Source: Pseudomonas sp. JAI120 (GTDB lineage: Bacteria; Pseudomonadota; Gammaproteobacteria; Pseudomonadales; Pseudomonadaceae). Taken from it: a DNA stretch of 64,000 bases. The translations under genes and the position numbers were made by a program. The notes under the pieces are model-generated. The model ran no database searches. It was given only the letters and a program-made list of their open reading frames with translations, and was not told the DNA's origin. Numbering within the stretch: the first letter of the stretch is position 1; each line of letters starts with the position of its first letter. This document shows positions 1 to 64,000 of the stretch, in pieces. The DNA is taken from positions 1,293,378 through 1,357,377 of the forward strand of contig NZ_JACHCZ010000001.1 of the NCBI RefSeq assembly GCF_014207255.1. Direction: 5' to 3'.

Positions 1-31
1 GCTATCGGGGGCAAGCCCCCTCCGACATTTT
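1..31. repeat. REP-like palindrome (GGGGGCAAGCCCCC core)
   Basis: A GGGGGC-AA-GCCCCC hairpin followed by TCCGACATTT, which matches one arm of the GTGGGAGGGGGCTTGCCC family seen elsewhere in the window. It lies just past the nahK stop codon and may act as its transcription end. It touches the window edge, so the full element cannot be judged. Confidence 0.6.
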
Positions 32-58
32 GATCTCCACTTGTGGGTATTTCGCCGT

Positions 59-1999
59 TCATTTGCCGAGCAGGTGGCTCATGGCGGTCTTGAGTTTCAT
101 TGGGCGTACCGGCTTGTGCATCAAGGTGTGCCCCAACTCACGAATCTGCAGCTTCAACTCGTTGCTGTAGTTGGCGGTGATCATCAGTGCCGGTATCGCG
201 CGGCCGCGGCGTCCATTGATGCGGGCGACGGCGTCGACGCCGTTCTGGTCGTCGTCGAGGTGGTAGTCGGCGATCAGCAAGTCGGCTTCGGCATGGTAGT
301 TGTCCACCTGCCGTGCCAGGTCTTGCTCCGACAACGCCGTGATCACCTGGCAGCCCCAGCCTTCCAGCAAGGTGCGCATGCCCGCGCAGATCGCCGCGTC
401 GTTATCCAGCACCCACACCCGTGCGCCTTGCAGGCGTTCGAGCATCGGCTCGCTCATGGCCAGCATTGGCAGCGACTTGGGCGCCGTGGCGCTCAACGGC
501 ACCTCCACCGAGAACATCGAGCCCTTGCCCGGCCAGGATTTGACGCTGATGCGATGACCCAGGATCCCGGCGATCTTTTCCACAATCGCCAGCCCCAGGC
601 CCAACCCACGGTCCTGGTCGGGCCGCTGCACATCGCCGCGCTTGAACTCCTGGAAAATCTCCTCCAACCGCTCCTCGGCGATGCCCATGCCGCTGTCCCA
701 TACCTGGATCAACAAACGCTGATGCTGACGGCGACAGCCCAGCACCACACGGCCCTTGTAGGTGTAGCGAATCGCGTTGCTCAACAGGTTGCGCAGAATC
801 CGCGCCAGCAACTGAATATCGCTGCGCACCAGCGCCGAACAGCCGACAAAATGCAATTCCAGGCCCTCGCTGCGGGCCAATTCGGTGTACTCGGCGGCCA
901 GGTTGTCGAGCAGTTCACTCAGGGCAAACGGCGCGATGTCGGCCTTGATCACCCCGGCATCCAGCTTGGAGATATCCACCAGGGTGCCCAGCAGGTTTTC
1001 CACGTCTTCCAGGGAGTTGCTCACGTTGCGCACCAACGTTTCGCTGGGCCGCTCCAGCAGCGCGCTGGTAAACAGGCGCGCCGCATTCAAAGGTTGCAGC
1101 AGGTCATGGCTGACGGCGGCGAGGAATTTGGTTTTCGACAGGTTGGCCTGCTCGGCCTCGAGCTTGGCTTCACGCAGGCGCGCCTCCACGCGGCGGCGCT
1201 CGTCGATCTCCTGCAATAACTGGTCGTTGAGCGCGGTCAGTTCCGAGGTGCGCTGGGCCACGCGTTGCTCCAGGTGCTGATAGGCCTGGTGCAGGGCTTC
1301 GGCGGTGCGGCGGCGTTCGGTGATGTCGCGGATCAGCACGAAGATCCCCACCACTTCACCGCTGGCCAGCATGTTCGGCACATAGGAACGCAGCATGTAG
1401 CGCTCCTGGTTATTGATGTTGGTCTCGGCGAATTCAAAGGTCACGCTCTCCCCCGCCAGGGCGCGGGCGACGTAGGCATCCAGGCGCTGGCAGTGCTGCT
1501 CGCTGTGGACTTCGCGCAGGCTCTGGCCGAGCATCATGCCGCGCGGCCAGCAATACCATTCTTCATAGACTTTGTTGGTGAACTCGTAGACCAGGTCGGC
1601 ATTCAGGTAGCCGATCAGGGCCGGGACGTTATCGGTGATCAGGCGAATCCAGCGTTCGCTTTCCTGGGCCTTTTGCGCGGCCGCCTGTTCGCCGCGCAGG
1701 GTTTCGGCGCGCAGCCGCGCGTTGATCAGCAAATGGTTGCTGGCCTTGAGTTCGGCCATCGCCTGGTTCAGCGCGTCGGTGCGTTCGCGCACTTGTTCGG
1801 CCAGCACCACCGAATGCTGAAAGGTGGTGTAAGGGTTATTGCCCTGGACCATGCCGGACTCGATGCGCTCGATCAGCGCCGCGTTGATCCGCGCCAGCTT
1901 GTGGTTGTCCTGTTGCAGCTGGGCAACCTGGGCGAGCAGTTCAGCGCCGACCTCGGGCAATGGCGACTCCAGTGAAGGTCTGGTTGATATGCATGCCAT
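59..1999 (-). CDS. nahK: NahK-type PAS hybrid sensor histidine kinase
   Basis: Cytoplasmic hybrid histidine kinase of 646 residues. Visible parts in order: an N-terminal coiled coil (about 20-110), a PAS domain (about 113-230), a second coiled coil, a HisKA dimerisation domain with the phosphoacceptor H298 in AAVSHDLLQP, a HATPase domain (N box near 403-410, G boxes WDSGMG and GLGLGL near 435-470), and a C-terminal receiver domain with phosphoacceptor D578 and conserved K629. No transmembrane segment is seen. The ATG start has a GGAGAA ribosome-binding site and lies 59 bases inside the end of nosP, so the two are translated together. In P. aeruginosa the NosP/NahK pair relays nitric oxide to the biofilm phosphotransfer network; the same role here is inferred from gene order and domain make-up. 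Confidence 0.88.
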   Translation of the reverse strand: MACISTRPSLESPLPEVGAELLAQVAQLQQDNHKLARINAALIERIESGMVQGNNPYTTFQHSVVLAEQVRERTDALNQAMAELKASNHLLINARLRAETLRGEQAAAQKAQESERWIRLITDNVPALIGYLNADLVYEFTNKVYEEWYCWPRGMMLGQSLREVHSEQHCQRLDAYVARALAGESVTFEFAETNINNQERYMLRSYVPNMLASGEVVGIFVLIRDITERRRTAEALHQAYQHLEQRVAQRTSELTALNDQLLQEIDERRRVEARLREAKLEAEQANLSKTKFLAAVSHDLLQPLNAARLFTSALLERPSETLVRNVSNSLEDVENLLGTLVDISKLDAGVIKADIAPFALSELLDNLAAEYTELARSEGLELHFVGCSALVRSDIQLLARILRNLLSNAIRYTYKGRVVLGCRRQHQRLLIQVWDSGMGIAEERLEEIFQEFKRGDVQRPDQDRGLGLGLAIVEKIAGILGHRISVKSWPGKGSMFSVEVPLSATAPKSLPMLAMSEPMLERLQGARVWVLDNDAAICAGMRTLLEGWGCQVITALSEQDLARQVDNYHAEADLLIADYHLDDDQNGVDAVARINGRRGRAIPALMITANYSNELKLQIRELGHTLMHKPVRPMKLKTAMSHLLGK

Positions 2000-3086
2000 T
2001 GAACTGTTCTCCGTAGGTGTTGAAGCCCATCACCCGCTGGTCACGCAGGAAACCGCCGATCTGTTCCAGATTGTCGCTGTCTTCCAACTCCAGGCGGCGC
2101 AGGAAGCAGTCGCAGCCGATGGTCAACAGCAGGTCGCCCAGGCGCGCTTGCAGGCCGTCGAACAGGGTTTGCAGGTTTGGCAGGATCGGCCCGGGTTTCA
2201 TCACGGTGAGGACGATGCCGTTTTCCACCGCGCAGTAGAAACTCAGGCTCAGGTCGTCGTGCACTTGCTGGATCGCCCGCACGTAGTACTGGTCGTGGAT
2301 GCGCACTGCCAACGGGTGCGCCGCGAAGACGCGGTGATCGAGGTCGGCCACGGCCACGCCGATATGCCGCGCGTACTCTTCGGCGGCGGGTTCGGCGTTG
2401 AGCTCGAAGACCCGGCGCGACGGACTGTCGGCGCCGGTCACCACCAGTTTTTCGCTGCGCGGCAGGATGTGGTGGGTGGTGAACACCTCGAAATCCAGCC
2501 AGGTATTGACCAGCACCACCACCGCCGCGCCGCTGTGGAAGGCGCCGTTGAAGTACACGTGGGTGTGGGTGAGGAAGTTGTCGTCACCGGCCGAACCGCC
2601 GAAATGCGGAATGTCGCCGAGCGCCGCGCTGAGGGCGGCGAGCACCACCTCTTCACGGCTGGACAGGCCATCGAGCAGGGTCAGAGCGAAGGTGTTGCCC
2701 TTGATCGGCGCCAGGGTATTGCTGCGGCAACCGCCGACCAGACGTTCAACCATCTGCTGGGCGTCGATCAGGCTGAAGTGTTCCACCTGGTCGATCAGCT
2801 CCGTGGCGATGGAAAAGTGCGCGTGGTTAAAGCCCATTGCCGTCACGCAATTGCGGCCGTAGCCCTGGGGCGTGATCTCGCCGGCGCTGGTGCAGCCCAC
2901 TACGCGCACGTTGCCGAAACATTCTTGCAGGGCGTGGCCCAGGGCCTGCAGGTCGTAGGAGGCCGAGCAGAAAAACAGCACGAAGCCCAGGTACGGATGC
3001 AACAGTTGCCGCGCCAACTCCTCGGCGGCCTGCCCGGCATCGGTGGCCTGGGACATGGCACTGACTACGCCTTCACTGTTATGCAT
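1941..3086 (-). CDS. nosP: NosP-type FIST-domain nitric-oxide sensor
   Basis: A 381-residue soluble protein with FIST_N and FIST_C sensory domains (N-terminal region CSASYDLQALGHAL and VVGCTSAGEITPQG; C-terminal region near residues 225-360). In P. aeruginosa the orthologue binds haem and nitric oxide and controls the kinase NahK. Here it is the first gene of a two-gene operon and overlaps nahK by 59 bases, which supports a paired sensor/kinase role. The start is well set: a strong GGGGGAGG ribosome-binding site stands six bases before the ATG. Haem binding cannot be read from sequence alone; the assignment rests on the FIST family plus the adjacent kinase. Confidence 0.87.
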   Translation of the reverse strand: MHNSEGVVSAMSQATDAGQAAEELARQLLHPYLGFVLFFCSASYDLQALGHALQECFGNVRVVGCTSAGEITPQGYGRNCVTAMGFNHAHFSIATELIDQVEHFSLIDAQQMVERLVGGCRSNTLAPIKGNTFALTLLDGLSSREEVVLAALSAALGDIPHFGGSAGDDNFLTHTHVYFNGAFHSGAAVVVLVNTWLDFEVFTTHHILPRSEKLVVTGADSPSRRVFELNAEPAAEEYARHIGVAVADLDHRVFAAHPLAVRIHDQYYVRAIQQVHDDLSLSFYCAVENGIVLTVMKPGPILPNLQTLFDGLQARLGDLLLTIGCDCFLRRLELEDSDNLEQIGGFLRDQRVMGFNTYGEQFNGMHINQTFTGVAIARGRR

Positions 3087-3202
3087 CGTTACCTCCCCCT
3101 CTGAGGCATGAGTGTACGAAGGGCGGAGGGTGGGACCTATGCTACTTGGGTACTGGGTGGGGGGATGCGATGGGATGAATCGCTCAAAAACAAGGGAGAT
3201 TC

Positions 3203-3220
3203 AAATGTGGGAGGGCATTT
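3203..3220. repeat. Degenerate half REP element
   Basis: AAATGTGGGAGGGCATTT matches one arm of the GTGGGAGG REP family but lacks the matching arm. It stands between the TauE/SafE gene stop and the nosP promoter region. Probably a decayed copy. Confidence 0.4.
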
Positions 3221-3225
3221 CAGGT

Positions 3226-4032
3226 TCAAAGCACGGCGTTGACCAGCATGCCAATCGCCACCAGCACACACAGGCTGGCAAACCCCACCTGCAAGGTGCG
3301 TGCGGCAATCACCGAGCACAGGCGTCGGCCGATCAGCATGCCGACGATACTCGCCGCGATGAACACCCAGCCCACGGGTTCGATGCGCACCCCGGCATGG
3401 AACGCGCCGGCCACGCCGATCAGCGAAATCAGGCTGATCACCATCAGCGACGTGGCGACGATGCCACGCATCTGCACGTCGGTGAGTTGCTTGAACGCCG
3501 GCACGATCAAAAAGCCGCCGCCCACCCCGAGCAAACCCGAGACCGCCCCCGTCACCGCGCCCAGTGCGGCCAGGGTGGCGCTGCATTTGGCGGTCCAGGC
3601 CAGGCGCCCGGTCTGTTGATTGAGCATGCAGTTCTTCTGGCCCCAGGACGCCGCGCCATGGTCACTCGGCCCGGCCTCGAGCTTTTCGCGCTGCAACATG
3701 CGCCAGGCCACCAGCACCATCAACACACTGAACAGCCCCATCAGCACCGGCTCCGGCAACTGGTGGGCGAGAAACACCCCCAGCGGCGAAAACAGCGCGC
3801 CGAGCAAAGCGATCAACAGCGCGGCGCGGTAACGCACCAGGCCGTGGCGTAACCCGTCAATCGCCCCGACGGCCGCTGCCGCGCCCACCGCCAGCAACGA
3901 CACCGGCGCGGCCTGGGTCATCGTCAAGCCCAACCCCAGCACCAACGCCGGCACCCCGAGGATGCCGCCGCCCGCGCCGGTCAGGCCCATGACCAGGCCC
4001 ATCAACATCCCCAACACACTGGCCAGCAGCAT
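3226..4032 (-). CDS. TauE/SafE family sulfite/sulfonate exporter
   Basis: A 268-residue polytopic inner-membrane protein of the TauE/SafE family. It shows the two-fold repeat of the family: GLTGAGGGILGVPALVLG near residue 17 and GLLGVGGGFLIVPAF near residue 166, each starting a bundle of about four hydrophobic helices. Its start codon comes directly after the stop of the sulfide:quinone oxidoreductase gene (stop and start abut), so the two are co-transcribed. Family members export sulfite, sulfonates or related anions. With a sulfide oxidase and a persulfide dioxygenase-like enzyme next door, removal of sulfite made from sulfide is the likely job; the substrate is an inference from context. 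Confidence 0.85.
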   Translation of the reverse strand: MLLASVLGMLMGLVMGLTGAGGGILGVPALVLGLGLTMTQAAPVSLLAVGAAAAVGAIDGLRHGLVRYRAALLIALLGALFSPLGVFLAHQLPEPVLMGLFSVLMVLVAWRMLQREKLEAGPSDHGAASWGQKNCMLNQQTGRLAWTAKCSATLAALGAVTGAVSGLLGVGGGFLIVPAFKQLTDVQMRGIVATSLMVISLISLIGVAGAFHAGVRIEPVGWVFIAASIVGMLIGRRLCSVIAARTLQVGFASLCVLVAIGMLVNAVL

Positions 4033-5277
4033 TTAATCCACCTTGCTCAGACGGGTCAGCCACTCGCGGCCCTTGAGCATGCCGTTCCAGTAGAACCACG
4101 GCAGCCAGGTCGCCTTGAGAAACCACATCGAACGGCGCGCCCGGGTCGGGTCGAGGGGAAAGGTCGGCAGCAACTTGCCGCCGTAGCCGAACTCGGCCAA
4201 TACCACCTTGCCCTTCTCCACCGTCAGCGGGCACGAGCCATAGCCGTCGTACTTGAGCGGCAGCGGCGCCTGTCTGCGCAGGGCCAGCAGGTTTTCGGCG
4301 ACCACCACGATTTGCTTGCGCACGGCGGCGGCGGTCTTGGCGTTGCTGGTGCCGCACACATCGCCCAGGCCGAATATCTGCGGATAGCGCAGGTGCTGCA
4401 GGCTGTGGGGGTTCACCTCGCACCAGCCGGCAGCGTCGGCCAGCGGGCTTTGGCGGATAAACTCCGGGGCAACTTGCGGCGGCACCACGTGCAGCAGGTC
4501 GAAGGATTTTTCCTCGAGCGTGACGTTGCCCTCGGCATCCTTCACCTCGAACCAGGCCTTGCGCGCCGGGCCGTCGACCTTGACCAGGTTGGCGTTGAAC
4601 GCCAGGCGCGCGTTGTATTTCTCCACGTATTTCATCAACGGCGGCACAAAGGTCGCCACGCCGAACAGCGCCGCGCCGGCCAGGTTGAACTCGACGTCGA
4701 TGTGTTTAAGGTCGCCCTGCCTGAGCCAGTGATCGCAGGACAGGTACATGGCCTTTTGCGGCGCACCCGCGCATTTGATCGGCATGGCCGGCTGGGTAAA
4801 GATCGCCTTGCCGCCCTTGAGTTGCTGCACCAGTTGCCAGGTGTAGGCGGCGCTTTCGTAGCTGTAATTGGAGGTGACGCCGTGCTGGCCAAGGGTCTCT
4901 TCCAGGCCTTCGACCTTCTCCCAGGCAAGGCGCTGGCCCGGGCAGACGATCAGGTTGTTCCAGCTGACGCGCTGGCCGCTGTCGAGCACCAGGGTGCGCT
5001 CTTCCGGCAACAGTTCGGTGACGGCGGCCTGCACCCAGGTGACGCCATTGGGCAGCACATCGGCCAGGGGGCGTCGGGTCTTTTTCAGGTCGTAGGCACC
5101 GCCGCCGACCAGGGTCCAGGCCGGCTGGTAGCAGTGATGGTCGCTGGGTTCGATGAGGGTGATGTTCAGGTCGGGGTCGCGCTTGAGCAGGCTGGCCAGC
5201 AGGCCGATGCCTGCCGAACCGCCGCCGATGACGACGATATCGCCACTGATGGTTGGCCCCCAGTGTTGGTCGGTCAT
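4033..5277 (-). CDS. sqr: Sulfide:quinone oxidoreductase, human SQOR-like
   Basis: A 414-residue FAD flavoprotein. The N-terminal dinucleotide fold carries [11 protein letters not shown] (residues 15-25). Both redox cysteines of the eukaryote-like SQOR class can be placed: C169 in [10 protein letters not shown] and C349 in YGSCPLTV. The [15 protein letters not shown] segment near 305-320 is the family's second FAD site. These enzymes oxidise sulfide to a persulfide and pass electrons to the quinone pool at the inner membrane. The gene leads an operon with the TauE/SafE exporter and is divergent from the persulfide dioxygenase-like gene across a 169-base promoter region, giving a sulfide-detoxification module. 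No regulator of the BigR/SqrR or FisR type is adjacent. Confidence 0.88.
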
Positions 5278-5446
5278 GGTCTATTGCCTTTTATCGTCAA
5301 TGCACACAAGGGTCGCTGCCGTATGGCGTCACGCCCAGCGATGGGTCGATGCTTTGCCTCGAATCGTTTTTTTGCCTTAAGCTCGCAAGCCTATGTGGAA
5401 AACATCTCGAATGTAACCCGCAATTCGCTACCAAGGACCGCCGCCA

Positions 5447-6310
5447 ATGCCAGCGTTGATTCAAGCCTTTCTGGACGAGGCATCGTCGACCTACACCTAT
5501 GTCCTGCATGAGGGCGATGATGGCCCCTGCGCCATTGTCGACTCGGTGCTCAACTACGATCCGGCATCAGGGCGCACCGACACCCGTCAGGCGGACAAAG
5601 TGATTGCCTATGTGCGCGAACATCGTCTGCAAGTGCAATGGCTGCTGGAGACCCACGCCCATGCCGACCACCTGTCGGCAGCGCCGTACCTGCGCCGCAC
5701 CCTGGGCGGCAAGATCGCCATCGGCCAAAGCATCAGCAAGGTGCAGGACGTATTCAAGAATCTTTTCAACCTGGAGCCGGAATTTCGCGTCGATGGCTCG
5801 CAGTTCGACCACCTGTTTGCGCCGGATGAAATCTTCCACATCGGCACCATCAAGGCCCAGGCCCTGCACGTGCCGGGGCATACCCCGGCGGACATGGCCT
5901 ACTTGATCGACGACCGCCTCATCCTGGTCGGCGACACCCTGTTCATGCCCGATGTCGGCACCGCTCGCTGCGACTTCCCCGGCGGCGATGCGCGGCAGTT
6001 GTATGCGTCGATGCGCAAGCTCTTGGCCTTTGCCCCCGATACCCAACTGTACGTGTGCCACGACTACCCGCCCGAAGGTCGTGAGGCCAAATGCCTGACT
6101 ACGGTGGCCGAACAGCGGGAGGGAAATATCCATGTGCATGACGGGGTGGATGAAGCGACGTTCGTGGCGATGCGCACCCAACGCGATGCCGGGCTGGGGA
6201 TGCCCACGCTGTTGTTGCCGGCGATCCAGGTGAATGTGCGAGCGGGGAATATGCCGCCGGCGGAAGAGAATGGGGTTACTTACTTGAAGATACCCCTCAA
6301 CCAACTCTGA
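5447..6310 (+). CDS. Metallo-beta-lactamase-fold persulfide dioxygenase-like protein
   Basis: A 287-residue MBL-fold hydrolase of the ETHE1/Blh type. The metal motif THAHADH covers H70, H72, D74 and H75, with further ligands H145 (VPGHTPAD), D163 (VGDTLF) and H205 (CHDY). The segment GTARCDFPGGDARQLY is characteristic of persulfide dioxygenases, which oxidise glutathione persulfide to sulfite with one iron. It is transcribed away from the sulfide:quinone oxidoreductase, and the three genes together make a sulfide-to-sulfite route with an exporter. A glyoxalase II-like thiolesterase is the main alternative, but the context argues against it. Confidence 0.85.
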   Translation: MPALIQAFLDEASSTYTYVLHEGDDGPCAIVDSVLNYDPASGRTDTRQADKVIAYVREHRLQVQWLLETHAHADHLSAAPYLRRTLGGKIAIGQSISKVQDVFKNLFNLEPEFRVDGSQFDHLFAPDEIFHIGTIKAQALHVPGHTPADMAYLIDDRLILVGDTLFMPDVGTARCDFPGGDARQLYASMRKLLAFAPDTQLYVCHDYPPEGREAKCLTTVAEQREGNIHVHDGVDEATFVAMRTQRDAGLGMPTLLLPAIQVNVRAGNMPPAEENGVTYLKIPLNQL

Positions 6311-6320
6311 GATGCGGGAA

Positions 6321-6355
6321 CAATGTGGGAGGGGACCTGCCCCCTCCCACATTGG
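6321..6355. repeat. REP palindrome downstream of the MBL gene
   Basis: AATGTGGGAGGGG-ACCTG-CCCCTCCCACATT is an almost perfect inverted repeat of the GTGGGAGG REP family. It lies 11 bases after the stop of the MBL gene and before the convergent bkdR stop, where it could end transcription of both. Confidence 0.75.
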
Positions 6356-6367
6356 TAATCTGTTGCA

Positions 6368-6856
6368 TCAGCTACCGAGGCTGATGCCATTGGCAGGCAA
6401 CGGCAACGCTGTTTTGTAGCGCACTTGCTTGAGGGCAAAGCTGGAACGAATATTCGCCACCCCCGGCACCTTGGTCAAAAAGTCCATCATGAACCGCTCC
6501 AGCGACTGGATCGTCGGCACCAACACCCGGATCAAATAGTCCGGATCGCCAGCCATCAAATAGCACTCCATCACCTCGGGCCGGTCGGAAATCGCGCCTT
6601 CGAACTGCTGCAACGCCAACTCGTTCTGTTTTTCCAGGCTCACATGGATAAACACGTTGACGTGCAGCCCCAGCAAATCGGCGTCGAGCAGGGTGACCTG
6701 CTCGCGAATCAGGCCCAGTTCTTCCATCGCCTTGACCCGGTTGAAACAGGGTGTAGGCGACAGGTTGACCGAGCGGGCCAGGTCGGCGTTGGTGATCCGC
6801 GCATTCTCCTGAAGGGCGTTGAGAATGCCGATATCGGTACGGTCCAGTTTGCGCAT
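6368..6856 (-). CDS. bkdR: Lrp/AsnC-family activator BkdR of the bkd operon
   Basis: A 162-residue feast/famine regulator. An N-terminal winged helix-turn-helix (about residues 5-60, [20 protein letters not shown]) is followed by an AsnC ligand-binding/oligomerisation domain (about 70-145, [20 protein letters not shown]). It is divergent from bkdA1 across 195 bases. In P. putida BkdR activates the bkd operon in response to branched-chain amino acids and binds this kind of divergent region; the same arrangement supports the name. The start has a plausible site in the A-rich region before the ATG. Confidence 0.92.
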
Positions 6857-7045
6857 GAGACAAAATCACCTGTTTATTATGTTTATGCAGGTTTTTTATC
6901 CGCAATTGATCGCGGGCGCAACGAAACAGAGATAAATATTCTTCTACGCCACGCCTATGATTGTTGTAGGACAAGATTTCTCTTACCCGGAGACTGACTG
7001 TCAGCTAGCGCGCCCACTACAAGAAATTCACAAGATCGAGCGTAG

Positions 7046-8287
<1,242 letters not shown>

Positions 8288-8288
8288 C

Positions 8289-9347
8289 ATGAACGATCAC
8301 AACAACAGCATCGAATTGGAAACCGCCATGACCACCACCACCATGACCATGATCCAGGCCCTGCGCTCGGCCATGGATGTGATGCTTGAACGTGATGACA
8401 ACGTGGTGGTGTTCGGCCAGGACGTCGGTTACTTCGGCGGTGTGTTCCGTTGCACCGAAGGCTTGCAGACCAAGTACGGCAGCTCGCGGGTGTTCGACGC
8501 ACCGATCTCCGAGAGCGGCATTATCGGCGTGGCCGTGGGCATGGGTGCCTATGGCCTGCGCCCGGTCGCCGAGATCCAGTTCGCCGACTACGTCTACCCC
8601 GCCACCGACCAGATCATCTCCGAAGCGGCGCGCCTGCGTTATCGCTCGGCCGGCCAGTTCACTGCACCGCTGACCATGCGCATGCCCTGCGGCGGCGGCA
8701 TCTACGGCGGCCAGACCCACAGCCAGAGCATCGAAGCGGTGTTCACCCAGGTCTGCGGCTTGCGCACGGTGATGCCGTCCAATCCCTATGACGCCAAGGG
8801 CCTGCTGATCGCCTCGATCGAAAACGATGACCCGGTGATCTTCCTCGAGCCCAAACGCCTGTACAACGGCCCGTTCGACGGCCACCACGACCGCCCGGTA
8901 ACGCCGTGGTCGAAACACCCGCAGGCGCAAGTGCCGGACGGTTACTACACCGTGCCGCTGGACGTGGCCGCCATCGTGCGTCCGGGCTCGGCCGTCACTG
9001 TGCTGACCTACGGCACCACCGTGTATGTGTCGCAGGTCGCCGCCGAAGAAACCGGCATCGACGCCGAAGTCATCGACCTGCGCAGCCTGTGGCCGCTGGA
9101 CCTGGAAACCATCGTCAAATCCGTGAAGAAGACCGGCCGTTGCGTGGTGGTGCACGAAGCCACCCGCACCTGCGGCTTTGGTGCCGAATTGGTGGCGCTG
9201 GTGCAGGAGCATTGCTTCCACCACCTGGAAGCGCCGATCGAACGCGTCACCGGTTGGGACACCCCCTACCCGCACGCGCAGGAGTGGGCGTATTTCCCAG
9301 GCCCGTCCCGAGTGGGCGCGGCGTTGAAACGGGTCATGGAGGTCTGA
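8289..9347 (+). CDS. bkdA2: Branched-chain 2-oxoacid dehydrogenase E1 beta
   Basis: A 352-residue transketolase-like E1 beta subunit with the expected FGQDVGYFGGVFRCTEGL N-terminal segment, the EIQFADYVYPA core strand and the C-terminal transketolase domain (about 215-340). It pairs with BkdA1 to form the alpha2beta2 E1 active site. It begins one base after the bkdA1 stop and ends directly against the bkdB ATG, so translation is coupled. An internal ATG at 8328 would give the shorter form often listed for P. putida; the upstream ATG is used here because it is closest to the bkdA1 stop. Confidence 0.95.
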   Translation: MNDHNNSIELETAMTTTTMTMIQALRSAMDVMLERDDNVVVFGQDVGYFGGVFRCTEGLQTKYGSSRVFDAPISESGIIGVAVGMGAYGLRPVAEIQFADYVYPATDQIISEAARLRYRSAGQFTAPLTMRMPCGGGIYGGQTHSQSIEAVFTQVCGLRTVMPSNPYDAKGLLIASIENDDPVIFLEPKRLYNGPFDGHHDRPVTPWSKHPQAQVPDGYYTVPLDVAAIVRPGSAVTVLTYGTTVYVSQVAAEETGIDAEVIDLRSLWPLDLETIVKSVKKTGRCVVVHEATRTCGFGAELVALVQEHCFHHLEAPIERVTGWDTPYPHAQEWAYFPGPSRVGAALKRVMEV

Positions 9348-10604
9348 ATGGGCACGCACGTTATCAAGATGCCGGACATTGGCGAAGGCATCGCGGAAGT
9401 TGAACTGTCGCAGTGGCATGTGAAGGTCGGCGACCTGGTCGTTGAAGACCAGGTGTTGGCGGATGTGATGACCGACAAGGCGATGGTGGACATTCCCTCG
9501 CCGGTCCATGGCAAGGTGATTTCCCTCGGCGGCGAGCCGGGTGAAGTCATGGCAGTGGGCAGTATTCTGATCAGCATTGAAGTGGAAGGTGCGGGCAACG
9601 CCAAGGAGGCGCCCGTGGTGGCGGAGCCGGTGAAAGCGGCTGCCGTTGTCGAGGCCAAGCCGGCACCGGTGGTTGAAAGCCAGCCCGCGCCGGTCGTGAC
9701 CGCACAGGCCCCTGTGGCCCGCGATGTCGACGAACGCCCCCTGGCCTCCCCCGCCGTGCGCAAGCACGCGCTGGATGCCGGGATTCAACTGCGTCTGGTA
9801 CAGGGCTCCGGCCCCGCCGGGCGGATCCTGCACGAAGACCTTGACGCCTACCTGCAACAAGGGCCGTCAAAAGCTTCGACGACAGCCAACCCTTACGCCG
9901 AACGCAACGACGAAGAACAGATCCCGGTCATCGGCATGCGCCGCAAGATCGCCCAGCGTATGCAGGAAGCCACCCGGCGTGCCGCGCATTTCAGCTATGT
10001 GGAAGAGATCGACGTCACCGCCCTCGACGAGCTGCGCGTGCACCTCAATGAGAAGCACGGCGCCACGCGCGGCAAGCTGACGTTGCTGCCGTTTATCGTG
10101 CGCGCCATGGTCGTGGCGTTGCGGGATTTCCCGCAGATCAACGCACGTTACGACGACGAAGCCCAGGTCATCACCCGCCTCGGCGCGGTGCATGTGGGCG
10201 TCGCCACTCAGAGCGACGTGGGCCTGATGGTGCCGGTGGTGCGTCACGCCGAGGCACGCAGCCTGTGGGGCAACGCCGAGGAAATCGCGCGCTTGGCCAG
10301 CGCCGCGCGCAATGGCAAGGCCAGTCGCGATGAACTGTCGGGATCGACCATTACCCTGACCAGCCTGGGCGCCCTGGGCGGTATCGTCAGCACCCCGGTG
10401 CTGAACCTGCCGGAGGTGGCCATCGTTGGCGTCAACCGTATCGTTGAGCGGCCGATGGTGATCAAGGGCCAGATCGTGATTCGCAAAATGATGAACCTCT
10501 CCAGCTCCTTCGATCACCGCGTGGTCGATGGCATGGACGCGGCGCAATTCATCCAGGCCATTCGCGGCCTGCTCGAACAACCCGCCAGCCTGTTCCTGGA
10601 GTAA
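9348..10604 (+). CDS. bkdB: Branched-chain 2-oxoacid dehydrogenase E2 (dihydrolipoyl transacylase)
   Basis: A 418-residue E2 core protein. One lipoyl domain (about 1-78) carries the lipoylation lysine K44 in [10 protein letters not shown]. An Ala/Pro/Val-rich linker (about 85-130) leads to the E1/E3-binding domain ([15 protein letters not shown], about 134-172). The catalytic acyltransferase domain (about 190-415) has the active-site [15 protein letters not shown] near residue 388. It moves the branched acyl group from the lipoyl arm to coenzyme A. Third gene of the operon, abutting bkdA2 and four bases ahead of lpdV. Confidence 0.96.
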
Positions 10605-10608
10605 GGGC

Positions 10609-11988
10609 ATGACTCAGACATTGCATACCACGCTGCTGATTATCGGCGGCGGCCCTGGCGGTTATGTGGCCGCCATTCGTGCCGGCCAACTGGGCATCCC
10701 GACGATCCTGGTGGAAGGCCAGGCGTTGGGCGGCACCTGCCTGAACATCGGCTGCATTCCGTCCAAGGCCTTGATTCACGTAGCCGAGCAGTTCCAGCAA
10801 ACCGTGCACCACAGCCAAGGTTCCCAACTGGGAATCGAGGTGGATGTGCCGACCCTGGACATCCGCAAAAGCGTGGAATGGAAAGACGGCATCGTCGACC
10901 GCCTGACCACGGGCGTCGCTGCACTGCTTAAAAAGCACAAAGTGCAGGTGATCCACGGCTGGGCCACGGTGGTGGACGGCAAGACCGTCGACGTCGGCGA
11001 CCAGCGCATCCAGTGCGAACATCTGCTGCTGGCCACCGGTTCGACAAGCGTCAACCTGCCGATGCTGCCGATTGGCGGGCCGATCATCTCCTCCACCGAA
11101 GCCCTGGCGCCGACCCGCGTGCCCAAGCGCCTGATTGTGGTGGGCGGCGGCTACATCGGCCTGGAGTTGGGGATTGCCTACCGCAAGCTCGGCGCCGAGG
11201 TCAGTGTGGTCGAGGCGCAGGACCGCATCCTGCCGGCCTACGACGCCGAGCTGACGCAACCGGTGAACGAATCGCTCAAGCAGTTGGGCGTGAAGCTGTA
11301 CCTCAAGCACAGCGTCACCGGTTTCGAGCACAACAGCCTGCAGGTGCGCGACCCGAATGGCGACACGTTGTCGCTGGCGACGGACCAGGTGCTGGTGGCC
11401 GTTGGTCGTAAACCCAATACCCAGGGCTGGAACCTCGAAGCGCTGAACCTGGAGATGAACGGCGCGGCGATCAAGATCGACAGCCGCTGCCAGACCAGCA
11501 TGCGCAATGTGTATGCCATCGGCGACCTGAGCGGCGAGCCGATGCTGGCGCACCGGGCCATGGCCCAGGGCGAAATGGTTGCCGAACTGATCAGCGGTCA
11601 ACACCGCGAATTCAACCCGGCCGCGATCCCGGCGGTATGCTTTACCGACCCGGAACTGGTGGTGGTCGGCAAGACGCCCGATGATGCCAAGGCCGCCGGC
11701 CTGGACTGCATCGTGTCGAGTTTCCCGTTTGCCGCCAACGGCCGCGCGATGACCCTGGAGTCGAAAACCGGCTTCGTACGGGTGGTGGCACGCCGCGACA
11801 ATCATCTGATTGTCGGCTGGCAAGCGGTCGGCGCCGGCGTGTCCGAGCTGTCCACCGCCTTCGGCCTGAGCCTGGAAATGGGCGCACGCCTGGAAGACGT
11901 GGCCGGCACCATCCACGCCCATCCGACGCTCGGCGAAGCGGTGCAGGAAGCTGCGCTCAGGGCGCTGGGGCATGCGCTGCACCTGTAA
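10609..11988 (+). CDS. lpdV: Dihydrolipoyl dehydrogenase E3 (Lpd-Val)
   Basis: A 459-residue FAD pyridine-nucleotide disulfide oxidoreductase that reoxidises the E2 lipoyl arm using NAD. FAD motif [14 protein letters not shown] (13-26), redox disulfide [12 protein letters not shown] (C44 and C49), NAD motif [11 protein letters not shown] and the C-terminal active-site HAHPTLGE are all present. The start ATG at 10609, four bases after the bkdB stop with an AAGGG site, gives the usual N-terminus [15 protein letters not shown]; an in-frame ATG further upstream lies inside bkdB and is not used. Last gene of the bkd operon. Confidence 0.95.
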
Positions 11989-12000
11989 ATAAACACCCCC

Positions 12001-12101
12001 CTGCAGGAGCGAGCTTGCTCGCGAAGAACCTGAGGGCGCCGCGTTCATTCTGGTTTCACGCGTTATCGTTGACGATTTTCGCGAGCAAGCTCGCTCCTGC
12101 A
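12001..12101. repeat. REPIN: inverted pair of GAGCGAGCTTGCTCGC REPs
   Basis: Two REP units face each other: CAGGAGCGAGCTTGCTCGCG at 12004 and its reverse complement ending near 12100, with a 50-base spacer containing CTGGTTTCACGCGTTATCG. The same spacer, reversed, sits between the REP pair at 20267-20361. It follows the lpdV stop and may also stop transcription of the bkd operon. Confidence 0.88.
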
Positions 12102-12191
12102 AGGGACGCGGGGGATGCGAACGGGCCTGCGAATGAAGTATTGTTGCGCCCATTCAGAAAAAAACCGACTTGACCAAAGATAGAGGGTGTC

Positions 12192-13211
12192 ATGGGTAAC
12201 GAAAGCATCAATTGGGACAAGCTGGGTTTTGACTACATCAAGACCGACAAGCGGTTTCTCCAAGTCTGGAAAAACGGCGAATGGCAAGCCGGCACCCTGA
12301 CCGACGACAACGTGCTGCACATCAGCGAGGGCTCTACTGCCCTGCACTACGGCCAGCAGTGCTTCGAAGGCCTCAAGGCCTACCGCTGCAAGGACGGTTC
12401 GATCAACCTGTTCCGTCCGGACCAGAACGCCGCGCGCATGCAGCGCAGCTGCGCCCGCCTGCTGATGCCGCACGTCCCGACCGACGCGTTCATCGACGCA
12501 TGCAAACAAGTGGTCAAGGCCAACGAGCGGTTCATCCCGCCGTACGGCAGCGGCGGCGCGCTGTACCTGCGCCCGTTCGTGATCGGCACCGGTGACAACA
12601 TCGGCGTGCGTACCGCGCCGGAGTTCATCTTCTCGGTGTTCTGCATCCCGGTTGGCGCCTACTTCAAGGGCGGCCTGGTGCCACACAACTTCCAGATCTC
12701 CACCTTCGACCGCGCCGCGCCACAGGGCACCGGTGCCGCCAAGGTCGGTGGCAACTACGCCGCCAGCCTGATGCCGGGCTCGGAAGCGAAGAAATCCGGT
12801 TTCGCCGATGCGATCTACCTGGACCCGATGACCCACTCGAAAATCGAAGAAGTCGGCTCGGCCAACTTCTTCGGGATCACCCACGACAACAAGTTCATCA
12901 CACCGAAGTCGCCTTCGGTGCTGCCAGGCATCACCCGCCTGTCGCTGATCGAACTGGCCCAGACCCGCCTGGGCCTGGAAGTGGTCGAAGGCGAAGTGTT
13001 CATCGACAAGCTGGATCAGTTCAAGGAAGCCGGCGCCTGCGGCACTGCCGCGGTGATCTCGCCGATCGGCGGTATCCAGTACAACGGCCAACTGCATGTG
13101 TTCCACAGCGAGACCGAAGTCGGCCCGATCACCCAGAAGCTCTACAAAGAGCTGACCGGCGTGCAGACCGGCGACGTCGAAGCGCCAGCGGGTTGGATCG
13201 TAAAAGTCTAA
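12192..13211 (+). CDS. ilvE: Branched-chain amino acid aminotransferase
   Basis: A 339-residue fold-type IV PLP aminotransferase of the longer BCAT class. The internal-aldimine lysine is in GAAKVGGNYAAS near residue 180, and the phosphate-binding segment EEVGSANFFGI follows. It interconverts leucine, isoleucine and valine with their 2-keto acids using glutamate, the last step of synthesis and the first of breakdown. It sits just after the bkd operon but behind a REPIN, with its own GAGGGTGTC site before the ATG, so it is probably an independent unit. Its product ketoacids are the Bkd substrates. Confidence 0.94.
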   Translation: MGNESINWDKLGFDYIKTDKRFLQVWKNGEWQAGTLTDDNVLHISEGSTALHYGQQCFEGLKAYRCKDGSINLFRPDQNAARMQRSCARLLMPHVPTDAFIDACKQVVKANERFIPPYGSGGALYLRPFVIGTGDNIGVRTAPEFIFSVFCIPVGAYFKGGLVPHNFQISTFDRAAPQGTGAAKVGGNYAASLMPGSEAKKSGFADAIYLDPMTHSKIEEVGSANFFGITHDNKFITPKSPSVLPGITRLSLIELAQTRLGLEVVEGEVFIDKLDQFKEAGACGTAAVISPIGGIQYNGQLHVFHSETEVGPITQKLYKELTGVQTGDVEAPAGWIVKV

Positions 13212-13230
13212 ACCCGCAACACCGCACATC

Positions 13231-13265
13231 AAATGTGGGAGAGGGCTTGCCCCCTCCCACATTTG
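13231..13265. repeat. REP palindrome after ilvE
   Basis: AAATGTGGGAGAGGGC-TT-GCCCCCTCCCACATTT inverted repeat of the GTGGGAGG family, 20 bases past the ilvE stop and just before the convergent GNAT gene stop. Confidence 0.75.
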
Positions 13266-13278
13266 TTTTGCAGTGTTC

Positions 13279-14172
13279 TTAGGATTGAGTCGGAATATTC
13301 TCGGCAACCTTCTTGCCCATGCTGATCCTCGCCTCCACCCCATACCCCAGCGCCTCGTAGAACCCCGCCACCGCCTCATTGCCACTGGTGATCTGCAGAT
13401 TGATCTTCATGCAGCCCAGGGCCGTCAATGCCTGTTCCGCATGCCGCACCAGCGAGGAACCCAGGCCATGACGCCGATAGTCGGGGTGAACGGCCACCGA
13501 ATACAGCCAACCGCGATGGCCGTCGTAGCCGGCAAGAATCGTCCCGATCACGGTTTTCTTGTCCGTCGCCACAAAAAACAGCCCGTCATTGACCGCCAGT
13601 TTCTTATCGATCGCCAAGGTCGGCAGGTTATGCGCCGTGTCATAACCAAAAGCCTCCTGCCATAACGCCACCACTTGCGCCCGGTGCTGACGGTCGCGGT
13701 ACGGCCCGATGGGATGGCGCGACAACAGCGCCTTTTCCATCACCAGCGTGCGCTCATTGCCGTGGTAGACATCGCGTACCGTGTGAAACCCCAGTTTGGT
13801 GTAGAACGGCTCGGCGGTCAGCGAAGACGGCACACTCAGCGTCGTCACCCCCGCTTCCCGCGCGCGCAGTTCGATTTCAATCATCAGCAACCGGCCAACG
13901 CCCTGCCCTTGCGCCGCCGGATTGACGAATACCGAGCGCACCACATTGGTATCCAGGGCCGCCGTGGCGACGATCACCCGGTCCTGGACCGCCACCAGCA
14001 CCACACGCCGCTTGAGCAGCTCCAGCACCGCGTCCGGCGTGAAGTTGCTGGCCACCCGGGCAATCACATCCGCCGGATAATCCCGCGCATTGCTGCTGTG
14101 CAAGGCCGCCAGGATGACCTGGCTGATCCCTTCGGCATCGGCGGATTGGGCGAGACGTACGACGGTAGACAT
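13279..14172 (-). CDS. Tandem-domain GNAT N-acetyltransferase
   Basis: A 297-residue protein with two GNAT folds. The N-terminal half (about 1-150) has the acetyl-CoA loop VNPAAQGQGVGRLLM. The C-terminal half (about 155-290) has HPDYRRHGLGSSLVRHAEQAL, the classical R/Q-x-x-G-x-G/A loop, followed by NEAVAGFYEALGYGVE. The C-terminal half resembles YpeA-type acetyltransferases. The acceptor is unknown. It is convergent with ilvE and divergent from the ornithine cyclodeaminase gene, with 266 bases between in which no further feature is evident. Confidence 0.8.
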   Translation of the reverse strand: MSTVVRLAQSADAEGISQVILAALHSSNARDYPADVIARVASNFTPDAVLELLKRRVVLVAVQDRVIVATAALDTNVVRSVFVNPAAQGQGVGRLLMIEIELRAREAGVTTLSVPSSLTAEPFYTKLGFHTVRDVYHGNERTLVMEKALLSRHPIGPYRDRQHRAQVVALWQEAFGYDTAHNLPTLAIDKKLAVNDGLFFVATDKKTVIGTILAGYDGHRGWLYSVAVHPDYRRHGLGSSLVRHAEQALTALGCMKINLQITSGNEAVAGFYEALGYGVEARISMGKKVAENIPTQS

Positions 14173-14438
14173 GATTCCTCCTGGCTGAGACAGCTATGGC
14201 AAATACCACAATACCCTCTCCCGCCTTTTGATCCCATTACAGACCTCACAGCCGATTCGGCTGCATCACCCACCTTTTCAGCTTTACCCGCTGGGCGCGC
14301 CCCTTGTTTCAGCCGGGATTCATCGGCCCGAACGCAGACAATAGCCCGGCTGCCCACGCTTGCTGCGCCGAGCTACGCACAGCAGAAAACGCTCGCCGCG
14401 TTCACCGCAGCCCCTCTCGAACAACAAGGAGCCTCTCC

Positions 14439-15485
14439 ATGACCCGCTACATCGACGTCAACGACCTCAGCTATCTGGTCGCGCAAAAAGGCTTGCAAAC
14501 CTGCATCATCGAAATGGCCGAGTACATTCGCGCCGACTACCTGCGCTGGCAGGATTTCGAGAAGTGCGCACGCCTGGCCAATCACTCCCCGGAGGGTGTG
14601 ATCGAACTGATGCCGGTGTCCGACGCCTCGCTGTATGCCTTCAAGTACGTCAATGGCCACCCGAAAAACACGCTGGCGGGCATGCTCACGGTCATGGCAT
14701 TCGGCGCCCTGGGCGATGTGGACACCGGCAAACCGTTGCTGCTGGCCGAAATGACCCTGACCACCGCCATCCGCACTGCCGCCACCTCGGCACTGGTGGC
14801 GCGCTACCTGGCCCGTGACAACAGCCGCAGCATGGCGTTGATCGGCAACGGCTCCCAGAGTGAGTTCCAGGCCCTGGCCTTCCACGCGATGCTCGGCATC
14901 GACGAGATTCGCCTGTTCGATATCGACACCAAGGCCACCGCCAAGCTCGCAGCCAACCTCAAAGCGTTCCCGGCGATCAAGGTGATCCTCGCCGCCAGCG
15001 TGGCAGACGCCGTGAAAGGCGCGGATATCGTCACCACCGTTACCGCCGACAAAGCCTACGCCACCATTCTGACCGACGAGATGATTGAGCCGGGCATGCA
15101 CCTCAACGCCGTGGGCGGCGACTGCCCGGGCAAAACCGAACTGGACCGACGCATCGTCGAGCGCGCCCGTGTGATCGTCGAGTACGAACCCCAAAGCCGC
15201 ATCGAAGGTGAGATCCAGCACATGCCGCACGACTCACCAGTGACCGAACTGTGGCAGGTGATCAACGGCCAGCTCCCTGGCCGCGAACACGCGCAACAGA
15301 TCACGCTGTTCGACTCAGTCGGGTTTGCCATCGAGGACTATTCGGCCCTTCGTTATGTGTTGGATGCAGCCAAGGCACTGGACCTGGGCAGCGACTTGGA
15401 ACTGGTGCCCGTGTTGGACGACCCCAAGGACCTATTTGCCCGCCTGACCCAGCAGCCTGCCGCGCAACAGAAGAAACGCGCCTGA
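14439..15485 (+). CDS. Ornithine cyclodeaminase
   Basis: A 348-residue NAD-dependent enzyme of the OCD/mu-crystallin family that converts L-ornithine to L-proline and ammonia. The Rossmann motif ALIGNGSQSEFQAL lies near 133-146, and the catalytic acid in AVGGDCPGKTELD falls at D228, the same position as in the P. putida enzyme. The ATG at 14439 follows an AAGGAG site; an upstream in-frame start is ignored. The Lrp-type gene 120 bases downstream on the same strand is a likely regulator. Confidence 0.9.
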   Translation: MTRYIDVNDLSYLVAQKGLQTCIIEMAEYIRADYLRWQDFEKCARLANHSPEGVIELMPVSDASLYAFKYVNGHPKNTLAGMLTVMAFGALGDVDTGKPLLLAEMTLTTAIRTAATSALVARYLARDNSRSMALIGNGSQSEFQALAFHAMLGIDEIRLFDIDTKATAKLAANLKAFPAIKVILAASVADAVKGADIVTTVTADKAYATILTDEMIEPGMHLNAVGGDCPGKTELDRRIVERARVIVEYEPQSRIEGEIQHMPHDSPVTELWQVINGQLPGREHAQQITLFDSVGFAIEDYSALRYVLDAAKALDLGSDLELVPVLDDPKDLFARLTQQPAAQQKKRA

Positions 15486-15604
15486 CACGTGCAGGCCCAG
15501 TGGCAAAGTCATGCAGACGTTGGCCAGGGAAGGCCGTACCATACTTGTCACGCAACCGTTGAACGCGTGCTCACCCTTCTTCCCAACCGTTTGAAGTGAA
15601 CCCC

Positions 15605-16102
15605 ATGGATACCAAGGCCAACGGACCCCACTCCGCCCCTGCGCTGGATCGCATCGATGAGGCGATCATCGAAGTGCTGCGCCATCAGGGGCGTATCACC
15701 TACGAAAAGCTCTCGTCACTGGTGCACCTCACCCCCAGGCCCTGCCTGGAGCGGGTGCGCAAGCTGGAGCGACGCGGGGTGATTCGTGGGTATGGGGCAA
15801 TCATCGATGTGCAGATGGTCTCGCCAGGGCTGTCGCTGCTGGTGCTGGTGGCCTTGTCCAACCAGAGCGGGCGCTCGGCGCAAAAGGCCTTCGAAGCGTG
15901 TATGAAGGCCTGCCCCCAGGTGTTCGAATGCCAGCTGATCAGCGGGCCGTTCGACTACAGCCTGCGCATGCGCTGCCGGGATATGGAGCACTACCGGGTG
16001 GTATCGGAGATCTGGCTGAACAACGATGAGTTGCACATCGATAAGTTGGTGGCGCATCCGGAGTTGGCGGTGGTGAAGAATACCGCCGTCGAACTGGCCT
16101 GA
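15605..16102 (+). CDS. Lrp/AsnC-family transcriptional regulator
   Basis: A 165-residue feast/famine regulator: N-terminal winged helix-turn-helix (YEKLSSLVHLTPRPCLERVRKLERRG, shown by its spacing rather than by full match) and an AsnC ligand domain (about 75-150). The ATG at 15605 is preferred over a GTG nine bases upstream. It follows the ornithine cyclodeaminase gene, so it probably responds to ornithine, arginine or proline and controls that gene; this is inferred from adjacency only. Confidence 0.85.
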   Translation: MDTKANGPHSAPALDRIDEAIIEVLRHQGRITYEKLSSLVHLTPRPCLERVRKLERRGVIRGYGAIIDVQMVSPGLSLLVLVALSNQSGRSAQKAFEACMKACPQVFECQLISGPFDYSLRMRCRDMEHYRVVSEIWLNNDELHIDKLVAHPELAVVKNTAVELA

Positions 16103-16129
16103 GCCCCACTCGCCAAGCCAATGAGGATC

Positions 16130-16176
16130 GAATGTGGGAGCAAGTCGAATCGTCGCACCGCCCCTCCCACATTTTT
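16130..16176. repeat. REP palindrome with long loop
   Basis: AATGTGGGAG at 16131 pairs with CTCCCACATT ending at 16174, with a loop longer and less symmetrical than in other copies. It lies between two convergent genes. Confidence 0.6.
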
Positions 16177-17008
16177 AACCATGCCCGCTTAAGATTTTCT
16201 TACCTTGGCGCGCCCCCACCAGCTTCGCCTGCCCATCCTTCTGCTTCCCTGTACGCGCCTCGCTGATCAACGCCGGGATCAACTTGCCCTCCGGCAGATT
16301 CTTCCAGAACCGGCTCGGCAAGTGCCCTTCCATCACTTTGGGGTTCAACCGCGCCGGGTTGAAGATGTGGCTGTAGTACGTCAGCCACATCGCGCTGTGG
16401 GGATCCTCGACGTTCTGCGCCAGCTGCCGCCACGCCTCGGGGCACTCACGCTGGTGGAGTAACTGCTCGCCGTCGTAGTACACCCCGTCCAACGGCGTGG
16501 CGATCATCCAGCGATGGCGCCCCATGCGCCCGACAAAATGCTGGCTGGCCGACTTGAGAATGTCATGGGCCGGTTCATGCCAGGCCACGTACTCCGGCAG
16601 CTCAGGCCCCGCCCCTGCCGGCAAGGCGATAAAGCGCACAAACGCATGCAGGTGATGGGCCTCGCGACTCACCTGCTTGATGCGCCGCTGCAACTCACTG
16701 CCGAGCTTATCCCCCGCCAGCATCGCGGTGCGGTCGCCATGGCTGACGCGCCACAACACCTCATACAACAGACTCCAACGCTGATCACCTTGGTAGCAGG
16801 CGGCCGACTCCAGCAATTCCAGCAGCGCCTTGGGAATTCGCGCCTGGAACGGCCCCAAGCCTTCGGGGATCGGCTCATCGGTGGCAAACAGGTCCGCCGC
16901 CTGCACCTCGCCCCAGCTCACCTGGCTCGGGTCGACCTGATGGCTGAGCAGCCAGCGCGCCTGTTCGCGCCAGGTGCTGAAAAGGTTGTCGCATTCGAGG
17001 CTGATCAT
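16175..17008 (-). CDS. TIGR03915 family putative DNA metabolism protein (DUF4130)
   Basis: A 277-residue protein of the family found next to TIGR03916-type radical SAM proteins. It has no clear catalytic motif that can be named from sequence; the central segment HDILKSASQHFVGRMG and the C-terminal RFWKNLPEGKLIP are typical of DUF4130 members, whose C-terminal part is distantly related to uracil-DNA glycosylase folds. The ATG at 17008 overlaps the radical SAM stop as ATGA with a GTGGGG site just upstream, so translation is coupled. A GTG six bases upstream is possible. The pairing and the LexA box upstream suggest DNA repair or base modification; its reaction is unknown. Confidence 0.82.
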   Translation of the reverse strand: MISLECDNLFSTWREQARWLLSHQVDPSQVSWGEVQAADLFATDEPIPEGLGPFQARIPKALLELLESAACYQGDQRWSLLYEVLWRVSHGDRTAMLAGDKLGSELQRRIKQVSREAHHLHAFVRFIALPAGAGPELPEYVAWHEPAHDILKSASQHFVGRMGRHRWMIATPLDGVYYDGEQLLHQRECPEAWRQLAQNVEDPHSAMWLTYYSHIFNPARLNPKVMEGHLPSRFWKNLPEGKLIPALISEARTGKQKDGQAKLVGARQGKKILSGHG

Positions 17009-18225
17009 CCCCACAACCCCATCTGCTGCGGCTGCGGGCGGTCACGCAGTTGTTCGCGCAGCAGCACGCTGGTGCTGTCGGCCTGTTGCGGGTGGTAGTC
17101 ACTGGTGATGAAAAACGGCTTGGCCTTGGCCAGCACGCAACGCATGCGTGCCAGGTCTTCAAAGCGGATCTTGCGTTCGCGGCGCAGGTCCACCAGGCGC
17201 TGGGTGGTGCGCAGGCCGATCCCTGGGATGCGGGCGATCAAGGTCGGCTCGGCGCGGTTCAGGTCCAGGGGGAACACCTCGCGGTGTTCCAGGGCCCAGG
17301 CCAGCTTGGGATCAATGTCCAGGGCCAGGTGGCCAGGGCCTTCAAAGAGTTCGTTGGCGCTGAAGCCGTAGCTGCGCAGCAGGAAGTCGGCCTGGTACAA
17401 GCGATGCTCGCGCATCAACGGCGGCGCGGCCAGGGGTACGCTTTTCGGGCTGTTGGGGATGGGGCTGAAGGCCGAGTAGTACACGCGGCGCAGCTTGAAG
17501 TTGCCATACAGCGCCTCGGCACTGTGGAGGATGGTGCTGTCGTCGGTCTCGTCGGCGCCGACGATCATCTGGGTGCTCTGACCCGCCGGGGCGAAACGCG
17601 GCGCGCGGGGTTCGTTCAGGACCGTCTGCTCGCCGGTATAGATGGTCTGCATGGCCTGCTTGATCGAGACGATCTGTTTTTCCGGCGCCAGGGTTTGCAG
17701 GCTGGCATCGGTGGGCAGTTCGATATTCACGCTGAGGCGGTCGGCGTAGCGCCCGGCCTCGGCAATCAGCGCCGGGTCGGCTTCGGGGATGGTCTTGAGG
17801 TGGATGTAACCGCGAAAGTCATGCTCTTCGCGCAGCAGTTTGGCCACCCGCACCAACTGCTCCATGGTGTAGTCGGCCGAACGAATGATGCCCGAGCTGA
17901 GGAACAGCCCGCTGACGCAGTTGCGCTTGTAGAAATCCAGGGTCAGGGTGACCACCTCCTCCGGGCTGAAGCGTGCGCGGGGCACGTCGCTGGAGCGGCG
18001 GTTGACGCAGTATTGGCAGTCGTAGAGACAGAAGTTCGTGAGCAGTACCTTGAGCAAAGATACGCAGCGACCGTCCGGCGTGTAGCTGTGGCAGATGCCC
18101 ATGCCATCGGTTGAGCCCAGCCCCGCCTTGCCTTCCGAACTGCGCTTGGGCGCGCCACTGCTGGCGCAGGAGGCGTCGTACTTGGCGGCGTCGGCGAGGA
18201 TGCTGAGTTTTTCGATCAACTGCAT
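17005..18225 (-). CDS. Putative DNA modification/repair radical SAM protein
   Basis: A 406-residue radical SAM protein of the TIGR03916 family. The iron-sulfur motif CLYDCQYC gives C66, C70 and C73. The SAM barrel spans about 55-290, and a helix-hairpin-helix DNA-binding element (IARIPGIGLRTTQRLVDLR) lies near 335-355. No substrate is established that I know of; the HhH motif and partner gene point to nucleic acid. First gene of a two-gene unit with the TIGR03915 protein. A 16-base LexA-type site lies 16 bases upstream of the start codon, so it is probably part of the SOS response. Confidence 0.86.
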   Translation of the reverse strand: MQLIEKLSILADAAKYDASCASSGAPKRSSEGKAGLGSTDGMGICHSYTPDGRCVSLLKVLLTNFCLYDCQYCVNRRSSDVPRARFSPEEVVTLTLDFYKRNCVSGLFLSSGIIRSADYTMEQLVRVAKLLREEHDFRGYIHLKTIPEADPALIAEAGRYADRLSVNIELPTDASLQTLAPEKQIVSIKQAMQTIYTGEQTVLNEPRAPRFAPAGQSTQMIVGADETDDSTILHSAEALYGNFKLRRVYYSAFSPIPNSPKSVPLAAPPLMREHRLYQADFLLRSYGFSANELFEGPGHLALDIDPKLAWALEHREVFPLDLNRAEPTLIARIPGIGLRTTQRLVDLRRERKIRFEDLARMRCVLAKAKPFFITSDYHPQQADSTSVLLREQLRDRPQPQQMGLWG

Positions 18226-18240
18226 GGAAGGCTACCGATA

Positions 18241-18256
18241 CTGGTTTTTTGTACAG
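18241..18256 (-). promoter_or_regulatory. LexA (SOS) box upstream of the radical SAM gene
   Basis: Read on the gene's strand the site is CTGTACAAAAAACCAG, matching CTG-N10-CAG with the AT-rich centre of the gammaproteobacterial LexA consensus CTGTATATATATACAG. It lies 16-31 bases upstream of the ATG of the radical SAM gene, where bound LexA would block its promoter. It is also upstream, at a distance, of nothing else on that strand. Confidence 0.75.
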
Positions 18257-18291
18257 TATCAGCCAGCCCCCCGTGTCACAAGTGCAGCTTG

Positions 18292-19629
18292 TCAGCTGGC
18301 GGTGGCGAGGAGCAGATCCTGCACCGAACGCGCCTTGCCGCGGCTACGGTCGTTTTCAAACAGCGACGCCGCAATCTCATCCGCGCGAATCGGCAGTACC
18401 GACAGCAGCGTATCGCTCAAGCCATGGCTGGCCTGGCTGAAGCCCTGGATGTAGATGCCGGCCTTGCAGCGCTCATCGGTGACGATGCGGTAGTCGCGCG
18501 CCACTTCAAAATCACCCAGATACTCCTCCAGCGGCGCCAGCAGTGCGCGATGCGTCTCGCGCTCGTAGCCGGTGGCAAGGATCACCGCGTCGTAATGGTT
18601 GACGCTGGTTTCGCCGTTGGCGTTGTTGCGCAGGGCCAGTTCGATGCCCAGGGGGCCGGGGGTGACCTTCTCGACCACGGTCATGGTGCGGAAGGCCTGG
18701 CGGGCGATGCCGGAGACTTTCTGGCGGTAGAAAATCCCGTAGATGCGCTCAATCAGGTCGAGGTCGACCACCGAATAGTTGGTGTTCTGGTACTCGGCGA
18801 CCAGGCGCTCGCGCTCGGCACCGACTTGCTGGAACACCAGGTCGGTAAAGGCCGGCGAGAACACTTCGTTGACGAACGGGCTGTCATCGGCCGGCTTGAG
18901 TGCCGAACCGCGCAGGATCATGTCGACCTGCACCGAGGGGAAGGTGTCGTTCAGGTCGATAAAGGCTTCGGCCGCACTCTGGCCACCGCCGATGATTGCG
19001 ACGCGCATCGCCTTGCCGTCCACGCAAGGCTGGGTGGCCATGCGCTCCAGGTACTGGGAATGGTGGAACACCCGGCTGTCGCCCTTGAGGGCCTTGAACG
19101 CTTCGGGAATACGCGGTGTGCCGCCGGCGCTGACCACCACCGAACGGGTGGTACGCACATGCTGCTCGCCCAGCGCATCGCGGGAAATCACGCGCAGCGC
19201 CTCCACCTGCTGCTGGTGCAGGATCGGCTCGATGGCCAGCACTTCCTCGCCGTAGCGGGCCTGGGCCTGGAACTGCCCGGCAACCCAGCGCAGGTAGTCG
19301 TTGTACTCCATGCGGCACGGGTAGAAGGTGCCCAGGTTGATGAAGTCCACCAGGCGGTCATGGGCTTTCAGGTAATTGACGAAGGAGTACGGGCTGGTGG
19401 GGTTGCGTAGGGTCACCAGGTCCTTGAGGAACGAAATCTGCAATTCGCTCTGGGTCACCAGGGTATTGCCGTGCCAGCGATAGTCGGCCTGTTTGTCGAG
19501 AAACAGCACGTCCAGTTTGCCCTGCGCCTTTTCGCGCTCCTGCAGGGCGATGGCCAGCGCCAGGTTCGAAGGGCCAAAACCGATACCGATCAGGTCGTGA
19601 ACCGCGGGCGAAGCAATTGCCTGTGTCAT
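18292..19629 (-). CDS. pvdA: L-ornithine N5-monooxygenase PvdA
   Basis: A 445-residue FAD- and NADPH-dependent hydroxylase that makes N5-hydroxyornithine for pyoverdine. FAD motif GIGFGPSNLALAIAL (about 14-28), NADPH motif IIGGGQSAAEAF (about 215-226) and the C-terminal ATGYERETH are present, and the N-terminus MTQAIASPAVHDLIG matches the P. aeruginosa protein. The ATG at 19629 has a GAGGA site; an in-frame start 60 bases upstream is in the untranslated leader. A PvdS-type promoter lies at 19713-19736. Gene order with fpvI and pvdRT-opmQ matches PA2386-PA2391 of P. aeruginosa. Confidence 0.96.
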   Translation of the reverse strand: MTQAIASPAVHDLIGIGFGPSNLALAIALQEREKAQGKLDVLFLDKQADYRWHGNTLVTQSELQISFLKDLVTLRNPTSPYSFVNYLKAHDRLVDFINLGTFYPCRMEYNDYLRWVAGQFQAQARYGEEVLAIEPILHQQQVEALRVISRDALGEQHVRTTRSVVVSAGGTPRIPEAFKALKGDSRVFHHSQYLERMATQPCVDGKAMRVAIIGGGQSAAEAFIDLNDTFPSVQVDMILRGSALKPADDSPFVNEVFSPAFTDLVFQQVGAERERLVAEYQNTNYSVVDLDLIERIYGIFYRQKVSGIARQAFRTMTVVEKVTPGPLGIELALRNNANGETSVNHYDAVILATGYERETHRALLAPLEEYLGDFEVARDYRIVTDERCKAGIYIQGFSQASHGLSDTLLSVLPIRADEIAASLFENDRSRGKARSVQDLLLATAS

Positions 19630-19712
19630 TCCAGTGTCCTCTGGATAAGCCCCTTGGCGGTGGGGCGGGAATACCTTCGAGACCTGCACAACAGGTCATG
19701 TGTTGATAGGAA

Positions 19713-19736
19713 ACGAGGACAATGAAATAAAATTTA
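19713..19736 (-). promoter_or_regulatory. PvdS-type (iron starvation) promoter of pvdA
   Basis: On the minus strand TAAAT is followed by exactly 16 bases and then CGT, the spacing of the iron-starvation box used by the sigma factor PvdS. It lies about 85 bases upstream of the pvdA start codon. The pvdS gene itself is not in this window. Confidence 0.75.
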
Positions 19737-19748
19737 CCTGATCAGTGA

Positions 19749-20231
19749 TCAGTGCGCGTCCCACTCGCGTATCCGCACCCGGCAGTGCTTCATGGCATTG
19801 ACAATGTGTTTTTCCACCAGGGTGCGGGAAATACCCAGGCGCTCGGCGATTTGCAGGTGGCTCAGGCCCTCGAGTTTGCGCAGCAGGAAGCTGTCGCGAC
19901 AGGCCGCCGGCAGCTCGGCCAGGGCGCGTTCGAGCATAGCCAGGCGTTGGCCGTAGTCGTGGGTGGCATGGGGCGAACCGGCGGCGAAGCGCTCCTCGCT
20001 GTCGAGTACATCCAGGGGTTCGACCTGGCGCAAGGCGTTACGCCGGTGTCCATCGATCACCAGGTTCAGCGCGGTGCGATACAAAAACGCACGGGGCTGT
20101 TCGATGGGCGTCTCGCTGGAACGTTCCAGCACCCGGACATAAGCGTCATGCACCACATCCTCGGCCACCTGGCGGTTGCCCAGCTTGGCGTTGAGGAAGC
20201 ACACCAGCTCGCGATAGTAGTTTTCCAACAT
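19749..20231 (-). CDS. fpvI: FpvI-type ECF sigma factor
   Basis: A 160-residue ECF sigma factor. Region 2 covers about 5-70 (AEDVVHDAYVRVLE, PRAFLYRTALNLVIDGHRR) and region 4 about 98-155 (LPAACRDSFLLRKLEGL, ISRTLVEKHIVNAMKH). Its place between pvdA and pvdRT-opmQ matches P. aeruginosa fpvI, which drives transcription of the ferripyoverdine receptor gene fpvA. The ATG at 20231 is chosen; a longer frame upstream only reads through a REP element. No fpvR-type anti-sigma gene is adjacent, unlike in P. aeruginosa. A Fur-like site lies in its upstream region. Confidence 0.86.
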   Translation of the reverse strand: MLENYYRELVCFLNAKLGNRQVAEDVVHDAYVRVLERSSETPIEQPRAFLYRTALNLVIDGHRRNALRQVEPLDVLDSEERFAAGSPHATHDYGQRLAMLERALAELPAACRDSFLLRKLEGLSHLQIAERLGISRTLVEKHIVNAMKHCRVRIREWDAH

Positions 20232-20266
20232 GACTCCTGGCCCCCGGGCGGCGGCATTAGGTCCGG

Positions 20267-20361
20267 CAGGAGCGAGCTTGCTCGCGAAGTACCTCAACGA
20301 TAACGCGGGAAACCAGAGTGAACGCGGCGTCCTTGAGCTCTTCGCGAGCAAGCTCGCTCCT
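20267..20361. repeat. REPIN between fpvI and pvdR
   Basis: An inverted pair of GAGCGAGCTTGCTCGC REPs. The spacer reads CGATAACGCGGGAAACCAG, the reverse complement (with changes) of the spacer in the 12001-12101 pair, so this is the same mobile REPIN in the other orientation. It lies in the 347-base gap between fpvI and pvdR, where the fpvR gene would be in P. aeruginosa. The rest of that gap holds the Fur-like site and the PvdS-type promoter of pvdR. Confidence 0.88.
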
Positions 20362-20404
20362 ACAACAAATACAGGCCATTCAGTAATGGCAGTTTGGGTA
20401 GGTG

Positions 20405-20426
20405 CAATTTATAGTAATTCTCATCT
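20405..20426 (-). promoter_or_regulatory. Fur-box-like site upstream of fpvI
   Basis: On the minus strand the sequence AGATGAGAATTACTATAAAT resembles Pseudomonas Fur boxes (AATGAGAATTATTATCATT form). It lies about 175 bases upstream of fpvI, beyond the REPIN, and about 155 bases upstream of pvdR on the other strand. Iron-replete repression of fpvI is the natural reading. Confidence 0.55.
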
Positions 20427-20499
20427 ACTTTTAAACAAGACTTGCATCTACAGGCCGATTTTTTTCTGCACACGACCTGTAACCGCTTATGTATCAGCC

Positions 20500-20523
20500 T
20501 AAATCTTTGGGCAATTCTCTCGT
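20500..20523 (+). promoter_or_regulatory. PvdS-type promoter of pvdRT-opmQ
   Basis: CTAAAT, then 16 bases, then CGT, 55 bases upstream of the pvdR ATG. Same element and spacing as the pvdA site, consistent with co-regulation of pyoverdine synthesis and export by PvdS. Confidence 0.75.
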
Positions 20524-20578
20524 TTAACTGTCAGCTCTGCGCAACTGCGCTCCGAACTTTCCTGGCTGGAACCTAAGC

Positions 20579-21748
20579 ATGAAACGCCCTCGCCCTGCCC
20601 GACGCGCCTTGCTAGCTATTGCGTGCCTGATTCCCATCATCGCCGTCGCCGCCTGGCAGGTATTGCCGACGGGGGGTGAGACCCTGACCACCGTTACCGT
20701 CACCCGCGGCAATATCGAAAACAGCGTCACGGCCCTGGGCACCCTGCAACCGCGCCGGTATGTCGACGTGGGCGCCCAGGCGTCCGGACAGATTCGCAAG
20801 ATCCACGTCGAAGCCGGCGACCAGGTCCAGGAAGGCCAATTGCTGGTGGAGATCGACCCCTCGACGCAAAAAGCCAAGCTCGACGCCAGCCGCTATGCCA
20901 TCGAAAACCTCAAGGCGCAGCTGCAGGAGCAGAAAGCCCAGCACGCACTGGCGCGCCAGAAGTACCAGCGCCAACAGCGCCTGGCCGCCGGCAACGCCAC
21001 CCGCGAGGAGGATGTGCAAACCGCCAAGGCCGAATTGAGCGCCACCCAGGCCCGAGTCGATATGTTCCAGGCGCAGATTCTCCAGGCCCAGGCCAGCCTG
21101 CGCAGCGATGAAGCGGAACTGGGCTATACGCGCATCTACGCACCGATGACCGGCACCGTGGTGGCGGTGGATGCGCGGGTCGGCCAGACCCTCAACGCCC
21201 AGCAGCAGACCCCGCTGATCCTGCGGATCGCCAAGTTGTCGCCGATGACCGTGTGGGCGGAAGTCTCGGAAGCCGACATCGGCCACGTCAAACCCGGCAT
21301 GACCGCCTATTTCACCACCCTCAGCGGCGGCAACCGGCGCTGGTCCAGTACCGTGCGGCAGATCCTGCCGATCCCGCCCAAGCCGCTGAATGAAACCCAG
21401 GGCAGCGGCAGCCCCAACAGTTCCAGCAAGAGCGGCAGCGGGCGCGTGGTGCTGTACACCGTGCTGCTGGACGTGGACAACAGCGACAACGCGCTGATGG
21501 CCGAAATGACCACCCAGGTATTCTTCGTCGCCAGCCAGGTCAAGGATGTCCTCACCGCACCGGTGGCCGCGCTGCTGGGCACCTCAAGTGCCGACAAACA
21601 GATCGCCCGCGTGGTCGCCACCAACGGCCGCATCGAAGAACGTGAAGTGCACCTGGGCATCAGCGATCGCCTGCGGGTCGAAGTGCTCGACGGCCTGCAC
21701 GAAGGCGATCACCTGCTGATCGGCCCGGCCGACGGCAACGGGGGTTGA
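20579..21748 (+). CDS. pvdR: PvdR periplasmic adaptor of the PvdRT-OpmQ efflux pump
   Basis: A 389-residue membrane fusion protein of the MacA type. An N-terminal hydrophobic anchor (about 10-30) is followed by the first lipoyl half ([21 protein letters not shown]), a long alpha-helical hairpin (about 95-185), the second lipoyl half ([19 protein letters not shown]) and the beta-barrel and membrane-proximal domains. It links the inner-membrane ABC protein PvdT to the outer-membrane channel OpmQ. In P. aeruginosa and P. putida this pump recycles and secretes pyoverdine. pvdT begins two bases after the stop. Confidence 0.93.
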
Positions 21749-21749
21749 G

Positions 21750-23720
21750 GTGACCACACCCCTGATCGAACTCAAGAACATCCGCAAATCCTACGGCGGT
21801 GGCGACAGCCCGCAGGTTGACGTGTTGCGCGGCATCGACCTGTCGATCCATGCCGGGGAATTTGTCGCCATCGTCGGCGCTTCCGGTTCCGGCAAGTCCA
21901 CGCTGATGAATATCCTCGGTTGCCTCGACCGCCCAAGCACAGGCGAGTACCTGTTCGCGGGGGAAAACGTCGCCCACCTGGACAGCGACGAACTGGCCTG
22001 GCTGCGCCGCGAGGCGTTCGGCTTTGTGTTCCAGGGCTACCACCTGATCCCCTCGGGCTCGGCCCAGGAGAACGTCGAGATGCCGGCGATCTATGCCGGC
22101 ATCAGCGCTACCGAGCGCCATGCCCGCGCCCACGCCCTGCTCACCCGCCTGGGCCTGGCCGAGCGCACCGGCAACCGTCCGCACCAGTTGTCCGGCGGTC
22201 AGCAACAGCGCGTCTCGATTGCCCGCGCGCTGATGAACGGCGGCCACATCATCCTGGCGGATGAACCCACCGGCGCCCTCGACAGCCACAGCGGCGCCGA
22301 GGTGATGACCCTGCTCGATGAACTCGCGAGCCAGGGCCATGTGGTGATCCTGATCACCCACGACCGTGAAGTGGCGGCGCGGGCCAACCGCATTATCGAG
22401 ATTCGCGATGGCCTGATCATCAGTGACTCGGCCGATGACGGTGCCGCGCCCCCACCGGCCACCGGCGGCGCGTTGCAAGCCGTGGACCTGCGCCAGCGCC
22501 TGGCCGACGGCGCCGAACACAACGGTGCCTGGAGGGCCGAACTGGTGGACGCCGTCCAGGCTGCGTGGCGGGTGATGTGGATCAACCGCTTCCGCACCGC
22601 ACTGACCCTGCTGGGGATCATCATCGGCGTGGCCTCGGTGGTGGTGATGCTGGCGGTCGGGGAAGGCAGCAAGCGCCAGGTCATGGCGCAGATGGGGGCG
22701 TTCGGCTCCAACATTATCTACCTCAGTGGATCATCGCCCAACCCGCGCACGCCGCTGGGTATCGTGACCCTCGACGACGTCCACGCACTGGCGGCATTAC
22801 CCCAGGTCCAGCGCATCATGCCGGTCAACGGCAGTGAGGCCGGGGTGCGCTTCGGCAACGTCGACTACATGGCCTATGTGGGCGGCAATGACACCAACTT
22901 CCCGGTGATTTTCAACTGGCCGGTGGTCGAGGGCAGTTACTTCACCGCGGCCGACGAGCGCGCCGCCGCCACCGTGGCGGTGATCGGTCACCGTGTGCGT
23001 GAAAAGCTGTTCAAGGGTGAGGTCGACCCCATCGGCCAATACATCCTGATTGAGAACGTCCCGTTCCAGGTGATCGGCGTGCTGGCGGAAAAAGGCGCCA
23101 GCTCCGGCAACAAGGACAGTGATGACCGTATCGCCATCCCCTACACCGCCGCCAGCGTGCGCCTGTTCGGCAGCTACAACCCCGAATACGTGGTGATTGC
23201 CGCCGCCGATGCGCGCAAGGTCCGCGAGGCCGAGGTGGCCATCGACCAGTTGATGCAAAAGCTGCACAACGGCAAGCGCGACTACGAGCTGACCAACAAC
23301 GCGGCGATGATCCAGGCCGAGGCGCGCACCCAGAACACCCTCTCGCTGATGCTCGGCTCGATTGCCGCGATTTCCCTGCTGGTAGGCGGCATTGGCGTGA
23401 TGAACATCATGCTGATGACCGTGCGCGAACGCACCCGCGAGATCGGCATCCGCATGGCCACCGGCGCGCGCCAGCGCGACATCCTGCGCCAGTTCCTGAC
23501 CGAGGCGGTGATGCTGTCGGTGGTCGGCGGCCTGTGTGGCATTGCCCTGGCCCTGCTGGTGGGCGGCGTGCTGGTGCTGGCCCAGGTGGCGGTGCAGTTT
23601 TCCCTGGTGGCGGTGCTTGGCGCATTCGGTTGCGCGTTGGTCACCGGCGTCGTATTCGGCTTCATGCCGGCCCGTAAAGCTGCCCGGCTCGATCCGGTTA
23701 AGGCGTTGACCAGTGAATAA
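21750..23720 (+). CDS. pvdT: PvdT MacB-type ABC transporter
   Basis: A 656-residue fused ABC transporter. The N-terminal ATPase (about 1-235) has Walker [11 protein letters not shown], signature [15 protein letters not shown] and Walker B LADEPTG. The first membrane helix (about 285-310) leads to a MacB periplasmic core (about 310-500) and the C-terminal FtsX-type permease helices. The start is GTG at 21750. It overlaps opmQ by eight bases. With PvdR and OpmQ it forms the tripartite pump for pyoverdine release. Confidence 0.93.
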
Positions 23721-25125
23721 ACGATCCATCCCCGCGCACCTGCCCGCACTCGGCCTGTGCCTGCTGCTCACGGCCTGCGCCGGTGACCCGTCCGCCGTGG
23801 ACAGCGGTATCGCGCCGCCGGCCGCCTGGCAGTTCGCCGAGCGCGACGCCGCCCAGGCCACCAACCAGCGCTGGTGGACGCAGTTCGGCAGCCCACGGTT
23901 GAACAGGCTGGTCGACCAGGCCCGGCGTGACAGCTTCGACGTGGCCGCCGCCATGGCACGCGTGCGCCAGGCCCAGGCCAGTGCGGTGATTGCCGGGGCG
24001 CCACTGTTGCCCGAGGTGAAGTTCAACCTCGCCACCAGCCACCAGAAACTGCTGCACGGCCCGGGCGGACCGGACCTGGACGCCTCGCAAAGCGATGACG
24101 CCGTCGACAATTTCGGTGTCAACCTTACCGCCAGTTATGAGGTGGACTTCTGGGGCGGCCGCGCCGCTGCCCGTGACAGCGCCCTGCACAGCCTGCGCGC
24201 CAGCGAGTTCGACCAGGCCACCGTGGAGCTGACCTTGCTCAGCAGCGTAGCCGACCGCTACGCGCAAACCCTCGCGGCCCGCCAGCGCCAGCAGATCGCC
24301 GAGTTGAACCTGGCCAATGCGCGTAACGTGCTCGACCTGGTGCAGACCCGCTACGACGCAGGCTCCGCCACGGCCCTGGAACTGGCCCAGCAGAAAAGCC
24401 TGGTGGCCAGCCAGCAACGCCAACTGCCGTTGATTCAACAACTGGCCGAAGAATCCCAGATCACCCTTGCCGCCCTCCTCGGCCAGCCGGTTCAGGCCCT
24501 GGACCTGGGCGCCGAACCTTTCCAGGACCTGACCTGGCCAACCATCGGTGCCGGCATGCCCAGCCAGCTGCTCAGCCGCCGGCCGGACATCGCCAAGGCC
24601 GAGGCCCAACTGGCGGCAGCCCAGGCGGACGTCACCGTGGCCCGCGCCGCCATGCTGCCGGCCCTGACCCTCGGCGCCACACTCGGCTCCGACGCCTACA
24701 AGGCCCTGGACGTCCTGCGCAGCCCCTACTACACACTGACGGCCGGCCTGGTCGGGCCGATCTTCAACAACGGCCGTTTAAGCGCCGAGCGCGACAAAGC
24801 GCGCGCCCGCCAGGATGAGCTGTTGCAAACCTACCGAGGCGCGATCATCAATGGCTTTGCCGATGTGGAAAAAGCCCTCAGCAGCATCACGCGCCTGGAC
24901 CAGCAGCGCCAATGGCAAACGGAAGAACTGCAACAGGCCCAAACCGCCTTCCAGATCGCCGAAAGCCGCTACCAGGCGGGTGCCGAAGACTTGCTCACGG
25001 TGCTGGAAACCCAGCGCACCCTGTATGCCGCCCAGGACTTGAACGTGCAATTGCGACTGTCGCGCCTGCAGGCCAGCATCGCGCTGTACAAGGCATTGGG
25101 CGGCGGTTGGAAAACCAAAATCTGA
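23713..25125 (+). CDS. opmQ: OpmQ outer-membrane efflux channel
   Basis: A 470-residue NodT/TolC-family outer-membrane factor. A lipoprotein signal ends at the lipobox LLTAC with C22 as the lipidated residue. Two outer-membrane efflux repeats (about 65-250 and 275-460) contain [21 protein letters not shown], a motif of this family split here by the limit on quoted length. Start is GTG overlapping pvdT. It forms the exit duct of the PvdRT pump. Confidence 0.92.
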
Positions 25126-25233
25126 TAAACAAAACTCCAATTTCGTACACGAGTCGTCTACCGCCCCTACATTCTTCGCCCCAGGTTCCTTGGTAAAAAA
25201 TGCCGCTATCACACGGCTGCCAGGGACCACTGG

Positions 25234-25983
25234 ATGAATGTTGCAAAATACCTCGCGTGCGGCTGTTTCTGGTTGATGGCAAACCTTGGCCAGGCAGAGC
25301 CACTGATCAAACCCACCGCCATTGATTGGCTGCTCGACTGCCCCCTTCCCGCCGCCGAACGGCTGGACCCCGAGGTGCTGTCGCGCACCCAGTGTGGCAT
25401 CGTGACCGTACCGCGCAATTACGCGGCGCCGCGTCAAGGCAGCATCCGTCTCTACCTGACCCGTGTGGGCGCCCGCGAGCCGCTGAACCGCGCCGGCCTG
25501 GTCTTCGCCCAGGCCGGCAACGCCTCGAGAAGCAACACCGGCGGCACCTTCGCCATTCAGTTGGCCAGCCGCTGGGGCGACTACTCCACTCAGGCTTACC
25601 GCAGGCTGCTCAATTACTATGACGTCATCGAACTCAGCCCCCGCGACCTCAAGCACGACAAAAGCGTCGAACAGGCCGCACGGGACATGGAGTTCGTACG
25701 TGCCCAACTGGGCGATGCGCAACTGCTTTACCTGGGCAATGCTGACGCCTCGCGGCTGGGCAACCGCTACGGGACGCTGTATCCGGAACGCGTCGCGCGC
25801 ATGGTCCTGGTCAATGCCCCATACGGAGAAAAGGCCGCACCCTTGGTCGAACAGCTGCACCTCAAGGAGGCGGCTCAGACGGGGACCAGCGGCTGCGTCA
25901 GCCAGTGGGTCGGCGACTTCCTGGCCTATGGCAAGCAACCACCCCCTTCTACGCGCTGCCTGGATTCGGGTAATTGGGAGTAG
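25234..25983 (+). CDS. Secreted alpha/beta-hydrolase-like protein, probably inactive
   Basis: A 249-residue protein with a signal peptide (about 1-21, cut after GQA). The body resembles the N-terminal half of TAP-type alpha/beta-hydrolase peptidases: CGIVTVPRNYAAPRQGSIRL near 53-72, and RYGTLYPERVARMVLVNAP near 180. At the nucleophile elbow, where G-x-S-x-G is expected, it reads LGNADASRLG, so the usual serine is not in place. Family members are about 450-500 residues; this one stops at 249, before the expected Asp and His. It may be a decayed or repurposed remnant. It stands alone between opmQ and the GntR gene. Confidence 0.6.
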   Translation: MNVAKYLACGCFWLMANLGQAEPLIKPTAIDWLLDCPLPAAERLDPEVLSRTQCGIVTVPRNYAAPRQGSIRLYLTRVGAREPLNRAGLVFAQAGNASRSNTGGTFAIQLASRWGDYSTQAYRRLLNYYDVIELSPRDLKHDKSVEQAARDMEFVRAQLGDAQLLYLGNADASRLGNRYGTLYPERVARMVLVNAPYGEKAAPLVEQLHLKEAAQTGTSGCVSQWVGDFLAYGKQPPPSTRCLDSGNWE

Positions 25984-26058
25984 GGCGTCATTTACGACCT
26001 GTTGCCGCCGAAAACGACACCCTGCGTTGACGCTCCGTCTCAATCGTTATTAAGTGCT

Positions 26059-26083
26059 ATTTATCCGCATTAATACGATAAAT
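26059..26083. promoter_or_regulatory. Inverted repeat, candidate GntR autoregulatory operator
   Basis: ATTTATC, 11 bases, GATAAAT: a perfect 7-base inverted repeat ending 8 bases before the GntR start codon. Position and symmetry suit an autoregulatory operator, but no binding consensus is recognised. Confidence 0.4.
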
Positions 26084-26090
26084 CGACCCC

Positions 26091-26858
26091 ATGCTGACTC
26101 GCCCGCTACGCCGCAAACGCCAGAAGCTGTCCGACGTGATTGTCGAGTCGGTCAAGCGCTCCATCGTCACCGACGCCTTGAAGCCCGGCGACCGCCTGCC
26201 CACCGAGCGTGAGCTGATGGAAAGCTTCCAGTGCTCCAAGGGCTCGGCCCGTGAAGCGCTCAAGGCCCTGGAGGTCGAGGGGCTGGTGAGTACCCGCACC
26301 GGCCCCAGCGGCGGTGCCTACCTGAACCAGGCCGGCACTGAACCCGCCAGCCGTGCCCTGCGTAACTACCTGCACTTTCAGCACCTGGATGGCGAGCAGG
26401 TGTACCAATTGCGCAAGGTCATCGAAGTGGAGCTGGCGGTGTCAGTGCTCGGGCGCCTGAGTGAAGACGACTACCAGGCCCTGCAGGACAACGTGGATTT
26501 CTGCAGCGCTCCCGAAGACAGCGAAGCCGGCCAGCGCGAGCAACGCCTGGCGGAACTGGAGTTTCATAACCTGCTGGCCAAGGCCTGCCCCAACCCGTTG
26601 CTGAGCTTTATGGCGCAGTTTCTCAACGATCTGCTGCGCGACCTGGTGGTGCTGAAAAAAGCCTACAAGCCCAAGCGCAAGCAGTTCGACGCCGCCAACC
26701 TCGACTATCACAAGCAACTGCTGAGCGCCTTTCGCGCCGGGGATGAGGGCGCGGTACGCAGCCTGATGCATGAACATATGTGCGACGCCGAACACCATAT
26801 GACCGCGCTGGAAGGCCAGGTCAGCCCGCACTTTCTACTGGAGTTCGATCACTCTTAA
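26091..26858 (+). CDS. GntR-family (FadR subfamily) regulator
   Basis: A 255-residue regulator. The N-terminal winged helix-turn-helix (about 10-80) has the family pattern LKPGDRLPTERELMESF and GSAREALKALEVEGLV. The C-terminal all-helical FCD domain (about 95-235) carries the acid/histidine residues that bind metal and ligand in this group. It is upstream of and on the same strand as the Liv-type transporter and hydrolase operon, so it most likely controls it. No good ribosome-binding site is seen before the ATG. Confidence 0.86.
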   Translation: MLTRPLRRKRQKLSDVIVESVKRSIVTDALKPGDRLPTERELMESFQCSKGSAREALKALEVEGLVSTRTGPSGGAYLNQAGTEPASRALRNYLHFQHLDGEQVYQLRKVIEVELAVSVLGRLSEDDYQALQDNVDFCSAPEDSEAGQREQRLAELEFHNLLAKACPNPLLSFMAQFLNDLLRDLVVLKKAYKPKRKQFDAANLDYHKQLLSAFRAGDEGAVRSLMHEHMCDAEHHMTALEGQVSPHFLLEFDHS

Positions 26859-26992
26859 GAACACCCCCTCCCACAGTTGACTGCATTACAAACCGCACAT
26901 TGCGTTACCCCAATAACAGGCCTGCCCACAGGCCCTGCTCCACCGTATCGCCATTGCTACTCCTGCCAATAACTAAACCAGGGAGTCACCCC

Positions 26993-28195
26993 ATGCAGCG
27001 TCGTACGTTATTGAAAGCCAGTCTTACTGCGGCCGCCGCCCTCAGCCTTCCGCTGAGCGTACGGTCCGCATTCGCCGCCGAGCCCTTTACCTTTTACGGC
27101 CTCAAGTCCATGTCCGGCGCCTTTGCCAGCTATGGCAAGTTTGCCGACATGGGTTCGCGCCTGGCGGTGGCACAACACACCGAGCTCCTGGGCCGCCCAT
27201 TGAACTACAAGGTCATCGACACCGAGGGCAACGCCGGCAAAGCCGTACGCAAGGTACAGGAGGCAATCCAGCAGGACGGCGCGCGGTTCTTCCAGGGCTG
27301 CACGCTGTCGTCGTCGGCGCTGGCGGTGGCCAAGGAAGTCGACAAGGTCGGCGGTGTATTCATGACCCCGGTCGGGGCCGATGAAGTCACCGGCAAAGAC
27401 TGCAACCACGCCACGTTCCGCTGGTCGGTGCCTACCTACGGCGCCATCCGCGAAACCATGGTGCCGCTGATCAAACTGCTGCCGGACGCCAAGCGCTGGT
27501 ACACCATCACGCCACAATATGTGTTCGGCGAAGCGCTGCTCGAAGGCGCCAGAAACGTGCTCAAGGAACACGGCCTGGAACACGTCGGCAACAGCTACCA
27601 CTCGCTGCAGGAACAGGAATTCTCCGGCTACCTCACCAATGCCATTTCCACCAAGCCGGATGTGCTGGTGTTGCTCAACTTTGGCAGCCAATCGTCCAAC
27701 ACCCTGCGCCAGGCGGTGAACTTCGGCATCAAGGAGCGCATGAAAGTGCTGTTGGTGTGGTCCGCCGGACTCGACCAGTTCCAGGAACTGGGCAGCGACA
27801 TCCTCGAAGGCGTGTACCTCGGCGCGCAGTACTGGCATCAGGTCGACACCCCGCTCAACCGCGAGCTGGTCAAGCTGACCCAGGCCAAGTACGGCATCAA
27901 CCCCACCTACCCGTTGGCCGCCGACTACATCAGCACCAAAGTCATGCTCGACACCATCATCGCCACCGGCAGCTTCGACGGGCCGACCGTGGCCAAGGCC
28001 ATGCAGGGCCTGAGTTTCGAAGGCCCCACCGGCAAAGAGTCGATTCGCGCCGGCGACCACCAGGTGATCAAGGACTACTACCTGCTGGTCGGCAAGGCCG
28101 CCGGCGACATGGCCGACAAGGATGACCTGGCCAAGGTGCTCAACGCCGGCCAGTCATTCCCGCCGGTGGAAGCCACGGGCTGTACGCTCGCCTGA
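26993..28195 (+). CDS. Liv-type ABC transporter substrate-binding protein
   Basis: A 400-residue periplasmic binding protein of the type I (LivJ/amide) class. The N-terminus MQRRTLLKASLTAAAAL, ending near AFAA, is an export signal with a twin-arginine-like start. The mature protein begins with FTFYGLKSMSGAFASYGKFA. The ATG at 26993 follows a GGGAG site. It heads an operon with two permeases, two ATPases and two C-N hydrolases, so its ligand is probably an amide, carbamoyl or hydantoin-like compound, not a simple branched-chain amino acid. Confidence 0.88.
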   Translation: MQRRTLLKASLTAAAALSLPLSVRSAFAAEPFTFYGLKSMSGAFASYGKFADMGSRLAVAQHTELLGRPLNYKVIDTEGNAGKAVRKVQEAIQQDGARFFQGCTLSSSALAVAKEVDKVGGVFMTPVGADEVTGKDCNHATFRWSVPTYGAIRETMVPLIKLLPDAKRWYTITPQYVFGEALLEGARNVLKEHGLEHVGNSYHSLQEQEFSGYLTNAISTKPDVLVLLNFGSQSSNTLRQAVNFGIKERMKVLLVWSAGLDQFQELGSDILEGVYLGAQYWHQVDTPLNRELVKLTQAKYGINPTYPLAADYISTKVMLDTIIATGSFDGPTVAKAMQGLSFEGPTGKESIRAGDHQVIKDYYLLVGKAAGDMADKDDLAKVLNAGQSFPPVEATGCTLA

Positions 28196-28223
28196 TCCGC
28201 TAAAACTTCACCGGTTGTACACG

Positions 28224-28249
28224 GCAGGGCCGCCCCGGCGGCCACCTGT
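28224..28249 (+). promoter_or_regulatory. Intercistronic hairpin after the binding-protein gene
   Basis: CAGGGCCGCC-CC-GGCGGCCACCTG forms a GC-rich stem without a T-run, 30 bases after the stop of the binding-protein gene and before the permease gene. Such stems often protect the 5' part of the message and raise the amount of binding protein. Confidence 0.5.
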
Positions 28250-28263
28250 TCGAGGGTTTCTGC

Positions 28264-29124
28264 ATGCTTAATCTTTACCTGTTCCAGATACTCAACGGCC
28301 TTGGATTGGGGATGATCTACTTCCTGATCGCGGTCGGGCTGACGATCATTTTCGGCCTGCTCAACTTCGTCAACTTCGCCCACGGCGCGTTCTTCCTGCT
28401 GGGCGCCTACATCTGCTACACCGCCGTGAGCCTCACCGGCAGCTTCTGGCTGGCGCTGTTGATTGCGCCGCTGGTGGTGGCCGCGTTGGCCTGGGTGATC
28501 GAGCGTGTATTGATCCAGCGGATCTATCACTTGCCGCACATGTTCCAGATCCTGGTCACGCTGGGCATCGCGCTGATCATCCAGGAAGCCAGCGTGATGA
28601 TCTGGGGCCCGGTGGGCAAAAGCGTCGCCGTGCCGGAACTGCTGCGCGGCGTGCTGGTGGTGGGTGATTTCGTCTACCCGTACTACCGGCTGTTCCTGAT
28701 TGTGTTTTCCGGGTTGGTTGGCCTGGGCCTGTGGCTGCTGCTGGAGCGCACGCGCTTTGGCGCCCTGGTGCGCGCCGGCAGTGAAAGCACCGAGACCGTG
28801 TCGCTGCTCGGCACGAATATCTTCCGCCTGTTCTCCATGACCTTCGCCCTCGGCGTCGGCCTGGCCGGCATGGCCGGTGTGCTGTTCGCGCCGTTGCGCG
28901 GCGCCCAGCCGTTCGTGGGCCCGGAGATTCTCGGCATCGCCTTCGTGGTGGTGGTGATCGGCGGCATGGGCTCGTTCAGCGGTGCACTGGTCGGCGGTTT
29001 ACTGGTGGGCGTGGTGCAAAGCCTGATGACCACACTCTGGCCCCAAGGCGCGAGCCTGATGATCTACGGCGCCATGGCCGTGGTGATTCTGGTGCGTCCT
29101 TACGGCCTGTTTGGGAGAGCCTGA
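28264..29124 (+). CDS. Liv-type ABC permease (LivH-like)
   Basis: A 286-residue inner-membrane permease of the LivH family, with about eight hydrophobic helices. The N-terminal LNGLGLGMIYFLIAVGLTII and GLLNFVNFAHGAFFLLGAY are the family's signature segments. The C-terminal cytoplasmic loop GTNIFRLFSMTFALGVGLAG contacts the ATPases. The LivM-like gene starts two bases past its stop. Confidence 0.92.
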   Translation: MLNLYLFQILNGLGLGMIYFLIAVGLTIIFGLLNFVNFAHGAFFLLGAYICYTAVSLTGSFWLALLIAPLVVAALAWVIERVLIQRIYHLPHMFQILVTLGIALIIQEASVMIWGPVGKSVAVPELLRGVLVVGDFVYPYYRLFLIVFSGLVGLGLWLLLERTRFGALVRAGSESTETVSLLGTNIFRLFSMTFALGVGLAGMAGVLFAPLRGAQPFVGPEILGIAFVVVVIGGMGSFSGALVGGLLVGVVQSLMTTLWPQGASLMIYGAMAVVILVRPYGLFGRA

Positions 29125-29125
29125 C

Positions 29126-30136
29126 ATGAGCGAGAAAAATCCCCTGCCGTTTGCCAAAACGCAATCGCGCGCCATGTTGCTGTGGGTAGTGGCGGTGCTG
29201 ATCGGCCTGCCCTTGATATTGCCCTCGGCGACCCTGGCCACCGAGATCCTGATCTTCGCCATGGCGGCCCTGGCCTGCAACCTGTTGCTGGGCTACACCG
29301 GGCTGCTGTCATTCGGCCAAGGCATCTTCTTTGGTGCCGGCGCCTACTGCGCGGCGCTGCTGATGATCCACCTGCAACTGGGTTTGTTCACCGCGTTGCT
29401 CGGCGCTGCCGTCGCCGGTGGTTTCCTGGCCCTGCTGGTGGGCGCCCTGGCGATCCGACGCACCGGCATCTACTTCGTGATGCTCACGTTGGCGTTCAGC
29501 CAGATGGCCTACTTCGTCGCCTACACCTTGAGCGACTGGACCGGCGGCGACAACGGCCTGCTCAGCGTGCCACGCCCCGAGATTCGCCTCGGTGACACCG
29601 TGCTGCTGTCCCTGGCCGACGCCCGTGCGTTCTATGGCTTTGTCGCGGTGCTGTTCCTGTTGATCTTCGTTGGCGCACGCCGGGTGATCGCCTCGCCGTT
29701 CGGCAGCACGCTGATGGCCATCCGCGAAAACGAAACCCGCGCCTCGGCCATCGGCTACGACACGCGGCATTTCAAGATCCTGGTGTTCGTGCTGTCCGGC
29801 GCAGTCACCGGGATTGCCGGGGCGCTGTACGCCATGCTGCTGCACTTTGTACCGCTGTCGAATATCGACCTGGCGATGTCCGAGAACATCCTGATCATGA
29901 CCATTGTCGGCGGCACCGGTTCGCTGTTCGGCTCGTTGCTGGGTGCCGGTTCCATCGTACTGCTGGGGGATTTTCTCTCCGACCTGTGGCCGCGCTGGCT
30001 GATGTTGCTGGGGGTGATTTTGATCCTGGTGGTGATCTTCATGCGCGGCGGTTTGTGGGGCGGCCTGGCCGCGTTGTTCGAGCGCGTGCGCGGCAGTCGC
30101 AAGGCAGACGTCGTCGCCAAGGAGGAAGGGCTATGA
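29126..30136 (+). CDS. Liv-type ABC permease (LivM-like)
   Basis: A 336-residue permease of the LivM family. Hydrophobic segments begin near residue 15, and the family motif LLLGYTGLLSFGQGIFFGAG lies near 50-70. IRENETRASAIGYDTRHFK near 200-218 is the coupling loop to the ATPases. The start at 29126 (ATG, with GAGAG upstream) is preferred over one 15 bases earlier. It overlaps the next ATPase gene by four bases (ATGA). Confidence 0.92.
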   Translation: MSEKNPLPFAKTQSRAMLLWVVAVLIGLPLILPSATLATEILIFAMAALACNLLLGYTGLLSFGQGIFFGAGAYCAALLMIHLQLGLFTALLGAAVAGGFLALLVGALAIRRTGIYFVMLTLAFSQMAYFVAYTLSDWTGGDNGLLSVPRPEIRLGDTVLLSLADARAFYGFVAVLFLLIFVGARRVIASPFGSTLMAIRENETRASAIGYDTRHFKILVFVLSGAVTGIAGALYAMLLHFVPLSNIDLAMSENILIMTIVGGTGSLFGSLLGAGSIVLLGDFLSDLWPRWLMLLGVILILVVIFMRGGLWGGLAALFERVRGSRKADVVAKEEGL

Positions 30137-30882
30137 GCATCCTGCTGGAAACCCAAGACCTGGAACTGGCCTATGGCGCGTTCCGGGCAGTGAACGGCGT
30201 GAACCTCAAGGTCGAAGCCGGCACCATCCACACCATCATCGGTCCCAACGGCGCGGGCAAGACCAGCCTGTTCCACTGCCTGACCGGTGAACGCCAGGCC
30301 ACGGCCGGGGCGATTCATTTCGACGGCAGGAACCTGATGCGCAAGCCGGCCCACGGCCGCGTCGGCCTGGGCATGGCGCGCTCGTTCCAGCTCACCAGCC
30401 TGTTCCAGAACCTCAGCGTGCGCGAGAACCTGCGCCTCGCTGCCCAGGGCCGCGACGGTGCACGTGCGCTGAATTTCTGGCGCCGCGTGGACAGCAAGCG
30501 CGAACATCTGGAGATGGCCGACCAGGTGCTCGAACGCCTGCAACTTACCGCCCGCGCCGAGACGCTGGCCGGCGAGTTGTCCCACGGCCAGCAACGGGTG
30601 CTGGAGGTGGGCATGTCGATCTGCTCCAAGCCGAAACTGTTGATGCTCGACGAGCCCACCTCGGGCATGGGCATCGATGACATCCCGATCATGACCCAAC
30701 TGATCAGCGACCTCGGCCGCGACCACACGGTGCTGTTGATCGAACACAACATGAGCATCGTCATGTCCATCAGCCAACGCATCACGGTGATGAGCCACGG
30801 GCAGATCCTGGTGGAAGGCACGCCGGAGTTCGTGCGTGCCGATGAACGCGTGCGCAGTGCTTATCTTGGGGAGGCCGCCTGA
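30133..30882 (+). CDS. Liv-type ABC ATPase (LivG-like)
   Basis: A 249-residue ATPase. Walker A IGPNGAGKTSLFH near 36-48, signature LSHGQQRVLEVGMSI near 150, Walker B LLMLDEPTSGMG near 170 and the switch histidine in LIEHNM are present. The gene uses the ATGA overlap with the LivM-like gene and overlaps the LivF-like start by one base, so all transporter parts are translated together. Confidence 0.93.
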   Translation: MSILLETQDLELAYGAFRAVNGVNLKVEAGTIHTIIGPNGAGKTSLFHCLTGERQATAGAIHFDGRNLMRKPAHGRVGLGMARSFQLTSLFQNLSVRENLRLAAQGRDGARALNFWRRVDSKREHLEMADQVLERLQLTARAETLAGELSHGQQRVLEVGMSICSKPKLLMLDEPTSGMGIDDIPIMTQLISDLGRDHTVLLIEHNMSIVMSISQRITVMSHGQILVEGTPEFVRADERVRSAYLGEAA

Positions 30883-31577
30883 TGCTGATCGTCGAGAATA
30901 TCCATTCCTACTACGACAAGAGCCACGTGCTTGAAGGCGTGTCGCTGAGCGTCAACCCCGGCGAACTGGTGACCCTGCTCGGGCGCAACGGTGCCGGCAA
31001 GACCACCACCCTGCGCAGCATCCTTGGGATTATTTGTCCGCGCCAAGGGCAGATCCATTTCAACGGCCAGGCACTGGTGGGTCGGAAGATTTTTGAGATC
31101 GCCCGCCAGGGCCTGGCGCTGGTGCCGGAGAATCGCGGGATCTTCCGCCTGCTGAGCGTCGAGGAAAACCTGCGCATCGCCGTCCGCAAGACCAGCCGCT
31201 GGCAGCTCGAAGACGTGTACGGCATGTTCCCGCGCCTCAAGGAGCGGCGCAAGAACGCCGGCCATGCGCTCTCCGGCGGCGAGCAACAGATGCTCGCCAT
31301 CGCCCGCGCCCTGCTCAATGATCCAAAACTGTTGATCCTCGACGAACCCACCGAAGGCCTGGCCCCGGTGATCGTCGACGAGCTGGTGAAGATCCTGCGC
31401 AAGGTCAAGGACGACGGCCTGCCGGTGCTGCTGGTGGAACAGAACCTGATGGTCTGCGACAAGCTCGCCGACCGCCATTACGTCCTCGAACAGGGCCGCG
31501 TGGTCTACGAGGGCAGCGCCGCCGCCTTCCGCGCCGACCCGACGATCAAGAACCGCTACCTGGCGCTGAGCGCCTGA
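30882..31577 (+). CDS. Liv-type ABC ATPase (LivF-like)
   Basis: A 231-residue ATPase with Walker A LGRNGAGKTTTLRS near 33-46, signature LSGGEQQMLAIARAL near 130 and Walker B LLILDEPTEGLAP. It is the second nucleotide-binding subunit of the transporter. The two hydrolase genes follow on the same strand. Confidence 0.93.
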   Translation: MLIVENIHSYYDKSHVLEGVSLSVNPGELVTLLGRNGAGKTTTLRSILGIICPRQGQIHFNGQALVGRKIFEIARQGLALVPENRGIFRLLSVEENLRIAVRKTSRWQLEDVYGMFPRLKERRKNAGHALSGGEQQMLAIARALLNDPKLLILDEPTEGLAPVIVDELVKILRKVKDDGLPVLLVEQNLMVCDKLADRHYVLEQGRVVYEGSAAAFRADPTIKNRYLALSA

Positions 31578-31590
31578 CGGGAGATTGCAG

Positions 31591-32859
31591 ATGAACAGTT
31601 TTGCGCAACCGCTCCAGAGCAACGCCCCGCTGATCAACCGCGACCGCCTGTGGCAATCGCTGATGGACCTGGCGCAACTGGGCGCCACGGTCAAGGGCGG
31701 CGTGTGCCGCCTGGCCCTCACCGACCTGGACCGCCAGGCCCGTGATCTGTTTGTACAGTGGTGCGAGGCAGCCGGGTGCAGCGTCAGTGTCGACGCTATC
31801 GGCAATATTTTCGCCCGTCGCCCTGGGCGCAATCCGGCCCTGCCGCCGGTGATGACCGGCAGCCATATCGACACCCAGCCCACCGGTGGCAAGTTCGATG
31901 GTTGCTACGGCGTGATGGCCGGGCTGGAAGTGATACGGACCCTCAATGACTTGAAGATCGAGACCGAAGCGCCGCTCGAAGTGGTGGTGTGGACCAACGA
32001 AGAAGGCTCGCGTTTCCCGCCGTGCATGATGGGCTCCGGGGTATTTGCCGGTAAGTTCGACTTGCAGGATACCCTCGACAAACGCGACGACCAGGGCCTG
32101 TCGGTGGGCGCTGAATTGCAGCGCATCGGCTATGCCGGTTCGCGCGCGGTGTTGGGCCACCCGGTCGGCGCGTATTTCGAAGCGCATATCGAGCAAGGCC
32201 CGGTGCTGGAAGACCAGGCCACCACCATTGGCGTGGTGATGGGTTGCCTGGGCCAGAAGTGGTTCGACCTGACCCTCACCGGCGTGGAAGCCCACGCCGG
32301 CCCGACGCCCATGCACCTGCGCAAGGACGCCCTGGTCGGCGCCGCCGAGGTGGTCAGCGCGGTCAACCGCATCGCTCATCAGCAACAACCTCACGCCTGC
32401 GGCACCGTCGGCTGCCTGAGCCTGCACCCGGGCTCGCGCAATGTGATTCCCGGCCAGGTGCACATGACCATCGACCTGCGCCACCTGCATGCCGATAAGC
32501 TGCAAGCCATGGTCGATGAAGTGTGCGACGTGATCGAAACCACAGCCGCCCGGCACGGGTTGATCTTCGAACTGACGCCCACCGCCGATTTCCCACCGCT
32601 GGATTTCAACCCGGCCTGCGTCACTGCCGTGCGCGAGGGTGCCCAGGCCTTGGGTTTGAGCCATATGGACATCGTCAGCGGCGCCGGGCATGACGCGATT
32701 TTCGTCGCCGAACTGGGCCCGGCCGGAATGATCTTTGTGCCGTGCGAAGGCGGCATCAGCCACAACGAAATCGAGAACGCCGCGCCGGATGACCTGGCGG
32801 CCGGTTGCGCGGTATTGCTGCGCGCCATGGTCAATGCTGCGCAGGGAGACAGGGCATGA
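31591..32859 (+). CDS. M20-family Zn-dependent N-carbamoyl amidohydrolase (AllC/HyuC-like)
   Basis: A 422-residue hydrolase of the allantoate amidohydrolase/N-carbamoyl-L-amino acid hydrolase group. Metal ligands are recognisable: TGSHIDTQPTGG (H92), KFDGCYGV (D103), TNEEGSRF (E137/E138), and FEAHIEQGP, with the late GAGHDA motif near 362. Such enzymes cut N-carbamoyl groups from amino acids or ureido compounds to give ammonia and carbon dioxide. ATG at 31591 follows GGGAG. It overlaps the amidase gene by four bases. Its exact substrate is not determinable here. Confidence 0.86.
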   Translation: MNSFAQPLQSNAPLINRDRLWQSLMDLAQLGATVKGGVCRLALTDLDRQARDLFVQWCEAAGCSVSVDAIGNIFARRPGRNPALPPVMTGSHIDTQPTGGKFDGCYGVMAGLEVIRTLNDLKIETEAPLEVVVWTNEEGSRFPPCMMGSGVFAGKFDLQDTLDKRDDQGLSVGAELQRIGYAGSRAVLGHPVGAYFEAHIEQGPVLEDQATTIGVVMGCLGQKWFDLTLTGVEAHAGPTPMHLRKDALVGAAEVVSAVNRIAHQQQPHACGTVGCLSLHPGSRNVIPGQVHMTIDLRHLHADKLQAMVDEVCDVIETTAARHGLIFELTPTADFPPLDFNPACVTAVREGAQALGLSHMDIVSGAGHDAIFVAELGPAGMIFVPCEGGISHNEIENAAPDDLAAGCAVLLRAMVNAAQGDRA

Positions 32860-34262
32860 GTGAGATGGGCCAACTGACAGCGGTGCAACTGCTGGAGCAT
32901 TTCCGTAACAAGACCTTATCGCCGGTGGACGTCGCCGAAGATGCGCTGCTGCGTATCGAGCGCTACAACCCGGTGGTCAACGCCTACTGCCATGTGGACC
33001 CCGAGGGTGCGCTGCGCGCCGCGCGGGCGTCGGAGCAACGCTGGTTGAAGGGTGAGCCCTGCGGTGCCCTGGATGGCGTGCCCGCATCGATCAAAGACCT
33101 GACGCTGACGATCGGCATGCCCACCCGCAAGGGCTCACGCACCTCGTCGGCCGAGGGGCCGTGGGACGCCGACGCGCCCTTCCCGGCCTTTATGCGCAAG
33201 GCCGGCGCGGTGCTGCTGGGCAAGACCACCACCCCGGAGTTCGGCTGGAAAGGCGTCACCGACAACCCGCTGTACGGCATCACGCGCAACCCGTGGGACA
33301 CCCGCACCACCGCGGGCGGCTCATCCGGCGGTGCGGGCGCGGCAGCCGCGTTGAACCTGGGTGTGCTGCACCAGGGCAGCGATGCCGGCGGCTCGATCCG
33401 CATCCCCTGCGCGTTTACCGGCACCTTCGGGATCAAGCCGACGTTCGGCTACGTGCCGCAATGGCCGGCCAGTTCGATGACCATCCTCTCGCACCTGGGG
33501 CCGATGACCCGCACCGTGGAAGACAGCGTGTTGATGCTGCAAGCCGTCGCACAACCGGATGCGCGGGATGGCCTGATCGGTGCGCCGAGGACCACCCCAT
33601 GGCTCACGCCGCAGACGGATTTGAAAGGCCTGCGCGTGGCCTACAGCCCAACGTTTGGCTACGTGGATGTCGACCCGCAGGTGGCCAGGGTAGTCGCCCA
33701 GGCAGTCGAAGGCCTGGTGCAGTTGGGTGCCCATGTCGAGCAGATCGACCCTGGTTTCAGCGACCCGCTGGAGGTGTTCAGCACCTTGTGGGCGGCGGGC
33801 GCGGCACGCCTGACCGGATCCATGAGCGACGCGCAGAAACAGCTGCTGGACCCTGGGCTGCTGCGCATTGCCCAGCGTGGCGAGCGGTTGAGCCTGGATG
33901 ACTTCAACGCGGCCCTCGAAGCCCGCGCTGCACTGGTGGCCCGGATGGCAGCGTTCCACGAGCACTACGACGTGCTGGTGTCGCCGATGATGCCGATCAC
34001 CGCGTTCGAGGCCGGGCACAACGTACCGCCCGGTTCCGGGATGCAGGAATGGACCGAGTGGACGCCGTTCACCTACCCCTTCAATCTCACCCAGCAGCCG
34101 GCAGCGTCGGTGCCGTGCGGCTTGGCGGCGAATGGTTTGCCGGTGGGGTTGCATGTGGTGGGCGCGCGGTTTGCCGATGAGCACGTGTTGCGAGTGTGCC
34201 GGGTGTATGCCAAGGCGTTTCCGACCCGGCACTTACAGACACCGATCACCCCAACACCGTAG
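32856..34262 (+). CDS. Amidase-signature family amidase
   Basis: A 468-residue amidase. The Ser-cisSer-Lys triad can be placed at K80 (PASIKDLTLT), S156 (TAGGSSGGAG) and S180 (GSDAGGSIRIP). It hydrolyses a carboxamide to acid and ammonia. It is last in the transporter operon, joined to the carbamoyl hydrolase by an ATGA overlap. Together they suggest uptake of an N-containing compound and its stepwise deamidation; a GatA role is ruled out by context and lack of partners. Confidence 0.88.
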   Translation: MSEMGQLTAVQLLEHFRNKTLSPVDVAEDALLRIERYNPVVNAYCHVDPEGALRAARASEQRWLKGEPCGALDGVPASIKDLTLTIGMPTRKGSRTSSAEGPWDADAPFPAFMRKAGAVLLGKTTTPEFGWKGVTDNPLYGITRNPWDTRTTAGGSSGGAGAAAALNLGVLHQGSDAGGSIRIPCAFTGTFGIKPTFGYVPQWPASSMTILSHLGPMTRTVEDSVLMLQAVAQPDARDGLIGAPRTTPWLTPQTDLKGLRVAYSPTFGYVDVDPQVARVVAQAVEGLVQLGAHVEQIDPGFSDPLEVFSTLWAAGAARLTGSMSDAQKQLLDPGLLRIAQRGERLSLDDFNAALEARAALVARMAAFHEHYDVLVSPMMPITAFEAGHNVPPGSGMQEWTEWTPFTYPFNLTQQPAASVPCGLAANGLPVGLHVVGARFADEHVLRVCRVYAKAFPTRHLQTPITPTP

Positions 34263-34267
34263 ATCCA

Positions 34268-34301
34268 ATTGTGGGGAGGAGCTTGCTCCTTCCCACATTT
34301 T
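34268..34301. repeat. REP palindrome after the amidase gene
   Basis: TTGTGGGGAGGAGC-TT-GCTCCTTCCCACATTT, a variant of the GTGGGAGG REP family, seven bases past the amidase stop. Probably also the operon's transcription end. Confidence 0.7.
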
Positions 34302-34358
34302 CTGACCGCATTCCAATCCCCTGCCTCTACAATGTCCGCATTCATCCCCGGGGGCTTC

Positions 34359-35222
34359 ATGGACATCGAACTGGCACGCACCTTCCTGGAAATTTCCCGC
34401 TGCGGCAGCCTGGCCGCCGCCGCCGAGAAATTGCACGTCACCCAGACCGCCATCACCGCACGCGTCAAAAACCTGGAAAACCAGCTGGGCTGTACGCTGT
34501 TCGTGCGCAACCGCGCTGGTGCGCGCCTGACCGCCGATGGCGAGGCATTTGTGGCGTACGCCAACCAGTTGCTGCAAACCTGGGAAGCCGCGCGCCGCGA
34601 CCTGCCGTTGCCCGACGGCTATCGCAATGTGCTGCATATCGGCGGTGAAGTCAGCCTGTGCAACCCGCTGATGCTCGGTTGGGCCCGGGCCCTGCGCGAA
34701 CAGATTCCCGGGCATGCCCTGCGTACCGAAGTGCGTGAAGGTGAATACCTGCTGCGGCAACTGGAGCTCGGCGTACTCGATGCGGCGCTGGTGTTCCAGC
34801 CGCAGTACTGGCCGGGGTTGCAGGTGGAGCAGGTGCTGGAAGAAAAGCTGATCCTGGTGCAGTTGGTGAGCAAACCGGACCCGTACGTCTACATCGACTG
34901 GGGCCCGGGTTTCCGCCAGCAGCACGACGCCGCCCTGCCCGACAGGGCTCGCGCTGCGGTGAGTTTCAACCTCGGGCCGCTGGCGTTGCAGTACATCCTC
35001 GAACAGGGCGGTGCGGGCTATTTCCGCACACGCGTGGTGCAAAGCTACCTGGACAGCGGCGTGATGCAGCGCGTGCCCAAGGCCCCTGAGTTCAGTTTCC
35101 CGACGTTCCTGGTGTACTCACGGGCGCGGGATTCGGCGGTGTTGCAACAGGCGCTGGGGCTGCTGCGTGAAGTGGTCAAGGCCGAGAGTGACTGGTCGCA
35201 GCGCTGGGACCCGCTGATTTGA
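34359..35222 (+). CDS. LysR-family transcriptional regulator
   Basis: A 287-residue LysR protein. The helix-turn-helix (about 1-60) reads MDIELARTFLEISRCGSLAA and ends in QTAITARVKNLENQLG. The effector domain (about 90-280) is shorter in recognisable motifs. The ATG at 34359 follows GGGGG; an earlier in-frame start in the REP region is not used. It lies between the amidase operon and the LacI gene on the same strand, and its target is not clear from context. Confidence 0.86.
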   Translation: MDIELARTFLEISRCGSLAAAAEKLHVTQTAITARVKNLENQLGCTLFVRNRAGARLTADGEAFVAYANQLLQTWEAARRDLPLPDGYRNVLHIGGEVSLCNPLMLGWARALREQIPGHALRTEVREGEYLLRQLELGVLDAALVFQPQYWPGLQVEQVLEEKLILVQLVSKPDPYVYIDWGPGFRQQHDAALPDRARAAVSFNLGPLALQYILEQGGAGYFRTRVVQSYLDSGVMQRVPKAPEFSFPTFLVYSRARDSAVLQQALGLLREVVKAESDWSQRWDPLI

Positions 35223-35280
35223 ATCACCGTATGTCGCCGCGCATGCTAGCCTGCGGGTGTGTCCTCTCGCAGCCTTACCG

Positions 35281-36285
35281 ATGAACAAGAAAAAGTCCGT
35301 CACCATCAGCGACATCGCCAAACGCGTCGGCATGACCACCATCACCGTGTCCCGGGCGTTGAGCAAACCTGACCTGGTCAAACCGGCCACCCTGGCGCGC
35401 ATTCTCGACGTAGCACGCGAACTCGACTACGTGCCCAACGCCTTCGCCCGCGGGCTCAAGCGCAGTGAAAGCCTGATCATCGGCGTGATCACCGCGTCAG
35501 TGGACAACCCGTTCTACAGCGAGATGATCAAGGCGATTTCCCGCGAGGCCAAACAGCACGGCTACACCATCATGCTGGTGGACACCGATGAGCTGGAGGA
35601 GTTGGAAAGCAAGGCGGTCGATACCCTGCTGGGCTACCGCGTGGCGGGGATCATCCTGTCGCCGGTCTCCGACGAGCCGAGCTACCAACCCGATTACCTG
35701 GAGCGCCTGGGCAACGGCAAGACCCCGGTGGTACTGCTCGATCGCACGATCCACGACAGCCCGTTCAGCCGCGTGGTGCTCGACAACTACCACAGCGGCA
35801 TCCAGGCTGCACATTACCTGCTGCGCCAAACGCCCGATCTCAAGCGCCTGCTGGTACTGACCGGCCCCGAGCATTCGCGCATCACCGTCGAACGCCTCAA
35901 GGGCCTGCGTGAAGTACTGGCCGAACACCCGCAGGTGCAAGTGCAGGTGCAAGCCGGCGACTACACGCTGATGCCCTCTTACCTGCACACCCTCGACTAC
36001 CTCGCCGAACACTCGGCGCCGGATGCGATCATGGGTTTCAACCAGTTGATCACCCTGGGTGCCCTGCGCGCCCTGCGCATGCACAACATCCCCCATGACA
36101 GCCTGACCATCTGCGGCATCGACCGCCTGCCCTTCGCCGATATCTTCGGCGTACCGATTGCGTGCGTGGCCCACGACGCCTCGCTGGCCGGCAGCAGCGC
36201 GGTACGGCTGCTGCTCGACCGCCTGGAAGACCCGCACAAACCACGGGACAAGGCGGTGATCGCCGGCAAGTTGGAGAACGGCTAG
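35281..36285 (+). CDS. LacI-family regulator of the sugar-alcohol operon
   Basis: A 334-residue LacI/GalR protein. Its N-terminal helix-turn-helix reads ISDIAKRVGMTTITVSRALS and is followed by the hinge helix ending at YVPNAFARGLK. The periplasmic-binding-like effector domain spans about 62-330. It is transcribed toward the polyol operon and its stop overlaps the SDR stop by three bases on the opposite strand. The palindromic LacI-type operator at 43227-43246, upstream of the binding-protein gene, is its likely target. Confidence 0.88.
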   Translation: MNKKKSVTISDIAKRVGMTTITVSRALSKPDLVKPATLARILDVARELDYVPNAFARGLKRSESLIIGVITASVDNPFYSEMIKAISREAKQHGYTIMLVDTDELEELESKAVDTLLGYRVAGIILSPVSDEPSYQPDYLERLGNGKTPVVLLDRTIHDSPFSRVVLDNYHSGIQAAHYLLRQTPDLKRLLVLTGPEHSRITVERLKGLREVLAEHPQVQVQVQAGDYTLMPSYLHTLDYLAEHSAPDAIMGFNQLITLGALRALRMHNIPHDSLTICGIDRLPFADIFGVPIACVAHDASLAGSSAVRLLLDRLEDPHKPRDKAVIAGKLENG

Positions 36286-37007
36286 CGGCTGGTGTAGCCA
36301 CCGTCGATCGGCAGACTCACGCCGCTGATCATGCTGGCGGCATCGCTGAGCAGGAACAGCACGGGTAACGCCACTTCCACGGTCTCGGCAAAGCGTCCCA
36401 GGGGGATTGCCGCCAATGCAGGATCACGCCTGGCCGGGTCGGACCAGGCCATGGTGGCCATCGGCGTGAGCGTCACCGTGGGGTTGACGCTGTTCACGCG
36501 AATGCCAAAGCGGCCCCATTCGGCGCACTGCACACGGGTGATCGAATCCAGTGCCGCCTTGGAGGCGCAGTAGCTGAGGTGGTCGTCCAGCGCGACCAAC
36601 GAGGCTTGGCTGGAGATGTTGACAATGCTGCCGGCGATGTTCGCTTCGATCATTTTGGCCGCCACACGACTGGCCACCTGGGCGGCGGCGCGGGCGTTGA
36701 CCTGCATGACCTGATCAAAGGCTTCTGCACTGATGGAGGCGGCGGGCTCCAGGCGCGAGATGCCCGCGCAGTTAACCAGGCCGTGCAACGGCGGCAAGTT
36801 TTGCAGGGCGTTGTCGAGGGCGGTGCTGTCGGCGATGTCCAGGCACAGGGTGTGGCAGCCCAGTTGCGACAGGGAATTGGCGTCGCGGCCGAGGGCAAAA
36901 ACTTCGGCACCGCTGGCGATCAGTTGCCGGGCAATTTCGCGGCCGATGCCACTGCTGGCGCCAGTGACGAGAATGCGTTGGTGGGTGAAGTTGAAGACTG
37001 CGTTCAT
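36282..37007 (-). CDS. SDR polyol/L-xylulose reductase-like (DCXR-type)
   Basis: A 241-residue short-chain dehydrogenase. Cofactor motif VTGASSGIGREIA near 12-24; catalytic residues in IVNISSQAS (Ser) and YCASKAA (Tyr-x-x-x-Lys). The C-terminal NPTVTLTPMATMAWSDP and IPLGRFAETVEVALPVLFLL closely follow mammalian dicarbonyl/L-xylulose reductase, which reduces L-xylulose to xylitol. The last gene of the polyol operon; the likely reaction is oxidation of a tetritol or pentitol. The ATG at 37007 is preferred over a GTG six bases upstream. Confidence 0.82.
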   Translation of the reverse strand: MNAVFNFTHQRILVTGASSGIGREIARQLIASGAEVFALGRDANSLSQLGCHTLCLDIADSTALDNALQNLPPLHGLVNCAGISRLEPAASISAEAFDQVMQVNARAAAQVASRVAAKMIEANIAGSIVNISSQASLVALDDHLSYCASKAALDSITRVQCAEWGRFGIRVNSVNPTVTLTPMATMAWSDPARRDPALAAIPLGRFAETVEVALPVLFLLSDAASMISGVSLPIDGGYTSR

Positions 37008-37037
37008 GATCACTATTCCCTAGGCGATAAAGATCCC

Positions 37038-37071
37038 CTGTGGGAGTGAGCAAGCCCGCTCCCACATTTTT
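37038..37071. repeat. REP palindrome between kinase and SDR genes
   Basis: CTGTGGGAGTGAGCAAGCCCGCTCCCACATTT, an imperfect inverted repeat of the GTGGGAGG family, in the 77 bases between the FGGY kinase stop and the SDR start on the minus strand. It may lower transcription of the SDR gene relative to the rest of the operon. Confidence 0.65.
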
Positions 37072-37084
37072 GGACCGTGTTGAT

Positions 37085-38617
37085 TCAGGTGGCTTGCAGG
37101 TTGTGCATGATCGGTCTCAGGGCCGGGTACAGTTTCAAATACTCGGCGAACACCCGGTCATACGCCTCGACGTTTTCCGCTTTGGGCTCAGCCCGCAACG
37201 CCAGGTGCACCCACCCTTTGTCCATTGCCCCATCACTCACCAACCCCACCGTATGCGCCGCCAACAACGCCGCGCCCAAGGCGGCCTCGACTTCCTGGAC
37301 AATGGTGTACACCGGTAACCGCGTGACGTCCGCGATGATCTGCATCCACAAATCCGAATGGCTTGCGCCCCCTACCACGATCAAGCGCGGGTCCAACGAG
37401 TGCGCGCCACGAGTACCCGCCTCGATGTTATGGCGCAGGGCAAAACTCACCCCCTCCAATACCGCACGGTACAGGTGGATACGGCTGTGATACAGGTTCA
37501 GCCCGACAAAACTGCCGCTGGCGCGGTCGTCCCATACCGGGCTGCGCTCGCCCATCAGGTACGGCAGGAACAACACCCCTTCGCTGCCCGCCGGAATGTT
37601 CATCGCGCTCTGTTCCAGCAGTACCAGGCTGTCCTGGCCGCTGGCCTTGGCCTGTTGTTCCTCGGCCTGGCAGAACTGTTCGCGAAACCAGCTCACCGAC
37701 GCCCCGGCGGTGATCGCGCCGCCGAAGATGTACAGGTCCCGGTGGCCGTTGTAGACATGGGGCATGCTGACCAAGCCGTGGTGCGCATCCACCCGCTGGT
37801 TCAGGTAGCCCCAGCACATACTGGTGCCGATCATCGCCACATGGTTACCCGGCTGCGTGACGCCGGCTGCCAGCGTTGCCATGGCCGCGTCCACGCCACC
37901 GGCAAGCACCGGCATGCCCGCCTGCAAGCCCAGGCGCGTAGCCCAGTCTTCAAGCAAACCACCGACGACTTCACCGCAATACAGCAGTCGCTGCGGCATC
38001 ATCGCCAACGGTATATCCAGCGCCGCAAGCATTGTTTCGGACCACCCCCGCGCCGCCATATCGTAGACCCCGCCGATATTGCCGGCGCTGCTATGGTCCA
38101 CCGCCAGCTCACCCGTGAGGCACCAGTTGATATAGCTGTTGGGCGGCAGCAAGTAGCGGGTTTTCGCCCAGACCGCGGGCTGGTGCTGCTTGAGCCAGAG
38201 CATCTTGGTGAAACCGTAATAACTGTCCACCGAGTTGCCGGTGATCGTGAACAAACGATCCAGGTCGACATGCTCGCGCACCCACGCCACCTGCTCGCCG
38301 GCGCGGCGGTCCATCCAGATCAGGCAGGGGTGCAAGGGCGTCATCTGCCCATCCACTGCGATGCCCGAACCGCCATACAGGCTGCTGATGCACAGCGCCT
38401 GGACCTGGTCTTTGGCCACTCCGGCCTTAACCATGCACTGCGCCACGCAGTTCTCGACCGCATCCAGCCAGACCTGCGGCCATTGCTCGGCCCAGCGCAC
38501 CTTGGGGGTATCCACGCTATACCCCTGGCGGTGCTGGGCAATGATCGTGCCTTGAGCATCCACCAGCAGCGCCTTGGTACTCTGGGTTCCTATGTCCACA
38601 CCCATCACGTAGTTCAT
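37085..38617 (-). CDS. FGGY-family carbohydrate kinase (xylulokinase-like)
   Basis: A 510-residue sugar kinase. The N-terminal FGGY domain starts with GVDIGTQSTKALLVDAQG (phosphate-binding loop). The second domain has the ATP-binding region GASHSDLWMQIIADV near 440 and MIGTSMCWGYL near 260. The closest named relatives are xylulokinases, but in this context the substrate may be an erythrulose or xylulose isomer made by the two dehydrogenases. It is four bases downstream of the dehydrogenase gene on the minus strand. Confidence 0.85.
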   Translation of the reverse strand: MNYVMGVDIGTQSTKALLVDAQGTIIAQHRQGYSVDTPKVRWAEQWPQVWLDAVENCVAQCMVKAGVAKDQVQALCISSLYGGSGIAVDGQMTPLHPCLIWMDRRAGEQVAWVREHVDLDRLFTITGNSVDSYYGFTKMLWLKQHQPAVWAKTRYLLPPNSYINWCLTGELAVDHSSAGNIGGVYDMAARGWSETMLAALDIPLAMMPQRLLYCGEVVGGLLEDWATRLGLQAGMPVLAGGVDAAMATLAAGVTQPGNHVAMIGTSMCWGYLNQRVDAHHGLVSMPHVYNGHRDLYIFGGAITAGASVSWFREQFCQAEEQQAKASGQDSLVLLEQSAMNIPAGSEGVLFLPYLMGERSPVWDDRASGSFVGLNLYHSRIHLYRAVLEGVSFALRHNIEAGTRGAHSLDPRLIVVGGASHSDLWMQIIADVTRLPVYTIVQEVEAALGAALLAAHTVGLVSDGAMDKGWVHLALRAEPKAENVEAYDRVFAEYLKLYPALRPIMHNLQAT

Positions 38618-38621
38618 GCTG

Positions 38622-39713
38622 CTACTCCTGGGATGGCAGCACCGGCTTCAACAACACCTTGATCGACTTGGTCGAATTGGCCAGCTCAAAGGCTTCGGCA
38701 AAATCATCCAGCGGGAAATCATGGGTGACGATGCCCTTGGAGGTGACCAGTCCGCGCTCGAACAGGTCGATGGCAATCGGGTAGCAGTAGGGGCCGAGGT
38801 GGGCGCCACGCACGTCCAGCTCCTTGCGGTCGCCGATGATCGACCAGTCCACGCTGGTCTCGGCACCGAACACACTGAACTCGACAAACCGACCAAGCTT
38901 GCGGATCAGATCCAGGCCCTGGGTGACGCCGGCCGGCACGCCGGTGGTTTCGATGTAGACGTCGCAGCCGTAATGGTCGGTAAGGCCATTGATCATCTCG
39001 CGGGCGTTGTCCCGCGCCGGGTTGATCACCACGTCGGCGCCGAATTTTTTCGCCAGCTCCAGGCGCTCATCGACCATGTCGATCACCACCAGTTTCTTCG
39101 GCGTTTTGAGCGCCGCGACCTGCACCATGCACAGCCCAAGGGTGCCCGCACCGGCGATCACCACCACGTCGTCAAGCTGGATATCGCCGCGGTTGACGGT
39201 GTGGATCGAGCAGGCCATCGGCTCCACCAGCGCCGAGTCTTCCAGCGACACCGACGCGGGAATCTTGTGCACAATGGCGGTCTTGGGAATGCGCATGTAC
39301 TGCGCCATGCCGCCTTCGGCCACTTCACGCTGGAAGCCGAAGATGTTGTGCACTTCACACATCCAATACTTACCCGACTTGCAGAAACGACACTTGCCGC
39401 ACGGCACGATCTGCTCGGCGATAACCTTGTCGCCCACCTGTACCTCGAAGTGCTCCTCGGCGCCCTCGCCCACTTGCTCCACATAACCGAAAAACTCGTG
39501 GCCCGGTACCACCGGCGCCTTGACCCAGGGGTTGTCGCCGCCCCAGAACATCGCCGCGCCCGAGTGGCACTTGCAGTCACTGGCGCAGATACCGCACGCG
39601 GCGATGCGGATCACCAGTTCATTGGGCCGCGCCTGGGGTTTGCCGATGCGTTCCAGGCGGTAGTCTTTGGGGCCGTGGCAGACGACGGCTTGCATTTGGG
39701 TGTGCTTGTCCAT
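38622..39713 (-). CDS. Zinc alcohol dehydrogenase, erythritol/L-threitol dehydrogenase-like
   Basis: A 363-residue medium-chain dehydrogenase. Catalytic zinc ligands are in GICASDCKCHSG and PGHEFFGYVE. The structural zinc cysteines are in CGKCRFCKSGKYWMC. The NAD fold has AGAGTLGLCMVQVA near 187. The C-terminal VDWSIIGDRKELDVRGAHLG closely resembles mycobacterial erythritol/L-threitol dehydrogenase (EltD). It probably oxidises a tetritol, or a related pentitol, to a ketose for the FGGY kinase. Substrate is inferred, not shown. Confidence 0.83.
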   Translation of the reverse strand: MDKHTQMQAVVCHGPKDYRLERIGKPQARPNELVIRIAACGICASDCKCHSGAAMFWGGDNPWVKAPVVPGHEFFGYVEQVGEGAEEHFEVQVGDKVIAEQIVPCGKCRFCKSGKYWMCEVHNIFGFQREVAEGGMAQYMRIPKTAIVHKIPASVSLEDSALVEPMACSIHTVNRGDIQLDDVVVIAGAGTLGLCMVQVAALKTPKKLVVIDMVDERLELAKKFGADVVINPARDNAREMINGLTDHYGCDVYIETTGVPAGVTQGLDLIRKLGRFVEFSVFGAETSVDWSIIGDRKELDVRGAHLGPYCYPIAIDLFERGLVTSKGIVTHDFPLDDFAEAFELANSTKSIKVLLKPVLPSQE

Positions 39714-39738
39714 GATGGTTGGCCTGTATGAGAGAAGT

Positions 39739-40731
39739 TTATTTATGGCGCTGACGGCTGATGAAAATCGCCAGCAAAATGATCCCGCCCTTGATCACGC
39801 TCTGGACGTAGGGCGACACCCCGAGCATGTTCAATCCGTTATTCAAGACCCCGAGCAGCATGGCACCGAGCAAGGTGCCGACAATCACCCCACGCCCACC
39901 GGCAATCGACGCGCCACCGAGTACCACGGCGGCAATCGCATCCAACTCGAACGACACACCGGCATTCGGCTGGCCGCTCATCAGGCGTGAGGTGAGCACC
40001 AGCCCGGCAATCGCGGCGGTCAGGCCGCTGATGCCGTACACCAGCAACTTGAAGCGCGCCGCGCGTACGCCGGACAAGCGCACGGCTTCTTCATTGCCGC
40101 CGATGGCGTAGATATAGCGGCCGATGCGCGTGTGTTGCAGCAGCACATAGGCGGCCAGGTAAGTGATCAGCATGATCAGGATCGGCACCTGGATGCCGAA
40201 CACGCTTTCGCGACCGAAAAAAGCAAACCAGTCCGGCAACCCGGAAATCGGGTAGCCGTCGGTGTACATCAGGCCCAGGCCACGGGCGATGCCCATGGTC
40301 GCCAGGGTGACGATGATCGGCGGCATGTGCAGGTAGGCCACGAACAGACCGTTGCCGATGCCGAACGCCACGCCGATCAGCATGCCGGCACCTATCGCCA
40401 GCCCCGGCGGCAGCCCCGCGACCATCAGCCCGGCCGTCAGCGTGCCGGACAACGCCATCACCGGCCCCACCGACAAATCGATGCCACCGGTGAGGATCAC
40501 GCAGGTCATGCCCACCGCGATAATCGCGTTGATCGACACCTGGCGCGCGATGTTCGTCAGGTTGCTGGCGGTCAGGAACGTGTCGCTGGCCAGGATCATC
40601 ACCAGGGTCACCACCACCAGTCCCACGAACGGATAGAACGCCGGCGAGCGCACCAGCCGCGCCAGGTTCAGGCGCAGCCGCGCGGTGTCAGCGCGGTTAA
40701 TGGACGTATTCACTTGAGCCCCCTGTTGCAT
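39739..40731 (-). CDS. Sugar ABC transporter permease (RbsC-like)
   Basis: A 330-residue permease of the ribose/xylose family with about ten hydrophobic helices. Family signatures: [20 protein letters not shown] near 75-95 and [17 protein letters not shown] near 260-276. It carries the substrate recognised by the binding protein encoded by 42269-43192. It overlaps the end of the ATPase gene by 35 bases, so the start may be a little further in; the frame and length fit the family. Confidence 0.92.
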
Positions 40732-42205
40732 GGCGCATGACCTCTTGAGGATTGACGGCGGACGCTTCCAGGACCTTGACGATCGCGCCCTTGTGGAACA
40801 CGGCGACGCGGTCGCACATGCCGATGACTTCGGGCAGTTCGGAGGAAATCATGATGATCGCGTAGCCCTGTTCGGTGAGGCTGCGCATCAGCGCGTAGAT
40901 CTGTGCCTTGGCGCCCACGTCGATGCCGCGCGTGGGTTCGTCGAACACCAGCACGTCGCAGTGGTGGTTGATCCAGCGGGCAATCACCACCTTTTGCTGG
41001 TTGCCGCCGCTGAGGTTGAACACCCGGCTTTCGCCGCTCGGGGCCTTGATCGACAGCTGCTTCATCAACGCCTCGACGCTGGCGCACTCCTTGGCCTTGT
41101 CGATCAGGCCACCGGCGTTCTGGTACTTGGGCAGGTTGTTCAGGGAGATATTTTCGCGAATGCTGAAATCAGTGATCAGCCCTTCGCTCTTGCGGCTTTC
41201 CGGCAGCAGCCCGATGCCATGGGCCAGCGCCTGGGCCGGGTCGTCGAGGCGGATTTTTTCACCACGCAGCCACACCTCTTTGCTCACCGACGGCAGCGCG
41301 CCGAGCATGCCCAGGGCCAGCTCAGTGCGGCCGGAGCCGACCAGACCGGCAAAGCCGAGGATCTCGCCCTTGTGCAGTTGAAAGCTGTTATGCGGACCGT
41401 TGCGCACGAGCTGGATGTCCTTGACCTCCAACAACAACGGGCCGCGTTCGGTGCCGGACTTGGGCGGGAAACTGCATTCCAGGCGGCGGCCCACCATCAT
41501 TTCCACCAGGCGGTCGATATCGCTGTCGGCCACATCGGTCACGCCCACGTTGCCGCCGTCGCGCAGTACGCTGATGCGGTCGCACACCTGGAAAATCTCT
41601 TCCAGGTGATGGGAGATAAAAATCACCGCCACGCCCTGGCGCTTGAGCTCACGCATGATCTCGAACAGCAGTTCGGCCTCGCTGGGTGTCAGGGTCGCGG
41701 TGGGTTCATCCAGCACCAGCAAACGCGCATCCAGGGCCAGGGCCTTGGCGATTTCGACGAATTGCTGCTCGGCCACGCTCAAATGCTTGACCGCGCAATG
41801 CAGGTCGATGCTCACGCCCAGACGCTGGAACAACGCCTCGGCGGCCTCGACCATCTCGCGTTTGCGCAGCAGGCCAAAGCGGTTGCTCAGCTCATGGCCG
41901 AGGAAGATATTTTCCACCGCCGTGAGGTAGGGAATCAGGCTGAACTCCTGGAACACGATACCGATCCCGGCAGCGATTGCGTCGCGGTAAGTGGCGAAAC
42001 GTTGCGCCTGACCGTCGATGAGGATGCGCCCTTCGTCCTGATGCTCGACGCCGCCGAGGATCTTCATCAGGGTCGATTTACCCGCGCCGTTTTCGCCGAG
42101 CAAGGCATGGATCTCGCCGCGCTCGACTTGCAGGTTGATGGACTTGAGGGCCTGCACCCCCGGGTAACGCTTACAGATATTTTCCAGCTTCAGAAGACTG
42201 CTCAT
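40697..42205 (-). CDS. Sugar ABC transporter ATPase (RbsA-like, two domains)
   Basis: A 502-residue protein with two ATPase halves. The N-terminal half has Walker [15 protein letters not shown] near 37-50 and signature [15 protein letters not shown]. The C-terminal half has the degenerate Walker [14 protein letters not shown] near 287 and signature [14 protein letters not shown] near 400, as usual in RbsA/XylG proteins. It energises import of the sugar alcohol. Confidence 0.93.
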
Positions 42206-42233
42206 GCCGCCGACCTCTCGCTCAGAAGGATGA

Positions 42234-42263
42234 CCAGGGCCCCACGCATACCGGGGGGCCTGG
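42234..42263 (-). promoter_or_regulatory. Intercistronic hairpin between binding-protein and ATPase genes
   Basis: CCAGGGCCCC and GGGGGGCCTGG pair around a nine-base loop, in the 63-base gap after the binding-protein stop. No T-run follows. It is the same arrangement seen after the Liv-type binding-protein gene, and probably favours binding-protein expression. Confidence 0.5.
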
Positions 42264-42268
42264 GCGGT

Positions 42269-43192
42269 TTACCAGCTGAAGTCCTTGGCCTTGGCCTGGT
42301 CGATCAGAGTGATGTCCACCGGGATAGTGGCGGGCACTTGCGAGCCCCACTTCTTCGCCAGGGCAATGCCCAGGGCCAGGCGGATCTGGTCGCGGGGGTA
42401 CTGGGCCGAGGTGGCGATGAATTTGCTGCCGGGCTTCTGGATCGCCTTGATCGCTTCCGGCGCGCCGTCGACGCTGACCAGTTTCACGTCCAGGCCGCTG
42501 GCCTCAATGGCAGAAAGCGCACCGAGGGAGCCGTTGTCGTTCACGCTGAAAATGCCCTTGAGGCCGGGTTGGGCCTGCAGCATGTTTTCGGTGACGGTCA
42601 GCGCCTGGTCACGCTCCTGCTTGCCGTTCTGGATGCTCACGATCTTGATGTCCGGGTGCTTGGCCACGGCCTCTTTGCAGCCGCGCACGCGCTCCAGGAT
42701 CGGCACCACGGCGATGCCGTCGAGGATGGCGATATTGCCTTTGTCGCCGATGTGCCTGGCCAGGTATTCACAAGCCTGGAAACCGGCGTCGAAGTTCTTC
42801 GAACCGACGAATGAATCCAGCGGGCCTTCGGCCTGGGCGTCCACCGCCACCACCACGACACCGGCGGCGTGAGCGGACTTGACGGCCGATTGCACGCCTA
42901 CCGAATCAGTGGGGTTGATCAGCAGGATATCGATGCCTTTTTGCAACATGTCTTCCACGTCGCTGACCTGCTTGGACACGTCGTGGCGGGCATCGGTGAT
43001 GATGAGTTTCGCACCGATGCTCGCGCCGGCTTCTTCCAGGGCGTTTTTCATGGTGACGAAATAGGGGTTGTTGATTTCCTGGAACGACGCGCCGATGCGG
43101 ATCGGTTTGGGGGCGTCGGCGAATGCCGGTACAGCGTTGCCGAGGGTGATGCTTACAGCCAATAAACACAGGGTTTTCGGGAGCATTTTCAT
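42269..43192 (-). CDS. Sugar ABC transporter substrate-binding protein (RbsB-like)
   Basis: A 307-residue periplasmic protein of the ribose-binding class. The signal peptide covers about 1-25 (cut near AFA). The mature chain starts with IRIGASFQEINNPYFVTMK, typical of this group, and ends with a LIDQAKAKDFSW tail. It is the first gene of the polyol operon. A LacI-type operator lies 35 bases upstream of its start codon. The ligand is likely a sugar alcohol in view of the downstream enzymes. Confidence 0.92.
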   Translation of the reverse strand: MKMLPKTLCLLAVSITLGNAVPAFADAPKPIRIGASFQEINNPYFVTMKNALEEAGASIGAKLIITDARHDVSKQVSDVEDMLQKGIDILLINPTDSVGVQSAVKSAHAAGVVVVAVDAQAEGPLDSFVGSKNFDAGFQACEYLARHIGDKGNIAILDGIAVVPILERVRGCKEAVAKHPDIKIVSIQNGKQERDQALTVTENMLQAQPGLKGIFSVNDNGSLGALSAIEASGLDVKLVSVDGAPEAIKAIQKPGSKFIATSAQYPRDQIRLALGIALAKKWGSQVPATIPVDITLIDQAKAKDFSW

Positions 43193-43226
43193 GGCGTGGT
43201 CTCTGTTTTGTTTTTATTTTTAGAGC

Positions 43227-43246
43227 AAATGTTATCGTTAACATTT
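43227..43246. promoter_or_regulatory. LacI-family operator of the polyol operon
   Basis: AAATGTTATCGTTAACATTT is a 20-base palindrome with one mismatched pair and the central CG of LacI-family operators. It lies 35 bases upstream of the start of the binding-protein gene. The LacI-type regulator at 35281-36285, at the other end of the operon, is the probable ligand-responsive repressor. Confidence 0.8.
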
Positions 43247-43357
43247 TGCGAGAAACTAGCAAGGAAACCAGGCCGGTGCAAGAGGCCGTTGGTCAGTCCC
43301 GAACAAATGTGGGATCGCCGGTGGTGAGCCGGTCGCCGAAACGAGCGTTGGCGAAAC

Positions 43358-43394
43358 GAAAAAAAAGGAGCAGCCGGTTCCGGCTGCCCCTTTC
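43358..43394 (-). terminator. Rho-independent terminator of the PPC-like gene
   Basis: On the minus strand GGGGCAGCCGG-AA-CCGGCTGCTCC is followed by eight T residues, 16 bases after the stop of the secreted protein gene. A clear intrinsic terminator. Confidence 0.9.
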
Positions 43395-43409
43395 ATTTAT
43401 CGCGATGTA

Positions 43410-44876
43410 TCAGTGTGTGATGTTCTGGGTGCAGATGTGTCCCAGGCTCACGTAAGGGACGTTATCACCGCCCACTCCCACACCTTGGAACTCATCCAGC
43501 TCGATGCGCCAGCCACCGAAGTTGAAGGTGGTGTCCCAGTTGTACGCCACACCGGTGCTGCTGTCCGGGATTACCACACGGTAGTCGCCGAAGCACTCAC
43601 CCAGGGAGGCGCTGGCCAGGGTCGCGCCTGCACTGTTGGTGGTGGCCTTGAAGTCGGTCCAATGGAACTCGGCACCGTCAAAGCGTTTGTCGACGCGCAA
43701 CACCGGCGTTACCCCCAGCAGCGGCACGCCCGTGGAGTCGGCCCATTGGGTCGACCAGTTCAACGTGCGCGCGGTCTGCGTTGCCAGAGGGAACACTGAC
43801 ACCGGTACCCGCACAATGTTGTCGCCCTTCACGTCGAAACTCTTCAACTGCGGCGCCGAACCCAGAGTCAGGTTGTATTGGACACTCGGATCCTGGGTGA
43901 CGCCAGGGTTGGCACGTACCCGCACTTGCGCCACATAGCCAGGTGCCAGACCGGAGGCAACCAGGTCATCGCCGACCGGTACCTGGACCCAGTTGTTACC
44001 TTCCAGACGCTCGAAGATCCACTGGTCACTCACCTCTTTTTTGTCATCGCTCAGGGACATCGCCACGTTTTGGCCACGGGTGGCCTGGAAGGCGAAGTAG
44101 TCGACATCATCCGGGTTGTCGAGATTGCCCGTCACCTTGTTCAGGGCGTCGGGCAGCACGAACGAGGCTTGCGGGGTGTCGTTGGGTTCATAGGCATCGA
44201 TGTTGGTGTCCACCGCCACGCCAAAACTGAACTGCGCGTCGGTGGCCTCATTGGCCACCATGTACCAGTAATAATCCCCCGCCGGCAGCACGCCCCCCAG
44301 GAATTCATCGGCATTGCCCGCGTTGTCGGAGGTACCGATCAGTTGGGGATTGCCCTGGCCGTCATCCCGGAACAGGCTCAGCGACATATTGGCACCGGCA
44401 CTTTGGTCAATCAGTTGCACCAATACGCGAGCACTTTGCGGCAGGTTGAAGTGGTAGGGAAACTCCTGGCCTGTCTGCACATCGGTAATGGTGTAGAGGG
44501 TATTGACGTCCAGCGTCGGAAACAGCGGCACGAATTCGGCGACCGCCGTTTTCAGCTGGTCCTGGGCGGGTTTCTTCAGTTCGCTGTCAGCGGTGGCAAC
44601 CGTGGTGGTTTTTGCCGGTTGACTGGCCACGGCCTTGGATTTTCCGGCCGCCTTGACCGCCATCGCCGCCTTGAGTTTTTGCTGCAACTGCGCGGAGATG
44701 GGCTTGGCTTCGAGCGTACCGCCCGACTTGAGGGCTTTTTCCGCAGCCTGCTTGGCCGTCTGTGCACTCAGTTTCGGGGTGGGCTGCGAAGGGTATTGCT
44801 CGGCCAGGGCGAAGGCCGAAACGAAGCAGGAGGCCGCCATGGCCGCGCCCAGCATAAAGGCTTTTTTCGATTTCAT
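43410..44876 (-). CDS. Secreted protein with pre-peptidase C-terminal-like domains
   Basis: A 488-residue secreted protein. The signal peptide covers about 1-26 (cut after ALA). An Ala/Lys-rich low-complexity stretch (about 35-105) precedes a PPC-like beta domain (about 130-225, with SLSLFRDDGQGNPQLIG and AGDYYWYMV). A second PPC-like domain begins at YEPNDTPQASFVLPDAL. No protease domain or catalytic motif is seen. It has its own terminator and stands alone. Function unknown; adhesion or carbohydrate binding are possible for PPC-type domains. Confidence 0.7.
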   Translation of the reverse strand: MKSKKAFMLGAAMAASCFVSAFALAEQYPSQPTPKLSAQTAKQAAEKALKSGGTLEAKPISAQLQQKLKAAMAVKAAGKSKAVASQPAKTTTVATADSELKKPAQDQLKTAVAEFVPLFPTLDVNTLYTITDVQTGQEFPYHFNLPQSARVLVQLIDQSAGANMSLSLFRDDGQGNPQLIGTSDNAGNADEFLGGVLPAGDYYWYMVANEATDAQFSFGVAVDTNIDAYEPNDTPQASFVLPDALNKVTGNLDNPDDVDYFAFQATRGQNVAMSLSDDKKEVSDQWIFERLEGNNWVQVPVGDDLVASGLAPGYVAQVRVRANPGVTQDPSVQYNLTLGSAPQLKSFDVKGDNIVRVPVSVFPLATQTARTLNWSTQWADSTGVPLLGVTPVLRVDKRFDGAEFHWTDFKATTNSAGATLASASLGECFGDYRVVIPDSSTGVAYNWDTTFNFGGWRIELDEFQGVGVGGDNVPYVSLGHICTQNITH

Positions 44877-45014
44877 TTTTTATCCATCCATAGTTAAAAA
44901 CTGAAGGTCAGGTGACATCCGGTCACCTGGGATGGAATGTAGGACATTACTGGATGCATGTACAGTATTTTTTCAGATGAATGTGGCCTTAAGGAAAAAT
45001 ACGTGTAGGAAAAA

Positions 45015-45155
45015 CTAGCCCCCTCGAACCTCTGCGTTTTCACTGAAGTAGCTCTCCAGCTGGTCGAGCTTCGTATATTCGGCAAAAAGTATCAGTCCCA
45101 CGACAACCAACATCCCGACAAACCACACAATGGTGTAAGCAAGAAAAAAACTCAT
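45015..45155 (-). CDS. Small single-helix membrane protein, candidate immunity partner
   Basis: A 46-residue ORF beginning MSFFLAYTIVWFVGMLVVVG and ending with a charged tail (KLDQLESYFSENAEVRGG). One strong transmembrane helix covers about residues 5-25. It starts two bases after the stop of the glycine-rich frameshifted gene upstream on the same strand. A small membrane protein right after a membrane-active-looking protein fits a toxin/immunity pair, but no family is recognised. Confidence 0.5.
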   Translation of the reverse strand: MSFFLAYTIVWFVGMLVVVGLILFAEYTKLDQLESYFSENAEVRGG

Positions 45156-45157
45156 GG

Positions 45158-45943
45158 CTAAGCCCCCTCTGGCTGGAATATCAAATCGCCATTGACCTCC
45201 AGGATCTGTCCCCCCAGAAACGCTCCGCCATCGCCGAATAAATTGCCTCCCGCATACCCACCCGCAGCACTTCCGATAACGCTACAGATCAGTTCACCAC
45301 GCCCTTTAGCCGCAATGCCTAAAAAAATGTTGCATGCGCGCCGACCCAGCTTAGCGCCAAAACTCGCAGCTCCAGCCGCCCCAGCCACTCCCCCCACCAA
45401 CCTCCTCGTCTCCACATACTTCGCCCTCCTGCACTGCGCCTCCCGCCCCGTCACACACGCCTCCTTGATCTCCAGCCCGGTCACGCCCACATCCAGCGCG
45501 ATCCCCATGAAAGTCCCGTTTCCCAACCACTTGGACATCTGCGCAATCTCGCGCATGCGCTTTGCATACCCGCGATCTCGCCTTTATGCAGATAGCTGTT
45601 GGTCGAAATCCCCAGCACCTTCTTCAACGACTCACTGCCCTGCAACCCCGTGCCGAACCGTGCAGCGCCTTGCAGTTGCAGATCCAGGCGCCGGAACAGG
45701 GCCTGGCGCTGTTGGATAAAACCATCCCGGTCCAAAGCACCGTCCTTCAAGCGCTGATGCAACCGCTCGATGTCCTCCAGGGTCTGCGCCACCTCATTCA
45801 GATGCCGCGACCAGGCCGGGGCGCAGGTGCCGGTTCAGCACATCAAAATGGTCAGAACGTTGTCGGCTCGGGGCAGCGCCCATCAGGCGGGATTTCAAGC
45901 TGTTGTAGTCCGTTGCGCGGTCGTTGATATAGCTCTGCGCCAT
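45158..45943 (-). pseudogene. Frameshifted gene for a glycine-rich, effector-like protein
   Basis: Three reading-frame pieces read as one protein of about 260 residues. It starts MAQSYINDRATDYNSLKS at 45943; the frame shifts near 45820 (continuing RHLNEVAQTLEDIERLHQ) and again near 45561. At 45561 one missing G in a GCGGG run would restore ...GEIAGYAKRMREIAQM... . The C-terminal part is rich in Gly and Ala (VGGVAGAAGAASFGAK, GSAAGGYAGGNLFG), like glycine-zipper membrane-inserting domains of bacterial effectors. No named family is recognised. Two lesions argue for a pseudogene, though sequencing error in G/C runs cannot be ruled out. Confidence 0.6.
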
Positions 45944-46080
45944 GCCTTACATCCGGGATGCAATGAAGATGGCGTCGAAATATAAGCAAGCACCTACGCC
46001 CCGAACACAAGCGCAGGTGGGCTGAATTGCATTTGGGAAGCTGCCTACTTCACGAAGAAACTGGGCCTACAGAAACAACC

Positions 46081-47193
46081 CTAATAACCGGTCATCTCCA
46101 GGTAACCCACCCCACCCTCAAACCGCACCGGTCCTTCCCAATACGGAATACTCAGGTTCATCCAGGCGTTGGGGTTGACGGCCTGGGTGGTGATATCCAG
46201 CTGCTTGCTGGGAATCTTCAGCGACCAGCGTGTGGGAATCTGGCGTCCGTCGATGGCTGTTGTGTCCAGCGGTGCCAGTTGGATATCGGCGTTGTGCAGG
46301 GTCTGGGTGTGGCCTTCGCGGTCGATCCAAGTGCCGGTCAGGTAGGACGCGCCGTCGGTTTGCCGCACACGAAACAGCATCAACTGCTCGCCACGGTCCA
46401 GGTGCAGGGAGAACCAGTCCCAACCGGTCTGACTGGCGGTCAACGGTTGGCTGCTCCATTCGCGGTCGAGCCACGCCGGGCCGCTGACCTGATACGTCTT
46501 GCCGTCGATGCTGACGCTGCCATCGGCGGTAAAAAAGGGTTGGCTGTAGTAGTACGACGCCTGGCCCTGGTCGGATTTGCGGCTGTAGCCGTTGTCGCCC
46601 TGCAGCACCAGCGGGCGGCTGGAGGTCAGGCGCAGGTCGTAGGCAAATTGCGCACCGCTGGCCTTGAGCTGCATGTCCGCCAACGCGCTCGCGGCGCCGG
46701 GCTGGCTGGCGAAATTCCAGTCGTCGATCCAGGCGTTGAACGGCACTGCCTGCGCCCCGGCCTGGCCGACGCCGCCGCGGGCGAAGCGTTCGGCGGCATA
46801 GTGATGGGTGGCGGAGGTGACGGCGGCGTGGCCAAGCCATACGGTCGAGTCGTGCCAGCCGGCTTGCGTCGGCTCGGCCTTGAGGGCGTTGCGAAACAGC
46901 GTCCATTGCACACCGAACACATTGCCTTGGGCGTCCTTGAGGTTGGCGGTGACGTACCACCACTCGATACGAAAGCCATCGTGGGGGCCGTGGTCCTCGG
47001 GAAAGCTGAAGACCTTGCCGGGCAGCACCTGGGCAAAGTCGGCCGCGTCACTGCCCAGGCCGGCGAAGCTTTCCGGCGGCGCAGGTTGTTGGTCGCACGC
47101 GCCTAACAGCAACAGAAGAAGCCCTGTAGGAGCGAGCTTGCTCGCTCCTACAGAGAGTACAGCCAGGAACAGGGACTTAATCTTCATGGGCAA
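46081..47193 (-). CDS. Lipocalin-like/CrtC-type lipoprotein (AttH-like)
   Basis: A 370-residue protein of the carotenoid 1,2-hydratase/AttH lipocalin-like family. The N-terminus is hydrophobic and ends in a lipobox GACD, so it is probably a lipoprotein. The body has the family segments FRIEWWYVTANLKDAQGN, WTLFRNAL and WLDREWSSQPL. The signal region is interrupted by an in-frame REP palindrome (47124-47153) that encodes VGASKLAPTG. It overlaps the ABC permease gene by 17 bases on the same strand. AttEFGH-type systems pair such a lipocalin with this ABC transporter; their substrate is not established to my knowledge. Confidence 0.8.
   Translation of the reverse strand: MPMKIKSLFLAVLSVGASKLAPTGLLLLLLGACDQQPAPPESFAGLGSDAADFAQVLPGKVFSFPEDHGPHDGFRIEWWYVTANLKDAQGNVFGVQWTLFRNALKAEPTQAGWHDSTVWLGHAAVTSATHHYAAERFARGGVGQAGAQAVPFNAWIDDWNFASQPGAASALADMQLKASGAQFAYDLRLTSSRPLVLQGDNGYSRKSDQGQASYYYSQPFFTADGSVSIDGKTYQVSGPAWLDREWSSQPLTASQTGWDWFSLHLDRGEQLMLFRVRQTDGASYLTGTWIDREGHTQTLHNADIQLAPLDTTAIDGRQIPTRWSLKIPSKQLDITTQAVNPNAWMNLSIPYWEGPVRFEGGVGYLEMTGY
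47124..47153. repeat. REP palindrome inside a signal-peptide coding region
   Basis: CTGTAGGAGCGAGC-TT-GCTCGCTCCTACAG is a perfect 14-base inverted repeat of the GAGCGAGC family. It lies in frame inside the 5' end of the lipocalin-like gene and is translated as VGASKLAPTG. Its length keeps the frame open. Confidence 0.85.
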
Positions 47194-49633
47194 ACGTCCT
47201 CAACAAATCCACCGGACGACTGCGGTACAGCTGCCACAGCGGCCAGGCCGATGCCAGCAGCGTGGCCAGCAGCGCCAGCCCCAGCAATTGAGCGAGCTGC
47301 CACGGGAACACTTGCAACGGCAGGCGCCAGCCAAAGGCCTGCACGTTGATCACCGCATCCAGGCACCACGCCAGCAACAGGCCCAAGGGCAATGCCAACA
47401 CCAGCGTAAGCACCGCCAGCAACCAGGTTTGCCCCAGGTTCAGCAGCATCAATTGCCTGCGCGTCACCCCCAATGCCCACAGCGGAGCGAGTTGGCCGAG
47501 GCGGCTCTGGCTCTGGGTCAGCAGGCTGATGAACAGCGCCACACCGGCCACGCCCAAGGTCAGGCTGTTGAGCGCGGCGGTGGCGGCGAAGGTGCGTTCG
47601 AACACCTGGCTCGACCAACCCTTGAGTTGCTGTTGATCGACGATACGGCTGTCTTCCAGGGCAAAGGCGCGCTGCACTTCACCCACCAGCGGCGCCACGT
47701 TTTCCGGCAATACCCGCAGGTTGAAACGCGCCGGCGTCAGTGTCGGCCAGTGAGCCAGCAGGTGGCGGGAATTGACCAGCACGTGGCCCTTGGGATTGCC
47801 GTAATCGGCGTACACCCCCACCACGGTCGGCGACCACACACCCTGCGGCGTGGGAATGCTCACCGTATCACCCAGCGTCACCCCCAGCCGCCGCGCCAGT
47901 TGCTCGCTGAGCATCAGGGTCTCGCCTTGCTGCAACTGGTCCCACGGCGCGCTCGCCGCTTCCAGCAGCGGCCAATGCTGACGGTAGGTCGGGTCGTCGA
48001 CCACGCCAAACAGATCCGCCGGCCAGCCCTGCAATTGCACCGCGACCTGCCAGGTGGGCAACACGGTTTGTACCAACGGTTGCTGCGCCAGCCAGGCACC
48101 GAGGTGTTCTGCCTGGGCCGGGTTTTGCGGGTTGAGGTACAGCTCGGCGGTAAGGCGTTGCTCCAGCCAGTTATTGAAAGTGTGGCGAAAGCCCGAGGTC
48201 ATGGAGCCCGCGCCGATATTCGCGGCCAGGGCCAACAGCAGCGCCATCAATGCGAGGCTCAGGGCCGGCAGTTGTTGACGGCAGTCAGCCAGGAACCACT
48301 GGCCGAGTACCGAACGGCTGCGCCCCAATACGACCTTCAACAGCCCATTGAGCACGACCGGCAACCCCAGGGCGGCGCCGAGCAACAACCCCGCCATCAA
48401 CACAAAGCCCGCCGCCAGGCTATCGCCCAACCATAACGCCAACAACGCGATCAGTAAGGCCGTAGCCGCGACCCAGCCCTGGCGCCGCAACCAGCGCCCA
48501 TGGGCCTCGTGCCAGGCCTGGGCATTGGCCAGCGCCAGCAACGGCAAACGTGCCGCGCGCCACAGGCTGCTGGCGCCGGCAAGCAAGGCACCGAGCAAAC
48601 TCAAGCCCAGCCCCGCTGCCCACCACCCTGGGTTCAAGCTCAATTGGCCCGGTACCTCGGCGCCATACAGGCCGCGCAGGCTGGCGGCCACATCCGGCAG
48701 CAACAGGCTGGCCAGCAGGTAACCGCTGGCGACGCCGAGCACGCCCCCCAGCAGCGACAACGCCCCCAACTCCACCCCCAGGCCGAGGATCAACATCCGC
48801 GCACTCACCCCACAGGCGCGCAACGTGCGCAACAACCCCCGCCGCTGCTCCAGGGCCAGGCCGATGGCCGCGTGCACAATGAACAGCCCCACCACAAACG
48901 ACAGGAAGCCCAACGCATCAAGGTTCAGGTGAAAGCTCTCGGTCAACCGCGCGAGGTTATTCTCCTCGCCCTGCTTGAGTTGCAGCCCGGCGGGCGGTGT
49001 GGGATGGCGAGCGGCGAAGGCCTTGTCCACCAGCAGGCGCGAGAGCTGGCCGGGCATCTCCAGCAGCGGCTGGGCAAAACCGATATCGGTGAGCAACAGG
49101 CCGGGCGCCATATCCGCCTGGACCTGCAACGGTGGCAGGCGCTGCCCATTCAGTGTGAGCGGTTGCTGGCCTGCGCGCAGCCCCAGGGCCTGCAAGGTGT
49201 GCGGCGCAATCCAGGTACGCCCCGGCGGTTCAAAGAAGGCCAGCATCTGCGCCTGGCTCAAGCGCTGCCCCGCCACCGCGCCGCTGCCGGGCAACGACAG
49301 CGGCTCAATGCCCATCAACTGCAGGCGCACATCCTCATGCCCTTTGAGTTGCAGCCGCCCCTGCACCACCGGCGACACCGGCCACCCGGCGCGGCGCAGT
49401 TGGGCAAACAGCGTTTGCGGGAAACTGGCGGCGTCCGGCGCACTGAGGCTGGCCTGGGGTTCGCCGCCGATCAATTGGCTGGCGCGCGCGTAACTGTCAC
49501 GGGCCTGGCTGTTGAGGGCCTGCACCCCGGTCAGCAGCGCGGTGGCCAGCCACAGGCCGGTAAGTACGCTGAAAAACTGCACCGGATGGCGTCGCCAATG
49601 GCTGAGCAAGGCGCGCATGGTCCAGTAAAACAC
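47177..49633 (-). CDS. FtsX-type ABC transporter permease (AttF/AttG-like fusion)
   Basis: An 818-residue permease with two FtsX cores. A hydrophobic helix near the start is followed by a large periplasmic part, then clusters of helices near 250-480, and a second FtsX domain (about 500-815, ending WPLWQLYRSRPVDLLRTF). The GTG at 49633, five bases after the ATPase stop with GGAAAGG upstream, is preferred; an ATG at 49618 lacks a site. It forms a LolCE/MacB-like exporter or extractor with the ATPase and the lipocalin-like lipoprotein. Confidence 0.86.
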   Translation of the reverse strand: MFYWTMRALLSHWRRHPVQFFSVLTGLWLATALLTGVQALNSQARDSYARASQLIGGEPQASLSAPDAASFPQTLFAQLRRAGWPVSPVVQGRLQLKGHEDVRLQLMGIEPLSLPGSGAVAGQRLSQAQMLAFFEPPGRTWIAPHTLQALGLRAGQQPLTLNGQRLPPLQVQADMAPGLLLTDIGFAQPLLEMPGQLSRLLVDKAFAARHPTPPAGLQLKQGEENNLARLTESFHLNLDALGFLSFVVGLFIVHAAIGLALEQRRGLLRTLRACGVSARMLILGLGVELGALSLLGGVLGVASGYLLASLLLPDVAASLRGLYGAEVPGQLSLNPGWWAAGLGLSLLGALLAGASSLWRAARLPLLALANAQAWHEAHGRWLRRQGWVAATALLIALLALWLGDSLAAGFVLMAGLLLGAALGLPVVLNGLLKVVLGRSRSVLGQWFLADCRQQLPALSLALMALLLALAANIGAGSMTSGFRHTFNNWLEQRLTAELYLNPQNPAQAEHLGAWLAQQPLVQTVLPTWQVAVQLQGWPADLFGVVDDPTYRQHWPLLEAASAPWDQLQQGETLMLSEQLARRLGVTLGDTVSIPTPQGVWSPTVVGVYADYGNPKGHVLVNSRHLLAHWPTLTPARFNLRVLPENVAPLVGEVQRAFALEDSRIVDQQQLKGWSSQVFERTFAATAALNSLTLGVAGVALFISLLTQSQSRLGQLAPLWALGVTRRQLMLLNLGQTWLLAVLTLVLALPLGLLLAWCLDAVINVQAFGWRLPLQVFPWQLAQLLGLALLATLLASAWPLWQLYRSRPVDLLRTFAHED

Positions 49634-49635
49634 GC

Positions 49636-50295
49636 TCACGTCGGCAGGACCTTTCCATGATGCAGCACCACTTGCCGGTCCAGGCGGGCGGCGATGCGTG
49701 GGCTGTGAGTGACCATCAACAGGCTGGTGGGACTGTCGCGCAGCAGGTCCAGCAGCAGTTGCAGCACCTCGTCGCTGGTGGCTTCGTCGAGGTTGCCGGT
49801 GGGCTCGTCGGCCAACAGCAAACCCGGGCGCGAAGCCAACGCCCGTCCGACCGCCACCCGTTGCTGCTGGCCGCCCGAGAGTTGTTCCGGATAGCGCTTG
49901 AGCAAGTCCCCCAGGCCCAGGCGCTCGACCAATTGCGCCTGCCACTGCGGATCAAAACGCCCCGCCAGGCGGGCCTGGAATGCCAGGTTGTCGTCGACAC
50001 GCAAGCTACCGATCAGGTTGAACTGCTGGAACACCAGGCCGATCTCGGTACGCCGCCAGTGGGCCAGTTGCGCCTCGCTGAGCTGGTCGAGGCGCTGCTC
50101 GCCCACCTGGATAGTGCCGCCGTCCACCCGATCGAGCCCGGCCACCAGGTGCAGCAAGGTGCTCTTGCCGCTGCCGGACTCGCCCATCAAGGCCAGGCTG
50201 CTGCGCTCGCTCAGATGCAAATCGACCCCCGCCAACACCGGCAGCGGGCCTTGGGGAGTGGCGTAGCTTTTAAAGACACCTTGCACCTGCAACAT
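49636..50295 (-). CDS. ABC transporter ATPase (LolD/AttE-like)
   Basis: A 219-residue ATPase of the MacB/LolD group. Walker [18 protein letters not shown] near 37-53, signature [15 protein letters not shown] near 140 and Walker B LLLADEPTGNLD near 160 are present. First gene of the three-gene unit with the FtsX permease and the lipocalin-like lipoprotein on the minus strand. Confidence 0.92.
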   Translation of the reverse strand: MLQVQGVFKSYATPQGPLPVLAGVDLHLSERSSLALMGESGSGKSTLLHLVAGLDRVDGGTIQVGEQRLDQLSEAQLAHWRRTEIGLVFQQFNLIGSLRVDDNLAFQARLAGRFDPQWQAQLVERLGLGDLLKRYPEQLSGGQQQRVAVGRALASRPGLLLADEPTGNLDEATSDEVLQLLLDLLRDSPTSLLMVTHSPRIAARLDRQVVLHHGKVLPT

Positions 50296-50468
50296 GGCAA
50301 CACTCGTCTGATGGCTGGCAATCGAGAATAACGGCTAAGGATTCACGTCACGCAAATTTTTCACATTGATTTCACCGGTTGCCCACCCACCGCCCTTTAA
50401 ATTACCGGCCAAACGTCATTCGTCGGCAACTTGTTAGTTACCACGCCTGGCAACTTTTAACTGCAGCA

Positions 50469-50488
50469 TGTTCAGCGAAAAGACAGCC
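50469..50488. promoter_or_regulatory. Shared motif upstream of the phosphatase gene
   Basis: TGTTCAGCGAAAAGACAGCC recurs with one change at 51273-51292, upstream of arnT. It lies 46 bases before the phosphatase start. A nearby GCCCTTTAAATTA block at 50392 also has a counterpart (GCCCTTTAATTA) near 51314. No known regulator consensus is recognised. Confidence 0.45.
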
Positions 50489-50533
50489 GCCCTGTGACAG
50501 CCTCCCGCTTCACTTCGGGCACTCGCCGACAAG

Positions 50534-51244
50534 TTGCGCCTCATGAATACAATATTGCCGACAGTGACCATGGTGAATGAAGTGGTTGACCTTACCCTGA
50601 CCAAACCACGCTCACGCCGGGCCTTTCTGAAGCGTTGGCAAACCCTCTGGCTGGGGATCGTGGTGGTCGCCTTGCTCATTACCGGCAGCCTGTTCTGGCC
50701 TTCATCACCACAAGACCTGGGCGTGGGCAATCGCTTGTTGAGTTCCCAGGTGCTGCCGCTCTGGCGCGATGGCGACCTGATCGTGCTGGTACGCCATGAA
50801 GAGCGTTGCGATCGCTCGTCCAATCCATGCCTGGGGCCGGTGGAAGGCTTGACGATCAATGGCAGCCAACACGCTGAAAAACTTGGGAAAGCCTTTAAAA
50901 CACTGGGTATGGATGGCAGCGACGTGCTCGCAAGTCCAGCCATTCGCACCGCCCAGACCTTACGTTTCATGTTCGGCAAAAACGAGCTGACCTCCGGCCA
51001 GCAGGCCGTGTGCGGCACGGCCATGGGCGAAGAATTACTCAGCCACAAAGCACCCGGGCGCAACCTCGTCTTCGTCACCCACAGCGGTTGCATTGCCGAC
51101 TTCGAAACCGCCCTGGGCTTCCCCCACGCCAAGTTTTCCGAGTACGGCAGCGCGCTGTTCGTACAGGTGCTGGCCAACGGCAAGTTCAAGGCCCTGGGCA
51201 TCATGAAAAACCAGGATTGGCCAGCCGCACTTAAACAAATCTAA
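50534..51244 (+). CDS. Membrane-anchored histidine phosphatase (Ais/PmrG-like)
   Basis: A 236-residue protein with a basic N-terminus and one transmembrane helix (about 39-57), then a histidine-phosphatase fold outside the membrane. The catalytic motif is VLVRHEERCD (RHE in place of RHG). The second-half HSG motif is in VTHSGCIADFE. The disulfide-forming cysteines (CDRSSNPC) fit a periplasmic site. It precedes arnT, as Ais/PmrG-type phosphatases acting on lipopolysaccharide do in other bacteria; this role is inferred. A 20-base motif upstream (50469-50488) recurs upstream of arnT. Confidence 0.75.
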   Translation: MRLMNTILPTVTMVNEVVDLTLTKPRSRRAFLKRWQTLWLGIVVVALLITGSLFWPSSPQDLGVGNRLLSSQVLPLWRDGDLIVLVRHEERCDRSSNPCLGPVEGLTINGSQHAEKLGKAFKTLGMDGSDVLASPAIRTAQTLRFMFGKNELTSGQQAVCGTAMGEELLSHKAPGRNLVFVTHSGCIADFETALGFPHAKFSEYGSALFVQVLANGKFKALGIMKNQDWPAALKQI

Positions 51245-51272
51245 GTCATTCCCTTCCCGCCCCTACGGCCTA

Positions 51273-51292
51273 TGTTCAGCAAAAAGACAGCC
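51273..51292. promoter_or_regulatory. Shared motif upstream of arnT
   Basis: TGTTCAGCAAAAAGACAGCC, one mismatch from the copy at 50469-50488. It lies about 140 bases before the arnT ATG in the 188-base gap between the phosphatase and arnT genes. The gap argues for a separate promoter for arnT. Confidence 0.45.
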
Positions 51293-51432
51293 CTGTTCTG
51301 GCATGTTTAGTTGCGCCCTTTAATTAAGGTCGTTATGACTATTTCCTGTTACTTAGTGAACGCTGTGACGACTTTCGCCATTACTTCATTAGTTGAAAAA
51401 ACTACCATCAGGCGTCAGGGAGCGACGTTTTC

Positions 51433-53088
51433 ATGACCCGCCTGAAACCCCTGCCGGTGTTATTACTGGCCTTCGTCGCGTTTTATCTATTGCCCCTGGG
51501 CCTGCACGGTTTGTGGATACCGGATGAAACCCGCTACGCCCAGATCAGCCAGGAGATGCTCCTGAGCGGCAACTGGGTGGCGCCGCACTTCATGGGCATC
51601 CGTTATTTCGAAAAACCCGCTGCCGGTTACTGGCTGATCGCCCTGGGCCAGGCCGTGTTTGGCCAGAACCTGTTCGGTGTACGCATCGCCTCGGCCCTGA
51701 CCACTGGGTTGAGCGTGCTGCTTGCGTACCTGATCGCCCGCCGCCTGTGGAACGACCCACGCAAGAGTTTCGCCTGCGCCCTGCTCTACCTGAGCTTTGG
51801 CCTGGTGGCCGGGCAAGCGGGGTACTCCAACCTCGATCCGCAATTCACCTTGTGGGTCAACCTGAGCCTGGTGGCGCTGTGGTTTGCCCTCGACAGCAGC
51901 CTCCTGCGCAGCCGTCTGGGCGCCTGGGCCGTGCTGGGATTCGCCTGTGCCATGGGGTTCATGACCAAGGGTTTCCTGGCGTGGGCGCTGCCGGTACTGA
52001 TTGCCGTGCCTTATATGCTCTGGCAACGGCGCCTGGGCGAGCTGCTGCGGTATGGCCCGTTGGCAATCGGCGTGGCCGTGCTGGTGTGTTTGCCCTGGGT
52101 GCTGGCGGTCCACACTCAGGAACCGGATTTCTGGCGCTTCTTTTTCTGGAATGAACACATCCGCCGCTTCAGTGCCGATAACGCGCAACACGTGCGGCCC
52201 TGGTGGTTCTTCCTGCCGATCATGGCGGTGGCTTGCCTGCCGTGGGCCGGGCTGCTGCCCAACACCCTGCACCAGGCCTGGAAAGAAAAGCGCCACCCGG
52301 CGATCGCCTTCCTGGCCCTTTGGCTGCTGTTGCCCCTGGGCTTGTTCAGCCTGAGCAACGGCAAGCTGCCGACCTACATCATGCCGTGCCTGCTGCCCCT
52401 GGCGTTGCTGATGGGGCATACCTTGAGCGACCTGGTCAGCCAAGGCAAAACCCAAGCCCTGTGCCTCAATGGCCTGTTCAACTTCGTGATCGGCATGGCC
52501 GCCATGGTCGGCCTGATCTACCTGCAAATCGCCAGGCCGCTGTACAGCAACAGCCATGCCGAGATGTTCAGCCTGTCGCTGGCGTTTATCGTGCTGCTGG
52601 GCTGGATCCTTGCCAACCTGCTGCAGGCCTTGCGTCCGCTGACGTTGTGGGCGATGCCGGCCCTGGGCATCGGCCTGCTGGTGATCCTGCTGCCGGCGAG
52701 CATGCCGGCGCAGATCGCGGATAACGAAATGCCCGACCAATTTGTGCTGGAGCATCTGGATGAGTTGCAGCACACCCACGCACTGCTGAGCAATGAACTG
52801 GAGAGCGCCAGCGCATTGGCCTGGCGCCTGCAACGCGCCGACGTGGTGCTGTATGACACCGAAGGCGAGTTGCGTTACGGCTTGCAGTACGCTGGTGCCG
52901 TAAAACGCAAAGTGGGGTTGGAACAGGTTCAGGGCTGGCTCAAAGAAGCACGCCAGCACGGCTCGGTCGGCGTGCTGCTGCGGGTCAACAGCACCAGTGA
53001 AATGCGCGAGGCCGGGCAATTGCCGCCCGGAGGCAAACGCTATCACAAGGGCTACCTGGAACTTATCCTCTACCCGCAGGCGCCATGA
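51433..53088 (+). CDS. arnT: ArnT aminoarabinose lipid A transferase
   Basis: A 551-residue polytopic glycosyltransferase of family GT83 with about twelve helices. The first periplasmic loop contains [17 protein letters not shown], with the acidic residues typical of ArnT, and [13 protein letters not shown] follows. ArnT moves 4-amino-4-deoxy-L-arabinose from undecaprenyl phosphate to lipid A and so lowers binding of cationic peptides. The arnBCADEF genes are not next to it. ATG follows a GGGAGCGACG leader. It overlaps the next ArnT-like gene by four bases (ATGA). Confidence 0.9.
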
Positions 53089-54338
53089 TGCCGGGTTATT
53101 TCAAGACCGAACGCGGCGCCCTGCTGCTGTTGCTGGGCGTCTCGGCCCTGCTGCTGCTCACCGGCCTGGGCGCGCGTGACCTGTGGGGCCCGGAAACCCG
53201 CTGGGCGAATATCGCCTTGCAGATGCTGCAGAGCGGTGACTATTTCGACCCGTACCTCAAGGGCCTGCCGTATTACGACAAACCCCTGCCCTCCTACTGG
53301 CTGATCACCGGCGCGGCCCACCTGATGGGGGGCCTTGGTCCCTGGTCGTTGCGCCTGCCGTCGGTGATCGGCGCGTGGTTGAGTGTGTGGCTGGTGTACC
53401 TGCTCGGCGAGCAACGCTACAAGCGCCACCTCAATCTGCGCCTGGTGCTGGCCGTGCTGATCGCCGCCGCAGTGTATGCGGTGCCGTTCGTGCTGTCGCA
53501 CGTCTACGGCGCACCGACCTATGGCGCGAGCGGCCTGGCGTTGGTGTTCCGGGAAAACGTGGTGCGTTTCTTCGACCCGTTCGACCATATGGGGCCGATC
53601 TACACCTACCTGATCTACCTGCCCGCCTACACGCTGCCCTGGACTCCGTGCTGGTTGCTCGGCCTGTGGCTGGCCGTGCGCCACTGGCGCCACACCGCGC
53701 CGAACGCGCGCTGGCTGGTGTGGGGCCTGGGCCTGCTGTTTGTGTTCTTCACCGCCAGCGGCAGCCGGCGCAGCTACTACGTGCTGCCGCTGGTGCCCTT
53801 TGCCCAATTGCTGGCGGCGTGGTGGCTGAGCGAGCGCGTGTTGAAAAAGCCCGCCATCTGGCCGCGCTGGCAGAAGGGTCTGGGGATCGCTGCCGCACTC
53901 ATGCTGTTGATACTCGGCGTGGCCTATCCCTGGTCTAACGGCAACGGCGGCGTGACCCGCTTCGCCGAAGATGTGCAAGCCGAGGCCGTGAAAAGCGCGC
54001 CCTGGAACCAATGGCAGATGGTGCTGGTGGAAGTCGACAACAAGGTCCCGATGTACCTGCAAAATGGCGGCAAGCCGTTCTACTACATCGCCGAGACCCA
54101 GGACTTTCCCCGCCAGGGTGACACAGCCGCCTTCATGGCCTGGCTGGAAAAAACCAGCGGCCAAGGCTTTGACCCGCAACGTACGATCATCGTCGCGCAG
54201 TTCTCCAAGGACGATCCGACGCCGCTGGCGTATTTGGGTGCGGATCATCAGGTGATCACGACCCGGCCGGACAATGGCGAGCGGCTGTTTCACAAGCGTG
54301 ACGAGGGCAGTGTCGCGTTTATCCCTGCGTCACGCTGA
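53085..54338 (+). CDS. Second ArnT-like glycosyltransferase, internally shortened
   Basis: A 417-residue GT39/GT83-type membrane protein. The N-terminal part ([33 protein letters not shown]) is clear, as are the later helices (about 115-190 and 210-300) and the periplasmic tail. At about residue 110 YLLGEQ runs directly into [13 protein letters not shown], where full-length relatives have several more helices, so about 80-100 residues seem missing. It overlaps arnT by four bases. It may be a defective copy or a shorter partner; activity is doubtful. Confidence 0.68.
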
Positions 54339-54443
54339 TAGCTGCGTATCAGGTGTGCTTGTACCGCGCTGGGCGGGGCGTGGGGACAGTGAGCCGCTTG
54401 ATCATGGAAAACAGGTTTTGGGGTGAACAGGCTTTTTGTGGCC

Positions 54444-54848
54444 TTATTTCGGTGGAACCACCGCCTCCGCCTCTATTTCGATCAACCACTCCGGCAACGA
54501 AAGCCCACTGACAATAATCCAGGACGACGGCGGCGGGTTATGGGGGAAGCGCTCACGGAGCGCCCGGGCTATGAGTTCCTGCTGATCACGCGCGGATTCG
54601 ACGATATACAGCCGCAGCATCACCACATGGGACAAGTCACCCTCGACCTCGGCCAGGATCTTTTCGATATTGTCCAACGCCGTAGCGGTTTGCTCGGCCA
54701 TGCCTGGACCCACGGTACGCTCCTGGGCGTCCACACCTACCTGGCCGGAAAGCAGAATACGCCGGCCATCAGGCACTTCGATGGCTTGGCTGAAGCCGTA
54801 TTGCAAGGAGTTGAATACGCTCTTGGGATTGATGACCTTGGGTTGCAT
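54444..54848 (-). CDS. RidA/YjgF-family protein
   Basis: A 134-residue protein of the Rid family (YjgF/YER057c), which hydrolyses reactive enamines and imines from PLP enzymes or acts in related catabolism. Family features: FSQAIEVPDGRRILLSGQVG near 18-37 and the C-terminal WLIEIEAEAVVP. It is one of the longer, RutC-distant Rid groups. ATG at 54848 is chosen because it gives the usual short N-terminus. Standing alone; its physiological substrate is unknown. Confidence 0.87.
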   Translation of the reverse strand: MQPKVINPKSVFNSLQYGFSQAIEVPDGRRILLSGQVGVDAQERTVGPGMAEQTATALDNIEKILAEVEGDLSHVVMLRLYIVESARDQQELIARALRERFPHNPPPSSWIIVSGLSLPEWLIEIEAEAVVPPK

Positions 54849-54899
54849 GACGCGTCCTTGTTGTCGGTAGGAGTGCAAGGCTAACGTTAAAAGTCTTAC

Positions 54900-55080
54900 G
54901 TCTCCAGGAGAGGGCTTTGGGTGATGAAGATGAGCAGGTCCATCGGACCGCTCTTACGCAACTTTCGGGTTGCGTCTGATCCACCTCGCCGCTAACCTTC
55001 GCGGGTCGCTGCAAATTCAGCGAATGGGTGTGGTAGCCCAGTTCTTTCATAGACCCCAAAACGCTCAAGGGCGTTTTTTT
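54900..55080 (+). ncRNA. Candidate structured small RNA or leader
   Basis: No gene is recognised in 54849-55220. Instead there are stem-loops in series: ACGCAAC-N6-GTTGCGT (54956-54975), CGCTG-N6-CAGCG (55007-55022), and AAACGC-N6-GCGTTTTTTT (55059-55080), the last an intrinsic terminator on the plus strand. No plus-strand gene upstream needs this terminator. This looks like an independent transcript; strand is set by the T-run. It is not matched to a known RNA family. Confidence 0.4.
55059..55080 (+). terminator. Intrinsic terminator without an upstream gene
   Basis: AAACGC-TCAAGG-GCGTTT followed by a run of T to 55080. The next plus-strand gene upstream ends at 54338, so it probably ends a non-coding transcript. 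Confidence 0.65.
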
Positions 55081-55112
55081 GTGCGGGCTGCTTTGTGGCG
55101 GCTGTGCATGGG

Positions 55113-55186
55113 AGGCTTCGGCCTGCCGGGTTTCTATGACCGGTCTACCACCCCGTGTACAGTCGCCTCCTGACTTCGTGTGGTAG
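55113..55186 (+). promoter_or_regulatory. Structured leader of the DUF6124-like gene
   Basis: AGGC-UUCG-GCCU (55113-55124) is a stem with a UUCG tetraloop; CTACCAC (55145-55151) can pair with GTGGTAG (55180-55186). Both lie between the terminator at 55080 and the gene start at 55221. It could be part of the mRNA leader. No known riboswitch is recognised. Confidence 0.35.
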
Positions 55187-55220
55187 CGAAATGGAGGTGC
55201 TCATTCATAGGAGCTTCGCC

Positions 55221-55496
55221 ATGAAAAAAGTCACACCCAATCCCCCGCCATACACCTCGGATGACAACCCGCAAATACCCCCCGATGTCATCTTCACCGT
55301 CCGTCCCGGCCTGAGTACGGAAGCCGCCTTGAGTAACGCCAGCGAGATGCTTGAATCGGCCACGGTCTGCGCGTACGACTGCGCCGAACGTCTTGACAGT
55401 CACAACCGCAGGCAGGTGCTGGCAGTGGTGCAGATGATCGAGATTGCGCCGTTATTGGTGGATGAAGCCCTTAACCGGGAATGCCCGGCGGCCTGA
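55221..55496 (+). CDS. Small DUF6124/DUF3077-like protein
   Basis: A 91-residue cytoplasmic protein resembling the small DUF6124/DUF3077 proteins common in Pseudomonas. It begins MKKVTPNPPPYTSDDN, has a middle segment FTVRPGLSTEAALSNASEML, and a helical C-terminus. The ATG at 55221 has a TAGGAG site eight bases upstream. Function unknown. It is preceded by the structured stretch described separately. Confidence 0.7.
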   Translation: MKKVTPNPPPYTSDDNPQIPPDVIFTVRPGLSTEAALSNASEMLESATVCAYDCAERLDSHNRRQVLAVVQMIEIAPLLVDEALNRECPAA

Positions 55497-55538
55497 TCAC
55501 ACAGCGCAAACTCAAGCAGCACAGCAGAGCCCCAGTGG

Positions 55539-55566
55539 GAGTTGTCGAGCTAAAGCTCGACAGCTC
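55539..55566. repeat. Perfect 12-base hairpin after the DUF6124-like gene
   Basis: GAGTTGTCGAGC-TAAA-GCTCGACAGCTC pairs along its length with one G-T pair. It lies 43 bases past the stop. No T-run follows, so it may be a REP-like palindrome or a processing site. The rest of 55497-55848, apart from the REPIN below, shows no gene. Confidence 0.5.
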
Positions 55567-55656
55567 TTAACTTCAAATAACTTACTGATTTAAAAGGGTT
55601 AAAATTTCACCCTGACGTCGTGAGTCTTGCATACACAATTTCAGGCGACCGCATTC

Positions 55657-55793
55657 CTGTGGCGAGCGGGCTTGTCCCGCGCTGGGCTGCGCAGCAGCCC
55701 CAAAACCAGGCGCAGAGGCGTACCTGACACACCGCATTCGTCTTCATCAGGGCCGCTTCGCAGCCCAACGCGGGACAAGCCCGCTCGCCACAG
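55657..55793. repeat. REPIN of the CTGTGGCGAGCGGGC family
   Basis: CTGTGGCGAGCGGGCTTGTC at the left and its reverse complement ending at 55793 bracket 137 bases. It is a third REP family in the window, in the non-coding gap 55497-55848. Confidence 0.85.
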
Positions 55794-55848
55794 AGGTCCC
55801 CGTTTGCTGCGCGACAGCGCTACGTCGAGCAGGATAAATACGCTGACG

Positions 55849-56790
55849 CTACCAACCTCCCATCGCCAGGCTGAACGGCGAAAACGCCTCGAACTGCCAC
55901 CGTAACGCCAACGCCGCCGGGCGGCGGACCACGTGGTCCACGGTCACCGTCCATAGCCGCTGCGCGCCTTCGAAGCGGGCGACTTCAGGTCCGTCGAGGA
56001 TCAACGAAGTACGCCCGGCGATCTGCAGCACGTCGCCCGATTCAAAGTCGATAAACAACAACCCCGCCACCGGGTTGGCCGCCAGGTTGCCCAGGGTGTT
56101 GAAGAACAGGTTGCCGGCAAAATCCGGGATGGTCAGCACATTGCCCTGCACGCGCACAAAGCCGGTGTTGCCGCCGCGATGGGAAACGTCCACCGAGCGT
56201 TCACCGTTGACCTCGACGTAGCTGGCGACGAAGAAGGTGTCGGCGTAGCGGAGCATCGCTTGGGCGGCGGCGTCGAGGCCGTCCATGTGCTCAACTTTCG
56301 TGCCGGGTTTACGCGCGATCCCATCGACCGGCCGCAGTTGGATGTATTTGGGGCAATTGCCGTAGCTCTGCACCACATCGACCGATAAGCCATCGTGATC
56401 GAGCGCGCCGACACGGCCGTTCATACGGTTGCGGCGACGGGTGTTCAGGTCGATGCCGAGCAGGCCCACTGCGGCGCCCTTGTGCAAGGCCGCGCGGGCC
56501 GGGTCGCTGGCAGACGGCAGGCTGTCAATCTGCAACGTATAAGGATCGGGAGAGTGGACGAACCCCGGCGCGCCTTCAATCAGGGTCGCCCAGGGAATCC
56601 CCTGTTCATCCACCACGCCGAGCACCAGGTACGGCAACAAGGGATAGAAATCTCGATGCTGCTCCGGCAGGTGATCGCGTATCACCTTGGGCCCGACCAC
56701 GGCCATGCGCTCGGCCACGCCGACCGCTGCTTGTAACTGCCGTTCGCCGGCATGCCAGGGGGATTGTTCGACGGGGTTCATGGTGATCAC
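55849..56790 (-). CDS. Pyridoxamine 5'-phosphate oxidase-family (flavin split-barrel) protein
   Basis: A 313-residue protein with a flavin/PNPOx-like split barrel. Recognisable parts: YLVLGVVDEQGIPWATLIEG near 55-75 and FFNTLGNLAANPVAGLLFID near 228-247. The N-terminal HAGERQLQAAVGVAERMA is typical of the longer PNPOx-like proteins that can carry a ferredoxin/FAD module; this one stops without that module. Start is either 56790 or an ATG at 56781. Enzymatic role unknown. Confidence 0.75.
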   Translation of the reverse strand: MITMNPVEQSPWHAGERQLQAAVGVAERMAVVGPKVIRDHLPEQHRDFYPLLPYLVLGVVDEQGIPWATLIEGAPGFVHSPDPYTLQIDSLPSASDPARAALHKGAAVGLLGIDLNTRRRNRMNGRVGALDHDGLSVDVVQSYGNCPKYIQLRPVDGIARKPGTKVEHMDGLDAAAQAMLRYADTFFVASYVEVNGERSVDVSHRGGNTGFVRVQGNVLTIPDFAGNLFFNTLGNLAANPVAGLLFIDFESGDVLQIAGRTSLILDGPEVARFEGAQRLWTVTVDHVVRRPAALALRWQFEAFSPFSLAMGGW

Positions 56791-56870
56791 CTCAAGTTGA
56801 ATGCCCTGATGCGGCGCCGATCACTGGAATTACCAGGTTTTACAATCCAGCATTTCAGCGGGTGAAACAA

Positions 56871-57743
56871 TCACTCGCCAAACAATTCGACGATCAGCGT
56901 AAACAGCGTGGTCTTCACTGCGCTGTCCAACTCGGTCCAGGCCAATCCCGTGCTGGCCTGGAACGCTCCCAACACCAGCGGCCGCGAAACGCAATGGGCT
57001 GGTAACGCCCGCGCGGCCTGCTGTGGCAATACACCGACGCCCAACCCGGCGCAGACCAGCGCGAGCATGGTGGTGAACTCGCCCAGTTCGGACGCGATCT
57101 GCAGGGGGATGCCCACGGCCTGGATAAATTCGTCGTAGAACCCCGGCGCATACCGCCGCGCGAGGATGTACACCGGCACGTCGAGCAGGTCACCGGGCTG
57201 GATCGAATCCTGCGTGGCCAACGGATGATCCATCGGCAAGGCCACGCAGAACGGCTCGCGCAACACCACGCGGGTCTGCACCCCAGGGTAGGCGGCGGGC
57301 AGGCGCATCAAGCCGAAATCCAGGCGGCCATTTTTCAACGCGGCGGCTTGATCAGGGCCGGGCATGTCCTTGAGCCCCAGCTCGATCCGCGGGTAGCGCT
57401 GATGCACCGTGCGGATCAACTCGGGCAACAGTTGGGGCAATACCGACGACACAAAGCCCAGGCGCACCCGGCCGATTTCCCCCCGGTTGGAGGCTCGTGC
57501 TGCATCCGCCGCCCGCGCGGCCTGATGCAGGGTCGCCTGGGCTTCGGGCAGGAACACCCGACCGGCATCGGTCAAGGTCACCGAGTGGCGATTGCGGTCC
57601 AGCAGGCGTACGCCCAGGCCACTTTCGAGCAGCTTGATCTGCATGCTCAGCGCCGGTTGCACAATCGACAACTGCGCCGCCGCCCGGCCGAAATGCAGCT
57701 CCTGGGCCAGTACCACAAAGGCGCGCAAGTGCTTGAGTTCCAT
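56871..57743 (-). CDS. LysR-family regulator divergent from the idonate genes
   Basis: A 290-residue LysR protein with N-terminal helix-turn-helix (MELKHLRAFVVLAQELHFGR and SIVQPALSMQIKLLESGLG) and an effector domain (about 90-285). The ATG at 57743 gives the usual LysR N-terminus; an in-frame start 51 bases upstream is not used. It is divergent from the SDR/idonate dehydrogenase pair across 129 bases, so it probably controls them. Confidence 0.86.
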   Translation of the reverse strand: MELKHLRAFVVLAQELHFGRAAAQLSIVQPALSMQIKLLESGLGVRLLDRNRHSVTLTDAGRVFLPEAQATLHQAARAADAARASNRGEIGRVRLGFVSSVLPQLLPELIRTVHQRYPRIELGLKDMPGPDQAAALKNGRLDFGLMRLPAAYPGVQTRVVLREPFCVALPMDHPLATQDSIQPGDLLDVPVYILARRYAPGFYDEFIQAVGIPLQIASELGEFTTMLALVCAGLGVGVLPQQAARALPAHCVSRPLVLGAFQASTGLAWTELDSAVKTTLFTLIVELFGE

Positions 57744-57872
57744 CCAGCCTCCCCGGTTATCACGGATATTGATCAGCCGATCATAAATGAACATTGGACC
57801 TGCGCCCTATACCGGCGTGAAGTTAAGCCCATCAGCCAACGTTTTGATTATCACAAGCACGCCCGGAGAAAT

Positions 57873-58652
57873 ATGCCCATGCCAAGCGTTCTAGACACCT
57901 TTCGCCTCGATGGCCGGCTGGCGCTGGTCACCGGCTCCAGTGCCGGTATCGGCCTGGCCATCGCCCGAGGCCTGGCCCAGGCCGGTGCGCGGGTGGTGCT
58001 CAACGGGCGTAACCGCAGCACGTTGCGCGACGCCGCCGCGCTGCTGACCCTTGAAGGCCTGGAGGTGCATACCCAAGCGTTCGATGTGACCGACAGCGCG
58101 GCGATCCAAGTCGGCGTGGCCGCTATCGAGGAACGCCTCGGGCCCTTGGACATCCTGGTGAACAACGCCGGCATGCAGCGCCGTGGGCCGTTGGAGGACT
58201 ACAGCGAGCAGCATTGGCGCGAACTGATCAGCACCAACCTCGACAGCGCCTTCCTCGTGGGCCAGGCTGTGGCGCGCGCGATGATCCCGCGCAAGCGGGG
58301 GCGCATCATCAATATTTGTTCGGTGCAAAGCGAATTGGGCCGCCCCGGCATCGCGCCGTATGCGGCGAGCAAAGGCGCGTTGAAGATGCTCACCAAGGGC
58401 ATGGCCATCGACTGGGGCCCGCACGGGTTGACAGTCAACGGTATCGGCCCCGGCTACTTCAAGACCGAGTTGAACGCCAACCTGGTGGCCAACCCCGAGT
58501 TCAGCGACTGGCTGGTGCAACGTACGCCGAGCCGCCGCTGGGGCGACGTCGCCGAATTGGCCGGTGCGGCGGTGTTCCTGGCCAGCGATGCCGCGAGTTT
58601 CGTCAACGGTCATATCCTCTATGTCGACGGTGGCATCACCGCGTCGCTGTAA
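57873..58652 (+). CDS. SDR, gluconate 5-dehydrogenase-like (IdnO type)
   Basis: A 259-residue short-chain dehydrogenase. Cofactor motif VTGSSAGIGLAIARGLA near 18-34; catalytic Ser in NICSVQSELG and Tyr-x-x-x-Lys in YAASKGA. The C-terminal GDVAELAGAAVFLASDAASF and YVDGG segments are classical. IdnO-type enzymes reduce 5-ketogluconate to gluconate. The L-idonate dehydrogenase-like gene starts 14 bases downstream, which supports that role. ATG at 57873 follows GGAGAA. Confidence 0.83.
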   Translation: MPMPSVLDTFRLDGRLALVTGSSAGIGLAIARGLAQAGARVVLNGRNRSTLRDAAALLTLEGLEVHTQAFDVTDSAAIQVGVAAIEERLGPLDILVNNAGMQRRGPLEDYSEQHWRELISTNLDSAFLVGQAVARAMIPRKRGRIINICSVQSELGRPGIAPYAASKGALKMLTKGMAIDWGPHGLTVNGIGPGYFKTELNANLVANPEFSDWLVQRTPSRRWGDVAELAGAAVFLASDAASFVNGHILYVDGGITASL

Positions 58653-58666
58653 CCCTGGAGAACCTT

Positions 58667-59719
58667 ATGCACGCCATTGTCTGCCACGCCTCAAAAGACC
58701 TGCGGGTCAGCCCCCAGGACGAACCCCACACCCTGGGCCCCGAGCAACTGCGCGTGCGCATCGCCCGCGGCGGTATCTGCGGCTCGGACTTGCACTACTA
58801 CCAGCACGGCGGCTTCGGCACGGTGCGCCTGCGCGAGCCGATGGTGCTCGGCCATGAAGTGTCGGCAGTGATCGACGCCGTGGGCGCGGACGCCGGCCGG
58901 TTCAAGGTCGGCCAGCGCATTGCCGTATCGCCGTCGCGTCCATGCGGCGCTTGCCGTTATTGCCATCAAGGCCTGCCCAACCATTGCCTGGACATGCGCT
59001 TCTACGGCAGCGCGATGCCCTTCCCGCATATCCAGGGCGCGTTTCGCCAGCGCCTGGTGATCGAGACGCATCAGGCCCATGTGCTGGCCGATCACGTCAG
59101 CCTCGCCGAAGGTGCACTGGCCGAGCCGTTGTCGGTGGGGTTGCATGCGATCCAACGGGCCGGCGCAGTGTTTGGCAAGCGCGTGCTGGTGACCGGTTGC
59201 GGCCCCATCGGCAACCTGCTGATCGGCAGCCTGCGCGCCGCCGGTGCCGCTGAAATCGTCGCGGTGGACCTGTCCGCCAGCGCCCTGGCCTGCGCGGAAA
59301 AAATGGGCGCCACGCGCACCCATAACATCGCCGACGGCATCGATGCGCTCAAACGCTACACCGCCGAGAAGGGTTACTTCGAGGTGATGTTCGAAGTCTC
59401 CGGCAGTGCCCAGGCCCTGCGTAACGGCCTGGACTGCATCGCCCCGCGCGGCGTGCTGGTCACCGTCGGCTTGGGCGGTGAGGTGTCGCTGCCGCTGAAC
59501 CTGCTGGTCAGCCGCGAGATCGACCTGCGCGGCACCTTCCGCTTCCACAGCGAATTTGCCCAGGCGGTGGACTTGCTCAATCGCCAGATCATCGACGTGC
59601 GCCCGGTGATCTCCCACACGGTGCCGTTCGAGCAGGCGGTGCAGGCGTTTGAACTGGCGGCGGACAAGACTCAGGCGATGAAGGTGGTGCTGGATTTTGG
59701 CGTAGCGGACGTGGAGTAA
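58667..59719 (+). CDS. idnD: L-idonate 5-dehydrogenase-like zinc alcohol dehydrogenase
   Basis: A 350-residue medium-chain dehydrogenase. Catalytic zinc ligands: GGICGSDLHYYQHGG and VLGHEVSAV. Structural zinc cysteines: CGACRYCHQGLPNHC. NAD fold: VTGCGPIGNLLIGSL. The combination resembles L-idonate 5-dehydrogenase, which oxidises L-idonate to 5-ketogluconate, and it pairs with the IdnO-like SDR. The stop is three bases from the convergent ATP-grasp stop. A related polyol substrate is possible. Confidence 0.82.
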   Translation: MHAIVCHASKDLRVSPQDEPHTLGPEQLRVRIARGGICGSDLHYYQHGGFGTVRLREPMVLGHEVSAVIDAVGADAGRFKVGQRIAVSPSRPCGACRYCHQGLPNHCLDMRFYGSAMPFPHIQGAFRQRLVIETHQAHVLADHVSLAEGALAEPLSVGLHAIQRAGAVFGKRVLVTGCGPIGNLLIGSLRAAGAAEIVAVDLSASALACAEKMGATRTHNIADGIDALKRYTAEKGYFEVMFEVSGSAQALRNGLDCIAPRGVLVTVGLGGEVSLPLNLLVSREIDLRGTFRFHSEFAQAVDLLNRQIIDVRPVISHTVPFEQAVQAFELAADKTQAMKVVLDFGVADVE

Positions 59720-59722
59720 GGC

Positions 59723-60976
59723 CTACCCGCTTTCGGTCAGATACCCCCCCTCGACCTCAAGTGCGCGAATCCTAAGGTAATCTGCGGCGATCACCTTAGG
59801 ATCGACATGAACCAGATACACCGTCCCCGGCTGACTGAACACGTCCTGCGTCGCACCCATTTGTTGTCCATTGTCGACGTAGAAAACTGCATCGAAGAAC
59901 GACTCAAGTTTGAGCAGCTCTTTCAAAAATAGATCCTTATCGAAACAGCCATTTGAACGGTTGATCAGGCAGACATTATAGGTATGTTGCAACAGTGGAT
60001 AGTCGGCCTCCCTTGCCAGCAATTGTGCAAAAAACTCCGGCTCGGCGATGGATAAAGCCACAGCTTCAATCTGCCCCAGACCGGTGGTTTGCCTGGATAC
60101 ACCGGGACGCAGAATACCGTCGGTTCGTGCAGCAACTTCTACCAGTTTCGGCCCCTCTGCGGTGAACATGACTTCTGCATGACTGGGGCCGTTGCGAATA
60201 CCCAGACACCGCACCACTGCCCGAGTGTAATCCACCAGCACCGGGTAAACCGATGAGTCAGGTCCGATCAACTCATCGATGTCATAGAGTACGCCGCCCT
60301 CTTTTGTGCGCTGTTTTTGGTACCTCACGACCTCGGTAACAAGCTGTTGACCATTGAGTGAAACCATATTCACCACATATTCCGTCCCCGCCAGGTACTC
60401 CTGAATCAGCACCTGCGTATTAGGTAGGTTCAACTTATTCGTTGCTCCCAACAGCTTGCCCACCGCAGTCTCGCAGGCCTGCCTATCCGCGCAGATGAAC
60501 ACACCATCGGCGCCTGCGCTGTCGAGGGGTTTTACCACGACAGGAAAGTGCCCATGGTCTTTGATCCAGCCGTCGGCTAACGCCCAACTGCCTGCAACGA
60601 ACTGTCGGGGTGCGGGCAACTGAGCCTGGGAAACACATTGAATCATGTCGTACTTGTTTCGGCGGGCATTGGTCCTGTCGAAGTCATTACGATAGGGCAG
60701 TTGCAGTCCTTCATTTAATAGGTCAGCCAGGAGCACACCGGTTTCGGCACCGGCGATGATGAAGTCAGGCTTGAAGCATTCGACGCCCGCCAAGGTAGTC
60801 GTCATATTGCTATTGACAGTCATCTGCTCATAAATCGAAGGATCGAAGCCCTTGTAGTAGTAACTCTCCAAGGCTCCCGTTGACGCCACATGCATGAGCA
60901 CACAACCCTTTTCACTCAACCGCTTCGCCACAAATTTTCCCGAAGAGAAACCATCAACCACGACCACTCTAATCAT
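59723..60976 (-). CDS. ATP-grasp ligase, candidate amino-acid ligase
   Basis: A 417-residue ATP-grasp protein. The N-terminal domain begins MIRVVVVDGFSSGKFVAKRL. The ATP-grasp core has FPVVVKPLDSAGADGVFIC near 148-166, QEYLAGTEYVVNMVS near 195-209, and the metal-binding PKLVEVAARTDG near 283. This resembles BacD-type and carnosine-synthase-type ligases that join two amino acids. It overlaps the exporter gene by four bases (ATGA) and is last in the low-GC operon. A biosynthetic ligase for a dipeptide or amide is the likely reading; substrates are unknown. Confidence 0.82.
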   Translation of the reverse strand: MIRVVVVDGFSSGKFVAKRLSEKGCVLMHVASTGALESYYYKGFDPSIYEQMTVNSNMTTTLAGVECFKPDFIIAGAETGVLLADLLNEGLQLPYRNDFDRTNARRNKYDMIQCVSQAQLPAPRQFVAGSWALADGWIKDHGHFPVVVKPLDSAGADGVFICADRQACETAVGKLLGATNKLNLPNTQVLIQEYLAGTEYVVNMVSLNGQQLVTEVVRYQKQRTKEGGVLYDIDELIGPDSSVYPVLVDYTRAVVRCLGIRNGPSHAEVMFTAEGPKLVEVAARTDGILRPGVSRQTTGLGQIEAVALSIAEPEFFAQLLAREADYPLLQHTYNVCLINRSNGCFDKDLFLKELLKLESFFDAVFYVDNGQQMGATQDVFSQPGTVYLVHVDPKVIAADYLRIRALEVEGGYLTESG

Positions 60977-61893
60977 GTTGCCTCCTTCCTGATTGCATAC
61001 ATCGCCCGACCCGAAAGCAACAACACAATGACGCTGACCGCCACCACACTGGTCATGGAAAACTCCACTCTGGTATCCAGATATTGGAGTAACAGTACAA
61101 AGACAGGAAGTGTCAGCAAAACCAGGGAGACATGGATGGGTGTGAGGTAGTAGATGGTTTTCTGAATCAGGTAAATCGGCAACAAATGCCCGATCACAAC
61201 CAGAACCACCATCGGCAGAATCAATTCGCGGTCGAGCGAAAAACTCACCTCGGAAGCAGGAATTGCGATGACGCAGACACCAATCATCGCCACGCTCCTG
61301 ACAGCCAGTATTTCATGGACAGACCAATGGCGAGCGAACATCTCCTTGGAGAAAACCGTGTAAATGACGGTACCCAACGCGCAAACCATGACGCTGCCAA
61401 TACCCAACAGTCGCTCCTCCACGGTAGTAGCGACCACACCGCTGTCACCGGCAAATGAATTGAACAACATGATCCCTACCGACGTGAGCACCAGACATGA
61501 AACCAGCGTATCTGCGAAGGCAGCCTTAGCACCGCGTTTAGTCAGCAGCGAGATAATCAACGTGAAGGCAGGGCCGCAGGCTACTGAGGCGACTCCGACC
61601 ACTGCTGGCTCTAAATAACGCAACGCGTAAAACAGGCCTCCCCAGTTGAGTAGAACTGCAATATTGACGATAAAGACAAACGGCCAACAGGATCTAAACT
61701 TTGAAACCAAAGAACCTGCATCGCGATACAGTGCGCACACGATAAAAAACACTGCCGACGTTACAAAACAATAAAAAACAACGATCAGTGTATTGATCGA
61801 TTGCGTGACATAAGCGACATACACATCGAATGCTGCACTGAGCAAGCAAAACACCAAGCCAATTATTACGCCCACCCTAAGCATATCTATCAA
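60973..61893 (-). CDS. DMT-superfamily (EamA-like) exporter
   Basis: A 306-residue inner-membrane protein with about ten hydrophobic helices in two EamA-like halves. The N-terminal half starts MIDMLRVGVIIGLVFCLLSA. The second half has LVVIGHLLPIYLIQKTIYYL. No signal peptide. Family members export amino acids and small metabolites. Its position between a phosphoribosyltransferase and an ATP-grasp ligase, overlapping the ligase gene by four bases, suggests it exports the product of this operon. Confidence 0.78.
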   Translation of the reverse strand: MIDMLRVGVIIGLVFCLLSAAFDVYVAYVTQSINTLIVVFYCFVTSAVFFIVCALYRDAGSLVSKFRSCWPFVFIVNIAVLLNWGGLFYALRYLEPAVVGVASVACGPAFTLIISLLTKRGAKAAFADTLVSCLVLTSVGIMLFNSFAGDSGVVATTVEERLLGIGSVMVCALGTVIYTVFSKEMFARHWSVHEILAVRSVAMIGVCVIAIPASEVSFSLDRELILPMVVLVVIGHLLPIYLIQKTIYYLTPIHVSLVLLTLPVFVLLLQYLDTRVEFSMTSVVAVSVIVLLLSGRAMYAIRKEAT

Positions 61894-61912
61894 CCGAAAA
61901 AAAAATACCGAC

Positions 61913-62479
61913 CTATGAAATCACGTTCACACCTTCGTCTCTAACCACTATTTTCATAATGGTTTTCACATCAATACCTGTTTGTTTTTTAACCTTTTCA
62001 GCGCCATTATTCCCCACCTTTTCAACGGCACAAATAACGTCCACTAATTCGCCACCAGCACCTTTCACTGCATTGACCAGCGCAATCACTGCACCACCAG
62101 TACTCAACGTATCATCAATAAGAGTTACGCGATCACCAGCATTAACGCCATTAAGATACATACTTCCTTGAAAATATTCTGACTGCACATTAACCACCTG
62201 CTCATTGATACCCCCCAGACTGTAGGAATACCATCTCGCCATTGCCATAGGAATACCTGTAAGCAAAGAGACCGTCGTAGCAAGCGCAGCACCTTTATCT
62301 TCTTCAGTTACAATTTTTGAAACATTAAAATCCATGAGCCTAACGATTTTTTGAGCCACCTCCATTAATACCTCCGGCCTTAATGCCGGAATTTGATCAG
62401 TAAACTCGTTTACGGTAGTCAATGCTGCACCAGAGTTCACAACTCTGGCATTCCTATAAACCTCTTCAAGTAACATCAT
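61913..62479 (-). CDS. Phosphoribosyltransferase-family protein
   Basis: A 188-residue type I phosphoribosyltransferase. The PRPP-binding motif is VTLIDDTLSTGGAVIAL near 118-134. The N-terminal flexible-loop region has IVTEEDKGAALATTVSLL. It resembles adenine/purine phosphoribosyltransferases. It overlaps the PLP-enzyme gene by 14 bases. The region is AT-rich by eye compared with the flanks. It may handle a nucleobase precursor or have a regulatory role; neither is shown. Confidence 0.8.
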   Translation of the reverse strand: MMLLEEVYRNARVVNSGAALTTVNEFTDQIPALRPEVLMEVAQKIVRLMDFNVSKIVTEEDKGAALATTVSLLTGIPMAMARWYSYSLGGINEQVVNVQSEYFQGSMYLNGVNAGDRVTLIDDTLSTGGAVIALVNAVKGAGGELVDVICAVEKVGNNGAEKVKKQTGIDVKTIMKIVVRDEGVNVIS

Positions 62480-63425
62480 TCACCTCACTGTATTCTGGAT
62501 AAACACCATCCCAGCGACTTGCGTACTTCCATGAACTATCAAAAAACAAGGTGACTATATTTTTTTTGTGGAATGTTCGTGCAAACTCATCGCAGACCAG
62601 CAAGTTCGCACCACAGGTCGGGCCAATTGGGATTTTTTCTTCGTCAATAAAGAGCCTCATTCGAGCCCATGCGTCTGAGCCTTCAATCACTCGGACCTCA
62701 TCAACGAGTTCAGAGATTGTATTAGCTGACAAGACTCCGGCACCGAGCCCCATTAAATTATGAGGGCGATGTTCAAAAGCCAAGTGATGCCTTTCTGCAA
62801 ACAATGGAGCAGAATAATTGACTTCAAGCCCTACGGTTCTAATTTCGCTGTACTCTCGCTTCAAGACCTCAGCAATACCAGAAAACGTTCCACCCGTGCC
62901 TATCGAGCAAACAAAAAAATCAGGTACTACGCCATGCACCTTCAGGTCCCGTACTATTTCTTCACCACAGACCTTCCAACTTTGCCTGTTCAATAAATTG
63001 CTGGACTGATCCAGAAAATAACTTTCTCTCGCCGAGTTCTCCGCTTGATAACGTTTGGCTCGGAGTACGGCTTCTGATAAAAAACCTTCTCTTGGCGTTT
63101 CAACTATTTCAGCCCCATAAGAGCGTATTTGAGCTTTCCGTTCCTCAGTCATACCTTCTGGCATAAAGATTTTAACCTTATAGCCTTTTAGCCTTCCGAT
63201 CCACGCAAGTGCTGCTCCACCATTCCCGGTAGAACAATCTATCAAGGTCATGCCCGGCCAAATGACGCCGGCCTCTTCCAATCGGCTAACAATATTTAGA
63301 TAAGTCCTGTCCTTGTGACTTCCTGAGGGATTCAAAAACTCACACTTAGAAAAAACCTTGTTGCCATTTATCGAGAGTGTTTTCAACTCTATAAGTGGCG
63401 TACCACCAATATCTGCGAGCTCCAT
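62466..63425 (-). CDS. Fold-type II PLP enzyme, cysteine-synthase-like
   Basis: A 319-residue PLP enzyme of the cysteine synthase/cystathionine beta-synthase group. The aldimine lysine is in FLNPSGSHKDRTYLNIV near 33-49, the substrate loop is STGNGGAALAW, and the phosphate loop is GTGGTFSGIAE near 179. Such enzymes replace the beta substituent of O-acetylserine, O-phosphoserine or serine. The ATG at 63425 with a TAGGGGG site is preferred; an ATG 24 bases upstream lacks a site. First gene of the operon, so it probably makes an unusual amino acid used by the ligase. Confidence 0.82.
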   Translation of the reverse strand: MELADIGGTPLIELKTLSINGNKVFSKCEFLNPSGSHKDRTYLNIVSRLEEAGVIWPGMTLIDCSTGNGGAALAWIGRLKGYKVKIFMPEGMTEERKAQIRSYGAEIVETPREGFLSEAVLRAKRYQAENSARESYFLDQSSNLLNRQSWKVCGEEIVRDLKVHGVVPDFFVCSIGTGGTFSGIAEVLKREYSEIRTVGLEVNYSAPLFAERHHLAFEHRPHNLMGLGAGVLSANTISELVDEVRVIEGSDAWARMRLFIDEEKIPIGPTCGANLLVCDEFARTFHKKNIVTLFFDSSWKYASRWDGVYPEYSEVNDVT

Positions 63426-63490
63426 TCTGAAGCCCCCTATCCTCGACATAGAATACTTGAACGCTAACAGATTACTTCACAGACAAATAG

Positions 63491-63809
63491 CTAGCCGAAC
63501 GGATAGGTAGTTTCAAGTTCGAAGTAGCGACCTGAGTGTAGGATTTTCCTGCAAACAATCCCTGCAAGAACTAGGATGCTGTCGACCCTTTGCCCACGGT
63601 ACGTGCGACGCCCACGCCCCGCCGCCGACAGCCCGGCGATCAGGGTCATTGCGCACATCAACGGCAGTACCACATACCAGTAGGCGAACTCGAACACCCA
63701 TCCCAGCAGGTAACCGATGACCAACAGTTGCACCGCGGTGCGCACCGTTGACCAGGATCAGCGAAGCGGCGATGCCCATGTCCAGGGCGGTGAGGTTCTG
63801 ATAGTTCAC
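63491..63809 (-). pseudogene. Truncated and frameshifted fetB (YbbM) remnant
   Basis: The GTG at 63809 starts NYQNLTALDMGIAASLILVNG, the start of a FetB/YbbM permease. The frame then breaks and resumes as VRTAVQLLVIGYLLGWVF, leaving out about 20 residues. The match runs out near 63560 after GRRTYRGQRVDSI; relatives continue for over 150 residues. The low-GC operon begins right after this point. Confidence 0.72.
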
Positions 63810-64000
63810 GGCTGGGCCGCCTCGCTCAACACCCCGGCACTCATCTGCCAGTGGATGTCGCTCATGCGCCGGGCCTGGTCGAGGTCGTGGGGTCGAGGGC
63901 GGTGGTGGGTTCGTCCAGCAGCACCTCGGGGTTGAGTTGCAGGGTGCGGATCAGCGAGACCACCTAGGCCTCGCCACCCGACAGGTCCAACGCGTTCTTC
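63806..64000 (-). pseudogene. Decayed fetA (YbbL) ATPase remnant, cut by the window edge
   Basis: On the minus strand the signature LSGGEA is followed by a stop codon (TAG at 63964-63966) where relatives have Gln, then VSLIRTLQLNPEVLLDEPTT, which is the Walker B region. After ALDP the frame shifts and the C-terminal HDLDQARRMSDIHWQMSAG follows with about 50 residues missing between. It shares GTGA with fetB. Several lesions show a dead gene. Confidence 0.72.

What the first reader, a model, noticed from the sequence alone, without database searches (positions are those of the whole stretch)
59723..63449. Low-GC four-gene operon: PLP enzyme, phosphoribosyltransferase, DMT exporter, ATP-grasp ligase
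Seen: four genes on one strand joined by overlaps of 14 and 4 bases, with visibly higher AT content (about 40% GC by eye in the PRTase gene) than the GC-rich surroundings. Known: CysK-like enzymes form beta-substituted alanines, ATP-grasp ligases join amino acids, EamA proteins export metabolites. Inference: a small acquired pathway that makes an unusual amino acid, ligates it and exports it. The phosphoribosyltransferase could point to a nucleobase-bearing amino acid such as a willardiine- or lupinic-acid-like compound. I know of no described cluster with this set.
Basis: partly seen in the sequence, partly recalled or inferred. Interest (0 to 1): 0.85.

Follow-up and report, generated by a model that had tools for sequence, protein, structure and literature searches.

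The report
Mobile operon for an exported dipeptide
A compact four-gene unit, found in a Pseudomonas and in scattered Photorhabdus and Yersinia genomes, probably makes and pumps out a small unusual amino-acid or dipeptide compound whose identity is unknown.

Summary
Four minus-strand genes (PLP enzyme, phosphoribosyltransferase, EamA exporter, ATP-grasp ligase) overlap by 14 and 4 bases and have 42-53% GC beside genes of 62-67%. Every locus found with a close PRTase (at least 59% identical) has all four in the same order: 18 of 18 (10 Pseudomonas, 5 Photorhabdus, 3 Yersinia). The operon is rare (5 of 398 sampled same-genus genomes, the window's own included), lies in different chromosomal sites and is under purifying selection. 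The ligase is an L-amino-acid-ligase/DdaF relative. In 4 of 5 Photorhabdus loci a second operon copy has decayed except for an intact exporter under purifying selection, which points to a product worth exporting for self-protection. Best reading: the PLP enzyme and PRTase make a beta-substituted alanine connected with a base-like heterocycle, the ligase makes a dipeptide, EamA exports it. Export and dipeptide are moderately supported; the nucleobase link is weak. Ten open-access literature searches found no description.

The parts
62466..63449 (-). PLP enzyme (fold type II, CysK-like); start probably at 63425, 319 aa
   Evidence: PALP 5.6e-66; TIGR01136 204.5 bits vs cut-off 344.15; best fold match S. 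aureus CysK
61913..62479 (-). phosphoribosyltransferase, APRT/HPT/Xpt type, 188 aa
   Evidence: NF009211 263.8 bits vs cut-off 188; B. subtilis xanthine PRTase is best fold match; PRPP motif conserved
60973..61893 (-). EamA/DMT-family exporter; start probably ATG at 61884, 303 aa
   Evidence: EamA 1.2e-13, 51.9 bits vs 28.2; hydrophobic segments along the whole chain
59723..60976 (-). ATP-grasp ligase, L-amino-acid ligase / DdaF relative, 417 aa
   Evidence: NF005543 480 bits vs cut-off 302, DdaF model 217.7 bits vs cut-off 840; PDB 30vh L-amino acid ligase E 6.6e-58
63486..63510 (-). conserved upstream element with a 16-bp imperfect palindrome (63491-63506); candidate operator or leader
   Evidence: present in 6 of 10 Pseudomonas loci; 2 hits in 298 same-genus genomes, both at the operon
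63573..64000 (.). remnants of fetAB-like genes (ABC ATPase and UPF0014), broken here, beside the operon; they run on to about 64140 outside the window
   Evidence: blastn of the extended window to L003 and L039; Pfam ABC_tran and UPF0014 on the open genes of L003; open genes in L039 by eye

Best explanation
A self-contained, horizontally moving pathway that makes and exports a small amino-acid-derived compound, most likely a dipeptide-like antimetabolite. Proposed steps: (1) the CysK-like enzyme eliminates an activated serine (O-acetyl- or O-phosphoserine) to aminoacrylate and adds a nucleophile, giving a beta-substituted alanine (inferred from fold and retained PLP motifs). (2) The phosphoribosyltransferase transfers phosphoribose from PRPP to, or otherwise handles, the base-like heterocycle of the same molecule or of its precursor (inferred, weakest step). 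(3) The ATP-grasp ligase joins the product to a second amino acid (inferred from family). (4) The EamA protein exports the product, which also protects the producer (inferred; the stand-alone retention of this gene in Photorhabdus is the main evidence). Shown here: unit, order, rarity, changing sites, selection, non-housekeeping PLP enzyme. Not shown: any reaction or product.
For: Same four-gene order in 18 of 18 loci with a close PRTase, from three genera. Rare and scattered: 6 of 398 same-genus genomes hit by the PRT profile at E<=1e-40, 5 of them operon-bearing including the window's own, the sixth a distant relative without the set; own genome only in 398 of the phylum and, with the PLP profile, in 369 of the class; 3 of 25 genomes of the Yersinia genus. 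Different flanks in different lineages. Y. similis genes are nearer Photorhabdus (PLP 0.70, PRT 0.74) than the two other Yersinia (0.60-0.63). dN/dS 0.07-0.29. PLP enzyme at 204 bits, below the cysKM cut-off of 344, while two other genes of the genome reach 425 and 409 bits. Exporter: in L006, L007, L008, L010 a second operon copy is reduced to fragments but its exporter is open over 306 aa, with dN/dS 0.08-0.24 among species. Closest ligase families are amino-acid ligases. EamA-like proteins (23-26% identical to the window's) lie next to relatives of the ligase in Tistrella L022 and Y. frederiksenii L023.
Against: No substrate or product evidence. EamA proteins can have other cargo. The PRTase could be salvage or regulatory. 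dpp beside the operon in Photorhabdus and P. karstica could be coincidence. No dedicated regulator or larger biosynthetic set was seen to travel with it. In one locus (L025) the PLP gene is split between two frames, so there it is decayed or misread. One of 17 readable PLP sequences (L064) has Gly where 16 have Cys in the GPTCGAN motif. The loci were found through the PRTase, so lone PLP, exporter or ligase genes of these clades are under-sampled.
Confidence: 0.55

Rival explanations
1. One reading: the nucleophile of the PLP enzyme is a free nucleobase or close analogue, giving a willardiine- or lupinic-acid-like amino acid, and the PRTase supplies, recycles or ribosylates that base.
For: PRTase is of the purine-base type by family and fold; PLP and PRT genes are adjacent and have the best-correlated distances of the six gene pairs (Spearman 0.76 with all 18 loci, 0.82 without L025); an NCS1 nucleobase/allantoin-type permease lies upstream in L011, with cluster members in L013 and L025.
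Against: That permease lies about 1.7-2.6 kb upstream, in 3 of 18 loci only, all of one Pseudomonas group; APRT-type equilibria favour nucleotide formation (recalled), so release of base by reversal is unlikely; the exporter-ligase pair correlates almost as well (0.74); adjacent genes share history, so the correlation is weak evidence.
Confidence: 0.2
2. The PRTase is not in the product pathway: it is a PRPP-sensing regulator (PyrR/PurR-like) or a salvage or self-protection enzyme; the other three genes make and export a simple beta-substituted alanine dipeptide.
For: PRTase folds include regulators (PurR of B. subtilis is in the fold list); a conserved operon-specific upstream element exists in six Pseudomonas loci.
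Against: No DNA-binding domain seen (188 aa, one Pfam domain); PRPP loop kept in all 18 (14 identical, 4 with close variants); present also in loci without the element; second in order, not first.
Confidence: 0.2
3. A metallophore-like system (as for opine metallophores with an EamA exporter, recalled): ligand exported by EamA and reimported by an ABC system.
For: Y. similis locus is followed by a siderophore-type binding-protein/FecCD/ATPase set; dipeptide ABC genes neighbour the operon in 5 of 5 Photorhabdus loci and in P. karstica (clustering; L006 and the L005 binding protein typed).
Against: The siderophore-type set was seen in 1 of 18 loci; the L006 dpp genes exceed the DppA, DppB, DppC and dipeptide-ATPase cut-offs, so they look like the ordinary dipeptide importer (the other four Photorhabdus loci were not typed).
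Confidence: 0.07
4. An accessory primary-metabolism module (cysteine or nitrogen recycling) with no specialised product.
For: All four families have members in primary metabolism.
Against: Rare and in changing sites, low GC, host has two genes over the CysK/CysM cut-off; ligase belongs with amino-acid ligases; dedicated exporter.
Confidence: 0.08

Closest known systems
Dapdiamide pathway ligase DdaF (Pantoea), an ATP-grasp peptide ligase working on diaminopropionate made by a CysK-like enzyme (pathway recalled)
   Same: The ligase matches the DdaF model over its whole length (217.7 bits); logic of CysK-like PLP enzyme plus ATP-grasp ligase
   Different: Far below the DdaF cut-off of 840; no PRTase in that pathway (recalled)
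D-cycloserine pathway (CysK-like DcsD, ATP-grasp DcsG, membrane exporter DcsJ; all recalled)
   Same: Same architectural logic: beta-replacement PLP enzyme, ATP-grasp ligase, membrane exporter
   Different: No racemase, arginase-like or oxygenase gene here; extra PRTase; not compared by sequence
gvg / PNP-1 cluster for 4-formylaminooxyvinylglycine in Pseudomonas and Pantoea (PMC8064604, PMC4010436; passages seen)
   Same: Non-proteinogenic amino acid cluster scattered by horizontal transfer
   Different: Different genes (carbamoyltransferase, formyltransferase, aminotransferase, LysE or MFS transporter). 'cysteine synthase' occurs in neither text; 'phosphoribosyl' only as purL in PMC4010436; a related cluster of P. 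agglomerans Eh318 does hold an ATP-grasp gene
NCBIfam NF009211 (adenine phosphoribosyltransferase, PRK12560)
   Same: The six operon PRTases scored reach 257-325 bits, over the cut-off of 188
   Different: I know of no test behind the name; sub-cut-off hits in the Yersinia genomes score 129-142, the one opened (L059) being Apt by eye; 10 of 14 control genomes ring, none over the cut-off; non-operon relatives 138-163
PDB 30vh/30vq L-amino acid ligase
   Same: Full-length match, E 6.6e-58
   Different: Its substrates and source are unknown to me; the sequences are clearly diverged

Membership tests
Cysteine synthase (CysK/CysM) | scores over NCBIfam cysKM cut-off 344.15 bits | tested here: not met
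   204.5 bits, 204.3 in the genome search; two other genes of this genome at 425 and 409.4
Cysteine synthase (CysK/CysM) | fold type II PLP fold with catalytic Lys, Asn loop, GTGGT phosphate loop | tested here: met
   Model (mean pLDDT 79.5) best matches S. aureus CysK, TM 0.81-0.83; GSHKDR, STGNGG and GTGGT in 18 of 18; roles of residues recalled
Cysteine synthase (CysK/CysM) | forms cysteine from O-acetylserine and sulfide | not testable with these tools
   needs enzyme assay
NF009211 phosphoribosyltransferase | score over cut-off 188 bits | tested here: met
   263.8 bits
Adenine phosphoribosyltransferase (TIGR01090 apt) | score over cut-off 185.85 bits | tested here: not met
   41.5 bits
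Archaeal hypoxanthine/guanine PRTase (NF040646) | score over cut-off 200 bits | tested here: not met
   150.1 bits
Class I phosphoribosyltransferases | PRPP-binding loop | tested here: met
   IDDTLSTGG in 14 of 18, close variants in the other 4
Dapdiamide A synthase DdaF | score over cut-off 840 bits | tested here: not met
   217.7 bits
ATP-grasp L-amino acid ligases | ATP-grasp domain and full-length similarity to a solved L-amino acid ligase | tested here: met
   ATP-grasp_4 46.7 bits vs 27; 30vh residues 9-410
ATP-grasp L-amino acid ligases | ligates two unprotected amino acids with ATP | not testable with these tools
   needs assay
EamA/DMT exporters | EamA domain over gathering score | tested here: met
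   51.9 bits vs 28.2
gvg (FVG) clusters | formyltransferase and carbamoyltransferase genes | tested here: not met
   Neither is among the four genes; definition from passages of PMC8064604

The most novel reading that the evidence does not exclude
A minimal bacterial PRPP-using pathway to an exported peptide antimetabolite that carries a nucleobase-like beta-substituted alanine (or its ribotide), spread between pseudomonads and enterobacteria, with the exporter doubling as a self-resistance gene that is kept on its own when the pathway decays.
Probability: 0.2. Interest if true: 0.8.

Novelty: new variant of a known kind. Interest (0 to 1): 0.55.

Why it matters
Four genes in 3.7 kb are small enough to express and solve in a few experiments. 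If the product is a new exported antimetabolite, the operon adds a chemistry (PRTase with CysK-like and ATP-grasp enzymes) that cluster-finding rules built on NRPS and PKS genes would be expected to miss (not tested here), and the lone exporter in Photorhabdus would be a ready marker of self-resistance. NCBIfam would name the second gene 'adenine phosphoribosyltransferase', so the operon is easy to overlook.

Tried and rejected
Housekeeping cysteine synthase: rejected. Plasmids: the 13 PRT hits are all under 60% identity, and so are the ligase and PLP hits. I opened ten plasmid regions; none shows the set, by tblastn for L020-L023 and by annotation only for six more, which hold unnamed proteins. 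Phage records gave three weak PRT hits and no ligase hit. Of 58 viral-contig stretches with a pattern none encodes a relative. No E. coli DNA match. Haladaptatus plasmid with a PALP and an Hpt gene: 8 kb apart in a selenium/molybdenum cluster, taken as coincidence.

Known RNA element: the window's region has none. In one search other loci do have Rfam hits: TwoAYGGAY in L003 and in L013 (about 0.8 kb before its PLP gene) and C4 antisense RNA in L004 (about 0.3 kb before); not shared, not followed. The leader fold has one 6-pair helix without a two-sided change, so an RNA element is not favoured over an operator. Leader peptide ending TYPFG: by eye it fits five of six sequences, one has an in-frame stop, and I saw no common start; left open.

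Furanomycin: the passages of PMC3662646 that I saw name no such gene set. gvg/PNP-1: different genes. Literature: ten searches, seen as listings, gave no description of the set; only open-licence PMC papers are held.

Caveats on counts: the genome searches score only some first-look candidates per genome (8); the scan uses exact peptide patterns and so finds close relatives. In one search the script took the upstream exporter copy for L007; one search repeats order and correlations with the copy beside the ligase, and with and without L025, whose PLP gene is in two pieces. Spearman values come from non-independent pairs.
Full report
Observation. Four open reading frames lie on the minus strand at 62466-63449, 61913-62479, 60973-61893 and 59723-60976. 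The first two overlap by 14 bases, the last two by 4; the middle gap is 19 bases. Their GC content is 45, 42, 49 and 53%, against 62-67% for four neighbouring genes measured. Pfam gives PALP, Pribosyltran, EamA and ATP-grasp_4, each over its gathering score. Two starts are probably later than the ORF list gives: 63425 for the PLP enzyme (relatives start there) and 61884 for the exporter.

Is it a unit? A scan of genome contigs (one genome for each of 84,980 species) with the PRTase gave 50 pattern matches, of which 11 loci encode a relative; in all 11 the other three genes are beside it. Searching 398 same-genus genomes gave 6 hits: the window's own, four more with the set, and one distant relative (38%) without it. 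In the Yersinia genus 3 of 25 genomes have a PRTase over the family cut-off; one is the Y. similis genome already found, and the two others have the whole set. In sum 18 of 18 loci with a PRTase at least 59% identical to the window's have PLP, PRT, exporter and ligase in that order on one strand: 10 Pseudomonas (unnamed same-genus genomes counted as such), 5 Photorhabdus, 3 Yersinia. In 398 genomes drawn from the phylum the PRTase profile, and in 369 from the class the PLP profile, found only the window's own genome. So the set is rare and, where the PRTase is present, linked. Because the loci were found through the PRTase, lone copies of the other genes would have been missed.

Mobility. The flanks differ between lineages. 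Two Yersinia genomes carry it between genes that I recognise by eye as prkB and crp, Y. similis between hut genes and a siderophore-type ABC set, Photorhabdus next to dpp (clustering; L006 typed). In the window's genome, two relatives (L039, L040) match both sides of a variable block; in L039 the sequences at window 56818 and 63573 are separated by 3.3 kb of other genes. Broken fetAB-like remnants at about 63573-64140 lie at that border. The Y. similis PLP and PRT proteins are nearer Photorhabdus L006 (0.70, 0.74) than the two other Yersinia (0.60-0.63). The low GC is shared by the four relatives measured (PLP 0.435-0.446, PRT 0.415-0.443), so it is a property of the operon lineage.

Selection. 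Nei-Gojobori dN/dS against L003, L004 and L024 is 0.07-0.29 for all four genes; against L005 synonymous sites are saturated for three of four. One locus, L025, has its PLP gene split between two frames, by error or decay.

The PLP enzyme. It is fold type II and closest to cysteine synthases in sequence and fold (TM 0.81-0.83 to S. aureus CysK; model mean pLDDT 79.5), with GSHKDR, STGNGG and GTGGT in 18 of 18 sequences. It scores 204.5 bits against the cysKM model, cut-off 344. The genome has two genes over that cut-off, at 425 and 409 bits, and two below it at 300 and 294. So it is not the housekeeping enzyme. In the alignment printed the His before the catalytic Lys stands where CysK has Val, the Asn loop ends in Gly in place of Thr, and GPTCGAN stands where CysK has GISSGAA; 16 of 17 readable sequences have the Cys and L064 has Gly. 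What these changes do is not known.

The PRTase. It exceeds the NF009211 cut-off (263.8 vs 188) but not that of apt (41.5 vs 185.85) or archaeal Hpt (150.1 vs 200). The nearest fold is B. subtilis xanthine PRTase, then APRTs (model mean pLDDT 82.9). The PRPP loop is IDDTLSTGG in 14 of 18 with close variants in the other 4, and TEEDKGA is in 18 of 18. A catalytic PRTase acting on a base-like ring is the plain reading. More distant relatives (38-42%) sit elsewhere: in Rhizobium phaseoli (L021) and one same-genus genome (L028) with luciferase-like monooxygenase, isochorismatase, MFS and UbiD genes (typed in L028, same ORF clusters in L021), and in Haloferax (L020) among prenyltransferases.

The ligase and exporter. 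The ligase exceeds NF005543 (480 vs 302) and resembles DdaF (217.7 vs 840); the best solved relative is an L-amino acid ligase. EamA-like proteins lie beside relatives of the ligase in Tistrella and Y. frederiksenii, which suggests a reusable ligase-exporter pair; five other plasmid contexts that I opened show no annotated EamA neighbour. Pairwise identities correlate best for PLP-PRT (0.76) and exporter-ligase (0.74), and less for the four cross pairs (0.32-0.57); without L025 the values are 0.82, 0.78 and 0.37-0.57.

A lone exporter. In 4 of 5 Photorhabdus loci (L006, L007, L008, L010; none found in L009) a second copy lies upstream. It consists of a PLP piece in all four (68 or 30 residues), PRT and ligase pieces in L007 and L010, and an exporter open over all 306 residues, 88-92% identical to the first copy. 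Between species this exporter evolves with dN/dS 0.08-0.24, against 0.06-0.15 for the exporter of the full operon. The rest decayed while the exporter was kept. That is what one expects if export itself protects, from the strain's own product or a neighbour's.

Regulation. Six of ten Pseudomonas loci share an element around CTATCCGTTCGGCTAG, about 65 bases before the start in the window; four Pseudomonas loci and the six enterobacterial loci then held lack it. It occurs at only two places in 298 same-genus genomes, both at the operon; a third operon-bearing genome among them (G256) lacks it. It is a near-palindrome, which fits an operator. An RNA reading has one short helix without two-sided changes, and Rfam gives nothing there.

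How it most likely works. The PLP enzyme makes a beta-substituted alanine from an activated serine; the PRTase acts on a base-like ring belonging to the same molecule or its precursor; the ligase makes a dipeptide; EamA exports it. Unit, linkage, rarity, changing sites, selection and the non-housekeeping nature of the PLP enzyme are shown; every chemical step is inferred. I give 0.55 to an exported amino-acid or dipeptide product, and 0.2 to the nucleobase-bearing version.

Known or new. Ten full-text searches (listings seen) found no paper on this set. Passages seen in PMC3662646, PMC8064604 and PMC4010436 concern other gene sets. The logic is known (dapdiamide, D-cycloserine; recalled); the combination with a PRTase is not known to me: a new variant of a known kind.

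Noticed in passing
L006, L007, L008, L010, about 5200-6700: Decayed second copy of the operon in four of five Photorhabdus loci in which only the EamA exporter stays intact and under purifying selection.
   Followed up: yes
window 63486-63510: Operon-specific near-palindromic element upstream of the PLP gene, shared by six Pseudomonas loci; by eye it can also be read as the end of a short peptide TYPFG.
   Followed up: partly
window 63573-64000 (running on to about 64140 of the contig): Remnants of fetAB-like iron-export genes, open in relatives L003 and L039, broken here next to the operon.
   Followed up: partly
L021 2572-10583; L028 5361-12756: A different gene set shared by a Rhizobium plasmid and a same-genus genome, with a distant relative of this PRTase: luciferase-like monooxygenase, isochorismatase, PRTase, MFS, UbiD and, by eye, a HAD-like gene (a UbiX-like flavoprotein in L021); looks like another heterocycle pathway.
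   Followed up: partly
L023 7270-12961: Y. frederiksenii plasmid cluster with methyltransferase, ATP-grasp ligase, EamA-like protein (annotated hypothetical), diaminopimelate-decarboxylase-like and aminotransferase genes.
   Followed up: no
L006 3886-4662; L008 3899-4693: A cyclodipeptide synthase gene (Pfam CDPS in L006, same ORF cluster in L008) just upstream of the Photorhabdus operon copies.
   Followed up: no
L065 5775-6356: A fragment that by eye resembles an IS200/IS605 TnpB protein directly downstream of the Yersinia operon, a possible trace of its transfer.
   Followed up: no
L025 7942-8939: The PLP gene of this same-genus operon copy is split between two frames while the other three genes match over the length compared.
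   Followed up: no
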